A stretch of 52,024 bases of DNA from an uncultured Clostridia bacterium. GTDB taxonomy: Bacteria > Bacillota > Clostridia > Oscillospirales > Acutalibacteraceae. A model generated the notes under the pieces. The model did no database searches. It worked only from the letters and a program-made list of their open reading frames with translations, and was not told the DNA's origin. Shown piece after piece: positions 1 to 52,024 of this stretch. A program made the position numbers and the translations under genes. The DNA lies in assembly GCA_947631855.1 (NCBI GenBank), contig CANRMX010000010.1, positions 1-52,024 on the forward strand, in the 5' to 3' direction. How positions within the stretch are numbered: the first letter of the stretch is position 1; the number at the start of each line of letters is the position of its first letter.

Positions 1-26
1 GCGATCCAGTTTCCCGCGTTCCAGCA
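1..26 (-). CDS. Possible 5' end of a gene running off the left edge
   Basis: An ATG at 26 on the minus strand opens a frame reading MLERGKLDR up to the window edge. A GGTGA-type ribosome binding site lies about 6 nt upstream and a TATAAT-like -10 (45-50) is a little further up. Only nine codons are visible, so no family can be named. An alternative ATG at 33 exists in another frame. Confidence 0.3.
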
Positions 27-63
27 TCTTTCATCACCCGTCTTATTATATCATATCTAAGCG

Positions 64-131
64 AAAAAGCCCAGCCTATGCTGGACTTTTTCGACAGACT
101 GAAGCCCCCGAACATTCGGGGGCTTCTTTCA
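64..131 (-). terminator. Two stacked hairpin terminators after the SDR gene
   Basis: Hairpin 1 (102-127) pairs GAAGCCCCCGA with TCGGGGGCTTC. Hairpin 2 (64-91) pairs AAAAAGCCCAGC with GCTGGACTTTTT and has A/T tracts on both sides, so it can act on either strand. Both lie immediately downstream of the minus-strand SDR stop codon at 155. Confidence 0.8.
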
Positions 132-154
132 CGCTAAAAATCGTTCACGCGTCA

Positions 155-1021
155 TCACACACCGGAGTAGGCCGAAAATCCGCCGTCCACGGGAATGCAC
201 ACCCCGGTGATAAACCCGGCGGCCTGCTCGTTCACCAGGAACAGCAGCGCACCCTCCAGTTCCTCAGCCTCGCCGAAGCGGCCCATGGGCGTGGCTGCCA
301 GAATCTTCCCGGTGCGCGCGGTGGGGGTACCGTCGGGATTCCACAGCAGGGCCGCGTTTTGGGCGGTGGAGAAGAATCCCGGGGCGATGGCATTGACCCG
401 GATACCCACCTTGGAGAAGTGCACCGCCAGCCACTGGGTGAAGTTGCTCACCGCAGCCTTTGCCCCGGAATAGGCCGGGATCTTGGTCAGGGGCGTGTAG
501 GCGTTCATGGAGCTGATGTTCACGATGCAGCAGCCCTCCCGCCCCACCATCTGGGCCGCAAACGCCTGGGTGGGGATGAGGGTGCCGAGAAAATTCAGAT
601 TGAACACAAAGGACACCCCGCCCGCGTCCAGATCGAAAAAGCTCTTGAGATCGGCCTCCAAATCGCCGTGCTCAAAGTATTCTTTGTCGGTGGTGGCCCG
701 GGGATTGTTCCCTCCCGCGCCGTTGATCAGCACGTCGCAGGGGCCCAGCTCCGCCAGCACCTGGGCAGCCACGGCCTTGCAGGTCTCCGGCTCCAGCACG
801 TTGCAGGCATAGGCTTTCGCCGCACCGCCCTCGGCGGTGATCTCCGCCGCCACCTTCGCCGCGGCGTCAAGGTTCAAGTCCAGCAAAGCCACCTTCGCCC
901 CGGCCCTGGCCAGCGTTTTGGAAAATCCGCTGCACAGCACGCCGCCCGCCCCGGTGACCACCGCCACCTTGCCGGTCAGATCGGTGCCCAGCACATTTCC
1001 GCCCGTTTTGTCTTTCAGCAT
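155..1021 (-). CDS. SDR-family oxidoreductase, D-mannonate/fructuronate reductase-like
   Basis: A 288-residue short-chain dehydrogenase/reductase, cytoplasmic and NAD(P)-dependent. Visible motifs are the Rossmann glycine motif TGAGG (23-27), NGAG (100-103), the catalytic Ser170/171, Tyr184 in PAYSGAK and Lys188. A long insertion (about 104-140) with NNPRAT and FNLNFLGT resembles the UxuB/YjmF-type fructuronate reductases of Bacillus, which convert fructuronate to mannonate in hexuronate catabolism. That assignment is by resemblance and no uxuA or uxaC is visible. The start is the ATG at 1021, preceded by AAGGAGAG; the longer upstream frame overlaps the SprT gene and is not used. It sits 13 bp behind the SprT-like gene. 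Confidence 0.8.
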   Translation of the reverse strand: MLKDKTGGNVLGTDLTGKVAVVTGAGGVLCSGFSKTLARAGAKVALLDLNLDAAAKVAAEITAEGGAAKAYACNVLEPETCKAVAAQVLAELGPCDVLINGAGGNNPRATTDKEYFEHGDLEADLKSFFDLDAGGVSFVFNLNFLGTLIPTQAFAAQMVGREGCCIVNISSMNAYTPLTKIPAYSGAKAAVSNFTQWLAVHFSKVGIRVNAIAPGFFSTAQNAALLWNPDGTPTARTGKILAATPMGRFGEAEELEGALLFLVNEQAAGFITGVCIPVDGGFSAYSGV

Positions 1022-1034
1022 ATTTCTCTCTCCT

Positions 1035-1430
1035 TTATCGCACCCGACGGAGCGCGCCGCCGCAGGGGCAGCGGTACCGTCCGGGGTATTTGACAGCCTT
1101 GGACATCCGGCTGCGGGGGAATTCCCGCCCGCACCGGGTGCATTGCAGGATGTATTTGACTTCCTCCCGCCGCAAAGGCTCCGTGGGCCCATCGGCGGGC
1201 GCCAGCCGCCGAATCTCCATCCCCCACGCCTCGTTCACCCGCCGGGCGTAAGATTTCCACCTTTCCCCGTGGTTCCTGCATCCGAGGCAGGTGTGCAGCA
1301 GCTCGTGCACCAGCGTTTGCCGCAGGCGCTCCCTGTCCTCCAGCAGCCCGACGGAGACCTCGATCACATAGCCTCCGTCTTGGGCATAACAGCACCCCAA
1401 CCGCCGCTTGGCCCGGGAATTGACCCGCAC
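1035..1430 (-). CDS. SprT-like zinc metalloprotease domain protein, 5' end damaged
   Basis: The readable frame from GTG 1430 gives 131 residues with the SprT hallmark HELLH (42-46) and a C-terminal zinc ribbon (CTRC and CPC pairs near 97-124). SprT/Spartan-like proteins are DNA-protein crosslink or chromatin-associated metalloproteases. Upstream codons to 1523 also read as SprT-like protein (AELNALCREL and onward) and begin at a GTG (1523) with a good AGAGGGG ribosome binding site, but codon 3 of that frame is TAA (1515-1517). GTG 1430 has no evident ribosome binding site. The gene is therefore either inactivated by a nonsense change, restarted poorly, or affected by a sequence error. Confidence 0.65.
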   Translation of the reverse strand: MRVNSRAKRRLGCCYAQDGGYVIEVSVGLLEDRERLRQTLVHELLHTCLGCRNHGERWKSYARRVNEAWGMEIRRLAPADGPTEPLRREEVKYILQCTRCGREFPRSRMSKAVKYPGRYRCPCGGALRRVR

Positions 1431-1537
1431 TTCCGGCGCGATCTTTTTGGATACGGGGATTTTCAGCGCCGCCAGCTGCTCCGCCAGCTCCCGGCACAGG
1501 GCGTTTAGTTCTGCTTACGTCACAGGCGATTCCCCTC

Positions 1538-2272
1538 TCACAGCGCCCGCCGGTACAGGTAGGCCCGCTTCTCCTTGCCGACCCGCTCCAAAACGCCCAG
1601 GGCGTGGAGCACGTTGAGGCCGGCCTGGGCGGCGGCCAGGGAAATCTTCCCCGCCTTGGCAAATTCCCTGGCCGTGAAGGTCTCCCCTAATTCCTCGGGC
1701 ACCAGCGCCAGGAAATCCTCCGGCCCCTCCAGCCACACCTCGTCCAGCAGCGATACCGGCAGCCGGTCAAATTTGGTGGCGCCTTTTTTGCGGTCCTCTC
1801 CCCGGCCGTCCCGCAGGCGGTATTCCTCCACCTCCAGCACCAGCACGCAAAACCGCAGGCCGGGCCGGCCCAGCAGGGGCTTGAGGCGGTACAGCTCTGG
1901 CAGGATCGCCTGGGCCGTGGGCTTGCGGGGCACCCGCTTCCGGGGCGATTGCACGCCGTCCTCGTCCATCCAGATCACCCATTTGATCCCGTTGACCGGG
2001 TACACCACCGTCACCGGGCCCAGCGTCAGCAGGTATTCCGCCTTGGCCCGCAGGCGGCTGAAATCCCGGGTCTGAATCTCGAAGAAGCCCTCCTCGTTGG
2101 CCACGTCCGCCACGTAGGGGCCGACGGGCACTTCGTGGCACTCGGGGCGGGGATCGAAATATTCTTTCAGCACCGCATGGACGCTTTTTTCGCCCAGGGT
2201 GCCGATGCCCTGCGCCGCACGGCCCATGTCCAGCACATGGCCACAAGCAGCTAAAAATCCGGTTTGATCCAT
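1538..2272 (-). CDS. Unrecognised protein: possible PD-(D/E)XK nuclease-like domain plus C-terminal winged helix
   Basis: A 244-residue protein with no family I recognise. The N-terminal half has GEKSVHAVLKEYFD (about 27-40), followed by an Asp in YVADVANEEG and an EIQT strand, the order of a PD-(D/E)XK nuclease core (Glu, Asp, E-x-Q in place of E-x-K). The last ~55 residues (ETFTAREFAKAG to YLYRR) look like a winged helix. This is inference from pattern only. The ATG at 2272 has GGTGAG about 9-11 nt upstream. Its start region (ribosome binding site, ATG and first ~24 codons) is copied six more times in the tandem array upstream. The SprT-like gene follows directly. Confidence 0.6.
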   Translation of the reverse strand: MDQTGFLAACGHVLDMGRAAQGIGTLGEKSVHAVLKEYFDPRPECHEVPVGPYVADVANEEGFFEIQTRDFSRLRAKAEYLLTLGPVTVVYPVNGIKWVIWMDEDGVQSPRKRVPRKPTAQAILPELYRLKPLLGRPGLRFCVLVLEVEEYRLRDGRGEDRKKGATKFDRLPVSLLDEVWLEGPEDFLALVPEELGETFTAREFAKAGKISLAAAQAGLNVLHALGVLERVGKEKRAYLYRRAL

Positions 2273-2424
2273 GGATGTGTTCTCTCACCAACTGCCATTT
2301 TAAGTTTATTTGATGGTATCCCCGCCTGCGGCGGGGATACCACAGGGAGCGGGCCAACGCCCTGCGCCACCCGGCCTATGTCCAGCACGTGGCCGCAGGC
2401 GGTTAAAAATCGGATTTGATCCAT
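2251..2424 (-). CDS. Small ORF of the array, unit 2 (57 codons)
   Basis: Starts MDQIRFLTACGHVLD and overlaps the first codons of the full-length gene (ATG 2272) in another frame, stopping at TAG 2251-2253. If translated, its ribosomes would pass over the downstream gene's start. Confidence 0.3.
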   Translation of the reverse strand: MDQIRFLTACGHVLDIGRVAQGVGPLPVVSPPQAGIPSNKLKMAVGERTHPWIKPDF

Positions 2425-2573
2425 GGGTTTCCCTCACCAACTGCCATTTTAAGTTTATTTGATGGTATCCCCGCCTGCGGCGGGGATACCGCAGGGAGCG
2501 GGCCAACGCCTTGCGCCGCACGGCCCATGTCCAGCACGTGGCCGCAGGCGGCTAAAAATCTGGTTTGATCCAT
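2403..2573 (-). CDS. Small ORF of the array, unit 3 (56 codons)
   Basis: Starts MDQTRFLAACGHVLDMGRA, passes through the hairpin and overlaps the ATG of unit 2 in another frame, stopping at TAA 2403-2405. Confidence 0.3.
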   Translation of the reverse strand: MDQTRFLAACGHVLDMGRAAQGVGPLPAVSPPQAGIPSNKLKMAVGEGNPWIKSDF

Positions 2574-2585
2574 GGGTGCGTTCTC

Positions 2586-2723
2586 TCACCAACTGCTTTT
2601 AAGTTTATTTGATGGTATCCCCGCCTGTGGCGGGGATACCACAGGGAGCGTGCCAACACCTTGCGCCGCCCGGCCCATGTCCAGCACGTGGCCGCAGGCG
2701 GTTAAAAATCTGGTTTGATCCAT
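2586..2723 (-). CDS. Small ORF of the array, unit 4 (45 codons)
   Basis: Starts MDQTRFLTACGHVLDMGRA and ends NKLKSSW. A 2-nt deletion in the spacer relative to units 2, 3 and 6 brings a TGA into frame within the next ribosome binding site. Confidence 0.3.
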   Translation of the reverse strand: MDQTRFLTACGHVLDMGRAAQGVGTLPVVSPPQAGIPSNKLKSSW

Positions 2724-2732
2724 GGGCTTCCC

Positions 2733-2873
2733 TCACCGATTGCCGTCTTCGTGATTTTTGGATGGTATTCCCGTCTGCGGCGGGGAGACCACAGAGTGCG
2801 GGCCGTTCCTCTGCGCCGCACGGCCCGTGTCCAGCACGCAGCCGCAGGCGGCTAAAAATCGGGTTTGATCCAT
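2733..2873 (-). CDS. Small ORF of the array, unit 5 (46 codons)
   Basis: Starts MDQTRFLAACGCVLD. The hairpin copy here is imperfect. It ends with the same KNHEDGNR tail as unit 7, and its TGA falls within the ribosome binding site of unit 4. Confidence 0.3.
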   Translation of the reverse strand: MDQTRFLAACGCVLDTGRAAQRNGPHSVVSPPQTGIPSKNHEDGNR

Positions 2874-3022
2874 GGGTTTCCCTCACCGACTGCCATTTTA
2901 AGTTTATGTGATGGTATCCCCGCCTGCGGCGGGGATACCACAGAGAGTGGGCCAACACCCTGCACCGCCCGGCCTGTGTCCAGCACATGGCTGCAGGCGG
3001 CTAAAAATCTGGTTTGATCCAT
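2852..3022 (-). CDS. Small ORF of the array, unit 6 (56 codons)
   Basis: Starts MDQTRFLAACSHVLD behind GGTGAGGGAAACCC and continues through the hairpin. It runs past the next unit's ATG in a different frame and stops at TAG 2852-2854, so it overlaps unit 5. Translation is unproven. Confidence 0.3.
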   Translation of the reverse strand: MDQTRFLAACSHVLDTGRAVQGVGPLSVVSPPQAGIPSHKLKMAVGEGNPWIKPDF

Positions 3023-3031
3023 GGGTTTCCC

Positions 3032-3172
3032 TCACCGATTGCCGTCTTCGTGATTTTTGGATGGTATCCCCGCCTGCGGCGGGGAGACCACAGAGTGCAG
3101 GCCAACACCCTGGGCCGCACGGCCCGTGTCCAGCACACGGCCGCAGGCGGCTAAAAATCTGGTTTGATCCAT
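3032..3172 (-). CDS. Small ORF of the array, unit 7 (46 codons)
   Basis: Reads MDQTRFLAACGRVLDTGRA at its start, like the N-terminus of the protein at 1538-2272, then diverges after codon 24 into hairpin-encoded residues (VVSPPQAGIP) and ends KNHEDGNR. Ribosome binding site GGTGGGAG lies upstream. The TGA lies inside the ribosome binding site of the next unit, 9 nt before its ATG, an arrangement that would allow translational coupling. Whether the peptide is made is unknown. Confidence 0.35.
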   Translation of the reverse strand: MDQTRFLAACGRVLDTGRAAQGVGLHSVVSPPQAGIPSKNHEDGNR

Positions 3173-3261
3173 GGGTGTGTTCTCCCACCAACTGCCATTT
3201 TAAGTTTATTTGATGGTATCCCCGCCTGCGGCGGGGAGGCAGGAGGATGCACGTCGATCCC

Positions 3262-4083
3262 TCACGGCGCGTCCACCCCGAACAGCCGGGCAAAATTCCC
3301 GTACAAAATTGCCCGGTTCTCCGCCTCCGAAAGCCCCAGCCCGAAGAAGCGTTCCAACTCTTCGGCAGGGTCCCACATGGGAAAGTCGGTGCCGAACAGC
3401 GCCCGATCCATGCCGAAATGGCGCAGGCTCTCCAGCGCCTGCTCCCGGGTCAGGGCAAACAGCGAGCTGGAGGTATCCACATACACGTTCATGCCCCGCA
3501 GCTCGTGCAGGGCCGTCTCCCACACGGTGTACCCGCCCAGGTGCGCCGCGATGCAGGTGAGCTCCGGCAGTTTATCCAGCACGTTCATCAGCCGGTGGGG
3601 CGCGGAAAGATCGGTGCGGGAATCGCCCATGTGGAAAAGGATCGGCAGCCCGCGGCGGTGGGCCTCCCGATACAGTGCCATCAGCCGAGGGTCGTCGATG
3701 GCCACGTTCTGGAAATCCGGGTGCAGTTTGATCCCCCGAAGTCCCCGGGCTTGGAGATCGTCCAGCTCCCCGTCGATATCCTCGATCTCCTGATGCCATG
3801 CGGCCAATCCCACAAACTGGGGATATTTGCGGCACTTTTCCTGAATAAAGGCGTTGATGGAGCGCACCTGCTCCACCTTGGTGGCCACCGAGCACACCAC
3901 GAATCGGTCGATGCCCGCCGCGCCGCCCCGCTGGGCAAGCACATGGGGCAGCCCCACGTTCTTCATGGAAGTATGGTAGAAGGCCCCCACGGAAGCCGTG
4001 GCCTTCTCGGCGATCTTTCCGGGATAGATGTGTGCGTGGGTGTCGGCGGCAGCATAGGTCACGCCGTTATGGAGTACAGCCAT
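3262..4083 (-). CDS. Amidohydrolase-2 family metal-dependent hydrolase
   Basis: A TIM-barrel amidohydrolase of about 273 residues. Metal-binding motifs are in the family order: DTHAH (His16, His18), KLHPDF, FHMGD, AHLGG and GTDFP near residue 240. Members hydrolyse or decarboxylate small organic substrates; the substrate cannot be told here. The ATG at 4083 lies about 8 nt behind AGAGGA; the in-frame ATG at 4089 is only 2-3 nt from that site and is less likely. The 5' end overlaps queH (stop 4067), so the two are probably translationally coupled. The repeat array begins just after its stop codon. Confidence 0.85.
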   Translation of the reverse strand: MAVLHNGVTYAAADTHAHIYPGKIAEKATASVGAFYHTSMKNVGLPHVLAQRGGAAGIDRFVVCSVATKVEQVRSINAFIQEKCRKYPQFVGLAAWHQEIEDIDGELDDLQARGLRGIKLHPDFQNVAIDDPRLMALYREAHRRGLPILFHMGDSRTDLSAPHRLMNVLDKLPELTCIAAHLGGYTVWETALHELRGMNVYVDTSSSLFALTREQALESLRHFGMDRALFGTDFPMWDPAEELERFFGLGLSEAENRAILYGNFARLFGVDAP

Positions 4084-4729
4084 GGGCATTTTCCTCTTTC
4101 TTTTCAGCTTTATGTCTGCGTTCCGCGGCGGAATAGACGCACCCGCAGTAATCCTGCCGGTAGAGGCCGTATTCCCGGGAAAGCTGGATGGACCGCTTAT
4201 AGCCGTCCCTTTTCTTGAAATCCGACGGCAGGAACCGCACGCCGTATTCCGCCCCCACCGCCTGGCCGATGGCGTTGAGCAGCGGCGCGTTTTTCAGCGG
4301 GCTCACCGTCAGGGTGGTGGTAAAGAAATCGAACTTTCCCTCCGCTGCCGCCCGGGCCGTCCGTTCCAGGCGCAGCCGGAAGCATTTTGCGCACCGCGGC
4401 CCGCCCTCCGGGGCATCCTCCAATCCCCGGGCAATGGCCGCGAAGGCTTCGCCGTCATATTCGCAAGAGAGGAACTCCACCGGGCTTTCCAGCGGCATCT
4501 CCGCCACCAGCCGTTCCAGCTCCCCGAGGCGTTTTTGGTATTCCGCCTCGGGCGCGATGTTGGGATTATAGTAGAACAGGGTGATTTGAAAATACCGGGC
4601 CAACATCTCCAGCACCGCGCTGGAGCAGGGCCCGCAGCAGGCGTGGAGCAGCAGCCGGGGCTTTTCGCCCGGCGGCAGTCCCCCAAGGATCGCCCGCATC
4701 TCCCGGTCGTAGTTGCGTTTCGGTTCCAT
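4067..4729 (-). CDS. queH: Epoxyqueuosine reductase QueH
   Basis: A 220-residue protein of the former DUF208 family. QueH performs the last step of queuosine synthesis on tRNA, reducing epoxyqueuosine to queuosine. The family signature LLHACCGPCSS is at residues 27-37 with Cys31, Cys32 and Cys35. Later Cys motifs CAKC (about 127-130) and DYCGC (about 200-204) supply the remaining iron-sulfur/metal ligands. Its length is typical. It precedes the amidohydrolase, which it overlaps, and follows birA by 43 bp on the same strand. Confidence 0.93.
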   Translation of the reverse strand: MEPKRNYDREMRAILGGLPPGEKPRLLLHACCGPCSSAVLEMLARYFQITLFYYNPNIAPEAEYQKRLGELERLVAEMPLESPVEFLSCEYDGEAFAAIARGLEDAPEGGPRCAKCFRLRLERTARAAAEGKFDFFTTTLTVSPLKNAPLLNAIGQAVGAEYGVRFLPSDFKKRDGYKRSIQLSREYGLYRQDYCGCVYSAAERRHKAEKKEENAHGCTP

Positions 4730-4772
4730 CCGCGCACCTCCTGTTTTTGGTGGATTTTCCCGTCCCCTGCGG

Positions 4773-5615
4773 TCAGCCCGAGCGTTCTCTGTCCCGCAGC
4801 TGCCGGAGGAAATCCTTCTCCACCGTCACTTCTCCCGAAGCAAAGCACCGCTCCGTGCCGTCCGGCAGCCGCACCCGCAGCCGCACTTCGTCATCCACGC
4901 CCAGCGCCGTGCCTGTAAAGGTCTCGCTGCCCTGGGCAAAGCGGACGGTCAGCCCGTCCAGCAGGGAGCGGGCACGATACTCCGCCATGAAGCCGGTGTG
5001 GGGCAGCGCCCAATAATACCCGAAAAACCGGTTGAGGATCTCCGCCGCCAGCCGGCAGAGGGCGTCCTCCGGCGGCGCCTGCGTAAAGAGCGCTCCCGCC
5101 ACCGCCCGGATGTCCTCCGGAAAGCCGCCCGGGGGCTCCAGGAGATTCACGCCGATGCCCAGCACCACGTACCGCAGCCGTTGATGAGCGAAATCCATGG
5201 CGGCCTCGGCCAAAATTCCACAGACTTTGCGCCCCTCCAGATACACGTCGTTGACCCATTTGATCTTCGCCCGCCGGCCCGTCAGCGCGTCGATGGCCTC
5301 CGCCACCGCCACCGCCGCAGCCGTGGTGATAAGCAGCGCCTGTTCCGCAGGAAAGGCAGGCCGCAGCACCAGGCTCACATACAGCCCGGTGCCTTTGGGC
5401 GAATAGAAGCTCCGCCCCAGCCGGCCCTTGCCGGCGGTCTGCTGCCGGGCGATAAGCACTTCCCCTTCCGCCGCGCCGGCTTCCGCCCGGGCCTTGAGTT
5501 CGTCGTTGGTGGAGCCCACGCAGGATTCCACCGTCACATGGGCGGCTCTTGCCGGGCCCATCAGCAGGGCCTGCACGTCGGCGGTGGTAAAATCCCTTTC
5601 CGTAAAACGATCCAT
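4773..5615 (-). CDS. birA: Biotin--[acetyl-CoA-carboxylase] ligase, without the repressor domain
   Basis: 280 residues. It attaches biotin to carboxylase carrier proteins through biotinyl-AMP. Visible are the adenylate/biotin loop QTAGKGRLGRSF (59-70), KWVND and VCGIL, then a C-terminal SH3-like cap. There is no N-terminal helix-turn-helix, so it looks like the ligase-only type that cannot act as the biotin-operon repressor. The start is the ATG at 5615 because GGAGGTTGCT lies directly before it; the GTG four codons upstream is inside that ribosome binding site. Confidence 0.92.
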   Translation of the reverse strand: MDRFTERDFTTADVQALLMGPARAAHVTVESCVGSTNDELKARAEAGAAEGEVLIARQQTAGKGRLGRSFYSPKGTGLYVSLVLRPAFPAEQALLITTAAAVAVAEAIDALTGRRAKIKWVNDVYLEGRKVCGILAEAAMDFAHQRLRYVVLGIGVNLLEPPGGFPEDIRAVAGALFTQAPPEDALCRLAAEILNRFFGYYWALPHTGFMAEYRARSLLDGLTVRFAQGSETFTGTALGVDDEVRLRVRLPDGTERCFASGEVTVEKDFLRQLRDRERSG

Positions 5616-5674
5616 AGCAACCTCCACGCAAAGAGAAGGCGGTCTCCCGCCCTCCCGTTCTGCGGTCTATCCAA

Positions 5675-7360
5675 TCACACGGGCTTGTAGCTGTCCTTCA
5701 GCTTCACCGAGCGGTTGAACACCAGATGCCCCGGCTGGCTGTCCCGACTGTCGGCGCAGAAATACCCCTGCCGCATGAACTGATAGCTTTCGCCGGGCTT
5801 CGCGTCGGCCAGCGCCTTTTCCACCTTGCAGCCCTCCAACACCGTCAGAGAATCGGGATTGAGATGCTGCAGGAAATCCCCTTCCTCGGGATTGGGCACC
5901 GTGAACAGATCGTCGTATATCCGCACCTGGGCGGTGAGGGCAGTTTCCGCGTCCACCCAGTGGAGCGTCGCCCCCTTGATCTTCCGCCCGTCGGCAGGGT
6001 CGCCGCCCCGGCTGTCGGGGTCGTACTCCGCCAGCACCTCGGTGACGTTCCCGTCCCCGTCGGTGTTATAGCCCACGCACTTCACGATATATGCACCCTT
6101 GAGACGGCACTCCGGCCCCTGGGGATACAGCCGCTTGTACTTGGGCGCGGCCTGGGGCAGGAAATCCTCCGCCTCGATCCAGAGATTCCGGGAGAATGTC
6201 ACCGCCCGCTCCCCGTCCTCCGGCCGGTTGGGATTGTTCTCCACCATGAAGGTCTCGCTTTTGCCCTCGGGATAATTGACGATGGTGAGCTTCACCGGCT
6301 TCAGCACCGCCATCACCCGCTGGGCGATGTTGTTCAGGTCTTCCCGCAGGCAATACTCCAAAAAGGCGTATTCCACCGTGGAGGCCGCTTTCGAGACGCC
6401 GTTGCGCTCGCTGAAATTCCGAATGGCCCGGGGCGTGTAGCCCCGCCGGCGCAGGCCGCAGAGGGTGGGCATCCGCGGGTCGTCCCAGCCGCTGACATAG
6501 CCGCCCTCCACCAGCGCGCGCAGTTTGCGCTTGCTCATCACCGTGTTGTTGATGCCCAGCCGGGCAAACTCGATCTGCCGGGGCTTGCTGGGCACGTCGG
6601 TGTTCTGGATCACCCAATCGTACAGCGGCCGGTGGTCCTCATATTCCAAGGAGCAGAGGCTGTGGGTGATCCCCTCCAGCGCGTCCTGGATGGGATGGGC
6701 GAAATCGTACATGGGGAAAATGCACCACTTGGTGCCCTGCCGGTGGTGCTCGATATAGCGGATGCGGTACAGCGCCGGGTCCCGCATATTGAAGTTGCCG
6801 CTGGCCAGGTCGATCTTGGCCCGCAGGGTGTACTTGCCCTCGGGGAATTCGCCGTTCTTCATCCGCTCAAAGAGGTCCAGGCTCTCCTCGATGGGCCTGT
6901 CCCGCCAGGGCGAACGGGCTGGGGTGGTGGTGTCGCCCCGGTATTCCTTGAGCTGCTCGGGGGTCAGCTCGCACACATAGGCCAGCCCTTTTTTGATGAG
7001 CCCCACCGCCAGCTCGTAGGTCTTTTCAAAATAGTCGGAGCCGTAGTACAGCCGGTCGCCCCAATCGAAGCCCAGCCAGTGGATGTCCTCCTGAATGGCC
7101 TCCACATACTCCGTGTCCTCTTTGGCGGGATTGGTGTCATCGAACCGCAGGTTGCAGATGCCGCCGAACTTCTCCGCCGTGCGGAAGTCGATATACAGCG
7201 CCTTGCAGTGGCCGATGTGCAGATAGCCGTTGGGCTCCGGCGGAAAACGGGTGTGCACCTGCATTCCTTCGCAGCGCCCGCCAGGGCCGATGTCCTCTTT
7301 TACAAACTCGTCGATGAAGCTGGTGGATTCCACGTCCTCGGGACGGAATTCGTCGTTCAT
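5675..7360 (-). CDS. glnS: Glutaminyl-tRNA synthetase
   Basis: 561 residues, a class I synthetase that charges tRNA-Gln. The ATP-binding signature PPEPNGYLHIGH is at 40-51 and a KMSKS-type loop VMSKRKL near 274-280. The length matches bacterial GlnRS (about 555). The anticodon-binding beta barrels occupy the C-terminal third and no extra domain is visible. It lies 28 bp behind gltX. Many Firmicutes lack GlnRS and form Gln-tRNA by transamidation with GatCAB, so its presence beside gltX is worth noting. Confidence 0.96.
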   Translation of the reverse strand: MNDEFRPEDVESTSFIDEFVKEDIGPGGRCEGMQVHTRFPPEPNGYLHIGHCKALYIDFRTAEKFGGICNLRFDDTNPAKEDTEYVEAIQEDIHWLGFDWGDRLYYGSDYFEKTYELAVGLIKKGLAYVCELTPEQLKEYRGDTTTPARSPWRDRPIEESLDLFERMKNGEFPEGKYTLRAKIDLASGNFNMRDPALYRIRYIEHHRQGTKWCIFPMYDFAHPIQDALEGITHSLCSLEYEDHRPLYDWVIQNTDVPSKPRQIEFARLGINNTVMSKRKLRALVEGGYVSGWDDPRMPTLCGLRRRGYTPRAIRNFSERNGVSKAASTVEYAFLEYCLREDLNNIAQRVMAVLKPVKLTIVNYPEGKSETFMVENNPNRPEDGERAVTFSRNLWIEAEDFLPQAAPKYKRLYPQGPECRLKGAYIVKCVGYNTDGDGNVTEVLAEYDPDSRGGDPADGRKIKGATLHWVDAETALTAQVRIYDDLFTVPNPEEGDFLQHLNPDSLTVLEGCKVEKALADAKPGESYQFMRQGYFCADSRDSQPGHLVFNRSVKLKDSYKPV

Positions 7361-7388
7361 AAAAATACCTCCTATAGGTCGTTATTGT

Positions 7389-8831
7389 TCAGCATTTTTC
7401 AAGCCCGGCCCGCAGCCGCCGCAGGGCTTCTTCCCGGCCCAGCAGCGTCAAGATCTCCATGGCGCCGCCGGGCGTGACCAGCGTGCCCGAAGCCGCGATC
7501 CGCACCGGCCACAGCAGGGTGCCGTTCTTGACCCCCAGCTGTTCCGCCAGGCCCATCATGCACTGGTGAATGCCGGTAAGTGTCCAGTCGTCCAGACCCT
7601 CCAGCGCCCCGATGGCGGCCTGCAGCATCTGGGGAGAATTCTCCAGGGTCGTCTTGCTCTTCTTGTTGACAAAGTATTCCGCCGGGTAGTCGGGCAGCTC
7701 TTTGAAGAACCCCAGCAGCCCGGGGATGTCCTTAAACCGGCTGATGCGCGCCTGCAAAATGCTTTGCAGTACGGGAGCGGGTTTTTCCTGCTCCCCGAAC
7801 ACCTCCCAGTAATAGGGCGCGGCGTGGGCCAGGAAGGTCTCCGCGTCCATGGCCTTGATATACTCCCCGTTGAACCAGGTGAGCTTGTCGTAATCGAACA
7901 CCGCAGGGGATTTGCTGATCCGGGCGATATCGAAATCTTCCGTGATCTCCTCTAGGCTCAGCACCTCCCGGTTGTCGCTGGGGCTCCAGCCCAGCAGGGC
8001 CACATAGTTGACGATGGCCTCGCTGAGGTACCCTTCCTCCGCCAGCCCCTCGAAGCTCACGGAGCCGTGGCGCTTGGAGAGCTTGCTGACCGTGCCGTCG
8101 TCGTTTTTGCCCATGATCAGCGGCAGATGCACATAGGTGGGGATCTCCCAGCCGAAAGCCTCGTAGAGCAGATTGTACTTGGGCGTGGAGGTGAGATACT
8201 CGCAGCCACGCACCACATGGGTGATGTGCATCAGGTGGTCGTCGATGACGTTGGCGAAATTATAGGTGGGAAACCCGTCGGCCTTGATGAGGATCTGATC
8301 TTCGATCTCCTTGTTCTCGATGGTGATCTCCCCAAACACCGCGTCGGTGAAGGTGGTGGAGCCGGTAAGGGGGATCTTCTGGCGGATCACATAGGGCGTG
8401 CCCGCGTCCAGAAGACTGCGCACTTCCTCGGCGGGCAGGTCCCGGCAGTGGCGGTCATACCCGGCGAAGCCGTCTTCCGATTTGAGGGATTCCAGCCGCT
8501 CCTTGGTGCAGAAGCAGTAGTAGGCTTTGCCCTCCCGCACCAGCTGCTCCGCGTAGGGCAGGTAGAGCCCCTTGCGCTGGCTCTGGACATAGGGGCCGTA
8601 TGCGCCACCCACGTCGGGACCTTCGTCGTGGGAGAGCCCCACCTGTTCCAGGGTTTTATAGATCACTTCTTCGGCGCCTTCCACCAGCCGTTCCCGGTCG
8701 GTATCCTCAATGCGCAGCACAAATTTGCCGCCCTGGGATTTTGCCACCAGATATTCATACAATGCCGTGCGCAGATTCCCAACGTGCATGAAGCCCGTGG
8801 GGCTGGGCGCGTACCGTGTCCTTACTTCCAT
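7389..8831 (-). CDS. gltX: Glutamyl-tRNA synthetase
   Basis: 480 residues, a class I synthetase that charges tRNA-Glu. Signature YAPSPTGFMHVGNL is at 6-19, and the KMSKS equivalent SKLSKRHG is near 247-254. Length is normal for bacterial GluRS. It is the first gene of the minus-strand run gltX-glnS-birA-queH and has a candidate promoter at 8887-8914. No T-box-like leader fits in the ~50-nt 5' UTR. Confidence 0.96.
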   Translation of the reverse strand: MEVRTRYAPSPTGFMHVGNLRTALYEYLVAKSQGGKFVLRIEDTDRERLVEGAEEVIYKTLEQVGLSHDEGPDVGGAYGPYVQSQRKGLYLPYAEQLVREGKAYYCFCTKERLESLKSEDGFAGYDRHCRDLPAEEVRSLLDAGTPYVIRQKIPLTGSTTFTDAVFGEITIENKEIEDQILIKADGFPTYNFANVIDDHLMHITHVVRGCEYLTSTPKYNLLYEAFGWEIPTYVHLPLIMGKNDDGTVSKLSKRHGSVSFEGLAEEGYLSEAIVNYVALLGWSPSDNREVLSLEEITEDFDIARISKSPAVFDYDKLTWFNGEYIKAMDAETFLAHAAPYYWEVFGEQEKPAPVLQSILQARISRFKDIPGLLGFFKELPDYPAEYFVNKKSKTTLENSPQMLQAAIGALEGLDDWTLTGIHQCMMGLAEQLGVKNGTLLWPVRIAASGTLVTPGGAMEILTLLGREEALRRLRAGLEKC

Positions 8832-8886
8832 CCGTGAACCTCCTTATGGAAAAAGCCTTGCAAAAAGTCGGCTTCTCCTGTATATT

Positions 8887-8914
8887 ATTATAGCAGAATG
8901 AAAGGGTTTGGCAA
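8887..8914 (-). promoter_or_regulatory. Candidate sigma-A promoter of gltX
   Basis: On the minus strand, TTGCCA (8909-8914) and TATAAT (8887-8892) are separated by 16 bp, about 45 bp upstream of the gltX start codon. Confidence 0.55.
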
Positions 8915-9023
8915 GGAAAAATTGGCGGCGGCTTTTTCACAGACTTTGGCGATATTGCTCACCGAAAACAGGGTATTTTGCCAAAAATGCCGGGCCGCCC
9001 CTTGCACCCCGGGAGGTACTTGC

Positions 9024-9671
9024 ATGAAAAAGGTATTCATCTACGGCGAAGAAGAACAGCTGGCCAATTACGCGGCGGCAGTGCGGGGCGTGGGCGGCGA
9101 GCCCGTCTTTTCTAAGGAGCTGGCCGATGCCGCGGCCTGCGACGGGCTGCTGCTGCCCGGCGGCGGGGATGTGGACCCCAATCGCTACGGGCAGGAAAAC
9201 ACCGCCAGCGCCGGGATCGATCCCCAGCGGGACGGGGACGAGATCGCGCTGATCCACATCTTTTTAGAGACGGGCCGACCCATTTTGGGCATCTGCCGGG
9301 GCATGCAGGTGCTCAACGTATCCCTGGGCGGTACTCTGGTGCAGGACGTCCCCCACACCGAGACCCACAAGTGGCAGGAGATGACCGGCGACCGGGTGCA
9401 TGCAATCGCCGCCGAGCCGGACTGCTTCCTGCGGCCGCTCTACGGCGAGAAGTTTGCAGTCAACAGCGCCCACCATCAGGCAGTGGATCGGCCGGGCGAT
9501 GCGCTCAAGGTGACCGCCCGCACCCTGGACGGCACCCCCGAGGCCCTGGAATGGCCGGAAAAGCGGCTGTATGCGGTGCAGTTCCACCCGGAGCGCATGG
9601 CTTTCGCCCACCGCCGGACGGACACGGTGGACGGCCAGAGCATCTTTGAATTCTTCCTTGGGATTCTGTGA
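9024..9671 (+). CDS. Gamma-glutamyl-gamma-aminobutyrate hydrolase family protein (peptidase C26)
   Basis: 215 residues with a class I glutamine-amidotransferase-like fold. The nucleophile is Cys91 in GICRGMQVLN, with His188 and Glu190 in QFHPE completing the triad; LPGGGDVDP (45-52) is the oxyanion region. PuuD-type members hydrolyse gamma-glutamyl-GABA in putrescine breakdown, but no other polyamine genes are nearby, so the substrate is open. The start is ATG 9024, 7 nt after GGGAGG; upstream codons in frame are not coding-like. It stands alone between gltX and tRNA-Leu. Confidence 0.85.
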   Translation: MKKVFIYGEEEQLANYAAAVRGVGGEPVFSKELADAAACDGLLLPGGGDVDPNRYGQENTASAGIDPQRDGDEIALIHIFLETGRPILGICRGMQVLNVSLGGTLVQDVPHTETHKWQEMTGDRVHAIAAEPDCFLRPLYGEKFAVNSAHHQAVDRPGDALKVTARTLDGTPEALEWPEKRLYAVQFHPERMAFAHRRTDTVDGQSIFEFFLGIL

Positions 9672-9718
9672 GCCCCACCCATTGCAGCGCCGCAAATGAG
9701 AAAACTGAAAAATTTGCC

Positions 9719-9747
9719 TTGACAATCCCCCGGCACAATGCTATAAT
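9719..9747 (+). promoter_or_regulatory. Sigma-A promoter of tRNA-Leu
   Basis: Consensus TTGACA (9719-9724), a 17-bp spacer and TATAAT (9742-9747), 13 bp before the tRNA. Confidence 0.9.
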
Positions 9748-9760
9748 TCACCTGTTAGAT

Positions 9761-9844
9761 GCGCGAGTGCTGGAACTGGCAGACAGGCACGTTTGAGGTG
9801 CGTGTGTCGACGACGTACGGGTTCAAGTCCCGTCTCGCGCACCA
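9761..9844 (+). tRNA. tRNA-Leu (anticodon GAG)
   Basis: 84 nt including encoded CCA. The acceptor stem pairs GCGCGAG with CTCGCGC. The anticodon stem CACGT/GCGTG encloses loop TTGAGGT, so the anticodon is GAG. A long variable arm and the GGTTCAAGTCC T-arm are typical of a class II leucine tRNA. Its 3' end is duplicated about 210 bp downstream. Confidence 0.95.
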
Positions 9845-9845
9845 G

Positions 9846-9881
9846 AAAACAGGGAGCCCCTACATGGGGCTCCTTGTTTTC
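9846..9881 (+). terminator. Terminator after tRNA-Leu
   Basis: Arms GGAGCCCC (9853-9860) and GGGGCTCC (9866-9873) around TACAT, flanked by AAAACA and TTGTTTT. Confidence 0.85.
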
Positions 9882-9887
9882 TATATA

Positions 9888-10054
9888 GACGGGACTTGAA
9901 CCCCATGGGGGTCCGAGCGTAAAAAATGTCCCTGCGGGACATTTTTAGCGAGGAGCAGCGAGCCCGGTACCGCAGCGCATAGCGCTGGGGTGGGCGAGCT
10001 GAAAGCGCTGGGCCGCCCTGTGCCCAGCGCGGTCAAGTCCCGTCTCGCGCACCA
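9888..10054 (+). repeat. Duplicated tRNA-Leu 3' end and inverted T-arm fragment (integration-scar-like)
   Basis: Positions 10031-10054 repeat the T-arm and acceptor 3' end of tRNA-Leu (9820-9844), ending in ACCA, with one base missing. An inverted copy of the T-arm stretch (ACGGGACTTGAACCC) is at 9888-9902. Between them lie a hairpin with arms AAAATGTCCC/GGGACATTTT (9923-9945) and GCGCTGG-type inverted repeats. No integrase or cargo gene is present. Confidence 0.7.
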
Positions 10055-10091
10055 AAAATCGGCAAGCGACTTTCGTCGCTTGCCGATTTTT
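10054..10091 (+). terminator. Strong hairpin terminator after the tRNA fragment
   Basis: A perfect 17-bp stem (AAAAATCGGCAAGCGAC with its complement) around TTTC, usable on either strand because of the A and T tracts. Confidence 0.8.
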
Positions 10092-10160
10092 ACTTCTTCA
10101 CTATTCACTCTTCACTATTCACTCAAAGATCAGTTTGCCGATTTTTGATAACACCCCGCC

Positions 10161-10198
10161 AAAAAACAGGAGCCCCTACACGAGGCTCCTTGTTTTTT
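10161..10198 (-). terminator. Terminator of the U32 protein gene
   Basis: GGAGCC/GGCTCC stem with long A and T tracts just after the minus-strand stop at 10214. Its sequence closely resembles the terminator after tRNA-Leu at 9846-9881. A TTCACTATTCACT direct repeat (about 10094-10124) lies between them. Confidence 0.75.
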
Positions 10199-10213
10199 CT
10201 ATACTGGCACCGC

Positions 10214-11440
10214 CTACCCTCTTTTGATCCGTAGAAAAGCTCCGGGCGTGATGGGCGCGTCCGTCTTCCAGAGGACGGTCATTTCCGCGTGGGGCGCCAC
10301 GGCGATGGGCTCCAGATCTTCACTGAACATCTCCTCCACCGGGACGGTAAAGGGCGCAGTGCCGGGCTGGAGGACGTCTACGGTGTCGCCGCGGAAAAAG
10401 CGGTTGCGCTGGGTGAGGCGTATGTATTTGCCCTCCCGGCCCTGGGCGATGGCCACCAGCTCATACTGCCGGGTGTACTGACTGCGGTCGGTGGTCTGCC
10501 CCGGCTCGCCGCCGAAATAGAAACCCGTGGAATATTCCCGGTGGCTGATCTTCTCCGTCTCCCGGAGAATTTCCGGAGGCAGCGGCTCGTCCGGGTGCTC
10601 GGCGAAGAAGTCGATGGCCCGGCGGTACGCCCCGGTGATGCACGCCACATAGTAGGCGGATTTCGCCCGCCCCTCGATCTTCAGGGAGCCCACCCCGGCC
10701 CGCACCATGGCGGGGATATGCTCGATCATCCGCAGGTCGTTGGAATTGAAAACGAAAGCCCCTTTTTCCTCCTGCAGCAGGGTGAATTCCCGGTCGGGCC
10801 GCTCCTTCTCGATGAGGGTATACTCCCAGCGGCAGGGCTGGGCGCATTGGCCCCGATTGGAATCCCGGCCGGTCATGTAATTGGAAAGCAGGCACCGTCC
10901 CGAGAAGGACACGCACATGGCCCCGTGGACAAAGGCTTCCAGCTCCAGGCCCACCGGCGTATGGTCGCGGATGCCGCGAATCTCCGACAGCGGCACCTCC
11001 CGGGCGAGGATCACCCGGCTGGCGCCCAGTTCATAACAGGCGGCAGCCGAGGCGTAATTGACAATGCCCGTCTGGGTGGAAACGTGCAGTTCCACCCCCG
11101 GCGCATACTGTTTCGCCATGGCAAGCACGCCCAGATCCGAGACGATCAACGCGTCCGCTCCGCTGGCGGCACACCCGGCCAGAAAGCCGGGCAGCGATTC
11201 GAGCTCATCATTTCGGGGCAGGGTGTTGCACGCCACATACAGCCGCACGCCGTGCCGGTGGCAATAGCCGGCGGCCTCCGCCATTTCTTCCAGCTCAAAA
11301 TTCGCAGGCGCGGAGCGCATCCCGAAGCTCTTGCCCGAAAGATACACCGCATCCGCCCCATAGTCCACCGCCGCCCGCAGTCGGGACATATCCCCTGCCG
11401 GCGACAGCAGCTCGGGTTTCCGGTTCATGTTCTGTTCCAC
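10214..11440 (-). CDS. Peptidase U32 family protein, TrhP/YrrO-like
   Basis: 408 residues. The U32 signature (168-186, EAFVHGAMC..SGRC) and cysteines 176, 183, 199 and 203, which can hold an iron-sulfur cluster, are present, followed by a C-terminal barrel. Although named peptidases, Firmicute members such as TrhP act in prephenate-dependent hydroxylation of tRNA uridine-34. Location directly after mltG matches the Bacillus yrrL-yrrM-yrrN-yrrO order, but the methyltransferase and one U32 paralogue of that cluster are missing here. The start is GTG 11440; its AGGAG overlaps the mltG stop codon. Confidence 0.88.
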   Translation of the reverse strand: MEQNMNRKPELLSPAGDMSRLRAAVDYGADAVYLSGKSFGMRSAPANFELEEMAEAAGYCHRHGVRLYVACNTLPRNDELESLPGFLAGCAASGADALIVSDLGVLAMAKQYAPGVELHVSTQTGIVNYASAAACYELGASRVILAREVPLSEIRGIRDHTPVGLELEAFVHGAMCVSFSGRCLLSNYMTGRDSNRGQCAQPCRWEYTLIEKERPDREFTLLQEEKGAFVFNSNDLRMIEHIPAMVRAGVGSLKIEGRAKSAYYVACITGAYRRAIDFFAEHPDEPLPPEILRETEKISHREYSTGFYFGGEPGQTTDRSQYTRQYELVAIAQGREGKYIRLTQRNRFFRGDTVDVLQPGTAPFTVPVEEMFSEDLEPIAVAPHAEMTVLWKTDAPITPGAFLRIKRG

Positions 11441-11449
11441 TGCGCGCTC

Positions 11450-12745
11450 CTATGCCAGCCCGGCCAGCTGGAGATTGTACTGGTGATCCGCCGCGCTGGT
11501 GGCGTAGTAGGCCGTGCCATCCTCCGCGTGGCAGAAGTACAGGTATTCCGATGCGCCGTTCTGGGTGTTGGGGCTCAGCGCCGCCATGATGGCGTCCGCG
11601 CCGGGATTGCAGATGGGCCCCGCCGGCAGGCCGGTGATCTCATAGGTGTTGTAGGCCCCGTAGGACAGCGCGCCCTCGACGGGCACATCCTCCGCCTCCC
11701 GATAGGGGTAGTACACCGTGGAATCGCACTGGAGCCAGTAGATGTCGTAGTCCGCGCCATATTCCAGACGGTTGTGCAGCACCGCCGATACGTCATACAT
11801 ATCGTTCTGATTCGCCGCCTCGGCCTGGATGATGGACGCCATAGTCACCACCTGATCGACGGTCATGCCGCTCTGGGCGATCATGCTGCGGGTGCTGTCG
11901 GAAAGCCGCACCTGGAAATTGTGCAGCAGCTTGCCCACCACCGAATCCAGATCTTCGTCCTTGTAGAAGTCATAGGTGTCCGGGAACAGGTACCCCTCCA
12001 GATCGTAGTACCGGTCGGGGAGATTGTCCAGCGCGCCGATCATGTCGTAATTGGAGTAGTTCCCCGAATTGACCTCCGCCAGGAATTCCTGGGCGGTGCA
12101 GACTTCGTTTTCCTCCAACAGCTGGGCCGCCTCCAGCACGTTGATGCCTTCGGGGAAGGTCACCGTCACCACCTCGCGGGAATCGTTCCCGCCCTGCAGG
12201 GTGTTGATCAAATCTTCATAGTCCATATCGGTGTCCAGCTCGAAGGTGCCGGGAGAGAAATATTCCATCTCATCCTTCACCGTGCAGTAGAGGGCAAAGA
12301 ATTCCGGCTTGCTGATGGCCCCATGCTCATAGAGAATATTGGCCAGCTCCGTGGCGGTGGGCTTTTCGGGGATCTCCACCTTGGTGGTGCCGGGATTGCG
12401 GCTGGCGCCCAAAAAGTCGTTGCTGCCGGTGATCAAATAGGCCGCCACCGTAAAGGACATCAGCAGCACCATGCACACCCACACGATCTTAAAGACCCGC
12501 TTGTTTTTCCGGGCCTTGATCCGGTTGCGCTTGCGGGCGGCCTTCTTCTCCTTGCGGCGCTCCTCCTCGGTGAGGTAGGCGGCGTGGCGGCTGCCGCTGG
12601 ACGACTGGGCATAGGGGCGCTCCTCCCCTCTGCCCACTGGGTCGTAGGACCCGGTCATCATGTCGCGCTCGTCGATATTCAGCTTGAAGGTCCCCGTGCG
12701 GGATTGCCCGGGGTTTCTTCTGTTCGGATCGGGACGTTCGTTCAT
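11450..12745 (-). CDS. mltG: Endolytic murein transglycosylase MltG
   Basis: 431 residues of the YceG family, which cuts nascent peptidoglycan glycan strands at the membrane. There is a long basic cytoplasmic N-terminus (1-84), one membrane helix (about 85-106), then the extracellular domain. The conserved region TMASIIQAEAA holds the catalytic Glu, and the C-terminal PAGPICNPG motif is present. The N-terminal extension, rich in Lys/Arg/Glu (60-84), is longer than in E. coli. It is followed 9 bp later by the U32 gene. Confidence 0.93.
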   Translation of the reverse strand: MNERPDPNRRNPGQSRTGTFKLNIDERDMMTGSYDPVGRGEERPYAQSSSGSRHAAYLTEEERRKEKKAARKRNRIKARKNKRVFKIVWVCMVLLMSFTVAAYLITGSNDFLGASRNPGTTKVEIPEKPTATELANILYEHGAISKPEFFALYCTVKDEMEYFSPGTFELDTDMDYEDLINTLQGGNDSREVVTVTFPEGINVLEAAQLLEENEVCTAQEFLAEVNSGNYSNYDMIGALDNLPDRYYDLEGYLFPDTYDFYKDEDLDSVVGKLLHNFQVRLSDSTRSMIAQSGMTVDQVVTMASIIQAEAANQNDMYDVSAVLHNRLEYGADYDIYWLQCDSTVYYPYREAEDVPVEGALSYGAYNTYEITGLPAGPICNPGADAIMAALSPNTQNGASEYLYFCHAEDGTAYYATSAADHQYNLQLAGLA

Positions 12746-12809
12746 ACTTCTGCTCCTTTCCCGCGGCTTTCGGCAAACCGCCCGGCGCCGCTTTCAGGAT
12801 TGATGATTC

Positions 12810-13358
12810 TCAGTCTTCCCACTGGATGGAAGCGCGAATATGGTCGGCGGTCTCCTGCCCGGCCAGCAGGGCGGCCAGCTTCAGGCCAAACTGCGTGGCC
12901 ACGCCCATGCCCTTTGCGGTGAGGAAGTGCCCGTCCTGCACCACGGAGGTCTGGGTCAGGTTTGCGCCTCCATCCACCAGCGCCTGCTGGAAAGTGGGAT
13001 AGCAAGTGGCGGTCTTGCCCTTCAGCAGCCCTTTGTGGGCCAGGATGGAGGGCGCGGCGCAGATAGCGGCCACCAGCTTCTCCTGGGCCGCGAAAGCGTC
13101 GATCAGGGCCTGCACCGCCGGGGAGGCTTCCAGATTGGCGGTACCCGCCACGCCGCCGGGCAGCACGATGGCCTCGAAATCGGCGGCGTCCGCCTCCTCG
13201 GCGGTCATATCCGTCACCACGGGGATGCCATGGGAGCCGGTGATCTCCCGGCCGCCCACGCCGGCCGTTTTGGCCTCCACCCCGGCCCGGCGCAGGATAT
13301 CCACCGGCGTCAGGGCCTCCACTTCTTCAAATCCCTGGGCAAACAAAATCAATACCAT
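12810..13358 (-). CDS. DJ-1/PfpI family protein (DJ-1-type)
   Basis: 182 residues with a class I amidotransferase-like fold. It has the DJ-1 pattern GFEEVEAL (9-16) with a conserved Glu and the reactive Cys100 in VAAICAAPS. Family members are reported as glyoxalase/deglycase or stress chaperones; the exact activity cannot be read from sequence. It lies between tmk and mltG in a long minus-strand operon. Confidence 0.88.
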   Translation of the reverse strand: MVLILFAQGFEEVEALTPVDILRRAGVEAKTAGVGGREITGSHGIPVVTDMTAEEADAADFEAIVLPGGVAGTANLEASPAVQALIDAFAAQEKLVAAICAAPSILAHKGLLKGKTATCYPTFQQALVDGGANLTQTSVVQDGHFLTAKGMGVATQFGLKLAALLAGQETADHIRASIQWED

Positions 13359-13382
13359 ACAGCATTTCCTTTCTGTTCAGAT

Positions 13383-14036
13383 TTATAACCCCGCCAGCGC
13401 CAGCACCTCCCGGTGGATGTCCTCCACCGGCCTGGGCTCGCCGTTCTCCGCGCAGAGGATCGTCCGCCAGCCCAGCCGCTCCGCCGCAAACCGGGCGCAC
13501 AGGGCGCAGCGCTCCAAAAAGGCGCGGTCGCTCTCGTGGATGTCTTTCTGCTTCTCGTCCCCGTGGTATCGCTTGAGCAGCAGCTTTTGGGAGACTTCCA
13601 CGGGCATATCCAGGAAGATCACCCGGTCGGGCCGGGGCAGCCCCAGCTTGCCGTATTCAAAATCCTCCACCCACAGCAGGAAATCCTCCCACTGATCCCG
13701 GGGCAGCTTCTCCAGCTGGAAGATCTGGTTGGCCGTCACGTAGCGGTCCGCCAGGATCGTCACCCCGTTTTGGTAATCCTGCTTCCAGTCCTTCTGGTAG
13801 CTGGCGAAGCGGTCCACCGCGTAAAAGGCCGCGGCGGCATAGGGATTCACCGCGTCCGGCGACGTGCCGAATTCCCCGGCCAGATACATCTTCACCAGCG
13901 ACGAGGAGGGCGACGCATAGTCCGGGAACTGGACCGCCCGGGCGCCGCACGGCTGCTTTTCCAGCGCCTCCAGCAGCAACCGGGACTGGGTTCCCTTGCC
14001 GGCGGCGTCCAGCCCCTCGATGACGATCAAGCCCAT
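13383..14036 (-). CDS. tmk: dTMP kinase
   Basis: 217 residues, phosphorylating dTMP to dTDP. Walker A is GLDAAGKGTQS (8-18). The DRY-type motif ADRYVTAN (about 111-118) and a basic lid region follow. The sequence looks like the divergent thymidylate kinase group (EGLDAAGKGTQ and FPDY) and not the E. coli type. It is placed 18 bp after thyX, so the two dTMP-pathway steps are co-transcribed. Confidence 0.9.
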   Translation of the reverse strand: MGLIVIEGLDAAGKGTQSRLLLEALEKQPCGARAVQFPDYASPSSSLVKMYLAGEFGTSPDAVNPYAAAAFYAVDRFASYQKDWKQDYQNGVTILADRYVTANQIFQLEKLPRDQWEDFLLWVEDFEYGKLGLPRPDRVIFLDMPVEVSQKLLLKRYHGDEKQKDIHESDRAFLERCALCARFAAERLGWRTILCAENGEPRPVEDIHREVLALAGL

Positions 14037-14054
14037 GGCTTTTCCCTCCGCGCT

Positions 14055-14813
14055 TTAGAGATTTGCAAACTTTTCCCGCACCTGGGTGGCCTTCCCGCAG
14101 GACATCCCGCCCTCGGGGCAGGGGCCGTGGAGGCACCGGGGCCCGGCGTTCCGGAACAGATGGGGCGCCACCTCCCGCACCAGCTTGAGCATCTGGGTGG
14201 CCAGCTCCCGAATCTCCCACTGTGCCCGGTTGCAGCACCGCAGGGCGAAGAAATTCATCAGCGACCGGGCGTTCATGGTGACGATCATCTTGGTGGTGCA
14301 GGCGTTGGGCAGCACGAAGCGGGCGTCCTCGATGGACTGCTTCTCCGCCTTGCGCCGGGCGGATCTTTCATCCTCCCCTGCTTCCATCAGCTCCTGCACG
14401 TGCTTCTCCTTCAAGAGCTCCGCCAGCCGCTCATAGTGCCGGGCGTCCTCCTCCATGGCGGCGATGAATTCCGCTTTCGCCTCGGGGATGGCCTCGATCT
14501 CCGGCGGCAGCACATAGTCGAAGGAATCTTCCCGGACATAGCGCTGGCTCTGCACCGAAAACGACGCGATGCGGTGCCGGGTGATCTGGGCCAGCAGCGA
14601 CCGGGAAACGCCCTCGATGCCAAAGGTGAAGCTGGCGTGCTCGATGGGGCTCTCGTGGCCCATGGCGGACAGGTGGTCGAGGAACGCCGAGACCTTGTCC
14701 TCGGTGAGCCCGTCGTAGAGGGTGTCGATATCCGACGCGGCGTAGCACAGCTTGGCGGCGCAGGCCACGGTCTTTTCGGGTTCGGGTGTATAGGTCAGCA
14801 GCTTTACATTCAT
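14055..14813 (-). CDS. thyX: FAD-dependent thymidylate synthase ThyX
   Basis: 252 residues, making dTMP from dUMP with methylene-tetrahydrofolate, FAD and NAD(P)H. The ThyX signature RHRxxSxxxxSxR is seen as RHRIASFSVQSQR (79-91). The C-terminal extension with CLHGPCPEGGMSCG adds four cysteines (about 230-242), which is unusual for the family. The ATG overlaps the stop of the preceding oxidoreductase gamma gene by 4 nt. Confidence 0.94.
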   Translation of the reverse strand: MNVKLLTYTPEPEKTVACAAKLCYAASDIDTLYDGLTEDKVSAFLDHLSAMGHESPIEHASFTFGIEGVSRSLLAQITRHRIASFSVQSQRYVREDSFDYVLPPEIEAIPEAKAEFIAAMEEDARHYERLAELLKEKHVQELMEAGEDERSARRKAEKQSIEDARFVLPNACTTKMIVTMNARSLMNFFALRCCNRAQWEIRELATQMLKLVREVAPHLFRNAGPRCLHGPCPEGGMSCGKATQVREKFANL

Positions 14814-15364
14814 AATGTCGCCCCCAATTGAATCGCCTGGCGGTTATACGCCAGCATTTCGGCTTTCCGGGCGGGCACGCATTTTTGCAGCGCCCGGTCC
14901 AGCGTCTCCCAGGAACAGAAGGCCCGTTCGCCCTCTCCGCAGCAGACGGCTGCGAACAGCTTGCCGATGAGGATCATATTGGCAAGGCCCCGGAGGCCCT
15001 TCTCTTCCGAAAGGGCCGTGGCGGGCAGGTAGTACACGGTCACATCGTCCCGCTCCACCTTTTTATCGATGAGGGTGCTGTCGATGAGCACCACCCCGCC
15101 GGGCTCCACCGCGTCGATGAATTTGTCCAGGGAGGGCAGGTTCATGGCCACCAGCACGTTGGGCGCGGTGACCAGCGGCGAGCCGATGGGCGCATCGGAA
15201 ACGCACACGCTGCAATTGGCCGTGCCGCCTCGCATCTCCGGGCCGTAGGACGGCAGCCAGGAAAGCTCTTTGCCGGAAAGCAGCCCGGCGTAGGCCGTCA
15301 CCTTGCCGGCGAACAGCACGCCCTGTCCGCCAAAGCCGGCAAAGACGATATTCAAATCCTTCAT
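14810..15364 (-). CDS. 2-oxoacid:ferredoxin oxidoreductase, gamma subunit
   Basis: 184 residues of the pyruvate/ketoisovalerate ferredoxin oxidoreductase gamma family, which helps form the CoA-binding active site of the cytoplasmic complex. Visible are GFGGQGVLFAGK (10-21), PSYGPEMRGG and an NLPSLDKF segment. The ATG at 15364 overlaps the beta-subunit stop (ATGA); a longer frame upstream lies inside the beta gene and is not used. Order delta-alpha-beta-gamma matches Vor/Kor operons. Confidence 0.9.
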   Translation of the reverse strand: MKDLNIVFAGFGGQGVLFAGKVTAYAGLLSGKELSWLPSYGPEMRGGTANCSVCVSDAPIGSPLVTAPNVLVAMNLPSLDKFIDAVEPGGVVLIDSTLIDKKVERDDVTVYYLPATALSEEKGLRGLANMILIGKLFAAVCCGEGERAFCSWETLDRALQKCVPARKAEMLAYNRQAIQLGATL

Positions 15365-16113
15365 TTTTTCACACCCGCTTCCACATCTTTGTACACGCCC
15401 AAGGGGTAGTAGGGGATCATGTTCTGCCTGAGCCAATCCAGCGCCTCCACCGGGGACAGTCCCCAGTTGGTGGGACAGGTGGAAAGCACTTCCACGATGG
15501 AGTACCCCTTTCCGTCCAGCTGGTTCTGGAAAGCTTTTTTGATGGCCTTCCGGGCGATGTTCACGTTCTGCACGCTGTCCACCGTCACCCGCTGGGCAAA
15601 TGCCACGCCGTCCAGGGTGGACAGCAGCTCGCACACCCGCACCGGGTAGCCCGCCGTGTTGGTGTCGCGACCATAGGGGGTGGTCTGGGTGATCTGCCCA
15701 GGCAGAGAGGTGGGGGCCATCTGGCCGCCGGTCATGCCGTAAATGGCGTTGTTGATGAAGATCACCGTGATATTCTCCCCACGGGTGGCGGCGTGTACCG
15801 TCTCCGCCGTGCCGATGGCCGCCAGGTCGCCGTCGCCCTGATAGGTGAAGATCACGTTGTCCGGCCTGGCCCGCTTGAGGCCCGTGGCCACCGCCTGAGC
15901 CCGGCCGTGCGGGGCTTCCACCATGTCGCAGGCAAAGTAGTCGTAGCTCATAACGGAGCAGCCCACCGACGCCACGCCCACCGCGCGGCCCTCCACGCCC
16001 AGCTCGTCCAGCGCCTGGGCCACCAGCCGGTGCACGATGCCGTGGGTGCAGCCGGGGCAGTAATGCAGCGGCGCATCGGTGAGGGCATGGGGCTTTTCAA
16101 ATACAATAGCCAT
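15361..16113 (-). CDS. 2-oxoacid:ferredoxin oxidoreductase, beta subunit (TPP-binding)
   Basis: 250 residues. The thiamine-pyrophosphate motif GDGDLAAIG (about 94-102) with downstream NNAIYGMTGGQ is intact, as is the CPGCTHG cysteine motif (19-25). It forms the catalytic core with the alpha subunit. No iron-sulfur ferredoxin motifs beyond CPGC are visible, consistent with the cluster-bearing delta subunit being separate. Confidence 0.93.
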   Translation of the reverse strand: MAIVFEKPHALTDAPLHYCPGCTHGIVHRLVAQALDELGVEGRAVGVASVGCSVMSYDYFACDMVEAPHGRAQAVATGLKRARPDNVIFTYQGDGDLAAIGTAETVHAATRGENITVIFINNAIYGMTGGQMAPTSLPGQITQTTPYGRDTNTAGYPVRVCELLSTLDGVAFAQRVTVDSVQNVNIARKAIKKAFQNQLDGKGYSIVEVLSTCPTNWGLSPVEALDWLRQNMIPYYPLGVYKDVEAGVKK

Positions 16114-16134
16114 ATATGGATCGTTCCTTTCCCG

Positions 16135-17193
16135 TTATTCTTCCAGCAGCCTGTCGATCTCCCCCAGCACCTCCGCCGGCGTGGGGATGATCCCGCCGGT
16201 GCGGCCGAAGAAGTGCACAGGGATCTTACATTCCACCGCCAGCCGCACGTCGTCCACCATCTGGCCCATGCTCATCTCCACGGTGAGCATTTTCCCCACA
16301 TGGGAGGCGGCGGCCTTCAGCGTATCTTTCGGGAAGGGCCACAGGGTGATGGGCCGGATGAGCCCCACCTTTTTGCCCTGCTCCCGGGCCTTGTTCACGG
16401 CGCTGCGGGCCACCCGGGCCGAGGCCCCGTAGGCCACCACCACCAGCTCGGCGTCCTCCACCAGATATTCCTCCGCCCGCTGCTCCGTGGCTTCGATCAC
16501 CTTGTACCGCTCATAGCGCTCCAGCACCAGATCCTCCAGCTTTTCCGGGGTCAGGTACAGGGAATTGATCACATTGTGGGGGCGCTTGTTCTGATGGCCG
16601 TTGGCGGCCCAGGGCTTCTCCACGGGCTGCTTCTCTCCCGCCTCCGGCAAAATCACCGGCTCCATCATCTGGCCCAGCATCCCGTCGGCCAGGATCATGG
16701 CGGGCATACGGTATTTGTCTGCGGCGTCAAAGGCGTCGCTCACCAGGTCCACCATCTCCTGCACCGTGGAGGGCGCGAATACCAGCACCTGGAAATCCCC
16801 ATGGCCGCCGGCCTTGGTGGCCTGCCAATAATCCGCCTGAGAGGGCTGGATGCCCCCCAATCCCGGGCCGCCCCGCTGCACGTTGATGATCAGTGCCGGG
16901 AGATCGGACCCCGCCATGTAGGAGATGCCCTCCCCTTTCAGGCTCACGCCCGGGGATGAGGAGGAGGTCATGGCCCGCACCCCTGCGGAAGCCGCGCCCA
17001 GCACCATGTTGATGGCAGCCAATTCGCTTTCCGCCTGCAAATATGTACCGCCCACTTGGGGCATCCGCTTGGCCATGTAGGCGGCCAGCTCCGTCTGGGG
17101 CGTGATGGGGTACCCGAAGAAATGGTGGCACCCCGCCCGAATGGCGGCCTCCGCCAGGGCCTCGTTGCCCTTCATCAAAACTTTTTCAGCCAT
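16135..17193 (-). CDS. vorB: 2-oxoacid:ferredoxin oxidoreductase, alpha subunit (VorB-like)
   Basis: 352 residues. The sequence MAEKVLMKGNEALAEAA, FGYPITPQTE and TSSSSPG is characteristic of the VorB-type alpha subunit (2-ketoisovalerate:ferredoxin oxidoreductase), which handles branched-chain 2-oxoacids; a 2-oxoglutarate role (KorA) cannot be excluded. The start is ATG 17193, 8 nt behind AAGGAG. The complex links 2-oxoacids plus CoA to acyl-CoA and reduced ferredoxin. Confidence 0.9.
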   Translation of the reverse strand: MAEKVLMKGNEALAEAAIRAGCHHFFGYPITPQTELAAYMAKRMPQVGGTYLQAESELAAINMVLGAASAGVRAMTSSSSPGVSLKGEGISYMAGSDLPALIINVQRGGPGLGGIQPSQADYWQATKAGGHGDFQVLVFAPSTVQEMVDLVSDAFDAADKYRMPAMILADGMLGQMMEPVILPEAGEKQPVEKPWAANGHQNKRPHNVINSLYLTPEKLEDLVLERYERYKVIEATEQRAEEYLVEDAELVVVAYGASARVARSAVNKAREQGKKVGLIRPITLWPFPKDTLKAAASHVGKMLTVEMSMGQMVDDVRLAVECKIPVHFFGRTGGIIPTPAEVLGEIDRLLEE

Positions 17194-17216
17194 AGTCCAC
17201 ACTCCTTTTCCGGTTG

Positions 17217-17423
17217 TCAGCGCTCCACCGTGATGGCGGTGTCCGGGCACATGGTGGCGCAGGCCGCGCAGCCCACGCATTTTTCCGGGTGCATCAGCCG
17301 CGCGGGATGGTACCCCTTGGAATTGAGCACCTCCTGGGCCAGGGCGATCAACCCCAGCGGGCAGGCGTTGACGCACATGGAGCAGCCCTTGCACACCAGC
17401 TCGTCCACAATGATCTTTGCCAT
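17217..17423 (-). CDS. 2-oxoacid:ferredoxin oxidoreductase, delta subunit (2[4Fe-4S] ferredoxin)
   Basis: 68 residues with two CxxCxxCxxxCP clusters: CKGCSMCVNACP and CVGCAACATMCP. It passes electrons from the TPP site to ferredoxin. The start is ATG 17423 behind GAGGAGG. It is the first subunit gene of the vor operon. Confidence 0.93.
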   Translation of the reverse strand: MAKIIVDELVCKGCSMCVNACPLGLIALAQEVLNSKGYHPARLMHPEKCVGCAACATMCPDTAITVER

Positions 17424-17437
17424 GGTTTTTCCTCCTC

Positions 17438-18112
17438 TTATCCTGCGTCCTGCTCCCACGGGAACCGGACATATCTTTGAATGATCTTATAGTCTTTTTG
17501 ATTTTCCCCCAGCCCGGCAAAGTCCGGCGCGGTGGAATAGAGCAGCTTAAGGCCGGTCAGCTTCGCCGTCTCTTCCGCAAAGGGCAGGGCCGCTTCCAGC
17601 GCCTCCCGAGTGGTCTCCACGCCCAGATGGGAGTTGTTCACCAGCGCTGTGGCCGTAAGCCGCGAGGCGTGCTCGATCTCCCGGAGCAGTTCCGCCGCCT
17701 GGGCCGGGGTCTGGCTCAGCGCCCGGTAGCGGTTGATCACATACAGCATCTCATAGCCCGCCGCCCGCAGCTGCGCCGAAAGCCCGCCCAGGGCCGTCAC
17801 CCCTGCGTCGTCGCCGCCCGCATCGATCAACACCCGGCCGCTGGCGGGCTCGAAGATCGAAAACAGTTCGGCGGGCAGAGTGGGCGTATCCAGCGTGGTG
17901 CCCGCAAACACCGGCGCGATCAGCCGGATCCCACGGCTTTCCAGCAAGGGGCCATACTCCGAGGAGCGGAAGTAGGGATTCACCACGTCCAGGTCCGCCA
18001 GCGTGACCCGCTCGCCCCGGGCAGCGGCCTCCAGCGCGAGATTCAGCGCCAGATTGGTCTTTCCGCAGCCGTAGTGGCCGCAGATCACCGTGATCCGCTT
18101 GTCCCCAGCCAT
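17438..18112 (-). CDS. MinD/ParA-like P-loop nucleotide-binding protein
   Basis: 224 residues with Walker A GHYGCGKTN (12-20), a LADLDVVNPYFR switch region and VLIDAGGDD as Walker B. The fold is of the SIMIBI (MinD/CobQ/ParA) class. Its role is unknown. It leads the vor operon and ends 14 bp before the ferredoxin subunit, so a maturation or assembly role is an inference only. Confidence 0.8.
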   Translation of the reverse strand: MAGDKRITVICGHYGCGKTNLALNLALEAAARGERVTLADLDVVNPYFRSSEYGPLLESRGIRLIAPVFAGTTLDTPTLPAELFSIFEPASGRVLIDAGGDDAGVTALGGLSAQLRAAGYEMLYVINRYRALSQTPAQAAELLREIEHASRLTATALVNNSHLGVETTREALEAALPFAEETAKLTGLKLLYSTAPDFAGLGENQKDYKIIQRYVRFPWEQDAG

Positions 18113-18616
18113 GCCGTGTCCTCCCCTCCGTGCGCCCGCCTTATACTACCCGGCGGGGCCTTATCCATATAGTTTACCACAAAGCTGTCCCGGTTTCAAC
18201 CAAAACCGCCCACCCTCCGGGAATTTTCCGGAAACGGCAGGCGGAATTCGTCAAACTATCCAGTTTGCGGCGGGCGCGTAAAAAACAATTCACAATTTTT
18301 TCAAAAATTCCTTATCTTTGCTTCACAATTTCCCTGTATGCTATAAGCGTGTTCTAAAGAATTTCTCATCCAAACCCCCTTCACTGCCCCTTCCGTCGGG
18401 CGGGAACGGCGACAGTCGTTCCAAAGCGAACGTCCGGCGGCTGCGGCAGACCAATCATTCTCGTTTTTGGAGCTTTCTCCAAAACGTGACCCCCATAGAT
18501 TTCATCACTCGCATATTTAAAGGTAACGTCCCTTGCAGCTTTTGCCAGGGACGTTATTCTTTGCAAAAATAAAATCCATCCCGGGTGGCAAAGTAAGATC
18601 GGGACCTGAGCGTCCC
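18113..18616. other. Intergenic region between the vor operon and spoIVB
   Basis: About 500 bp without a supportable gene; short open frames here lack coding character. It is A/T-richer than its surroundings around 18280-18360 and contains one clear hairpin (18525-18555). It must hold the divergent promoters of the vor operon and spoIVB, but I cannot place either with confidence. Confidence 0.5.
18525..18555 (+). promoter_or_regulatory. Hairpin in the spoIVB upstream region
   Basis: Arms AACGTCCCT (18525-18533) and AGGGACGTT (18547-18555) around a 13-nt loop, followed by ATTCTTTGC. It may be a terminator-like or leader structure about 60 bp before the spoIVB ribosome binding site. Confidence 0.5.
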
Positions 18617-18622
18617 AAGGAG

Positions 18623-19771
18623 GTGAAAGCAATCAAACGATTTGTCCACAAAAAACGCGCGATTTGTAAGGCGATCCGCATCTTTGCCCTGAGCGTGGGC
18701 GCCACGGCGGTGTGTATGCTCTCCTCGCTGGGATTCCTGGGGCCCATCCAGCGCTGGGAAGAAACGGCGGTGGAGGCTTCCGTTTTCAACAGCAGTCCCG
18801 CTCCTTCGGACACGGCGGCCGCGGCCTCCGTCCAGTCCCTGCCAAAGGTGATCCCGCTGGGCATGACCTTCGGCATTAAGATGTTCACGGACGGTGTTAT
18901 TGTTGCCTCCCTCTCCGATATTTATACCGGCGACGGCGCCCGCTGTCCCGCAGGCGAAAGCGGCATCCGTCCCGGCGATTATCTGGTGAAAGCCAACGGA
19001 GAAGTGCTGACCCACAACGCCGATGTGGCGCGGATCATCAGCGCCAGCGCCGGCGAGGAGATCACCTTCACCGTGCGGCGGGGCGACAAGCTCTTCGACG
19101 TGACCGTGACCCCGGTGTTCGGCGAAGGCTCCTTCAAGACGGGGATGTGGATCCGGGACAGCGCGGCGGGCATCGGCACGCTGACCTTCTGCGATCCCGC
19201 CACCGGCGCTTTTGCCGGGCTGGGCCACGGCATCTGCGACCTGGATACCAGCGGCCTGATCTCCCTGAAAAGCGGTGAGCCCGCGCCCATCACCCTGTGC
19301 GGCATCGTGCGGGGCGAAAAAAACGACCCCGGCCAGCTGCGGGGGTATTTCTCCTCCGACGACAGCCTGGGGGTGCTGACCGCCAACAACGAAACGGGCG
19401 TTTTCGGCGTGCTCAAGGAAATCCCCACGGGTGAGGCGGTAGACGTCCTGCCCCGGGAGGAGGTGACCACCGGCCCGGTGCAGCTGCTGGTGACGCTGGA
19501 CGAGACCGGCCCGGCCCTCTATGACGGGGAGATCGAGGAGGTGCGCCGGGACGAGCAGCGCACCCGGAACCTGGTGGTGCGGGTGACGGACCCCGAGCTG
19601 CTGGCGCGCACTGGCGGCATCGTCCAGGGCATGAGCGGCTGCCCCATCCTGCAAAACGGCAGGCTGGCCGGGGCGGTGACCCACGTATTCACCGAGGACC
19701 CATCCCGGGGCTACGGGATATTTGCCCAGACCATGTGTGAGGAAAGCACAATATCTGGTGTGTCGAAGTAA
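18623..19771 (+). CDS. spoIVB: SpoIVB serine peptidase (S55), sporulation sigma-K checkpoint
   Basis: About 380 residues. SpoIVB is made in the forespore and triggers pro-sigma-K processing. There is an N-terminal membrane helix (FALSVGATAVCMLSSLG), a PDZ domain around SGIRPGDYLVKANGE, then the S55 domain with LGHGICD (catalytic His region) and QGMSGCPI (catalytic Ser). The exact start is unclear. The best ribosome binding site, AAGGAGGTGA (18617-18626), overlaps an in-frame GTG at 18623. The codon at the right distance (18632) is ATC, possibly an altered ATG. The coordinates use the GTG. Placement just before spo0A is the standard order. Confidence 0.9.
   Translation: MKAIKRFVHKKRAICKAIRIFALSVGATAVCMLSSLGFLGPIQRWEETAVEASVFNSSPAPSDTAAAASVQSLPKVIPLGMTFGIKMFTDGVIVASLSDIYTGDGARCPAGESGIRPGDYLVKANGEVLTHNADVARIISASAGEEITFTVRRGDKLFDVTVTPVFGEGSFKTGMWIRDSAAGIGTLTFCDPATGAFAGLGHGICDLDTSGLISLKSGEPAPITLCGIVRGEKNDPGQLRGYFSSDDSLGVLTANNETGVFGVLKEIPTGEAVDVLPREEVTTGPVQLLVTLDETGPALYDGEIEEVRRDEQRTRNLVVRVTDPELLARTGGIVQGMSGCPILQNGRLAGAVTHVFTEDPSRGYGIFAQTMCEESTISGVSK
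19761..19767 (+). promoter_or_regulatory. Candidate 0A box upstream of spo0A
   Basis: A perfect TGTCGAA within the last codons of spoIVB, about 125 bp before the expected spo0A transcription start. A second TGTCGAA lies at 20831-20837, after spo0A. Several 7-mers of this kind are expected by chance in 52 kb, so only the location speaks for function. Confidence 0.4.
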
Positions 19772-19855
19772 GTCGTAACACAATATTTCTGGCTTTTTGG
19801 TCAGGATTCGCCGCCTTTCGGCAGGATATTTTTTATGTTTTTTCCACGAAACCTC

Positions 19856-19884
19856 TTGATAATTGCAGGAAGTTATGGTAAAAT
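19856..19884 (+). promoter_or_regulatory. Sigma-A promoter of spo0A
   Basis: TTGATA (19856-19861), a 17-bp spacer and TAAAAT (19879-19884), 35 bp before the start codon. I do not see a good sigma-H promoter. Confidence 0.65.
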
Positions 19885-19918
19885 ATTTTCACATCAGACA
19901 AAACTTGGGAGGTTCGTC

Positions 19919-20680
19919 ATGGAAAAGGAAATAAAGATCATAATCAGTTCGGAAGACGGCGAATGGGGCCGGGACGCCCTGCAGAAATTGACACAGCGGG
20001 GCGGCCAGCCAACGCTGGTCGGTCGGGACGGCACACTGCTGCTGGAAAAGATCCGGGAGCTTTCGCCGCAGATCGTGGTGATGGAGCTGTTCATGCCCGG
20101 TCTGGATGCCATCGGCGTGATGCACGCGGTCAAGCAGGCGGGCATCCCCGAGCCCCTCTACATAGTCACCGCCTCTTACACGACGCCCATGCTGGAACGG
20201 GAAGTCGTCAGCGCCGGCGCGGCCTATTTCGCCCTATCGCCCTACAGCAAGGACGACATGGTGGAGCGGATGTTCTCCCTCCTTGTCCAGCGGGACAGGC
20301 AGCCGGAGCTGCTGTCCTCTGCGTCCAGTATGCGGCGGCAGGTAACAGAGATCCTGCACCAGATCGGCGTGCCCGCCCATATCAAGGGGTACCACTATCT
20401 GCGGGATTCCATCATCATGGCCGTTGAAGATCCGGATATCATCAACGCGGTGACAAAGCAGCTCTATCCCGGCGTGGCCAAGCGCTACAACACCACCAGT
20501 TCCCGGGTGGAGCGGGCCATCCGCCACGCCATCGAGGTGGCCTGGGACCGGGGCGATGTGGACGTGCTCAACTCCTATTTCGGCTATACGATCCACAACA
20601 CCCGGGGCAAGCCCACCAATTCCGAATTCATCGCCATGATCGCGGATAAGCTCACCCTGCAGACGATCAGCGTTTCTTAA
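19919..20680 (+). CDS. spo0A: Spo0A, master sporulation regulator, with a degenerate receiver domain
   Basis: 253 residues. The C-terminal DNA-binding domain (about 140-253) is close to Bacillus Spo0A, with [26 protein letters not shown] and [11 protein letters not shown]. The N-terminal receiver (1-120) keeps its overall pattern but not its active site. The phosphoacceptor Asp is Glu56 (VVMELFMP), the acidic pair is Ser11-Glu12, and the conserved Lys is Ser107 (ALSPY); Thr84 remains. By family knowledge such a receiver should not be phosphorylated normally. The start is ATG 19919, 5 nt after GGGAGG. It lies directly behind spoIVB, so this is the canonical locus and not an obvious paralogue. 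Confidence 0.93.
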
Positions 20681-20748
20681 TGAGGCAGTCCTTCTATCCG
20701 GCCCGCGTCCGTTTGCGCAGGGAGCGAGCCGGCCGCCGGAAGCTCTGG

Positions 20749-20774
20749 GCGTGGCCACATGGCCACGCTCTTTT
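20749..20774 (+). terminator. Terminator of spo0A
   Basis: A perfect palindrome with arms GCGTGGCCA/TGGCCACGC (20749-20768) followed by TCTTTT. Confidence 0.8.
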
Positions 20775-20974
20775 GCTACGCGCCGCCGCTTACCGACAAG
20801 GACATTATACGCCTTTGGTCGGAAATAATTTGTCGAACTCTGGCGGGAAAACACACATTATTGTTATTTTTTTGAAGATCGGCACAAGATATGGGCAAAT
20901 CTGTTGGATCATCCATATTTTTCGTTTTTTTCGTCCCCTGCGGGTGATTTTCTCCCCGCCGGGTCCTCGATACA

Positions 20975-21008
20975 AAAAAACCGGTATGGCAAACCCATAC
21001 CGGTTTTC
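20975..21008 (-). terminator. Terminator of the CD1247-type gene
   Basis: Arms AAAACCGGTATGG and CCATACCGGTTTT around CAAAC, with a run of T on the minus strand, 28 bp after the stop at 21036. Confidence 0.85.
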
Positions 21009-21035
21009 GTAGCTTCTATCAGGCCGGAGAGTGCC

Positions 21036-21551
21036 TTACTTCTTCTCCTCGCCGCCGCATCCGCAGCCGCAGGAGCCTTCGCCCTCTTCCTTGTCGCCGC
21101 AGCAGCAGCAACCGTCGCCGTCTTCTTCGTCCTCGTCTTCCTCGTCGAAGTCGAACTCCAGGTGCTCGCCGCAATGGGGACAGATGATGCCGCCCTCCTC
21201 CAGCATATCGTCGGTGAGGGTGATCCCTTCGCCGCAGCTGGGGCAGGTGACCTCGAACTCCGTTTCGTCGTCGTGGTGATGATGGTGGTGGCAGCCTTCG
21301 CAGCCGCACGCGTCATCCTCATCCTCGTCGTCGCCGTAATAATCTGCTTCCAGATTGCCCAGATCCTCGTCGATCTCGTCCAAGACTTCGCCCAGGTCGC
21401 TAAAGCCGTCCTCCAGCTCCTCGATGGCCGCGCAGAGATCGTCCAGCAGATCGGCCATGGCGTTCAGCACTTTGGTCTCCTTGGCGTTGGGATCCAGCTG
21501 CAGGCCCTCCATCAGGCCGCGGATATAGGAAGCGCGTTCGGAATTTTTCAT
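21036..21551 (-). CDS. CD1247 N-terminal domain protein with zinc ribbon, His6 run and Cys-rich tail
   Basis: 171 residues. Residues 1-70 form an acidic helical domain of the CD1247 type (SERASYIRGLMEGL...). Then come an Asp/Glu stretch, Cys82, Cys84, Cys87 and six consecutive His (88-93), a zinc ribbon with Cys103/106/124/127, and an acidic tail with CCCC (148-151) and CGCGCG (161-166). The metal-binding capacity is evident. Its function is unknown. It is 18 bp downstream of efp in the same operon, an arrangement seen in related clostridia. Confidence 0.85.
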   Translation of the reverse strand: MKNSERASYIRGLMEGLQLDPNAKETKVLNAMADLLDDLCAAIEELEDGFSDLGEVLDEIDEDLGNLEADYYGDDEDEDDACGCEGCHHHHHHDDETEFEVTCPSCGEGITLTDDMLEEGGIICPHCGEHLEFDFDEEDEDEEDGDGCCCCGDKEEGEGSCGCGCGGEEKK

Positions 21552-21569
21552 GAGAATTCTCCTTTTCAG

Positions 21570-22127
21570 TTATGCTCTCTCCATGTACTCGCCGGTGCGG
21601 GTATCGATGCGGATCATTTCGCCCTCGTTGATAAACAGCGGCACGCGGATCGTTGCGCCGGTCTCCACCGTGGCGGGCTTGGTGACGTTGGTGGCGGTAT
21701 CGCCGCGAACGCCGGGCTCGGTAGAAGTGACCATCAGCTCCACGAAGTTGGGGGGCTCGATGCCGAACACATTGCCCTTGTAGGACAGCACGCGGCACTG
21801 CATATTCTCCTTGACGAACTTGAAGCTGTCGCCAAGGATGTCGGCGTTGATGGCCTGCTGCTCATAGGTCTCGTTATCCATGAAGTAGTAGAGGCCGTCC
21901 ATGTTGTAGAGATACTCCATATCCTTCCGCTCGATGTAGGCGGTGGGATACTTGTCGTTGGGGTTGAACGTTTTCTCGGTGACGGCACCGGTGAGCACGT
22001 TGCGGATCTTGGTGCGCACAAAGGCCGCGCCCTTGCCGGGCTTGACGTGCTGGAACTCGATGATGGAATAGACGCTGCCATCCATCTCGAAGGTGACGCC
22101 ATTTCTGAAATCGCCTGCTGTTACCAT
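21570..22127 (-). CDS. efp: Elongation factor P
   Basis: 185 residues with the three-barrel EF-P/IF5A fold. EF-P relieves ribosome stalling at proline runs by reaching into the P site. The tip of the first domain, [10 protein letters not shown], carries Lys33 at the position that is modified in some bacteria; no epmA/epmB-type modifier is visible here. The length is standard. Start codon 22127 has an AGGAGG ribosome binding site. Confidence 0.97.
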
Positions 22128-22174
22128 AAAATGAACCTCCTGTATTTCCGATAAAGCGATACTGTCTTTGCCCT

Positions 22175-22203
22175 ATTCTACCCTATCTCCCCGTTTTTTT
22201 CAA
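22175..22203 (-). promoter_or_regulatory. Sigma-A promoter of efp
   Basis: On the minus strand, TTGAAA (22198-22203), a 17-bp spacer and TAGAAT (22175-22180), about 50 bp before the efp start. Confidence 0.75.
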
Positions 22204-22254
22204 GCCCTTTTCCGGCACTCGCCGGGAAAATGTGCAAATAGGAAAAAATATTTT

Positions 22255-22490
22255 TGGTCTCCGCTCGAACGCTTTAGAGCTCGATGAGTTCTTTCGGAAA
22301 AAGAAAATTATTTTTCTTCTCTATTTCTTTTTGACCTCTAATCTAACACGGTCGCCGCTCGAACGCTTTAGAGCTCGATTAACTCCTTCGGAAAAAGAAA
22401 ATTATTTTTCTTCTCTATTTCTTTTTGATCTCTAACCCAACACAGTTTCCGCTCGAACGCCTTACAGTTCGATGAGTTCTTTTGGCGAAT
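22255..22490 (-). repeat. 94-bp tandem repeat derived from the 3' end of the M24 peptidase gene
   Basis: The motif CCGCTCGAACGC begins at 22261, 22355 and 22449, an exact 94-bp period. The copy at 22449-22490 contains the true gene end. The other two copies repeat the last codons (PKELIEL and stop), the following GC motif, and a shared A/T-rich segment with AAAGAAAATTATTTTTCTTC. The array occupies the peptidase-efp intergenic space. Confidence 0.92.
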
Positions 22491-23544
22491 GCGTCAGGCT
22501 GCGGTGGCCGTCCTCAGTGATCAGCACCATGTCCTCGATGCGCACGCCGTACTTGCCGGGAATGTACACGCCGGGCTCGTCGGTGATGATCATGCCGGGC
22601 TGGGTGATGGTCTCGTCTCTCCGAGAGAAGCCGGGCCACTCGTGAACATCCAGACCCACGCCATGGCCCAGCGTGTGGCCGAAAGCCTCGGGGGGATACT
22701 CCGCCTCGATGATGTCCCGAGCCACCTTGTCCACATCCTTGCAGACGATGCCGGGCTTGACCACCTTCATGGCCTCCACATGGGCCTTGAGCACGGTGTC
22801 ATACACCTTGCGCTGCTCGTCGGAGATCTTGCCCACCGCCACGGTGCGGGTCATGTCGGAGATATAGCCGTCCAGCAGAGTGCCGGTATCCATGGTCACC
22901 ATGTCGCCCTTCTTGATCTGGTAATCGGAGGGCACGGCGTGGGGCTGGGAGCCCTGGGGGCCCGCCGCCACGATGGACGGGAAGGACAGGCCGTCTGCGC
23001 CGTTGTTGCGCATGAACAGCTCGATCTCCAGGGCGATGGCCTTCTCGGTGACGCCCTCCTTGATAAAGGGCAGGATGTGCTCGAAGGTGGCGTCGGTGAT
23101 GGCCTGGGCGGCCTCGATCTTGGCGATCTCCTCGGGGGATTTGATCATGCGCTGGTTGCGGATGGCGGCGTCCAGAGAGCCGTCCAGCACCGCCTGAGCG
23201 CCGCACTGGTTGAGCATGCCCTCAAACCGGCGGGCCATGGAAACGGTGAGCTGATCGGCCTCCATATAGACTTCCTTCACGCCGTGGGCGCTGATGATCT
23301 CACCGAACTTGGCGGCGAGGTCAGTATAGCCGGTGGCCTGGCAGTTTTTGGCCTTATTGGCGCCGGCCTCCGCATACCGGGAATCCAGCAGCAGGTACGC
23401 GCCGCCGGCGGTGATGAACAGGATGCCCGCAGAAGACGGGAACTGGGTGAAATACCGGCGGTTTTTGCCCGAAGTGATCAGCGCAGCCTTTTGGCTGTCG
23501 TTGTTCAGCAGGGTCTCGATCAGGCGTTCAACAGGGTTTTTCAT
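22462..23544 (-). CDS. Xaa-Pro peptidase, M24 family
   Basis: 360 residues with the aminopeptidase P/prolidase architecture: an N-terminal creatinase-like domain (1-125) and a C-terminal pita-bread metalloprotease domain. Metal-ligand regions are visible: MDTGTLLDGYISDMTRT (two Asp), GHTLGHGVGLDVHE (His), TDEPGVY (Glu) and RIEDM (Glu). It cleaves X-Pro bonds of peptides in the cytoplasm. The ATG overlaps the yqeG stop by 4 nt. Confidence 0.94.
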   Translation of the reverse strand: MKNPVERLIETLLNNDSQKAALITSGKNRRYFTQFPSSAGILFITAGGAYLLLDSRYAEAGANKAKNCQATGYTDLAAKFGEIISAHGVKEVYMEADQLTVSMARRFEGMLNQCGAQAVLDGSLDAAIRNQRMIKSPEEIAKIEAAQAITDATFEHILPFIKEGVTEKAIALEIELFMRNNGADGLSFPSIVAAGPQGSQPHAVPSDYQIKKGDMVTMDTGTLLDGYISDMTRTVAVGKISDEQRKVYDTVLKAHVEAMKVVKPGIVCKDVDKVARDIIEAEYPPEAFGHTLGHGVGLDVHEWPGFSRRDETITQPGMIITDEPGVYIPGKYGVRIEDMVLITEDGHRSLTHSPKELIEL

Positions 23545-24047
23545 TGTAAATCTTCCTTTCTGGCTTCAAATTTTTTTCTTAACGGCCGCTCAAAGTATCG
23601 GCGGATCCGGAAGGAGATGCCCTCCTCCAGCTCGATGGGCTTGAGCAGCACGGATCTCATCCCACACAAGTTCGCCCCCACCACATCGGTGAAGATCTGG
23701 TCCCCCACGATGGCGCAGTCCCGGCAGCGGACCTTCAGCATTCTCCGGGCTTTCAGATACCCGAAGGGGAAGGGCTTCATGGCAAAGCTGATCCATCCAA
23801 GCCCGAACTTCGCGGCAAAAGCCGCCACGCGCTTTTTGAAATTGTTGGAGACGATCACCACCCGAAATCCGGCCTGCACCATCTCCCGGGCCCATTCCAC
23901 GGTGCCGGGCAGGGGCTCGTGGGAAGTGAAGCCGGCGATTGTGTTGTCCACATCCAGCAGCAGCGCCGAAACGTGGAGCGTATGTAACAGCTCCGGGGTG
24001 ATCTGGGTGACCCGGTCTCTCAGAACGGTAGGGCGAAACAGCGGCAT
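23541..24047 (-). CDS. yqeG: YqeG family HAD-IIIA phosphatase
   Basis: 168 residues with the HAD motif I DVDNT (32-36), motif II VIVSNN and motif III/IV region CAIVGDQIFTDVVGAN. YqeG proteins are small HAD phosphatases of unproven substrate in Firmicutes. It is co-transcribed with the peptidase gene it overlaps. Confidence 0.9.
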   Translation of the reverse strand: MPLFRPTVLRDRVTQITPELLHTLHVSALLLDVDNTIAGFTSHEPLPGTVEWAREMVQAGFRVVIVSNNFKKRVAAFAAKFGLGWISFAMKPFPFGYLKARRMLKVRCRDCAIVGDQIFTDVVGANLCGMRSVLLKPIELEEGISFRIRRYFERPLRKKFEARKEDLQ

Positions 24048-24069
24048 ACGGTTGCTCCTAAACGCAATA

Positions 24070-24090
24070 AAGCGGGCTTTCGGCCCGCTT
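24070..24090 (-). terminator. Hairpin between rpsU and yqeG
   Basis: Arms AAGCGGGC/GCCCGCTT around a 5-nt loop, followed on the minus strand by a short T-rich stretch. It may allow partial read-through into yqeG. Confidence 0.65.
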
Positions 24091-24112
24091 CACGAGATGG
24101 AGACCGGCCCGT

Positions 24113-24289
24113 TTAGCGGTACTTGCGCTTACGGGCGGCCTCAGACTTTTTCTTGCGCTTGACAGAGGGCTTTTCATAAGCCTCTCTCTTGCGAACCTCC
24201 TGGATCACGCCGGCCCTGGCGCACTGCTTTTTGAAGCGGCGAAGCGCGCTGTCCAGGGACTCGTTCTCCTTGAGCCGAATCTCAGCCAT
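24113..24289 (-). CDS. rpsU: 30S ribosomal protein S21
   Basis: 58 residues, basic, with the standard S21 sequence ([24 protein letters not shown]). It binds 16S rRNA near the anti-Shine-Dalgarno region. The start is ATG 24289, behind GGGAGGG; the long frame upstream of it is not coding. It has its own consensus promoter. Confidence 0.96.
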
Positions 24290-24347
24290 GTATATCCCTC
24301 CCATCCGCCACTCGGCAGGGGTGTGATGTTGCCAATACAACACAAAT

Positions 24348-24376
24348 ATTATACATACAAGCGGGACAGTTGTCAA
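24348..24376 (-). promoter_or_regulatory. Consensus sigma-A promoter of rpsU
   Basis: On the minus strand, TTGACA (24371-24376), a 17-bp spacer and TATAAT (24348-24353). Confidence 0.88.
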
Positions 24377-24514
24377 GCCCTCTATTTCTTTCAATTTTGT
24401 TACAGATAGAACTTGGGCGAACTGCCGACCCCGACCCGCACCGAACTTCTTTTGCGGGCAAAAGTTTTTCGACAAAGCCCTTTCTTTTTCTGCCATCCTG
24501 TGCTAAAATACAAG

Positions 24515-24608
24515 TGCCACACAGTTTAATACGCTTTCAGACAGGCATACTAGTGCTAAAAACGTATGCCTTGCTTGCGATTCCTGTCTGGGGATAAACT
24601 GTGTGGCA
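24515..24608 (+). other. 94-bp nested inverted-repeat element upstream of the ABC exporter
   Basis: Outer arms TGCCACACAGTTTA (24515-24528) and its exact complement (24595-24608). Inside, CAGACAGG (24538-24545) pairs with CCTGTCTG (24583-24590), or GGCATAC (24544-24550) with GTATGCC (24564-24570). The two inner stems share two bases and so are partly exclusive. No gene lies inside. It could be an RNA leader, a bidirectional terminator or a small palindromic mobile unit. Confidence 0.75.
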
Positions 24609-24714
24609 ACAGAGGGCGGGCTGCGTTTTTAGGGTGCGCGGTCGCGGCTGCGCACTTCTTATTTTTTGGCAAGTTTTTTCGGAAAGGATTTTATCGGAAA
24701 GGATTGAAAAAGAA

Positions 24715-25464
24715 ATGCTGAGCGTATCCCACGTTACGAAAAAGTATGGCAAGGTGACCGCCTGCGACGACGTGAGCTTCCAGCTGGAGCCCGGCAGCGT
24801 CACCGTGCTGCTGGGACCCAACGGCGCGGGCAAAAGCACCATCATGAAGGCCATCATCGGGTTCCTGCGCTATCAGGGCGCGATCACCGTGGACGGCCTC
24901 CCCAACAAGACCACCGACGCCCGGCGGCTTTTGGGCTACATACCGGAGATGCCGTCGCTGTATCCCAATCTCACCGTGGCGGAGCACATGGAATTTTTGG
25001 CCAGGGCCTACCGCCTCACCGACTACAAGGGCCGGATCGACAGCCTGTTTGAGCGCTTCGAGCTCAGCGACAAGCGGAAGAAATTCGGCGACGAGCTCTC
25101 CAAGGGGATGCAGCAGAAGCTGAACATCTGCCTGGGGCTGCTGCCGGAGCCCAAAGTCCTCCTGCTGGACGAGCCCATGATCGGCCTGGACCCTCACGCC
25201 ATCAAGGAGCTGAAGACCATGCTGACTGAAATGCGGGCCCAGGGCAGGACCATGCTGGTGAGCACCCACATCATCGACAGCGTGGATATGCTCTGGAACC
25301 GCACGGTCATCATGCAGGAGGGAAAGATTCGGGCAAACGTCACCCGGGAGGAACTGGATCGTGATGGCCGCACGCTGGAGCAGCTGTTCTTCGACGTGAC
25401 CGAAGGGCTGGCCCAGGACGATATGCGCGGCGCCGACGCCGACGGGGAGGTCGCCGCCCCATGA
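24715..25464 (+). CDS. ABC transporter ATP-binding protein
   Basis: 249 residues. Walker A GPNGAGKST (34-42), Q-loop region YIPEMPSLYPNL, signature LSKGMQQKLN and Walker B VLLLDEPMIGLD with the following H-loop STHI are intact. It powers the exporter encoded by the next gene, which it overlaps by 4 nt. The start is ATG 24715, about 8 nt after AAAGGA; upstream in-frame codons run through the palindromic element and are not used. The substrate is unknown. Confidence 0.93.
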   Translation: MLSVSHVTKKYGKVTACDDVSFQLEPGSVTVLLGPNGAGKSTIMKAIIGFLRYQGAITVDGLPNKTTDARRLLGYIPEMPSLYPNLTVAEHMEFLARAYRLTDYKGRIDSLFERFELSDKRKKFGDELSKGMQQKLNICLGLLPEPKVLLLDEPMIGLDPHAIKELKTMLTEMRAQGRTMLVSTHIIDSVDMLWNRTVIMQEGKIRANVTREELDRDGRTLEQLFFDVTEGLAQDDMRGADADGEVAAP

Positions 25465-27128
25465 GACTTTTCGCCTATTACGTGCTGCACACCTTCAAAA
25501 ACCAGCTGAAAAAGCTGTTCAAGACCTGGGTGCTGATCTTCCTCGTGGTGTGCATGGTGCTGGGCGGGGTGATCGGCCTGATCGCCGCCTCGGTGGAGGA
25601 CGGGCTGGAGGAGGACGCTCCCACGGACAGCGCGACCCAGGAATACGATGATTACGAATACACGCCGGAGGATTTGGAAGACCTGCAGGATGCGCTGCCC
25701 GCCGAAGCTATGGACATCGTGGAACTGGCCGCCGGGGCCGTGGTCCTGGGGGTGCTGGTCTACATGGCTTTCAGCGCCAACTCCAAGGGCATCAACATTT
25801 TCCTGCCCGCCGACGTGCCCCTGCTGTTTGCCTCGCCCATGAGGCCCCAGTCCGTGCTGATGTTCCGCCTCTCCACCCGGCTGGGCCTGTCCGTGCTGGG
25901 CAGCCTCTACCTGCTGTTCCAGCTCCCCAATCTGGTGCTGAACGTGGGCATGAGCCTCTGGGCCGCGCTGGCGCTCATCGCCGCCTGGTGCCTCACTCTG
26001 GTGGTGGCGACATTGGTGCAGGTGCTGCTGTATCTGGTCTCCTCCAGCTATCCCGGTGCAAAGCCCCATGTGCGCAGGGGCATCTATCTCCTGCTGGCGC
26101 TGATCCTTGCGGGGTATGTGTTCACCCTGCAGCGCAGCGGCGGCGACTACCTGACTGCTGCCGTGCGCTATTTCAACGCCGGCGTCTCCCGCTGGATCCC
26201 ACTATGGGGCTGGCTCAAGGGCTTTTGCCGGTTCGCCGTGGAGGGGAATCTGCCCGCCACGCTGGGCTGTCTGGCCGCGGTGCTGCTGGGCGTTGCCCTG
26301 CTGCTGTGGCTGATCCGCCACATCAAGGCAGACTTCTACGAGGACGCCATGGCGAAATCCGAGGAGGTCGCCGAGCTGCTGGAGCGGGCGCAATCGGAAA
26401 AATCCTCCGGAATCGTGGTGCGGCGCAAGAAAGACCGCAGCGAAAAGCTCCGCCGGGAGGGGCTGGATCACGGGAACGGCGCCAACGTTTTCTTCTTCAA
26501 GACCATGTACAACCGCTTTCGGTTCGCCCATTTGGGCTTCTTCACCAAGACCATGGAATTCTACCTGGTGGCCGCGCTGGGCGTCGGGGCGATCTGCCGT
26601 TTCGCGGTGAAGACCACCAGCGTCGTGCCGGTGGCGCTGACCCTGGCAGGGCTGGCCTTTTTCCGCTCCCTGGGCAATCCCCTGGAGCAGGACACCAACA
26701 TGGACTACTTCAAGCTGATCCCCGAAAACACCTGGGCCAAGCTGTTCTGGTCGCTGATGGGCGGCTCGGCCAACTGCGCGTTGGATGCGCTGCTTCCCCT
26801 GTTGATCGGCGCGGTGCTGGTGGGGGCAAATCCCCTCCTGGCGCTGGTGTGGATCCCCTTCATCGTCTCGGTGGATTTCTACGCCACCAATGTGGGCGCG
26901 TTCATCGGCTTCTCGGTGCCGGTGGCCGCGGGCAAGACCATCAAGCAGGTTGTGCAGATCATGTTCGTCTATTTCGGCCTGCTGCCCGATATTGCGATCC
27001 TGGTCTTTGGGATGCTCTTCGGCCACGCCGCCCTGGCGGTGATCCTGTCGGCCGTGCTCAACATGGCGCTGGGCTTCCTGTTCTTCGCCCTCTCTCCCCT
27101 GTTTTTGGATCCCCTCACCCGTAGTTAA
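25461..27128 (+). CDS. Putative ABC exporter membrane subunit
   Basis: 555 residues, strongly hydrophobic, with about 10-12 membrane segments in two groups. They are separated by a cytoplasmic Lys/Arg/Glu-rich stretch (about 300-340, SEEVAELLERAQ...RRKKDRSEK). The first helix (22-45) is followed by an acidic external loop with many Asp/Glu. It resembles the clostridial putative ABC exporter family (ABC_export). It forms a transporter with the preceding ATPase. Substrate unknown. Confidence 0.85.
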   Translation: MRLFAYYVLHTFKNQLKKLFKTWVLIFLVVCMVLGGVIGLIAASVEDGLEEDAPTDSATQEYDDYEYTPEDLEDLQDALPAEAMDIVELAAGAVVLGVLVYMAFSANSKGINIFLPADVPLLFASPMRPQSVLMFRLSTRLGLSVLGSLYLLFQLPNLVLNVGMSLWAALALIAAWCLTLVVATLVQVLLYLVSSSYPGAKPHVRRGIYLLLALILAGYVFTLQRSGGDYLTAAVRYFNAGVSRWIPLWGWLKGFCRFAVEGNLPATLGCLAAVLLGVALLLWLIRHIKADFYEDAMAKSEEVAELLERAQSEKSSGIVVRRKKDRSEKLRREGLDHGNGANVFFFKTMYNRFRFAHLGFFTKTMEFYLVAALGVGAICRFAVKTTSVVPVALTLAGLAFFRSLGNPLEQDTNMDYFKLIPENTWAKLFWSLMGGSANCALDALLPLLIGAVLVGANPLLALVWIPFIVSVDFYATNVGAFIGFSVPVAAGKTIKQVVQIMFVYFGLLPDIAILVFGMLFGHAALAVILSAVLNMALGFLFFALSPLFLDPLTRS

Positions 27129-27136
27129 ATCATATG

Positions 27137-27178
27137 ATACAAAAAGGCCGGGCGCCTCGAGCACCCGGTCTTTTGTAT
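27137..27178. terminator. Bidirectional terminator between the ABC exporter and the methyltransferase remnant
   Basis: ATACAAAAAGGCCGGG pairs with CCCGGTCTTTTGTAT across GCGCCTCGAGCA, with A and T tracts on both sides between convergent genes. Confidence 0.88.
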
Positions 27179-27188
27179 TGCAAATGAT

Positions 27189-27422
27189 TTACAGCTTGCG
27201 GAAAACGTCCAGCATATGATGGGTCGCGTCCACCGGGTGCCCTTCCCGGGCAAGGGCATGGCTGTATCGCCCCGTCCCCGCGCCGATCTCAATCACCCGC
27301 ATCCCGGGGCGCAGATACTTTTTGATGTACCGCATGGTGGTCAAATATTCCACCTGCCCATGCCGGGATTGAAGCCGGCCATCCTCGTCATAATGATTGT
27401 AATAGACCTCCAGCTCGTTCAT
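27189..27422 (-). pseudogene. Internally deleted SAM-dependent methyltransferase remnant
   Basis: 77 codons. Residues 1-65 match the N-terminus of a class I methyltransferase, including motif I IEIGAGTGRYS (about 44-54). The frame then jumps after REGHPVDA to HHMLDVFRKL, which resembles the extreme C-terminus of the same family (full members are about 240-260 residues). The central substrate-binding part is missing while the frame is kept. It cannot be a complete enzyme. The ATG overlaps the stop of the upstream membrane-protein gene (ATGA). Confidence 0.75.
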
Positions 27423-28621
27423 CGCCGGGCCTCTTTCACTTCTTCGTTGGTACATTCCTGCCCGCTGTACCGGGCCTTTTCGTAGAGCGCGTGGAGCCGG
27501 GGATTCTCCACCCCAGCCCAGGCTTCCAGCTCCTCCGGCGTCAGCCAGCGCTCAGGGGCCTCCTGGGCCGCCCGGAGCACCGCCTTGCGGTATGCCCTGC
27601 GCACCAGCGCATTGGGCGACCGATCCCACAAACGGGGACGCTTTTCCCGTTCCGTGCGCTGACGGGTGTCGGTGCCGCTGGGATCGTCCTTCAAATACTG
27701 CACCACGTCCCGGCTGTCGGTGTAGGTGGCGCGGAAATTCTTAAACAGGATATAGAGGGCGTCCAACAGCAGAACGAACAGCCCCACGGCCACCGCCGCA
27801 TAGAAAAGATAGGACAGAAACTTGGGGATGTGGTACTCCGGCGCGTCCTGGCTCAGCTGGGCGAGCACGTCGCCGCCCATGGAGTTGCTGTCCACGGTCT
27901 CCCCTGTATCCATGATCTCCTCCAGATCTGTCCGGTCCACGTTGCCCTCCGGCAGGTCCAGGTGCAGATCACCCGAAGCGCTGAAGGCCAGGGGCAGCAT
28001 CAGCACCGCGGCGATCACCACCGCCAGCAGCACCGCCCCGCCCGCCGTGCGCTGGATGCGCCCGGTGGGCATACCGTGCATGCTGCGGTTGAGGTAGAGG
28101 TAATTCTCCAGCCGGCCCACGCCCCGGTACAGCACGCAGATCAGGAAATACACCGCGCCGCTGATAAGGGACAGCCGCTGCAGCAGGTGCAGATCGTTGA
28201 AGGCGCTGATGAAGAACGCCGCGGCGAAGAAGATCAGCATGAAATAGGTGGGCTTATCCATGTAGGAGATCACCGGCTCCTCGGACATGCGGTTGCGCGC
28301 CCGCAGCAGGCCCAGCAAAATCGCCAGCGCCAGCCCGCCGGGATGCCCCAGCAGCAGCCAGGAGAGCCCGGCCAGCAGCACCATGCCCACCAGGAACTGC
28401 CACATATAGGGCACGCGGTCGGCCAGATAATAGGACGCGGCCATGGGGATCACAAACAGCAGGCCACGGAAATAGGCCGCCAGGGCGTTCCACCCCAGCA
28501 CCTCATACACGCCGCAGCAGACGATGGCCACCGGCAGGGCGGCGTGCAGACGGCCCAAGAACCGCATCAGCACCACCCGCCAGCTGCTCCCAAAAAAACC
28601 ACGCAGCTTCTCCACGGTCAC
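27419..28621 (-). CDS. Multi-pass membrane protein of a MoxR/DUF58 module, DUF4129-like C-terminus
   Basis: 400 residues. There are about seven membrane segments between 20 and 225, then an external acidic loop (about 215-255), a further helix (about 268-290) and a cytoplasmic C-terminal region (ALVRRAYRKAV...LTPEELEAW...LYEKARYSG) like the DUF4129 domain found beside DUF58 proteins. The three-gene set MoxR-DUF58-membrane protein is common in Firmicutes; its function is not settled. The start overlaps the DUF58 stop by 4 nt. Confidence 0.8.
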   Translation of the reverse strand: MTVEKLRGFFGSSWRVVLMRFLGRLHAALPVAIVCCGVYEVLGWNALAAYFRGLLFVIPMAASYYLADRVPYMWQFLVGMVLLAGLSWLLLGHPGGLALAILLGLLRARNRMSEEPVISYMDKPTYFMLIFFAAAFFISAFNDLHLLQRLSLISGAVYFLICVLYRGVGRLENYLYLNRSMHGMPTGRIQRTAGGAVLLAVVIAAVLMLPLAFSASGDLHLDLPEGNVDRTDLEEIMDTGETVDSNSMGGDVLAQLSQDAPEYHIPKFLSYLFYAAVAVGLFVLLLDALYILFKNFRATYTDSRDVVQYLKDDPSGTDTRQRTEREKRPRLWDRSPNALVRRAYRKAVLRAAQEAPERWLTPEELEAWAGVENPRLHALYEKARYSGQECTNEEVKEARR

Positions 28622-29727
28622 ACCTCCATCCAGAACAGGTCCACGTTTTTATAGCCCGGCAGCTCCTTGTGCTCGGCAAAATAGGGGACGATCCGCACGC
28701 CCCGCCCTTTGCCCACGCGGTTGGAAAAGTCCTCGCACAGGTCCTCCCGCACGCTGCGGGAAATCAGCACCAGCAGGTCTTCCTCCCCGCCGCCCACGGA
28801 CGTATCGGGAAAGCACTCGCAGGCCGGGGCCAGATCGTTGCCGGATTCCAGACAGGCCAGCTGCTTCCGGAGATAGAGCAGGCTGCCCGCCCCGGACACG
28901 CTGTCCATTTTCCACAGCTGCCCGGTCTGCACGTTGTGGCCGTTGCTGTACAGCCCGATCTCCACGCCCGCCCGCAGCAGGCGCTCCGCAAGGGTGGCCG
29001 CAATGCGCACCGAAGCCTCGTTGAGCACGTCGGATTGCAGCAGCCCCTTGCCCTCCATGTCGATGAGGATCTCCACCCGCTGGGAAAGGGTGGATTCATG
29101 AAGATTGGTCAGCAATTCTCCCGCCCGGGCGGTGGCCTTCCAGTTGATGTACTTCATGGGGTCGCCCCGGGAATATTCCCGGAGGCCCGCGAATTCAAAG
29201 GGATCGTCGTACACCTTTTTGCGGCTGAGCACCGCGCCCATGATCCGGGAAAAGGGGATCTCGATCTCCCGGAAGGGGATGAGCCGGGGCAGGACATAGA
29301 AATCCGTGCTCTGGGGCAGATGCTCCAGGAATTTCTGGGTGAGGAACAGGTCCCGGCCCAGCACGCCCGCGCTGTCGATGCGGAAATACCCCCGGCCAGT
29401 GCAGGTGAATTCCAGCCGGCGGGTGATCTTCTGCCGCACGGAGAGCGCAAACACATCCCGACGGTAGGTCTGGTCGCTCACCGCCGCGTTCTGCCCCTCT
29501 TTGAATTGCAGCCGCCGGTCCATGTGGAAGTCGATCTCCACCACGGGCATGGGCAGCAGCTTATTGTTGACGATCACCTCCGACAGCACAGAGGTGTCGT
29601 CCTCCACCGCGTAGTCCTCCGTGAAAGCGATCTTGCAGGACAGGCCGCGGTCCCAAAAACGGGCGTAGATCTGCTTGATGAGGAAGAACACCGCCACCAG
29701 CAGGCCCGCAATGACTACGATGCCCAT
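28618..29727 (-). CDS. DUF58 domain-containing protein
   Basis: 369 residues with one N-terminal membrane helix (MGIVVIAGLLVAVFFLI). The DUF58 core YDDPFEFAGLREYSRGDP with NWKATAR lies near 195-222, followed by a von Willebrand A-like part (ILIDMEG...ISRSVRED). DUF58 proteins are partners of MoxR ATPases. The start is ATG 29727, next to the MoxR stop codon; upstream in-frame codons lie antisense or in other frames of MoxR. Confidence 0.88.
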   Translation of the reverse strand: MGIVVIAGLLVAVFFLIKQIYARFWDRGLSCKIAFTEDYAVEDDTSVLSEVIVNNKLLPMPVVEIDFHMDRRLQFKEGQNAAVSDQTYRRDVFALSVRQKITRRLEFTCTGRGYFRIDSAGVLGRDLFLTQKFLEHLPQSTDFYVLPRLIPFREIEIPFSRIMGAVLSRKKVYDDPFEFAGLREYSRGDPMKYINWKATARAGELLTNLHESTLSQRVEILIDMEGKGLLQSDVLNEASVRIAATLAERLLRAGVEIGLYSNGHNVQTGQLWKMDSVSGAGSLLYLRKQLACLESGNDLAPACECFPDTSVGGGEEDLLVLISRSVREDLCEDFSNRVGKGRGVRIVPYFAEHKELPGYKNVDLFWMEV

Positions 29728-29728
29728 A

Positions 29729-30667
29729 TCACTTCGTCCAGTCTTCCGTGGGCACCGCCACGGAACGCAGCAGACCGTCCACCGCCTGCAGCTGGGCCTC
29801 GGTGGAGACGGACGCGCCGCTGACGGAAAGCCGGTGAGCCAGCACCGGCGGCGCCACGGCCTTGATATCCTCGGGGGTGACGAACTCCCGGCCCTGCAGC
29901 AGGGCATAGCTCTGGCAGGCGCGGAGCAGCGCCAGCGCGCCGCGGGGACTGATCCCCAGCTCCACGTTGCGCAGGCTGTGGGAAGCCTCGCAGAGATCGG
30001 CAATATACCCCAGCAGCACCCGGGAAATATGGATGCCCCGGGCCTGCTTTTGCAGCGCCACGATCTGCTCCCGGGTGCACACCGGCTCCAGGGCGTCCAG
30101 CGGCTCGTCATCCCGGAAGCGCTCCAGGATCGTCACCTGCTGCTCGCGGGTGGGCGGCTGCATGGAGATGCGCATGAGGAAACGGTCCAGCTGGGCCTCG
30201 GGCAGCGGATAGGTGCCCAGGGTCTCCACCGGGTTCTGGGTGGCGATGACGAAGAACGGCCGCTCCAGCCGGCGGGTCACGCCGTCCACCGTCACCTGGA
30301 ATTCCGCCATGCACTCCAGCAGGCTGGACTGTGTGCGGGGCGTGGCGCGGTTGATCTCATCCGCCAGGAGGATGTTGCAGAACACCGGACCCGGCGAGAA
30401 CACGAACTCCCCGCGCTGCTGATCGAAGAAATTGAGCCCCGTCACGTCCGTGGGCAGCAGATCGGGGGTGAACTGCACCCGGCCGAAATCCGCCGAAAGG
30501 GACTTGGCCAGGGAGCGGGCCAGCACCGTTTTGCCCATGCCCGGCACATCCTCCACCAGCACGTGGCCGCCGGACAGGATCGCCGTGAGGAGCAGGTCGA
30601 TGGTCTGCCCCTGCCCCACCAGCACCTTCTCGATGTTTTCTTTGACTTGCTGTAATGTGTTTTCCAT
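29729..30667 (-). CDS. MoxR family AAA ATPase
   Basis: 312 residues. Walker A VPGMGKT (41-47), Walker B ILLADEINRA, sensor 1 ATQNPVE and an arginine-finger region are intact, followed by the AAA lid. MoxR ATPases act as chaperone-like factors for the associated DUF58/VWA proteins. First gene of the module. Confidence 0.94.
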   Translation of the reverse strand: MENTLQQVKENIEKVLVGQGQTIDLLLTAILSGGHVLVEDVPGMGKTVLARSLAKSLSADFGRVQFTPDLLPTDVTGLNFFDQQRGEFVFSPGPVFCNILLADEINRATPRTQSSLLECMAEFQVTVDGVTRRLERPFFVIATQNPVETLGTYPLPEAQLDRFLMRISMQPPTREQQVTILERFRDDEPLDALEPVCTREQIVALQKQARGIHISRVLLGYIADLCEASHSLRNVELGISPRGALALLRACQSYALLQGREFVTPEDIKAVAPPVLAHRLSVSGASVSTEAQLQAVDGLLRSVAVPTEDWTK

Positions 30668-30770
30668 AGAGATTTCCTTTCAGATCAAGCGTCTTTCGTC
30701 TATTATAACAAATACCCCGGCAAACTGCAAGAGCCGGGGCAAGCAAAATCAGAAAAATATGGGAGCAGAT

Positions 30771-30917
30771 GCAGCGTCACGCCGCCGGGAGCAGGCCGGG
30801 CGAAAAGCCACACACTGGCGGTCAAGCCACGTGGGTGCAACGTCACGTTGCCTGGAGCAGGCCAGGCGAAAAGCCGCACACTGGCGGTCAAGCCAAGCGG
30901 GTGCAGCGTCACGCTGC
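30771..30917. repeat. 66-bp tandem repeat, about 2.2 copies
   Basis: GCAGCGTCAC-type starts at 30771, 30837 and 30903 give an exact 66-bp period. Shared core: GAGCAGGCC...GGCGAAAAGCC...ACACTGGCGGTCAAGCCA. Each start contains a short palindrome (GCAGCGTCACGCTGC at 30903). It lies between the MoxR operon promoter region and the terminator of the sugar transporter; no gene seen. Confidence 0.85.
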
Positions 30918-30954
30918 AAAAAACGGGCTGACCTTTCGGTCAGCCCGCCTTTTG
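30918..30954 (-). terminator. Terminator of the carbohydrate ABC transporter operon
   Basis: Arms CGGGCTGACC/GGTCAGCCCG around TTTC with A and T tracts on either side. Confidence 0.88.
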
Positions 30955-30984
30955 TGTGAAGTTACTTTCGCACTGGTCGGTAAA

Positions 30985-32853
30985 TTACTTCTCAGTGTAG
31001 GGGCAAACTTCGGGATCCAGGACGCTGTAGCCCTGGATTTTCACGTTGGAATCAACAACACCCTGATAGGTCTCGCGAATCTCTTCGCCAGAACCGGTAT
31101 CATAGTAATCGTTGATAGAAGCAATGATGGAATCGAAGGTCGCATCGTCAGCAGCCATCAGAGCATTCGGGATGTTCTGCTGGCAGAAGTCCTGCAGAGC
31201 CTGACGGGCAACACCCAGATCGCTCTCAGTGGCGATGGAGTCGCTCATGTTGTCGGTCTCAATGGACAGCAGCTTGGTGCCGGCCTTGGGATTGTCAGGA
31301 TCCAGCGTGGTCTGAGTCTGCAGCGTGGAGGTGAAGTCCTTGCTCTCGGACTCAGCGTTGACAGCGAACTTGATGGCGTCAACCGGGTCAGAGTTGATGG
31401 GATCCATCCACAGCCAGGCGCCCAGACGGTCGGACTGAGCAGAAGTCAGGTCGCCGTAGGACATCTTCAGCTTGGGAGCCCAGTTCTCATCAGCCTCGTC
31501 CCAAATGGTAGCGTCCTTGTCCTCCTGGTTGGAGAGGGCGGTGCTGGGCGGGCCATACTGAGCCCAAGCAGCATACTCGGGAGAGATCATGAAGGAGAAC
31601 ATATCGAACAGACGAAGAGCTTCATCACCGGCCTTGGGGGTGATGCAGGTCTGGCACCAGCCAACCACGCCGTTGATGTCACCATAAGTGGTGAGACCCT
31701 GCTCATGGGGATAGAAGGGATACTGAGTCAGGTCATAGCCATCGGGGCCTTCGGCGCCGACAACTTCCCAGCTGTGCTCGTTGTTGGTGGACTCTCTGAG
31801 GATACGACGGAAGTTGTTGGTGTTGTCCTGAGAGAAGTCATACCACAGCAGAGCAGCACGGCCGGTGGTCATCTTGGACAGAGAGGTATCCGCGTCATCA
31901 GACAACGTATCCGCAGTCCACAAGCCCTCGCGGTACCACTGGTTGGCGATCTTCAGGCCTTCGATGACCTTCTCGCTCTTGGTGAGGAATTCAATGGTGG
32001 CCTTGCCATCGATGAACTCTTCAACCCAGTAGTTGTCCGGGAAGTTGATGCCGCCCAGAGAACGGGTGATGGGCCAGTAGATGTTGTAGCCGTTGCCGTT
32101 GGGATAGAAGTACACAGGCGTAACGGAATTGCCCTCAGAATTGGTGAGGTTGGCATTCTTGGCGGCTACCAGATAATCATGATAGTCGTCCAGAGTGTTC
32201 AGAGGCATGGAACCCAGCTGCTTATAGATAGCCGGATCGACCATCCAGTAGTAGTTGCCGCCGGTAGCTACGAAGCCGGTGTTGCCGCCACGTACCCAGG
32301 TGCCGACGCCATAGGGCTCGCCGTCCAGACCATTGGAGTAAATGGAGGTCTCGGTCATGTTGGCCTCGAAGTTGTTCCCCTCATAGAAGAACTGACGGAG
32401 GTTCAGCGCGCCGCCGGCCTCGACCAGACGCCGCATGTACACGGACTTCTCGAGCAGCACGGCCTCGGGCCAGTCGCCGCCCTGCAGCATGATAGCGAAA
32501 CGGGAGTCAGCGTCCGCATCGGGCTTAGTGGTGGTCATGGTCACATTGAACTTCTCTCCCAGAGCCTGGGACACCAGGTCGGCGCCCCACTCCTTAACGG
32601 CGTAGTAATCCATACGCGCATAACGGGTGAAGTCATAGTGCTCAGACACATCCGCGGGGCCAGTAGCAACGTTGCTGGGCTCCTCTTCGCCGCCACCGCT
32701 GGTGGTGGAAGTGTCACCAGTGCTGCCAGCCGTGCTGTTAGGCGTAGACGTGACGCCACTGGTGGTGCTGCTATTGCCGCCGCCGCCGCAAGCCGCGAGC
32801 ACGCTCACGAGCATAACGACTGCCAGCAAAACAGCCAGTACTCTTTTCTTCAT
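30985..32853 (-). CDS. Extracellular carbohydrate-binding lipoprotein of an ABC transporter
   Basis: 622 residues. A lipoprotein signal (MKKRVLAVLLAVVML...LAAC) has its lipidated Cys at 22, followed by a Gly/Ser/Thr-rich linker (23-52). The rest is a long extracellular solute-binding domain of the LplA/YtcQ type, used for oligosaccharides. Codon choice looks strongly biased to few codons, as for an abundant protein. The start has AGGAGGATAAAAAA before ATG. It is the last gene of the lplB-ytcP-type operon. The sugar is unknown. Confidence 0.92.
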   Translation of the reverse strand: MKKRVLAVLLAVVMLVSVLAACGGGGNSSTTSGVTSTPNSTAGSTGDTSTTSGGGEEEPSNVATGPADVSEHYDFTRYARMDYYAVKEWGADLVSQALGEKFNVTMTTTKPDADADSRFAIMLQGGDWPEAVLLEKSVYMRRLVEAGGALNLRQFFYEGNNFEANMTETSIYSNGLDGEPYGVGTWVRGGNTGFVATGGNYYWMVDPAIYKQLGSMPLNTLDDYHDYLVAAKNANLTNSEGNSVTPVYFYPNGNGYNIYWPITRSLGGINFPDNYWVEEFIDGKATIEFLTKSEKVIEGLKIANQWYREGLWTADTLSDDADTSLSKMTTGRAALLWYDFSQDNTNNFRRILRESTNNEHSWEVVGAEGPDGYDLTQYPFYPHEQGLTTYGDINGVVGWCQTCITPKAGDEALRLFDMFSFMISPEYAAWAQYGPPSTALSNQEDKDATIWDEADENWAPKLKMSYGDLTSAQSDRLGAWLWMDPINSDPVDAIKFAVNAESESKDFTSTLQTQTTLDPDNPKAGTKLLSIETDNMSDSIATESDLGVARQALQDFCQQNIPNALMAADDATFDSIIASINDYYDTGSGEEIRETYQGVVDSNVKIQGYSVLDPEVCPYTEK

Positions 32854-32938
32854 TTTTTTATCCTCCTAGGATGAATTTATTCAAAGGGGTGAAGATCCCC
32901 TAAGAACCGTTGTGACAAGGGTTTTTCACGGGCCACCG

Positions 32939-32970
32939 CGCTGAAAGCCCGGAAAGAGTTTTCAGCGCAT
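32939..32970 (-). promoter_or_regulatory. Intercistronic hairpin between permease and binding-protein genes
   Basis: Arms GCGCTGAAA (32939-32947) and TTTCAGCGC (32962-32970) in the 135-nt gap upstream of the binding-protein gene. A second small stem (AGGGG/CCCCT near 32884-32902) follows. It may set the unequal level of the two products by RNA processing or stability. Confidence 0.55.
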
Positions 32971-32988
32971 TGCCCGATAAAATTTTAC

Positions 32989-33930
32989 TTAGCCCTTGAT
33001 GGAGCCGATCATGATGCCCTTGATGAAGTAGCGCTGCAGGAAGGGATAGATCGCGATGATGGGAATGATGGACACGATCATGGTGGCCATGGTGATGGAA
33101 CGGGAGTTGACCGTCTTCACGCCCTGGGCCGCGTGGCCGATGGCTTCGGCGGAGGCGCCGGCCGCCGCCATACGCTCTGCATAAGCCGCCTCATTGATGA
33201 TGGACAGCAGCACGCAGGTCATGGGCTTCAGATCTTCTCTGCCGATCATGTAGATGGTCGGTACATACCAGTCGTTCCAGTGCTGCACGCCGAAATACAA
33301 CGCGATGGTGGCAATGATGGGCGTGGACACAGGCCAGAAGATGCGGAAGAACACGGTGAAGTAGCTCGCGCCGTCGATACGGGCGGATTCTTCCAGCGCA
33401 TCCGGCACACCGGCGAAATAGCTGCGCATCAGGATCATGTTCCAGATGTTGACCAGAGACGGGATGATGTACACCCAGAAGTTATTCACCAGACCCAGGC
33501 TGCGGGTGATGATGTAGGTGGGGATCAGGCCGCCGCCGAAATACATGGGGATCAGGCACATGATGGTGTAGAAGCGCCGGAACACCAGGGTCTTTCTGGA
33601 GAGGGCGAAGGACATTGCGCCGGTGACCAGCAGGCCGCCGATAGTACCGATGACGGTACGGGCGATGGTGACGCCGTATGCCCGGTAGATTTTCTCGTTG
33701 GTGAAGATGTTCTTATAGTTGTCGATGGTGAACTGACGGGGATAGATCGTGATGCCGCCGCGGACAGTGTCCGACGCAGCGTTCAGCGAAATCGCCAGGG
33801 AGTTCAGGAAGGGATACAGCGTGGTGACGAACACAACCGTCATAACGATGAAGATCGTCACGCTGATCACATAGTCGCTGAATACCTTTTTTGTTTTCAT
33901 CTTGGTGGGCTTAACTTTTGCAGCTGCCAT
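32989..33930 (-). CDS. Carbohydrate ABC transporter permease (YtcP/LplC type)
   Basis: 313 residues, six membrane helices. The first is at about 20-42 and the family EAA-like loop is at DALEESARIDGASYFTVFFRIFWP. The family forms a heterodimeric channel with the LplB-type permease upstream. The ATG follows AAAGGAGGAATTACAC. No ATPase gene is present; such transporters commonly share a distant MsmX-type ATPase. Confidence 0.93.
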   Translation of the reverse strand: MAAAKVKPTKMKTKKVFSDYVISVTIFIVMTVVFVTTLYPFLNSLAISLNAASDTVRGGITIYPRQFTIDNYKNIFTNEKIYRAYGVTIARTVIGTIGGLLVTGAMSFALSRKTLVFRRFYTIMCLIPMYFGGGLIPTYIITRSLGLVNNFWVYIIPSLVNIWNMILMRSYFAGVPDALEESARIDGASYFTVFFRIFWPVSTPIIATIALYFGVQHWNDWYVPTIYMIGREDLKPMTCVLLSIINEAAYAERMAAAGASAEAIGHAAQGVKTVNSRSITMATMIVSIIPIIAIYPFLQRYFIKGIMIGSIKG

Positions 33931-33954
33931 GTGTAATTCCTCCTTTTCCCTAGA

Positions 33955-34926
33955 TTAAACAAGCGCGGTCTCGCCGGCCAGATCAGCGATCTTATTGGCC
34001 GTGAGCAGCAGGATGAAGTTGATGACCGACTTGAGCAGACCAACAGCAGAGCCGTAGGAGAACCGCATCAGCGCCAGGCCCATGCGATACGAATATGTAT
34101 CGATAACCTGGGCGTAGGGGGTCAGGAAGGAGTTGGTCATCTGCTTGGTAAGCATCATGATCTGGTCGAAGTTGGCATTCAGCACACCGCCCACGTTCAT
34201 GATGAGCAGCAGGATGATGGTGGGCTTAATGGACTTGACCGTGATGTGCCACATCTTCTGGGCGCGGGTAGCGCCGTCGATGTCGGCCGCCTCATACATC
34301 TCGGCGTCGATGCCCGCGATAGCCGACACATAGATGATGGCGTTCCATCCGAGCTCTTTCCAGATGTTTGAGATCAGGGCCACGCCCCAGAACCACTCGC
34401 CCTTCTGGAAGAAGTTCACCTTCTCGGGCAGGATGTGCAGGGTGACCAGCATCTCAGTGAGAGAGCCGTCGGTGCCCAGCAGGTCGAACAGCAGCAGCGC
34501 GCAAACCGTCCAGGAAATGAAGTGGGGCAGGTAGCTGATTGTCTGCACCGTCTTCTTGATGGGGGCTACACGGAGCTCATTAAGGAAGATGGCGAAAATG
34601 ATCGGCATCACAAAGCCGATGGTCAGGTTCAGGATACTGATGACCAGCGTGTTGCGGATGATGCCTGGCAGCTCACGGGTCTTGAACAGCTCGATGAACC
34701 ATCTGAAGCCAACCCACTGGCTGGCACCCACGACATCGCCGATCTTGTACTCCTGGAAGGCCATGACGACGCCGTAAATGGGCAGGTAGCTGAAGATGAA
34801 CAGCAGGATGATACCCGGCAGCACCAACAGCTGCAGATCCCATTGCGCCAGGAACTGACGGAAAGCATTAGGCTTCGGGTTAGCTCCCTGAATGGCGGCT
34901 TCTGCACTTGATTTCTTCAATCTCAT
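33955..34926 (-). CDS. Carbohydrate ABC transporter permease (LplB/YteP type)
   Basis: 323 residues, six membrane helices, first at about 32-52 (LLVLPGIILLFIFSYLPIYGVVMAF). The permease loop EMYEAADIDGATRAQKMWHIT is intact. The start is probably ATG 34926, although GGGAG is only 2 nt away; a TTG two codons later has better spacing. First gene of the operon. The upstream frame is not coding. Confidence 0.9.
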   Translation of the reverse strand: MRLKKSSAEAAIQGANPKPNAFRQFLAQWDLQLLVLPGIILLFIFSYLPIYGVVMAFQEYKIGDVVGASQWVGFRWFIELFKTRELPGIIRNTLVISILNLTIGFVMPIIFAIFLNELRVAPIKKTVQTISYLPHFISWTVCALLLFDLLGTDGSLTEMLVTLHILPEKVNFFQKGEWFWGVALISNIWKELGWNAIIYVSAIAGIDAEMYEAADIDGATRAQKMWHITVKSIKPTIILLLIMNVGGVLNANFDQIMMLTKQMTNSFLTPYAQVIDTYSYRMGLALMRFSYGSAVGLLKSVINFILLLTANKIADLAGETALV

Positions 34927-35105
34927 CACTCCCAATGCCGCACCCGCGCGGGGCACGGTTAATTTGAAGCGAGGGGACGAGCCCCCGCAAGCACCGAACG
35001 AATCTCTGCGGCCCAATCTGCCGTTTGCCCCTTCCCCACCGCAGCTACACAGCGTCTTCGGGGCGGAACAGCAAATTGCACAAATGACGTTCGCTTCTGC
35101 CTGTT

Positions 35106-35134
35106 ATTATATAGCTCCTGCCGAGAAAAGTCCA
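35106..35134 (-). promoter_or_regulatory. Candidate promoter of the carbohydrate transporter operon
   Basis: On the minus strand, TGGACT (35129-35134), a 17-bp spacer and TATAAT (35106-35111), giving a leader of about 170 nt. Confidence 0.55.
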
Positions 35135-35787
35135 CCCCAAAACCGCAAAAAATAGTTTACATTTTTGTTACTTTTTCTTCAAATTGATGAGAAGTCCAGA
35201 TTTCATGCGGGTTTCAGCCGTTGCCAAAAATTCAAAAAACCGTAAAAATTTATCAACCCGGGGCCGCAAAATCTGCAAAATACGTCAAATTGTTGACATA
35301 ATTTCGCGATTTTCGTGACGCTTTCGGGCCGGCCTGCCGCCGCCGGGCACCCCAGGCACCCCGTTTATGCAGAGTACACAAAAGGCGATTTTGCTGCCAA
35401 AAACGCCCCTTGGGCAGGCGCAAGGGGCATTATACTATATTCTGCGCCGGGAATCAACCCTTTTTTGCAAAAAATCCACAAATGAATGTCTGCACCCCTC
35501 CCCTTTCACCGACGCATGAAACCCGCCCATTTTTGACGCTTTTTTTGACGGCTCTCCTTATAAATTGAAAGATTTTGCTTCCTGCCCTGCACCGCGGGCG
35601 CTGCCCCGATCCTTTCGCCAGATCGAGGCAATCCATCTACTATGTATAGTGGTTCAGCTTTACACACTCCCCAACATAGCGCGTCCCGTAAAGCACAACC
35701 GCTTTACGGGACGCTTCTGACCGGCCCTTGCCACGCATCCGGCGGGCCGTATACATATATAATGGTAAATCCGCTTTACTCGATGTC
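35135..35787. other. Intergenic region between the sugar transporter and prfB
   Basis: About 650 bp with no supportable gene. The left part (35140-35330) is A/T-rich. Two hairpins are visible: GCCCCTTG/CAAGGGGC (35405-35428), followed on the minus strand by GTTTTT, and a 14-bp perfect stem GCGTCCCGTAAAGC with its complement (35681-35714), downstream of prfB. The latter lacks a clear T run but is the best candidate for ending prfB transcription. Confidence 0.6.
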
Positions 35788-36903
35788 CTATCCCAGGGTG
35801 TTCTGGCTCAGGGCGGTGAGGTAGGCGTTGATGAAACCGTCCAGATCGCCGTCCATCACCGCGCTCACGTTGCCGGTCTCAAACCCGGTACGGTGATCTT
35901 TTACCATGGTATAGGGCATGAACACGTAGGAGCGGATCTGGCTGCCCCAGGTGATCTCCTTCTGCTCGCCCTTGATGTCGGAGATCTTCTCCAAGTGCTC
36001 CCGCTCCTTGATCTCCACCAGCTTGGAGATGAGCATCTTCATGGCCACGTCTCGGTTCTGGTACTGGCTGCGCTCCACCTGGCAGGAGACCACGATGCCC
36101 GTGGGGATGTGGATCAACCGCACGGCGGAGGAAGTCTTGTTGACCTTCTGGCCGCCGGCGCCGCTTGCCCGGTAGACTTCCATCTTGATGTCGTCGGGGT
36201 TGATCTCCACGCTGGTGTCCTCCTCGATCTCGGGCATGACCTCCAGCGAGGAGAAGGAGGTGTGGCGGCGGCCCGCGGCATCAAAGGGCGAGACCCGCAC
36301 CAGCCGGTGCACGCCCGCCTCGCTCTTGAGATAGCCATAGGCGTTTTCGCCCTCCACCAGAATGGACGCGCTTTTGAGGCCGGCTTCGTCGCCGTCCAGA
36401 TAATCCAGCGTGCTCACCTTAAAGCCGTGGCGCTCTCCCCAGCGGTTGTACATCCGAAACAGCATCTCCGCCCAGTCCTGGGCCTCCGTGCCGCCGGAGC
36501 CCGCATGGAAGGTGAGGATGGCGTTGTGGCTGTCGTATTCCCCGGTGAGCAGCGTGGTGAGCCGCATGGAAGCGATCTCCCCGGCGATGGCGGCCAGCTC
36601 CTCCTTGGCCTCGTCCAGCAGGGAAAGATCCTCCGCCTCGTCCCCCATGTCGATCAGCGCGGCCAGATCCTCCGCCCGGGCAGCCAGGCGGCGATAGCCC
36701 TCGTCCTTGTCTTTTAAGGCGGCCATACGGCGGGTGATCTTCTGGGCCTCCTCCATATTGTCCCAGAAGCCCGGCTCGGCGGTCTTGTGCTCCAGCATCT
36801 CCACCTCTTCCCGGAGGCGTTCCAGCCCCAGAGAAGCCTTGAGGGCCTCCAGTTCCTTTTCCTGCTCCGCCAGGGCGTGGCGCAGCTCGTCATATTGCAG
36901 CAT
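35788..36903 (-). CDS. prfB: Peptide chain release factor 2
   Basis: 371 residues. It terminates translation at UGA and UAA. The recognition motif SPF (RVSPFDAAGRRHTS) and the catalytic GGQ (ASGAGGQKVN) are present. The gene is open from ATG 36903 with no in-frame UGA near codon 25, so the autoregulatory +1 frameshift found in most bacterial prfB genes is absent. The ATG follows AGAGGAAAATCGT. It has a consensus promoter at 36969-36997. Confidence 0.96.
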   Translation of the reverse strand: MLQYDELRHALAEQEKELEALKASLGLERLREEVEMLEHKTAEPGFWDNMEEAQKITRRMAALKDKDEGYRRLAARAEDLAALIDMGDEAEDLSLLDEAKEELAAIAGEIASMRLTTLLTGEYDSHNAILTFHAGSGGTEAQDWAEMLFRMYNRWGERHGFKVSTLDYLDGDEAGLKSASILVEGENAYGYLKSEAGVHRLVRVSPFDAAGRRHTSFSSLEVMPEIEEDTSVEINPDDIKMEVYRASGAGGQKVNKTSSAVRLIHIPTGIVVSCQVERSQYQNRDVAMKMLISKLVEIKEREHLEKISDIKGEQKEITWGSQIRSYVFMPYTMVKDHRTGFETGNVSAVMDGDLDGFINAYLTALSQNTLG

Positions 36904-36968
36904 ACGATTTTCCTCTCTATCTTAGGGATCGGGACCCTCCGGCCCCGCTTGGGCGCGATACCGATGGT

Positions 36969-36997
36969 ATTATACCCGATTTTCGGCCGGTTGTAAA
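36969..36997 (-). promoter_or_regulatory. Sigma-A promoter of prfB
   Basis: On the minus strand, TTTACA (36992-36997), a 17-bp spacer and TATAAT (36969-36974). Confidence 0.82.
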
Positions 36998-37071
36998 GGG
37001 AGGATTCCCGGGCAACCACTGCCCCGATCCGGGGCAAATATTAACAGATTGGAAATTTTACGTCCGTTTCA

Positions 37072-37100
37072 TTGCGATTTGGGACAACATCGTGTATAAT
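37072..37100 (+). promoter_or_regulatory. Sigma-A promoter of the zinc-ribbon membrane protein and galU
   Basis: TTGCGA (37072-37077), a 17-bp spacer and TATAAT (37095-37100). Confidence 0.75.
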
Positions 37101-37135
37101 ATCCTATAAACTCACCAAAAGGAATGGCGTTTTTT

Positions 37136-38158
37136 ATGCTCGATTACAAGGACGTAAAATGTCCCGTGTGCGGCGTGCCCTTCAAAGAAGGGGACGACAT
37201 CGTGGTCTGCCCCGAATGCGGCGCGCCCTATCACCGGGAATGTTATCAAAAAGAGGGCAAGTGCATCTTCGACGACCTGCACGAGAAGGGCCAGGAATGG
37301 CAGCCGCCCGCGCCGCCCAAAGCGCCGGTGTCCGCCGAGATCAAGGACCAGGAGTGTCCCGTGTGCGGCACTCTGAACGCCCACAGCGCGCTCTTCTGCA
37401 ACCGCTGCGGCGCGTCGCTCACCGGCACGCCGGGGCCTCAGACCGGCCGGAGCGTCCATGGAGCGCCGCCCTTCAATCCCGTGCCGGGCGCGGGCCGGGG
37501 CTATGCCGCATCCTTTTCCTTCGATCCCATGGGCGGGGTCAGCCCTGCCGACGTGCTGGATGCGGGCGTCACCTTCGGGGACGCGTCCAAGCTGGTGAAG
37601 CAGAACACCGGGTACTATATGCCCGTGTTCCGATATATCAAGCAGACCGGCCGGAATAAATTCAACTTCTCGGCGTTCCTCTTTTCCGGCGCGTGGATGC
37701 TTTTCCGCAAGCAGTACAAGTGGGGCGCGGTGGTGACCGCCCTGGTATCCCTGCTGTATCTGGGGTATTTCTTCACGTCGCTGTTCGTGTCCACCCCCAT
37801 CATGCTGGATCTCATGACCCGGGCGGGCGTGGATATCAACGGGGCCGGCGCGATCACCAACGATCAGCTGCTGGTGATCAGCCAACTGCTGGGAGAAGAT
37901 CCCATGAACGAGCTGCTGGTTTTCCTGCCGTTTCTTTTCCTGGCGCTCATGTTGATCGTCATGTTCGTGGTGGGCTTCCGGGGCAACCGCATGTATATGA
38001 AGCACTGCATCGAGACGGTGCGCATGGTGAGGGCCAATGAGGGCGACGGCGACCCCAACATGACCCTCTCGGCCAAGGGCGGCGTCAATCCGGCGGTGGC
38101 CGTGTGCATCGGCGTGTGCTGGTTCATGATCAGCAACTTCATCCCCCTGTTGCTGTAA
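37136..38158 (+). CDS. Zinc-finger (RING-like) and DUF2628-type membrane protein
   Basis: 340 residues. An N-terminal treble-clef/RING-like finger has Cys9, Cys12, Cys25, Cys28, His33 and Cys36. A second ribbon (CPVCG...CNRCG, about 77-95) precedes a Pro/Gly-rich linker. The C-terminal part (about 170-340) has three to four membrane helices around FNFSAFLFSGAWMLFRKQYKWG, the DUF2628-like core. The function is unknown. ATG 37136 is preferred to ATG 37124 because AAAGGA abuts the latter. galU follows 32 bp later. Confidence 0.8.
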   Translation: MLDYKDVKCPVCGVPFKEGDDIVVCPECGAPYHRECYQKEGKCIFDDLHEKGQEWQPPAPPKAPVSAEIKDQECPVCGTLNAHSALFCNRCGASLTGTPGPQTGRSVHGAPPFNPVPGAGRGYAASFSFDPMGGVSPADVLDAGVTFGDASKLVKQNTGYYMPVFRYIKQTGRNKFNFSAFLFSGAWMLFRKQYKWGAVVTALVSLLYLGYFFTSLFVSTPIMLDLMTRAGVDINGAGAITNDQLLVISQLLGEDPMNELLVFLPFLFLALMLIVMFVVGFRGNRMYMKHCIETVRMVRANEGDGDPNMTLSAKGGVNPAVAVCIGVCWFMISNFIPLLL

Positions 38159-38190
38159 GATAACGTATCAAATTTGAGGAGGACAATCGT

Positions 38191-39063
38191 ATGAGCAAGA
38201 TCAGAAAAGCAGTGATCCCCGCGGCGGGGCTGGGCACCCGGGTGCTGCCTGCCACCAAATCCATGCCCAAGGAGATGCTGCCCATCGTGGACAAGCCTGC
38301 CATCCAGTATATCGTGGAGGAGGCCGTGGCCTCGGGCATCGAGGATATCCTGATCATCACCGGCCGGGGCAAGGGCATCGTGGAGGACCACTTCGACTAC
38401 TCCCCCGAGCTGGAGCAGCGGCTGGCGCAGACCGGCAAGGAGGACCTGCGGGACCAGCTGCGGCACATTGCGGAGCTGGCCAATATCAGCTACATCCGCC
38501 AGAAAGAGACCAAGGGCCTGGGCCACGCGGTGGCCTGCGCCAAGAGCTTTGTGGGCGACGAGCCCTTCGTGGTGCTCTACGGCGACGGCGTGATCCTGGG
38601 CGAGGACCCGGTGTGCGCCCAGCTGATCCGGGCCTACGACGAATTCGGCGTGGGCGCGGTGGCCGTGCGGGAGGTGACCCGGGAGCAGATCACCCGCTAC
38701 TCCTCCCTCAAGCTTGACCACATCCGGGACAACTATTTTAGATGCACCGATATGATCGAAAAGCCCGCGCCCGGCAAGGAATTCTCCCTCTATTCCATCC
38801 TGGACCGCTGCGTGCTGCCGCCGGAAATTTTCGACATTCTGGAGCATACCGGCGTCGGGGCCGGAGGAGAGATTCAGCTGACCGACGCCATGCGGGAGCT
38901 GGCCGTGACCAAGGGCATGACCGCCGTGGCCTTCACCGGCACCCGGTACGATATGGGCAACAAGCTGGGCGTGCTGCAGGCCAATGTGGAGGTGGGCCTG
39001 GCCCATCCGGAGGTCGGCGAGGCTTTCCGGGCCTATCTCAAGGAACTGGCCAAGAGCCTTTGA
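38191..39063 (+). CDS. galU: UTP--glucose-1-phosphate uridylyltransferase
   Basis: 290 residues, forming UDP-glucose from UTP and glucose 1-phosphate. The nucleotidyltransferase motif PAAGLGTRVLPATKSMPKEM (10-29), GLGHAV and the GGEIQLTDA region are present. Length is typical for bacterial GalU. Strong ribosome binding site GAGGAGG. UDP-glucose supplies envelope glycans. Confidence 0.96.
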   Translation: MSKIRKAVIPAAGLGTRVLPATKSMPKEMLPIVDKPAIQYIVEEAVASGIEDILIITGRGKGIVEDHFDYSPELEQRLAQTGKEDLRDQLRHIAELANISYIRQKETKGLGHAVACAKSFVGDEPFVVLYGDGVILGEDPVCAQLIRAYDEFGVGAVAVREVTREQITRYSSLKLDHIRDNYFRCTDMIEKPAPGKEFSLYSILDRCVLPPEIFDILEHTGVGAGGEIQLTDAMRELAVTKGMTAVAFTGTRYDMGNKLGVLQANVEVGLAHPEVGEAFRAYLKELAKSL

Positions 39064-39085
39064 TCCCCAAAAAGAAAGATTTTTC

Positions 39086-39115
39086 TTGACTTTTCCTGCC
39101 CAGGTACGGTATAAT
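39086..39115 (+). promoter_or_regulatory. Sigma-A promoter of the rpsF-ssb-rpsR operon
   Basis: TTGACT (39086-39091), an 18-bp spacer and TATAAT (39110-39115). The ~105-nt leader is GC-rich with repeated CCGGGG motifs and could form the S6:S18-binding structure known from other rpsF leaders, but I cannot verify the fold. Confidence 0.8.
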
Positions 39116-39223
39116 AGATCGTTGTTTGAGACAGCGTTTCAAACTTCCTTGCTCCGGGGCGCGCGGCAAATCAAACGGCGCGGTATTCCGGGGCCAACAG
39201 ACCAAAAGGAGGTGCAATACACA

Positions 39224-39652
39224 ATGGCAACCAATCTGTACGAAACCGTCATCGTCACGTCCGCAAAGCTGGGCGAGGAGGGCAGCGCGGAGCTGGTGGG
39301 GAGATTCAAGACCCTCATCGAGCAGAACGGCACTGTCACCGCCGTGGACGACTGGGGCAAGCGCCGTTTCGCCTACCCCATCCAGAAGCAGACCGAGGGT
39401 TTTTACACGCTCATCACCTTTGAGAGCGAGCCCGATTTCACGGCCGAACTGGACAGACGCTACCAGATCACCGACGGCATCCTGCGCACGCTGATCGTCA
39501 AGCGGGATCCCCGTCACGTGACCGCTCCCAAGGCCAAGGAGGAGCCGGCTGAGGCTCCCGAAGCCGAAGCAGCCCCGGCCCCCGAGGCCCCGGCTGAGCC
39601 CGTGGAAGCCCCCGCAGAGCCCGCCGAGGCCCCTGCGGAAACCGCGGAATGA
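39224..39652 (+). CDS. rpsF: 30S ribosomal protein S6
   Basis: 142 residues. Residues 1-100 are standard S6 (YETVIVTSAKLGEE, RRFAYPIQKQTEGFY). The C-terminus is extended by about 40 residues of Ala, Pro and Glu in an EAPAEP-like repeat, as an acidic disordered tail. ATG 39224 follows AAGGAGG. It is the first gene of the S6-SSB-S18 operon. Confidence 0.96.
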   Translation: MATNLYETVIVTSAKLGEEGSAELVGRFKTLIEQNGTVTAVDDWGKRRFAYPIQKQTEGFYTLITFESEPDFTAELDRRYQITDGILRTLIVKRDPRHVTAPKAKEEPAEAPEAEAAPAPEAPAEPVEAPAEPAEAPAETAE

Positions 39653-39680
39653 TCCGCACAAAAGAAAGAGGGTGTGACTG

Positions 39681-40154
39681 ATGCTGAATGTTGCCGCCAT
39701 CATGGGCCGGCTCACCGCCGATCCCGAGCTGAGAACCACCGGCAGCGGTATCTCCGTGTGCTCGTTCACACTGGCCGTTGACCGTTCCTTCGTCCGGCAG
39801 GGCGAGGAGCGCCAGGCCGATTTCATCAACGTGGTGGCCTGGAGAAGCACGGCGGAGTTTATCTGCAAATACTTCACCAAGGGCCAGATGATGGCCGTTA
39901 CCGGCTCCATCCAGACCCGGAATTACGAGGATCGCCAGGGCAACCGCCGCACGGCCGTTGAGATCGTTGCCAGCGACGTGAGCTTCACCGGGTCCCGCCG
40001 GGAATCCGGCGGCGGCTCCAGCGAGAACACGGGCAGCTCCTATCACAGCGCGCCCGCTTCCCGTCCCGCCATCAGCGAGCCCGCCCCCGCCTATTCCAGC
40101 GGGAGCAACGAGGATTTTGAAGAGATCCTGGGAGACGACGATCTCCCCTTCTAA
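39681..40154 (+). CDS. ssb: Single-stranded DNA-binding protein
   Basis: 157 residues. The OB fold occupies 1-105 (GRLTADPELR, DRSFVRQGEERQADFINVVAWR), followed by a Gly/Ser-rich linker and the canonical acidic tip DDDLPF that recruits replication partners. It lies between rpsF and rpsR as in most Firmicutes. Confidence 0.97.
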   Translation: MLNVAAIMGRLTADPELRTTGSGISVCSFTLAVDRSFVRQGEERQADFINVVAWRSTAEFICKYFTKGQMMAVTGSIQTRNYEDRQGNRRTAVEIVASDVSFTGSRRESGGGSSENTGSSYHSAPASRPAISEPAPAYSSGSNEDFEEILGDDDLPF

Positions 40155-40216
40155 GCGGCTTCAAAATCTCGATACGACGATCTTTTCATTAATCCTGAAA
40201 GAAGGAGGTTTTCCCA

Positions 40217-40468
40217 ATGCCTGACAGGCCCGAAAGAGAAGTCCGCCGGGGTGGCCGCAAGGGCCGCCGCAAGGTATGCGCTTTCTGCGTAGACCGGGCT
40301 GAATTCATCGACTACAAAGATGTGGCCAAGCTGCGCCGGTTCATTTCCGAGAGAGGCAAGATCCTCCCCCGCCGTGTGACCGGCACCTGCGCCCGCCACC
40401 AGCGCGCGCTCACCGTCGCCATCAAGAGAGCCCGCCATCTGGCGCTGCTCCCCTACACCAGCGACTGA
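40217..40468 (+). CDS. rpsR: 30S ribosomal protein S18
   Basis: 83 residues, basic, with CAFC (zinc-type pair), IDYKDV and the conserved TGTCARHQR region. It forms a heterodimer with S6 in the small subunit. Start ATG 40217 behind AAGGAGG. Confidence 0.97.
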
Positions 40469-40481
40469 TCGAAGCAAACCG

Positions 40482-40511
40482 AAAACCGCTCCTTCCGGGG
40501 CGGTTTTTCTT
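40482..40511 (+). terminator. Terminator of the rpsF-ssb-rpsR operon
   Basis: AAAACCGC pairs with GCGGTTTT, with a TTTTTCTTTT tail. Confidence 0.87.
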
Positions 40512-40538
40512 TTGGGATTTTAAGAGCATACGTCGCGA

Positions 40539-40567
40539 TTGACAACCCGCGAAAAACCGGGTACAAT
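40539..40567 (+). promoter_or_regulatory. Sigma-A promoter of the two small exported-protein genes
   Basis: TTGACA (40539-40544), a 17-bp spacer and TACAAT (40562-40567). Confidence 0.82.
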
Positions 40568-40609
40568 GGTTGTGCGGCTTCGATGGAAACCGCGGAAGGA
40601 GACTTTTCC

Positions 40610-41050
40610 GTGAAGCGATTTGTGTGCGCCCTGCTGATACTGTGCCTACTGGGCCTGAGCGGGTGCAGCTCCCCCGACCGCCTGCAAATGGACCTCTCCC
40701 AGGGCTACGGGGAAAATCTCAAGCTGCTGCACCTCAACGCCAGCTCCAAGGCCAATCTGGAACGCATCCTGGCCTTTGGGGAGGTTTTCCGGGAGGCCGC
40801 GCCCCTGGACAAGGAATTCCGCCTGTTTGCCTATTACCCGGACTATCGGCTCTCAGTGCAGGGGGCGTCCCTGCACGCCGACGAGAACGGCTTCGCCCTG
40901 GAGCAGGACGGCGGCAGCTTTACCGCCGTGCTGGACCTGAACGGCGGCTATCTGGACTTCTACTTCCCCACCGACGACGGTGAGGAGCCGGTGATCTACC
41001 GGGCCGCCACCACTGCCAGAGAATTCCTGGCCCTGGTGCACCAGGCGTGA
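40610..41050 (+). CDS. Small lipoprotein of unknown function
   Basis: 146 residues. GTG start 40610, about 10 nt after AAGGAG. Lipoprotein signal MKRFVCALLILCLLGLSGC with the lipidated Cys at 19. The mature part is a ~125-residue mixed alpha/beta domain with no family I recognise. The following gene overlaps or abuts it, and both share one promoter, so the products probably work together at the cell surface. Confidence 0.8.
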   Translation: MKRFVCALLILCLLGLSGCSSPDRLQMDLSQGYGENLKLLHLNASSKANLERILAFGEVFREAAPLDKEFRLFAYYPDYRLSVQGASLHADENGFALEQDGGSFTAVLDLNGGYLDFYFPTDDGEEPVIYRAATTAREFLALVHQA

Positions 41051-41085
41051 ACACCGCCCACGGAACGGAGGGAACGCATCCGCCC

Positions 41086-41595
41086 ATGAAGCAATTCATC
41101 CAAACCCACAAGCGCCGGCTGATCGGGCTCGCCCTGTTCCTGCTGATTGCCGGGGCCTGCGGGGCCTACATCGCCACCCATCTGGTGACCAACCCCGGCG
41201 AGCCGCTTTTCGCGATCGATCTCCAGCGGGTGGACAAAGCCGTGTTCCAGTGGAACGGGGAAACCCTTGCCTTTGAGGAGCCGGAGGAGCTGCGGCACAT
41301 CGTCAACACCCTCAACGAATTCCGGGTCTTCGACGCGGAGGAGATCGGCAAAGGCGAGATCCCCAGCGGCTCCTTGACCGGCCAGCTGGAAATCTATTGC
41401 GACGGACGATCCCAGCCGGAACTTTCCTTCACCTTTGCCCAATTCTTCGGGCTGGGCGTGGAGCGGTACAACCGCCTCAGCGAGGGCCCGGACACCATCG
41501 CCTATTACGATCCCCTGCGCCCCGGCACCATCGTCATAGACGGGTACGTCTGCCAGGGCAACGGCATCCCCGGGCTGTTCCGCTATCTGCCGTAA
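41086..41595 (+). CDS. Membrane-anchored protein of unknown function
   Basis: 169 residues from ATG 41086, 13 nt after GGAGGG; a GTG at 41047 overlapping the previous stop codon is an alternative giving 182 residues. One N-terminal membrane helix (IGLALFLLIAGACGAYIA) after a basic stretch, then an external domain of about 140 residues. No family recognised. It ends at a strong terminator. Confidence 0.75.
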   Translation: MKQFIQTHKRRLIGLALFLLIAGACGAYIATHLVTNPGEPLFAIDLQRVDKAVFQWNGETLAFEEPEELRHIVNTLNEFRVFDAEEIGKGEIPSGSLTGQLEIYCDGRSQPELSFTFAQFFGLGVERYNRLSEGPDTIAYYDPLRPGTIVIDGYVCQGNGIPGLFRYLP

Positions 41596-41610
41596 AAATT
41601 CTGGAAACTG

Positions 41611-41641
41611 AAAAGCCCCCGGAAACTCCGGGGGCTTTTCT
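41611..41641 (+). terminator. Terminator after the small exported proteins
   Basis: AAAAGCCCCCGGA pairs with TCCGGGGGCTTTT. The A/T tracts on both sides also suit the convergent minus-strand operon ending at 41672. Confidence 0.9.
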
Positions 41642-41671
41642 TATGGCTTCCTCAAGCAAAGTGCGATCCGC

Positions 41672-42112
41672 TCAGACGATGAGCATCCGCCGTTGATTCA
41701 CGTGGTGGCCGAACTCCGGCATGAACACGAAGCTCTCCTTGTCCGGGTCCAGCGTGTCCTGCAGCGCCGGAGGCATATAGCTGGACGTAAAGCAGAACCC
41801 GTAGGTCAGATCGTGCCAGCCCTGGGCCAGGCCGCCGGGCTTTTTGACCTTCAGCACCGCCGGGACGGTGGGATTCCAGTGGGTCTTGAAATCCACGGCC
41901 ATTTCGTCCAGAGCGTATTCCTCCCCGCCGAAGCACCAGGTGATCTGCTCCTTGGTGAAGATCTCCCCGTCTACGATCAGGGTGCCGGGCCGCAGCTGGG
42001 ACAGGAACACGCCCCGGTAGTAGGGCAGCCGGATCTTGAACTGGAAGCCGGTGACTTCGCCGTTTTCCACGGTGTTGCGAAAGCCCACGGACTGGATGAC
42101 TTCTCTTTCCAT
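41672..42112 (-). CDS. C-glycoside deglycosidase beta subunit (DUF6379 type)
   Basis: 146 residues. The sequence VIQSVGFRNTVENGEVTGFQ and LPYYRGVFLS matches my recollection of the small beta subunits (DfgB/CarC/Dgp type) that pair with a TIM-barrel alpha subunit to cleave 3-oxo-glycosides, including C-glycosides of plant flavonoids. The gene follows the alpha subunit with AAGGAGG overlapping its stop codon, so the pair is translationally linked. It is cytoplasmic; no signal. The native substrate cannot be told from sequence. Confidence 0.85.
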   Translation of the reverse strand: MEREVIQSVGFRNTVENGEVTGFQFKIRLPYYRGVFLSQLRPGTLIVDGEIFTKEQITWCFGGEEYALDEMAVDFKTHWNPTVPAVLKVKKPGGLAQGWHDLTYGFCFTSSYMPPALQDTLDPDKESFVFMPEFGHHVNQRRMLIV

Positions 42113-42125
42113 AACATTGGCCTCC

Positions 42126-42998
42126 TTAGTCGCCGATGAGATTTTTCAGCATGATGTGCTGTTTGCGCAGGGTCTGCCCCACCTCGTATCCGGGATCGTA
42201 CTTGTCCGCGCCCTCGTATTCGCTGAGCAGGTACCCGTCCCAGCCGTTCTCCTGCAGGAGCTTCACGATCTCGGGATACGGGATGGTGGTCTCCTCAAAG
42301 TCGTCGGACATGTGGATGAACTTGGCATGGCAGCAGTAGACATAGGGCAGCAGCGGCACGATGTCCTCGGGCACGTTGGGGGTGAAGGCAGGATCCTTCC
42401 ACTCCCCTTCGCCGAACTTGGAGCGGAATACGGAGAAGTCGATGTTCAGGCCGAAATTCTTCGTGCCGGTCTCCTCGATGAATTCCACATACTCCCGCAC
42501 CATCTTGCCGTTCAGGTTGGAGGGCGTGTGGATCTCCGGGCACATCTTGAGGCCCAGTTTTTCCGCCAGAGGCAGCGCGCCTTTGATGATCTCCCGCCAG
42601 TTCTCCACGGGCTCCAGGGCTGCGTTGATCACGGGCATCTTGGTGCGCAGCACCGTGAAGCCCAGCCGATGGGCCAGCCGCAGGTCGCGGCAGAGCATCT
42701 CGATGCTCTCCTCGGTGGTCAATTCCCGGCCGCCCAGCACGTGGCTGTCGATCCAGTGGCCGTACTCCACCGGCACCACCTCGTACTTGTCGCAGAGGCG
42801 GAACCAGTTCTCCACCCACGCGTCGGTGGGATAGGGATAGTTCTCGATGTGGGTGTTGGCCAAAATCTCGATGCCGTGGGCGCCCATGTCGTGGACGTCC
42901 TCAAAGCAGTCCTCCAGCGTCTTGGTCAGGCCGAATTCCGCGGAATAGCTGTACAGCGCCACGCCCCGCTTGGGGCCTTTGCGGTCATAAGTATACAC
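42126..42998 (-). CDS. C-glycoside deglycosidase alpha subunit / sugar isomerase-epimerase-like TIM barrel
   Basis: 290 residues of the AP-endonuclease-2-like TIM-barrel family. The expected metal ligands are Glu155 (CPEIH), Asp187 (NIDFS), His224 (CCHAKFIH) and Glu260 (LSEYEG). With the next gene's small beta subunit it forms the arrangement of characterised C-glycoside deglycosidases, which break the sugar-aglycone bond after C3 oxidation. Upstream lies the Gfo/Idh/MocA dehydrogenase that would supply the 3-oxo substrate. Confidence 0.85.
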
Positions 42999-43010
42999 TG
43001 GGATGCCTCC

Positions 43011-44129
43011 TTAGAATTTGATCTCCCGGCCTTCCCGGGCGGAACGGTAGATGTTGTCCAGAATCTTGGTGACGGTAAACGCCTGCTCGGGCTTCACCAG
43101 GGGCTCGGTGTCGTTGAGGATGGCGTTCAGCCACTGATTGCACTCGATGACCTCGGGCTTGCCGCTGCCGCCGCCCTCGAAGAAGGCGATGGAGCCGCCG
43201 GCAGACAGGGTCTCCTCGGTGAGGCGGCCGTGGGAGGTCTTGTTGAGGATCAGGTCGTATTCGCCCTCGGCCTTGCTCATGCCGCCGATGATCTCCGCGC
43301 CGGCCTTGGTGCCGCACAGGGTGCAGGCGGCCTCCCGGCTCTCCTTCATGTTGATGGCCCAAGCGGCCTCCAGGAAGATGGTGGCGCCGTTCTTCATCTT
43401 GATGAAACCGAAAGCGGAATCCTCCACCTCATACTTCTCGGGATCCCAGGGCCCGAACATATTGCCCTGGGTGGCCTCGGGCAGATGGCCCAGCTTCTCA
43501 AACACGGAGCCGGTGACGCTCTCCACCTCGTAATTGTTCATCATCCACAGGGTGATGTCCAGCGCGTGGGTGCCGATGTCGATGAGCGGGCCGCCGCCCT
43601 GCTTGGATTTGTCCGGGAAAACGCCCCAGGTGGGCACGGCTCTCCGGCGGATGGCGTGAGCCTTGGCGAAGTAGATGTCGCCCAGATCGCCCGCCTGGCA
43701 GGCCTCGTGGAGCATCTGGGTGTCGTTGCGGAAACGGTTCTGGTAGCCGATGGTGAATTTCTTGCCGGAGCGCTTCCAGGCGTCCATCATCAGCTGGGCG
43801 TCCTCGGTGGTGGCCGCCATGGGCTTCTCGCACATCACGTGCTTGCCCGCGTCAAAGGCCGCCACGGTGATGGGGCAGTGGGCCACGTTGGGAGTCAGCA
43901 CGTGCACCACATCGATGGCCTGGTCCTTCATCACGTCGTGGTAGTCGATGTAGACCTTGGCGTCCGGGGTGCCGTACTCCTTGGCAGCCTTCTCGGCCCG
44001 CTCGGGGATGATGTCGCAGAACGCCACCATCTCGCACTTGTCCGCCTGGCTCTTGAGGGAGGGAAGGTGCTTTTGGTTGGCGATGCCGCCGCAGCCGATG
44101 ATGGCCACCTGCAATTTTCCGTTCTTCAT
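43011..44129 (-). CDS. Gfo/Idh/MocA oxidoreductase, probable glycoside 3-dehydrogenase
   Basis: 372 residues. N-terminal Rossmann domain with IIGCGGIA (10-17) and the family CEKPMA motif (about 98-103), then the substrate domain with GGGPLIDIGTHALD, whose Asp and His are the catalytic pair of this family. DgpA/CarA-type members oxidise the glucosyl C3 hydroxyl of C- and O-glycosides. That role here is inferred from the operon with both deglycosidase subunits. First gene of the operon, reading away from the Crp/Fnr gene. Confidence 0.88.
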   Translation of the reverse strand: MKNGKLQVAIIGCGGIANQKHLPSLKSQADKCEMVAFCDIIPERAEKAAKEYGTPDAKVYIDYHDVMKDQAIDVVHVLTPNVAHCPITVAAFDAGKHVMCEKPMAATTEDAQLMMDAWKRSGKKFTIGYQNRFRNDTQMLHEACQAGDLGDIYFAKAHAIRRRAVPTWGVFPDKSKQGGGPLIDIGTHALDITLWMMNNYEVESVTGSVFEKLGHLPEATQGNMFGPWDPEKYEVEDSAFGFIKMKNGATIFLEAAWAINMKESREAACTLCGTKAGAEIIGGMSKAEGEYDLILNKTSHGRLTEETLSAGGSIAFFEGGGSGKPEVIECNQWLNAILNDTEPLVKPEQAFTVTKILDNIYRSAREGREIKF

Positions 44130-44190
44130 GGGTGTGCCTCCTGTGAAAAAGATTTTTCGGGCTTTGCTGCCTTTATTCTACCACCGCCCC

Positions 44191-44219
44191 TTGCGCGGGA
44201 ATGTATCATGTGATACAAT
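44191..44219 (+). promoter_or_regulatory. Promoter of the Crp/Fnr gene, overlapped by a palindrome
   Basis: TTGCGC (44191-44196), a 17-bp spacer and TACAAT (44214-44219). The palindrome at 44202-44217 covers the spacer and part of the -10, a position for self-repression. Confidence 0.65.
44202..44217. promoter_or_regulatory. Perfect 16-bp palindrome, probable Crp/Fnr-type operator
   Basis: TGTATCA-TG-TGATACA, in the divergent promoter region. On the minus strand a TAGAAT -10 lies at 44176-44181, which puts the palindrome centre near -41 of the dehydrogenase operon, the class II activator position known for Crp/Fnr proteins. Confidence 0.65.
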
Positions 44220-44240
44220 GGATAAAAAAGAGGTGAAAAA

Positions 44241-44873
44241 ATGCAGACGCTGAATAATCCCCGCCTTCTCCAGGAGATGCTGGACAAATGGGCCGTCCGG
44301 GACTGGTTCGATACGCAGGCGCTGGACTTCCGGTTGGTGCGCTTTCGCAAGGGCGAGCTGCTGGTAGCCCCTTTCAAGCCCATGGACACCTTCTATTTCC
44401 TGGTGCGCGGCCAGGTGAATATCTACGGCCTCCGGGAGGACGGCAGCAGCTTCTCCGTGTACCTGGTGGATCAGGGCGTGGTGCTGGGGGATATCGAATT
44501 CATCCAGGAGAGCAGCCTGCCCTTCTACACCGAGGCGCGGGAGGACGTGCTGTGCGTGGCCCTGCCCATGGCGCCCAATCGGGCAGTGCTGTCCCGGGAC
44601 GTGCGGTTCCTGAACGCGATGCTCCGGAGCGTGGCGGAAAAGTTCCGGCTGTTTGCCCTGATCGGCCAGCCCGCCCAGCCGGTGGAGGAAAAGCTGCTGA
44701 CCTTTTTGAGCGAGATCCAGCCGGATCACACCCTCCACTCCATCAATGCCGGGGTGATGCAGCTCAATTGCAGCCGCAGCCAGCTGCAGCGGGTGGTGCG
44801 CAAGCTCTGCGCCCTGGGGCAGCTGAAAAGGATCGGCAAGGGGAAATACCGCCTAGCGGGACAGGCGCGGTAG
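44241..44873 (+). CDS. Crp/Fnr family transcriptional regulator
   Basis: 210 residues. An N-terminal cyclic-nucleotide-binding-like beta barrel (about 30-120) has RKGELLVAPF and a GDIEFIQ loop. A dimer helix and a C-terminal winged helix follow (about 150-205, INAGVMQLNCSRSQLQRVVRKLCALG with KRIGKGKYRL). The cAMP-contacting Arg/Ser pair is not evident, so the ligand is unknown. No Cys set for an Fnr iron-sulfur cluster is seen. Divergent from the deglycosidase operon and likely its regulator. Confidence 0.88.
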   Translation: MQTLNNPRLLQEMLDKWAVRDWFDTQALDFRLVRFRKGELLVAPFKPMDTFYFLVRGQVNIYGLREDGSSFSVYLVDQGVVLGDIEFIQESSLPFYTEAREDVLCVALPMAPNRAVLSRDVRFLNAMLRSVAEKFRLFALIGQPAQPVEEKLLTFLSEIQPDHTLHSINAGVMQLNCSRSQLQRVVRKLCALGQLKRIGKGKYRLAGQAR

Positions 44874-44937
44874 CGGGAATCCATCAAAAAAATCTGCTCC
44901 TTTTCAAAGAAATCTGCTATGCACGGCAGGATTTTTC

Positions 44938-44946
44938 TGCTATAAT
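44938..44946 (+). promoter_or_regulatory. Extended -10 promoter of the DUF362 gene
   Basis: TGCTATAAT, about 60 bp before the start codon, with no good -35. The sequence AAATCTGCT occurs twice just upstream (near 44890 and 44910) and may be an operator. Confidence 0.55.
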
Positions 44947-45005
44947 GAAGCCAAAACCGGCAGAGCGGCCACCGCCCGTGCCCGAATACTGGAGAGGTGT
45001 TTCAC

Positions 45006-45998
45006 ATGGCAGAAGTCAAGGCCGCCACCGGCGGCAATCGGTACGTGCCCTACGAAGAGCGCACCGGCAACGAGAGCATCGTCTATTTCACCCGCGACCT
45101 GTCCCCCGAGGGCATCGCCAAGGTCTACGACCGGGTGAAGGCCCACATCACCGGCAAGGTGGCCATCAAGCTGCACACCGGCGAGCCCCACGGGCCCAAC
45201 ATCATCCCGGCGGCCTGGGTGGAGACCTTCATGGAGAAGGAACTGCCCGACGGCACCATCATCGAGACCAACACCTATTATGAGGGCGACCGCTACACCA
45301 CCGAGCAGCACCGCAAGACGCTGGAAATCAACGGCTGGACGGACTTTACCACCGTGGACATTACCGACGAATTCGGCACCACCATGCTGCCGGTGAAGGG
45401 CGGCAAGTGGTTCACCGAGATGAGCGTGGGCAAGTCCCTGCCCGATTACGACTCCCTGCTGGTGCTCACCCACTTCAAGGGCCACACCATGGGCGGCTTC
45501 GGCGGCAGCAACAAGAATATCGGCATCGGCTGCGCGGATGGCCGCATCGGCAAGGGCATGATCCACGGCAATCAGAACGGCCCCTGGGGCGTGGTGGAGG
45601 AAGAACTGATGGAGAAGATCAGCGAATCCACCAAGTCCGTCATCGATTATTTCGGCCAGCACGTGACCTACGTGAATGTGCTGCGGAATATGTCCGTGTC
45701 CTGCGACTGCGAGGGCATGGACGCCCAGCCGGTGGTCACTCCCAACGTGGGGATCCTGGCCAGCGTGGACATTCTGGCGGCGGATCAGGCCAGCGTGGAC
45801 ATGATCGCGGCCATGACCGCCGAGCAGCACCACGATCTCATCGAGCGGATCGAGAGCCGCCACGGATACCGCCAGCTCAGCTATATGAAGGAGCTGGGCA
45901 TGGGCAACGACAAGTATGTGCTGATCGACGTGGACAACGGCGACCGGCGCATCACCGCCGCCGACGCAGTGGAGGGCGTTGTGCCCTTTGTCGGGTAA
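45006..45998 (+). CDS. DUF362 domain-containing protein
   Basis: 330 residues. The DUF362 core is seen from VAIKLHTGEPHGPNIIP through THFKGHTMGGFGGSNKNIGIGCADGRIGKGMIHG to NVLRNMSVSCDCEGM. The His/Gly-rich centre and the CDC pair suggest metal binding. No C-terminal ferredoxin domain is present, unlike some members. The biochemical role of the family is unknown. ATG 45006 follows GAGAGGTG. It stands alone between the regulator and the MATE gene. Confidence 0.87.
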   Translation: MAEVKAATGGNRYVPYEERTGNESIVYFTRDLSPEGIAKVYDRVKAHITGKVAIKLHTGEPHGPNIIPAAWVETFMEKELPDGTIIETNTYYEGDRYTTEQHRKTLEINGWTDFTTVDITDEFGTTMLPVKGGKWFTEMSVGKSLPDYDSLLVLTHFKGHTMGGFGGSNKNIGIGCADGRIGKGMIHGNQNGPWGVVEEELMEKISESTKSVIDYFGQHVTYVNVLRNMSVSCDCEGMDAQPVVTPNVGILASVDILAADQASVDMIAAMTAEQHHDLIERIESRHGYRQLSYMKELGMGNDKYVLIDVDNGDRRITAADAVEGVVPFVG

Positions 45999-46018
45999 AT
46001 CAGTCTCTATAAACACAG

Positions 46019-46044
46019 AAGCCCGCCGGTTTCCCGGCGGGCTT
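46019..46044 (+). terminator. Hairpin after the DUF362 gene
   Basis: AAGCCCGCCGG pairs with CCGGCGGGCTT around a short loop. The following T run is poor. Further inverted repeats lie at 46047-46069 (GCGTGGCG/CGCCACGC) and 46151-46199 (GAAAACCGGC/GCCGGTTTTC), the last next to the MATE gene end. No gene seen between 46045 and 46287. Confidence 0.7.
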
Positions 46045-46287
46045 ACGCGTGGCGACTTTGACGCCACGCTTTCGAGGGACAAACACGATCGCTGCGGCTC
46101 GCTGAGCTCGTCTTGCTCCGTGCTTTTTCCCCCGATTCCCCCTTTTCATCGAAAACCGGCTTGGCTTGCGCCCTTCGGACACCGCCTTCGCCGGTTTTCT
46201 CTCAAGGGGTCCCTTCGGCGGCGCATGTCCGCCTCCGGGACAAATTTGAAATAATGCTTTTCATTATGCGAGGGAACAGACATCGTT

Positions 46288-47631
46288 TTACAATTTGCGG
46301 TAGACCGTGCACCACATGGTGATGAAGCAGGCCAGCCCGCCGATCAAATTGGAGATGGGCTCCGCCAGGAACACGCCGTTCACGCCGAAGCCAATGGCAG
46401 GCAGCAGCAGCGTCAGGGGCACCACGATGATCACCTTGCGGAACAGCGAGAAGAAAATGGCCTGCTTGGCCTTGCCCAGCGCCTGGAACACCGTCTGCCC
46501 CACGAATTGGAAGGCCATGAACACAAAGCCGAAGAAGTAGATGTTGAGCATCCCCGCGCCGGTGACAATGGTCTCCTGCTCGCTGGAGAACACCGCCATC
46601 AGCTGCTGGGGGATCAGCATCACCAGCAGCCAGGAGAGCATGGTGTAGATGATCCCCACCACCGACACGAAGCGGATTCCCTCCTTCACCCGGCCGTTTT
46701 TCTTCGCGCCGTAATTGAAGCCCAGCACCGGCTGAGAGCCACCGGTCACGCCGTGCACCGGCATGGTCAGCACTTCCCGCACGGAACCGATCACCGTGAA
46801 GATTTCCACGAACAAGTCGCCGCCGAACAGTTGCAATTGATTGTTGCAGATGATCTGCACCAGGCTGTTGGTGCCCATCATCACGAAGCCGGAGAAGCCC
46901 AGGGCGGCGATGCGCTTCACCCGGGCGAAGCTGAGGCGCATCCGGCTGAGCTTGATCCGCAGCAGGGCCTTTTTGCCGGTGAGGAATCGCAGCACCCACA
47001 GGGCCGACACGCCCTGACTGATGATGGTTGCCAGCGCTGCGCCCCGCACCCCCATGTGCAGCCCGAAGATGAAGATGGGGTCCAGCACGATGTTCAGCAC
47101 GGCGCCCAACACGGTGGTGAGCATCCCCACCCGCGGGAAGCCCTGGGCGTTGATAAACCCGTTGAGCCCGGTGGCCAGCATGGTAAAGGCGGTGCCGAAA
47201 AGGTAAATTTGCAGGTACTGGTCGGCGTATTCCAGGGAAACCGGGCTGGCGCCGAACAGCAGCAGGATGGGCTTGCGCAGGGCGTAGCAGAATCCAAACA
47301 GCGCCGCCGAGGAGATCACCAGCAACGCGAACACGTTGCCCAGATAGATCTCCGCCGCCTCCTCGTCCCGCCTGCCCCGGGCCAGCGAAAACAGGGTGGT
47401 GCCGCCGGTGCCGAACAGGTTGGTGAAGGCGTTCACCAGCATGATCAGCGGGAAGGTGATCCCCAGCCCGGTCAGCGCCAGGTCGCCGATCTCGGGCAGA
47501 TGCCCTATGTAGATCCTGTCCACCACATTGTACAGCAGCTGGACGATCTGCGCCACCGTCAGGGGCACCGCCTGGGCCACGATCTGCCGCTTGACGGACC
47601 CCTTAGAAAAATCGCTGTTTTGCGCCGTCAT
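46288..47631 (-). CDS. MATE family efflux transporter
   Basis: 447 residues, about 12 membrane helices in two MatE halves. VPLTVAQIVQLLYNVVDRIYIGHL at the N-terminus and the GVTGGSQPVLGFNYGAKK motif in the second half are typical. It exports cationic drugs or metabolites using Na+ or H+. Substrate unknown; its position between glycoside-cleavage operons allows, but does not show, a role in removing toxic aglycones. Confidence 0.92.
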   Translation of the reverse strand: MTAQNSDFSKGSVKRQIVAQAVPLTVAQIVQLLYNVVDRIYIGHLPEIGDLALTGLGITFPLIMLVNAFTNLFGTGGTTLFSLARGRRDEEAAEIYLGNVFALLVISSAALFGFCYALRKPILLLFGASPVSLEYADQYLQIYLFGTAFTMLATGLNGFINAQGFPRVGMLTTVLGAVLNIVLDPIFIFGLHMGVRGAALATIISQGVSALWVLRFLTGKKALLRIKLSRMRLSFARVKRIAALGFSGFVMMGTNSLVQIICNNQLQLFGGDLFVEIFTVIGSVREVLTMPVHGVTGGSQPVLGFNYGAKKNGRVKEGIRFVSVVGIIYTMLSWLLVMLIPQQLMAVFSSEQETIVTGAGMLNIYFFGFVFMAFQFVGQTVFQALGKAKQAIFFSLFRKVIIVVPLTLLLPAIGFGVNGVFLAEPISNLIGGLACFITMWCTVYRKL

Positions 47632-47655
47632 TCTTTCTCCGCCCCCATAGTGCAG

Positions 47656-47728
47656 CCCGGCGGTTCGGGTGAAACGCCGGGCCTTTCGTCTATATGCCTA
47701 TTATACCAGACAGCATCGGTTTTTTCAA
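47656..47728 (-). promoter_or_regulatory. Promoter and leader hairpin of the MATE gene
   Basis: On the minus strand, TTGAAA (47723-47728), a 17-bp spacer and TATAAT (47700-47705). The short leader contains a GGCCCGGCG/CGCCGGGC stem (about 47656-47685) just before the ribosome binding site region, which could affect expression. Confidence 0.65.
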
Positions 47729-47778
47729 GTGCGCTTTAGGAGGAAGGCTCAGGTTTCGCTTGATCGGCGATGACTCCC

Positions 47779-49101
47779 TCAACCCTTGAGCCGCACCTCC
47801 AGCACGGCGTCCACCGGGTCGGGCAGCACGGGATCGGGCCCCAGATCGGCAAAGGCCAGGTCGGGATAATTGGAGCGGATCCACGTCCCGGCAGGAGGCA
47901 CTTCTGCGCCGGTGGCCACCCAGCGCATGGCGTCCACATCCTCGTCCCGGAGACCGAGCAGCGGCAGCGGCCCCACGGTGTTCTCGAACAGATGGTAGTA
48001 GAGCGTATTGCCCTTCCGGGTGATCCGCCCGAAATCCGGCTTCTCCATCCCGGCCTTGCCGCAGCCGTAGATGCTCTGATGATTCTTCGCCATCCAGTGT
48101 CCGATGTCCCGGAGAATGGCCTGAGATTCCTCCGGGATGTTGCCTCTGGCGTCGGGGCCCACATTGAGCAGCAGATTGCCGCCCTTGCTGACGCACTCCA
48201 CCAGCTTTTTGATCAACATGGAAGCCGGCTTAAAGAAATGGTCGTTCGCCGCGTAGCCCCAGTTGTTGTTCATGGTGACGCAGGCTTCCCACACCATGTC
48301 GTTGCCGGCCTTGTCCAAGATCCCCGTGGGCGGGACGATCTGTTCCGGGCAGGCAAAGTCCCCGTGATAGGGCTTGGGGTCGCCCTCCCAGAGAGAGCCG
48401 TAGCCGCCCTCGCCGCTGACCTCCAGGCGGTTGTCGATGAGGATACCCGGCTGCAGCTCCCGCACCATGCTCACCAGCTCGCTGCCCCGCCAGGTCTCGC
48501 CCTTCATGGGCATATCCGGGTTGTCGTAGGAGAAATCGAACCACATCAGGTCCAGCTTGCCGTAATTGGTGCAGAGCTCCCGCACCTGGCCGTGGAGATA
48601 GTCCAGATAACGATCAAAATTCCGATTCTCATTGGAATAGGCCGGGTCGTCCCGCATGGGATGGGCCAAATCGCCATAGTGCGGGTAATCCTCGTGGTAC
48701 CAGTCCAGCAGCGAATAGTACAACCCCACCTTGAGCCCCTCCGCCCGAAAGGCGTCCAGATATTCCCGGATCAAGTCCCGGCCGCAGGCGGTGTTGGTGG
48801 ATTTGAAATCCGTCAGCTGGCTGTCGAACAGGCAGAAGCCGTCGTGGTGCTTGGCGGTCATCACGGCATATTTCATGCCCGCCTCTTTTGCCAGCCGGGC
48901 CCACTTTTTCGGGTCGTAGTCTACGGGGTCGAATTCCTCAAAGTAGCGCATATACGCGTCCTTGGGGATGCGCTCGGTGCTGCGCACCCATTCTCCTCTG
49001 GCCGGGATGGCGTAGAGCCCCCAGTGGATGAACATCCCGAAGCGGGCCTGGGTGAACCACTGCACCCGTTCCTCATAGCTCTTGCGGTCAAATTGATACA
49101 T
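47779..49101 (-). CDS. GH29 alpha-L-fucosidase family protein
   Basis: 440 residues. GH29 catalytic barrel with FGMFIHWGLYAIPARGEW (21-38), TAKHHDGF (82-89) and the nucleophile region LMWFDFSYD, where Asp189 is the expected nucleophile. A small C-terminal beta domain follows. No signal peptide, so it acts inside the cell on imported fucosides. Last gene of an operon with a Gfo/Idh/MocA protein and a sugar isomerase/epimerase. Confidence 0.92.
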   Translation of the reverse strand: MYQFDRKSYEERVQWFTQARFGMFIHWGLYAIPARGEWVRSTERIPKDAYMRYFEEFDPVDYDPKKWARLAKEAGMKYAVMTAKHHDGFCLFDSQLTDFKSTNTACGRDLIREYLDAFRAEGLKVGLYYSLLDWYHEDYPHYGDLAHPMRDDPAYSNENRNFDRYLDYLHGQVRELCTNYGKLDLMWFDFSYDNPDMPMKGETWRGSELVSMVRELQPGILIDNRLEVSGEGGYGSLWEGDPKPYHGDFACPEQIVPPTGILDKAGNDMVWEACVTMNNNWGYAANDHFFKPASMLIKKLVECVSKGGNLLLNVGPDARGNIPEESQAILRDIGHWMAKNHQSIYGCGKAGMEKPDFGRITRKGNTLYYHLFENTVGPLPLLGLRDEDVDAMRWVATGAEVPPAGTWIRSNYPDLAFADLGPDPVLPDPVDAVLEVRLKG

Positions 49102-49146
49102 GTTGACTCCTCCTTTGCGCAGTCAAAAATGCAGATTTCCCTACCC

Positions 49147-50271
49147 TCAGCGGTAGAGCCCGATCACTTCCGTGTTCTTCGAGACGCTGGAAGCGATCAC
49201 TTCTTCGGTGGTGACCTGACGGCCCAGCTTCGCCGAAAGATACAGTCCCTCCTGGATGAGCTGGGTGCCCAGGGCGATCTCCGCGGTGGGCAGCAGCGGG
49301 CACTTTCCTTGCAGAGCGCCCAGCCAGTGGCCCTGGCTGGAGCGATAGAGCATCCGCTCCGGGTGGACGGTCTCCGAGCGGAAATTCAAGTCGCTCTCGT
49401 CGATGGTGGCGTTGAAGACCACATCGTGCTCCGTATAGTGATAGCTGAAGGGATCCAGCCGGACGCCGCCCAGAGAGCCCAGGATGCTGGAGCATTCCAG
49501 CGTGTCCAGGTGCATGGCCCAGGACTCGATCAAGTCCATGGTCAGGTTGTCGTCAAAGTCGATCATGCCGGTGATCAGTTCCTCCACATTGTAGCCGGAG
49601 ATCTCTTTGCGCACGGGGTCCATGTCCAGCTCCTGATAGGTGTGGCCCACAAAGCGCCGGGGCTGGGGATTTCCCGTCAAGTAGAGCAGCTGAGAGATGT
49701 GGTACACGCCCATATCCAGCAGTGCGCCGCCGCCGGACGTCTCGGAATTCACGAATTCCTTCTTGCCATAGCCGTCCACATAGGGGCGGTTCCTGCGGCG
49801 GAATCCGGTGGAGCGCATGTGATAGATGTGGCCCAGCTTGCCGCTGTCGATCAGGATCTTGCTCACATACGCGCCGGCGCTGTAGAGCTGCGCCAGCTGG
49901 ATGTGCAGCTTCCGGCCGTATTTTTTCGCGGCCTCCAGCATGGCCAGCGCATCCACATAGGAGCCGGCCATGGGCTTTTCGCAGTACACATCCTTCCCGC
50001 GGCGCATGGCCTCGATGGATACCGGCGCGTGCATATTGTTGTGCAGGCACACATCCACGGCCTCGATCTCCTGGTCGTCCAGCAGTTCTGCGATGGTCCC
50101 ATACCGCTTCTCGATATGAAAGCGGTCGCAGAAGGCATTGAGGGCCGCGGGATCGATATCGCAGGCGGCCGCCATTTCGACCTGATCGTGCAGCCGCTCA
50201 TATTCCGGCCCATGGGTCAGATTGGCGATCACGCCGCAGCCGATGATACCCACCTTGACTTTCTTTTCCAT
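49147..50271 (-). CDS. Gfo/Idh/MocA family oxidoreductase
   Basis: 374 residues. Rossmann motif IIGCGVIA (9-16), CEKPMAGS (about 97-104) and the catalytic-type segment GGGALLDMGVYHISQ with Asp and His. It differs clearly from the dehydrogenase at 43011-44129. The substrate is unknown; its neighbours (GH29, isomerase) point to a sugar or glycoside. Confidence 0.9.
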   Translation of the reverse strand: MEKKVKVGIIGCGVIANLTHGPEYERLHDQVEMAAACDIDPAALNAFCDRFHIEKRYGTIAELLDDQEIEAVDVCLHNNMHAPVSIEAMRRGKDVYCEKPMAGSYVDALAMLEAAKKYGRKLHIQLAQLYSAGAYVSKILIDSGKLGHIYHMRSTGFRRRNRPYVDGYGKKEFVNSETSGGGALLDMGVYHISQLLYLTGNPQPRRFVGHTYQELDMDPVRKEISGYNVEELITGMIDFDDNLTMDLIESWAMHLDTLECSSILGSLGGVRLDPFSYHYTEHDVVFNATIDESDLNFRSETVHPERMLYRSSQGHWLGALQGKCPLLPTAEIALGTQLIQEGLYLSAKLGRQVTTEEVIASSVSKNTEVIGLYR

Positions 50272-50292
50272 GTTCTAACCTCCTCTTGTGAT

Positions 50293-50330
50293 CCTGCGGT
50301 CTCCCACCCGGTGGGGATCCCGCAGGGATT
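50293..50330 (-). promoter_or_regulatory. Intercistronic hairpin between the isomerase and the oxidoreductase genes
   Basis: ATCCTGCGG...CCCACC pairs with GGTGGG...CCCGCAGG. Its core resembles the hairpin of the ~150-bp array (GGTCTCCCC/GGGGAT elements). It lies in the 142-bp gap before the oxidoreductase gene. Confidence 0.5.
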
Positions 50331-50413
50331 GCCTGTACACGCGGTCGATCTCTTAAGTTCCATGGCAATAGGCTGGGCGTCCCGTAGGAGCGCGGAATCA
50401 TCCCGCCCTGGTC

Positions 50414-51151
50414 TCATGCCTGTTTGCGGATCATCTTCCGCAGGGCGTCCACATCCGCCCGCAGGGTATCGACGCCGCAGTGCTCCAGCGGATAGACATT
50501 CTCCAGCACCGCCCATGGCACGTCCAGGGTCTTCCCGGTGTCGAGGCCGGCCTGGCTGTCGAAGGGAACGCCCCAATCCAAAAAAGCGTGGACGTGCATC
50601 AGCTTGAGCCTTCTCCCCACCTTGCGGATGTATTCGGGGATGTCATACCCAAAGGGTGGCAGCTGACCGATGTGCAGTTCCATCCCCACCAGGAAAGGAT
50701 CGGTGTTCTCCAAAAGCAGTTCCATGCCGGGCTTCCCGTCAAAGACCTCTCGGAATTCAAAATCGTGGTTGTGATAGACCAGCTCGAAGCCGTTGGCCTT
50801 GAGCTTTGCCCCGATCTCGTTGAGGCTCTCCGCGACCCTGAGGTAGTTGTCCCGACAGCCCCGCTCCTCCTCCAGCAGATAGTGGCAGATCACGTTCTTG
50901 TTGCCAAGGACGTAGTTGTACTCCATGACGTGATCCAGATCGTCCCGCAGCGAAGCCCAATAGTTGTGGGTGCCGCAGCACACCACGCCGTATTCGTTCA
51001 TGAGCTTGCGGTAGATGATGGCCGGAATGTGGTACAGGCTGTACAACTCCAAGCCGTCGATCCCGGAGGCACAGGCGGTGCGGACGGCCTCCTCCAGTTT
51101 TCCGTCATCGATCATCGGACACAGGGAATATAACTGCATTCCCACTTGCAT
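50414..51151 (-). CDS. Sugar phosphate isomerase/epimerase family protein
   Basis: 245 residues, AP-endonuclease-2-like TIM barrel. Recognisable are MQLYSL (5-10), GLELYS (34-39), LVYHNHDFEF (124-133), LVGMELHIGQL and LMHVHAFLDWG. The usual Asp after GMEL is His160 here, so the metal site may differ from standard members. First gene of the GH29 operon. Substrate unknown. Confidence 0.88.
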   Translation of the reverse strand: MQVGMQLYSLCPMIDDGKLEEAVRTACASGIDGLELYSLYHIPAIIYRKLMNEYGVVCCGTHNYWASLRDDLDHVMEYNYVLGNKNVICHYLLEEERGCRDNYLRVAESLNEIGAKLKANGFELVYHNHDFEFREVFDGKPGMELLLENTDPFLVGMELHIGQLPPFGYDIPEYIRKVGRRLKLMHVHAFLDWGVPFDSQAGLDTGKTLDVPWAVLENVYPLEHCGVDTLRADVDALRKMIRKQA

Positions 51152-51389
51152 GACTGATTCCTTCCTTTCTGAAATAAAATCAATAAAGCCGCCAGCCTGC
51201 CGGCCTTACTCCACGATGAAAATGTCCATACTCTCTCGAATAGGTGATTCTTGCAAACCATCTGCTCCCCACCCGACAGCACAAGCCCGTCAACGGGCGT
51301 ATAGACGCAAACAGTATTCGACGCAGCAACGCGTCCAACGCGCGCCGTAGACGCAATCCAAACCGTAGTAGAGGATCGAATGTAATTCC

Positions 51390-51418
51390 AGTATAACAGC
51401 CCACTTTTGAAAACGCAA
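51390..51418 (-). promoter_or_regulatory. Candidate promoter of the isomerase-oxidoreductase-fucosidase operon
   Basis: On the minus strand, TTGCGT (51413-51418), a 17-bp spacer and TATACT (51390-51395), which would leave a leader of about 230 nt. Confidence 0.55.
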
Positions 51419-51429
51419 GACGTTTCCGC

Positions 51430-51822
51430 AAAATATATCCGCCTTTCAGAACTGACAATATAGGGGCGATTCGCAACCCCAATGCTCTTGCTGCGTCCCT
51501 GTATTTTAGCGTCTTTTGCTTTAACGTTTCAGCTGCTATGTGCCTGAATTTCGCTGTATATTTTTTAGCACTCCTTATTAGATAGAGAATCGAACCTCAC
51601 TAAGTTTGGCACTATTGTTTGTAGCACTTCTTTTCCGCGCCGCAGGCGCGAACCGCAAAAAGTTGCTAGCGACAGCGAGCCGTCGCGAGGGCGCTTGCAA
51701 CTGAACAGGCGAGCCGAGCGTGACTTTTTGCGGAGAGGAGGAGCAAAGGAGCGGGCGGATGACGCTTTTTTGTGCCGTAGGCAAAGAAAAAGCGTCGGAG
51801 CAAAGCGAACTTTGCTCCGACG
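51430..51822. other. Intergenic region with nested inverted repeats
   Basis: No gene is supportable. Several stems are visible: CCGCAAAAAGT (51653-51663) with its complement (51723-51733), enclosing AGTTGC/GCAACT (51661-51666, 51697-51702), then GACGCTTTTT/AAAAAGCGTC (51761-51770, 51787-51796), then the tRNA-Gln terminator. Confidence 0.6.
51780..51821 (-). terminator. Terminator of the tRNA-His/tRNA-Gln unit
   Basis: A perfect 12-bp stem (GTCGGAGCAAAG and its complement, 51794-51821) with a 4-nt loop, followed on the minus strand by GCTTTTTCTTT. Confidence 0.88.
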
Positions 51823-51897
51823 TGGCTGGGCTGGCGGGGTTCGAACCCACGGATGACGGAGTCAAAGTCCGTTGCCTTACCGCTTGGCGACAGCCCA
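51823..51897 (-). tRNA. tRNA-Gln (anticodon TTG)
   Basis: 75 nt with encoded CCA. Acceptor TGGGCTG/CAGCCCA, anticodon stem ACGGA/TCCGT with loop CTTTGAC (anticodon TTG), and T-arm GGTTCGAACCC. Substrate of the GlnRS encoded in this window. Confidence 0.95.
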
Positions 51898-51947
51898 ATA
51901 TTGACGGACACGGAGCCTAATCCATGAATTAAACTCCGTGTCCTGAG

Positions 51948-52024
51948 TGGGGTGGGTAGTGGGACTCGAACCCACGGTCTCCAGAGCCACAATCTGGCGC
52001 TTTAACCAACTAAGCTATATCCAC
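51948..52024 (-). tRNA. tRNA-His (anticodon GTG), at the window edge
   Basis: Acceptor GTGGATA/TACCCAC with one A-C mismatch, anticodon stem CCAGA/TCTGG with loop TTGTGGC (anticodon GTG), T-arm GGTTCGAGTCC, discriminator C and encoded CCA. The 5' end coincides with the window end, so the G-1 base is not visible. A GGACACGGAG/CTCCGTGTCC inverted repeat separates it from tRNA-Gln. Confidence 0.93.

Follow-up and report, generated by a model that had tools for sequence, protein, structure and literature searches.

The stretch analysed here (the window) comprises 52,024 nucleotides from an uncultured Clostridia bacterium of the family Acutalibacteraceae, order Oscillospirales, and carries a spo0A gene 147 bases downstream of spoIVB. 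The genome to which it belongs, G000, is a fragmented draft of 1.84 Mb and 81% completeness. The features of the locus are:

18533..19771, plus strand: spoIVB (peptidase S55 with PDZ; PF05580, 240.6 bits)
19761..19767, plus strand: TGTCGAA, matching the 0A-box word exactly, 158 bases ahead of the spo0A start codon and overlapping the end of spoIVB
19817..19823, minus strand: TTCGGCA, a 0A-like box in a place conserved in many genus members (by eye, unscored)
19919..20680, plus strand: spo0A coding sequence, 253 amino acids (TIGR02875), the sole Spo0A_C match in G000
19919..20290 (end approximate), plus strand: degenerate (pseudo-)receiver domain, just below the Response_reg cut-off, from profile alignments
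19949..19954, plus strand: Ser11-Glu12 replacing the Mg2+-binding Asp10-Asp11, from alignments
20084..20086, plus strand: Glu56 (GAG) at the phospho-acceptor position, from alignments
20171..20173, plus strand: Ala85 where Thr or Ser is conserved (B. subtilis 86), from alignments
20237..20239, plus strand: Ser107 replacing the conserved Lys108, from alignments
20342..20653, plus strand: intact Spo0A_C DNA-binding domain (PF08769, full length)

A sequence-only reading of this DNA had placed the frame, its coordinates and its start correctly: the ATG at 19919 directly follows GGGAGG, a good ribosome-binding site, in a longer frame that opens at 19835. The protein scores 231.3 bits against the Spo0A equivalog model TIGR02875 (cut-off 200). 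PF08769 (Spo0A_C) matches at 159.8 bits (cut-off 25) over model positions 1–104 of 104, in keeping with the earlier claim that the whole DNA-binding domain is conserved. The same reading held that the gene is no spare paralogue and regarded a second, intact Spo0A as decisive against its view. We found a single Spo0A_C match in the 81%-complete G000 and one full-length Spo0A in each of the 28 genus genomes that carry the gene, including the one-contig G003 and the 100%-complete G028, and a second intact copy is rejected for the genus. The position behind spoIVB had also been offered as an argument for orthology. The neighbour is indeed there (TIGR02860, 300.5 bits, slightly below the cut-off of 305.25), but among loci with at least 900 bases of upstream DNA it adjoins spo0A in only 11/26 of the genus, 67/115 of the family and 31/83 of the order (10/27, 67/115 and 32/85 when recounted under other limits); adjacency alone is therefore weak evidence and was dropped as a proof. 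Together, model matches and copy number support an orthologous Spo0A and do not favour a spare copy. A short Spo0A paralogue with only the DNA-binding domain does occur beside the full-length copy in G013 (L031, G013:C191), and similar short frames lie on G079:C5, G123:C6 and G148:C16, each in a genome with a full-length Spo0A.

Residues of the receiver domain

Pfam Response_reg (PF00072) gives the window's receiver 28.0 bits (E = 2.7e–6), under its cut-off of 30.2, which the receivers of relatives L066, L087 and L092 pass. The profile of alignment A1 matches Spo0A receivers of known structure with E-values down to 1.8e–22. Residues were read from MAFFT alignments (331, later 401 loci) against B. 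subtilis Spo0A, and a profile–profile alignment of genus against canonical receivers (99.4% probability) gave the same assignments. In B. subtilis numbering, D10, D11, D56, T86 and K108 form the aspartate switch; PMC12632262 describes roles of these residues. All five are altered in the window's protein: D10S, D11E, D56E, T86A and K108S.

The earlier assignments of Glu56 to Asp56 and of Ser11-Glu12 to Asp10-Asp11 are thus borne out by both alignment methods. Ser107 does align with the conserved Lys, as proposed, but the B. subtilis number of that Lys is 108 rather than about 106. The claim that Thr84 is conserved is not supported. Ala85 occupies the conserved Thr/Ser place and Thr84 aligns with residue 85; the alignment is gapless here, also with close relatives, and a one-residue slip of strand 4 is possible. 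Asp63, which had been named as a potential hidden phosphosite, is a distinct residue, the conserved Asp of the LD motif following MP, invariant in 43/43 rows of A1 and in 28/28 genus sequences, and was rejected for that role.

A pseudo-receiver is defined in PMC12632262 by the absence of at least one of the five active-site residues, and here all five are changed; Glu56 likewise places the protein among the aspartate-less receivers of PMC4395418, in which the phospho-Asp is replaced. With the five switch residues reading S, E, E, A and S, the claim of a canonical phospho-switch falls, while that of orthology stands. The protein is a Spo0A orthologue and, by residue definition, also a pseudo-receiver response regulator. 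The central observation of the sequence-only reading, a Spo0A receiver that lacks the phosphorylation site, is thereby confirmed, and it extends to relatives.

Distribution and selection in the genus, family and order

spo0A is present in 28 of 29 genus genomes, the one without a match being 60% complete, and the 27 relatives share 65–77% identity with the window's protein. Asp10 and Lys108 are found in none of the 28 members (position 108 holds Ser in 19, Ala in 4, Thr in 3 and Met in 2). Position 86 is Thr or Ser in 5/28 and Ala in 23/28, and position 11 is acidic in 27/28. A survey of residue 56 among relatives, proposed earlier, found Asp in 16/28 and Glu in 12/28 genus members, hence an acid in every one; Asp56 is missing from 30/89 loci of the order's other families. 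Since Glu56 recurs in 12/28 members and Lys108 and Asp10 are absent from all 28, the pattern is not a sequencing accident. An assembly error, or an intact Spo0A hidden elsewhere, could appeal to the fragmented, 81%-complete state of G000, but with the pattern common to 28 genomes of one full-length copy each we give it practically no weight.

A genus gene tree built without the active-site columns requires five or more switches of position 56 between Asp and Glu. The losses of Lys108 and Asp10 are common also to sequences of related genera (L215, L224, L226, L228 and L232), and we infer that loss of the pocket probably came first, with Asp and Glu becoming exchangeable only afterwards. Selection seems to act on the acidity of position 56, which is never anything but Asp or Glu in the genus, although 6 of the 9 possible point mutations of an Asp codon would encode another residue.

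This pattern bears on the suggestion that Glu56 mimics the phosphorylated state and locks Spo0A on. Glu56 is real, and PMC4395418 and PMC12632262 state that Glu most often takes the place of the Asp in aspartate-less receivers and can partly activate some regulators. However, PMC4395418 lists Spo0A among regulators for which Asp-to-Glu alone is insufficient, and 16/28 genus members have Asp56 despite the shared losses of Asp10 and Lys108. With Lys108 and Thr86, which would hold the Glu in place, both lost, and with sister sequences differing between Asp and Glu, the acid looks structural rather than frozen 'on', and a simple phosphomimic is highly unlikely.

We estimated dN/dS pairwise (NG86) for pairs with dS of 0.1–2, other pairs being saturated or too close. 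Receiver medians are 0.22 for Glu–Glu (29/66 pairs), 0.22 for Asp–Asp (93/120) and 0.24 for Asp–Glu (114/192), with a highest single value of 0.66 among Asp–Glu pairs; for the DNA-binding domain the medians are 0.03–0.04. The receiver is under purifying selection, and with such medians in both domains spo0A is not decaying. The mean entropy of the five active-site columns in the genus is 1.17 bits versus 0.64–1.48 in eight other receiver segments, which all exceed the DNA-binding domain (0.20). In the genus the active-site columns have lost their special conservation and vary about as the rest of the receiver does.

We then compared wider sets. The family set holds 122 main copies, one for each of 122 of the 125 extra-genus genomes with a match over the cut-off (G083, G164 and G176 were left out, and L234–L241, eight copies that lack a receiver, diverge strongly or are second in their genome, were excluded). 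The set for the order's other families has 89 loci from 86 of 121 matching genomes (the best 30 plus 59 chosen across families), and that for other orders of the class has 70 loci from 70 of 105 matching genomes (the best 30 plus 40 chosen from lower scores). 'All five' permits Asp or Glu in the acid pair and Thr or Ser at 86. Asp56, Lys108 and all five positions are kept in 112, 89 and 57 of the 122 family copies, in 59, 76 and 25 of the 89 loci from the order's other families, and in 68, 68 and 62 of the 70 from other orders, where Asp56 is missing from 2/70. The 40 lower-scoring loci of other orders alone give 38, 38 and 32. Compared with other orders, all five positions are depleted in the family (Fisher test, P-value 2.5e–9) and the order (P-value 5e–15), and Asp56 alone in the order (P-value 5e–7) but not in the family (P-value 0.22), P-values that overstate the significance because the loci are related. 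A FastTree phylogeny of 378 Spo0A sequences, including the named loci, gave at least 37 changes between Asp56 and other residues and at least 28 for Lys108, counts that gene-tree errors inflate and in which gain and loss look alike.

In other orders the active-site columns are by far the most conserved of the receiver (entropy 0.37 versus 1.24–2.45 in other segments), while the corresponding values are 1.34 versus 1.34–2.83 in the family and 1.48 versus 1.81–2.89 in the order's other families. Constraint there is weakened but not gone, because active-site entropy is above that of other orders and still at the receiver's low end. As the active-site columns rank lowest or close to lowest in variability, Spo0A is probably still phosphorylated in some members of the order. 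The phosphosite residue is Asn in several of the order's families (L066, L168, L275, L276, L323 and L326 among others), Pro in L065 and Trp in L217.

In G158, another genome of the family (99% complete), the top Spo0A match among those listed is a DNA-binding domain only (PF08769, 154.1 bits):

G158:C79:20900-23000, frame 1458-1871: receiver-less Spo0A (L234) with PF08769 and a TGTCGAA word upstream

The 2.1 kb of this locus, read in six frames, held no receiver remnant (best E-value 0.63, versus 1.8e–38 for the control locus L002). Tentatively, and with more doubt than confidence, we suggest that across the order the phosphorylation input of Spo0A may have been dismantled many separate times, leaving at least one species with a receiver-less Spo0A, and that entry into sporulation is set without Spo0A phosphorylation, through the dosage of Spo0A or through a new partner.

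Kinases and sporulation genes

The sequence-only reading had also suggested a search for orphan kinases that might act on this Spo0A. Kinase–receiver pairs were tallied by eye, and unpaired kinases were judged against the receivers listed. Within that scope each of the 10 HisKA kinases found in G000 is either fused to a receiver or has a receiver gene no farther off than about 2 kb. The same holds for 7/8 in G016 (the eighth is 3.3 kb away), 2/2 in G131, 12/13 in both G022 and G035, 9/10 in G082 and 25/31 in the one-contig G003. Orphan kinases may thus exist in G003 and G022, because 6/31 and 1/13 of their HisKA kinases are without a listed receiver within 2 kb; the search came out negative for G000 and gave six candidates in G003, on C1 near 776889, 795845, 901308, 1130255, 1411757 and 1518211. 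As a discriminator the orphan count fails: G080, which keeps Asp56 and Lys108, is fully paired (4/4) like G000. A cluster of three hybrid kinase–receiver genes and one further receiver match lies at G000:C1:40900-51100.

The receiver might still be phosphorylated by an unusual route, at Asp56 in the Asp-bearing sisters, at Glu56 or at another residue. The acids kept at positions 11 and 56 of the genus would suit this, the ten HisKA kinases of G000 could cross-talk, and some kinases of G003 and G022 have no receiver nearby among those listed. We regard the idea as very unlikely in view of the loss of Lys108 and Asp10 in all 28 genus members and of active-site columns that are not specially conserved there. 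The review PMC11210211 reports that Ruminococcaceae are without the Spo0F/Spo0B relay and expects direct phosphorylation of the Asp by orphan kinases; G000, in contrast, shows no unpaired HisKA kinase among those listed, whereas G003 may have some.

We next considered whether the organism has left the sporulation pathway, as had been raised earlier. SpoIVA is found in 28/29 genus genomes (26 full length, G000 included), SpoIIGA in 28/29 (several cut short, intact in G000) and SpoIIE in 27/29, every match being below the model's cut-off. G000 and G013 gave no SpoIIE match, and genes missing from G000 prove little because it is 81% complete. In a chosen panel of 80 family and order genomes SpoIVA is present in 37/38 that lost Asp56 and in 40/42 that kept it; hence loss of Asp56 does not accompany loss of SpoIVA.

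The main rival to a pseudo-receiver that still works is relaxed constraint in lineages that sporulate rarely or not at all: having largely given up sporulation, they would let the input side of Spo0A drift and keep the protein for other stationary-phase targets. Descriptions of cultured relatives fit this. In PMC11316587 Acutalibacter caecimuris and A. intestini are non-spore-forming and the entry for A. muris is 'not available'; Ethanoligenens harbinense appears, in PMC3533761, among non-spore-formers that encode Spo0A. Caproiciproducens 7D4C2 has sporulation genes and spores were not observed, Anaerotruncus colihominis is tabulated as 'No' for spores, and Oscillibacter valericigenes is non-sporulating, yet has Spo0A and sporulation sigma factors. 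That spores were not observed in culture says little in either direction. Against drift stand the retention of SpoIVA, SpoIIGA and SpoIIE in most of the genus, the even occurrence of SpoIVA in the panel, the purifying selection still acting on the receiver and a DNA-binding domain far less variable than any receiver segment. We consider drift rather unlikely, and departure from sporulation finds the intact SpoIVA and SpoIIGA of G000 on one side and the lack of a SpoIIE match in the draft and the two non-spore-forming Acutalibacter species on the other.

Possible control of the window's Spo0A

Outside its receiver the window's protein resembles Spo0A of Bacillus and Clostridia (TIGR02875) in domain order, DNA-binding domain, place behind spoIVB, single full copy and a 0A word in its own promoter. 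It differs in keeping none of the five phosphotransfer residues, and so kinase input cannot be assumed. The earlier doubt about the canonical route is strengthened by the five changes and by the genus-wide absence of D10 and K108, and residue data support the view that canonical phosphorylation of this Spo0A is unlikely. Since the receiver has lost the chemistry of normal activation, Spo0A is probably controlled some other way.

An exact 0A word occurs on either strand within 300 bases upstream of spo0A in 16/28 genus members, versus a mean of 1.0 in shuffled sequence, which is consistent with autoregulation. No enrichment was found before spoIIE (0/26 genus loci) or spoIIGA (1/28). By eye, the spoIIE promoters of the genus (L402–L427) have in common two TGACAGAA-like boxes, spaced by roughly two helical turns, together with a GGTATAAT and, some 21 bases past the second box, a TATAAT. 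Such long spacing between box and TATAAT resembles that of Spo0A-activated promoters of B. subtilis.

Overall, we lean towards the view that the receiver has become a pseudo-receiver and that Spo0A acts here without aspartyl phosphorylation, set by its amount and/or by a partner or ligand. Spo0A of this Acutalibacter-like gut bacterium would then be a functional orthologue that no longer takes part in His–Asp phosphotransfer. The acid at position 56 would be kept for fold or dimer geometry rather than as phospho-acceptor, as in GlnR and RamR, whose Asp serves dimer formation according to PMC12632262. The intact DNA-binding domain would still bind 0A boxes, including those before spo0A, and Spo0A may retain its part in sporulation. 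Activity would follow the amount of Spo0A, through an autoregulated promoter, and/or a protein or ligand on the receiver; control by amount, partner or ligand is listed among the possibilities for pseudo-receivers in PMC12632262, which calls their switching on and off a mystery. ChxR, GlnR, RamR and HP1043, as described in PMC12632262 and PMC4395418, are likewise DNA-binding regulators that lost catalytic residues, most commonly with Glu for Asp, and have no neighbouring kinase. Unlike them, the window's protein is a conserved developmental master regulator, and the loss of catalytic residues recurs in an order.

Phosphorylation of Spo0A is treated as given in PMC6136694, PMC11210211 and PMC3533761, the last two describing it as a step that every spore-former must pass to make endospores, and a gut genome survey (PMC11536998) uses spo0A presence as its first criterion of sporulation potential. 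Searches of open-licence PubMed Central full text gave no report of a natural Spo0A lacking the phosphosite, and the word 'sporulation' is absent from the main text of PMC12632262. If the favoured reading is true, entry into sporulation can be rewired to a phosphate-free signal in a clade, and repeatedly in an order to which many of the uncultured gut Clostridia belong; spo0A presence would say little about kinase control. The more tentative reading, of repeated dismantling across the order, could also explain why many of its members carry sporulation genes yet are not seen sporulating in the laboratory. The relatives provide a natural series for receiver function (intact, Asp without Lys, Glu, Asn and receiver-less), and Spo0A, whose output is well known, is a good place to learn how pseudo-receivers switch.

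Two further frames of the window lie downstream of spo0A. One (21036-21551, minus strand) encodes a short acidic protein that carries a LysW-like zinc ribbon and a His-rich stretch, and the adjoining one (21570-22127) resembles elongation factor P by eye.
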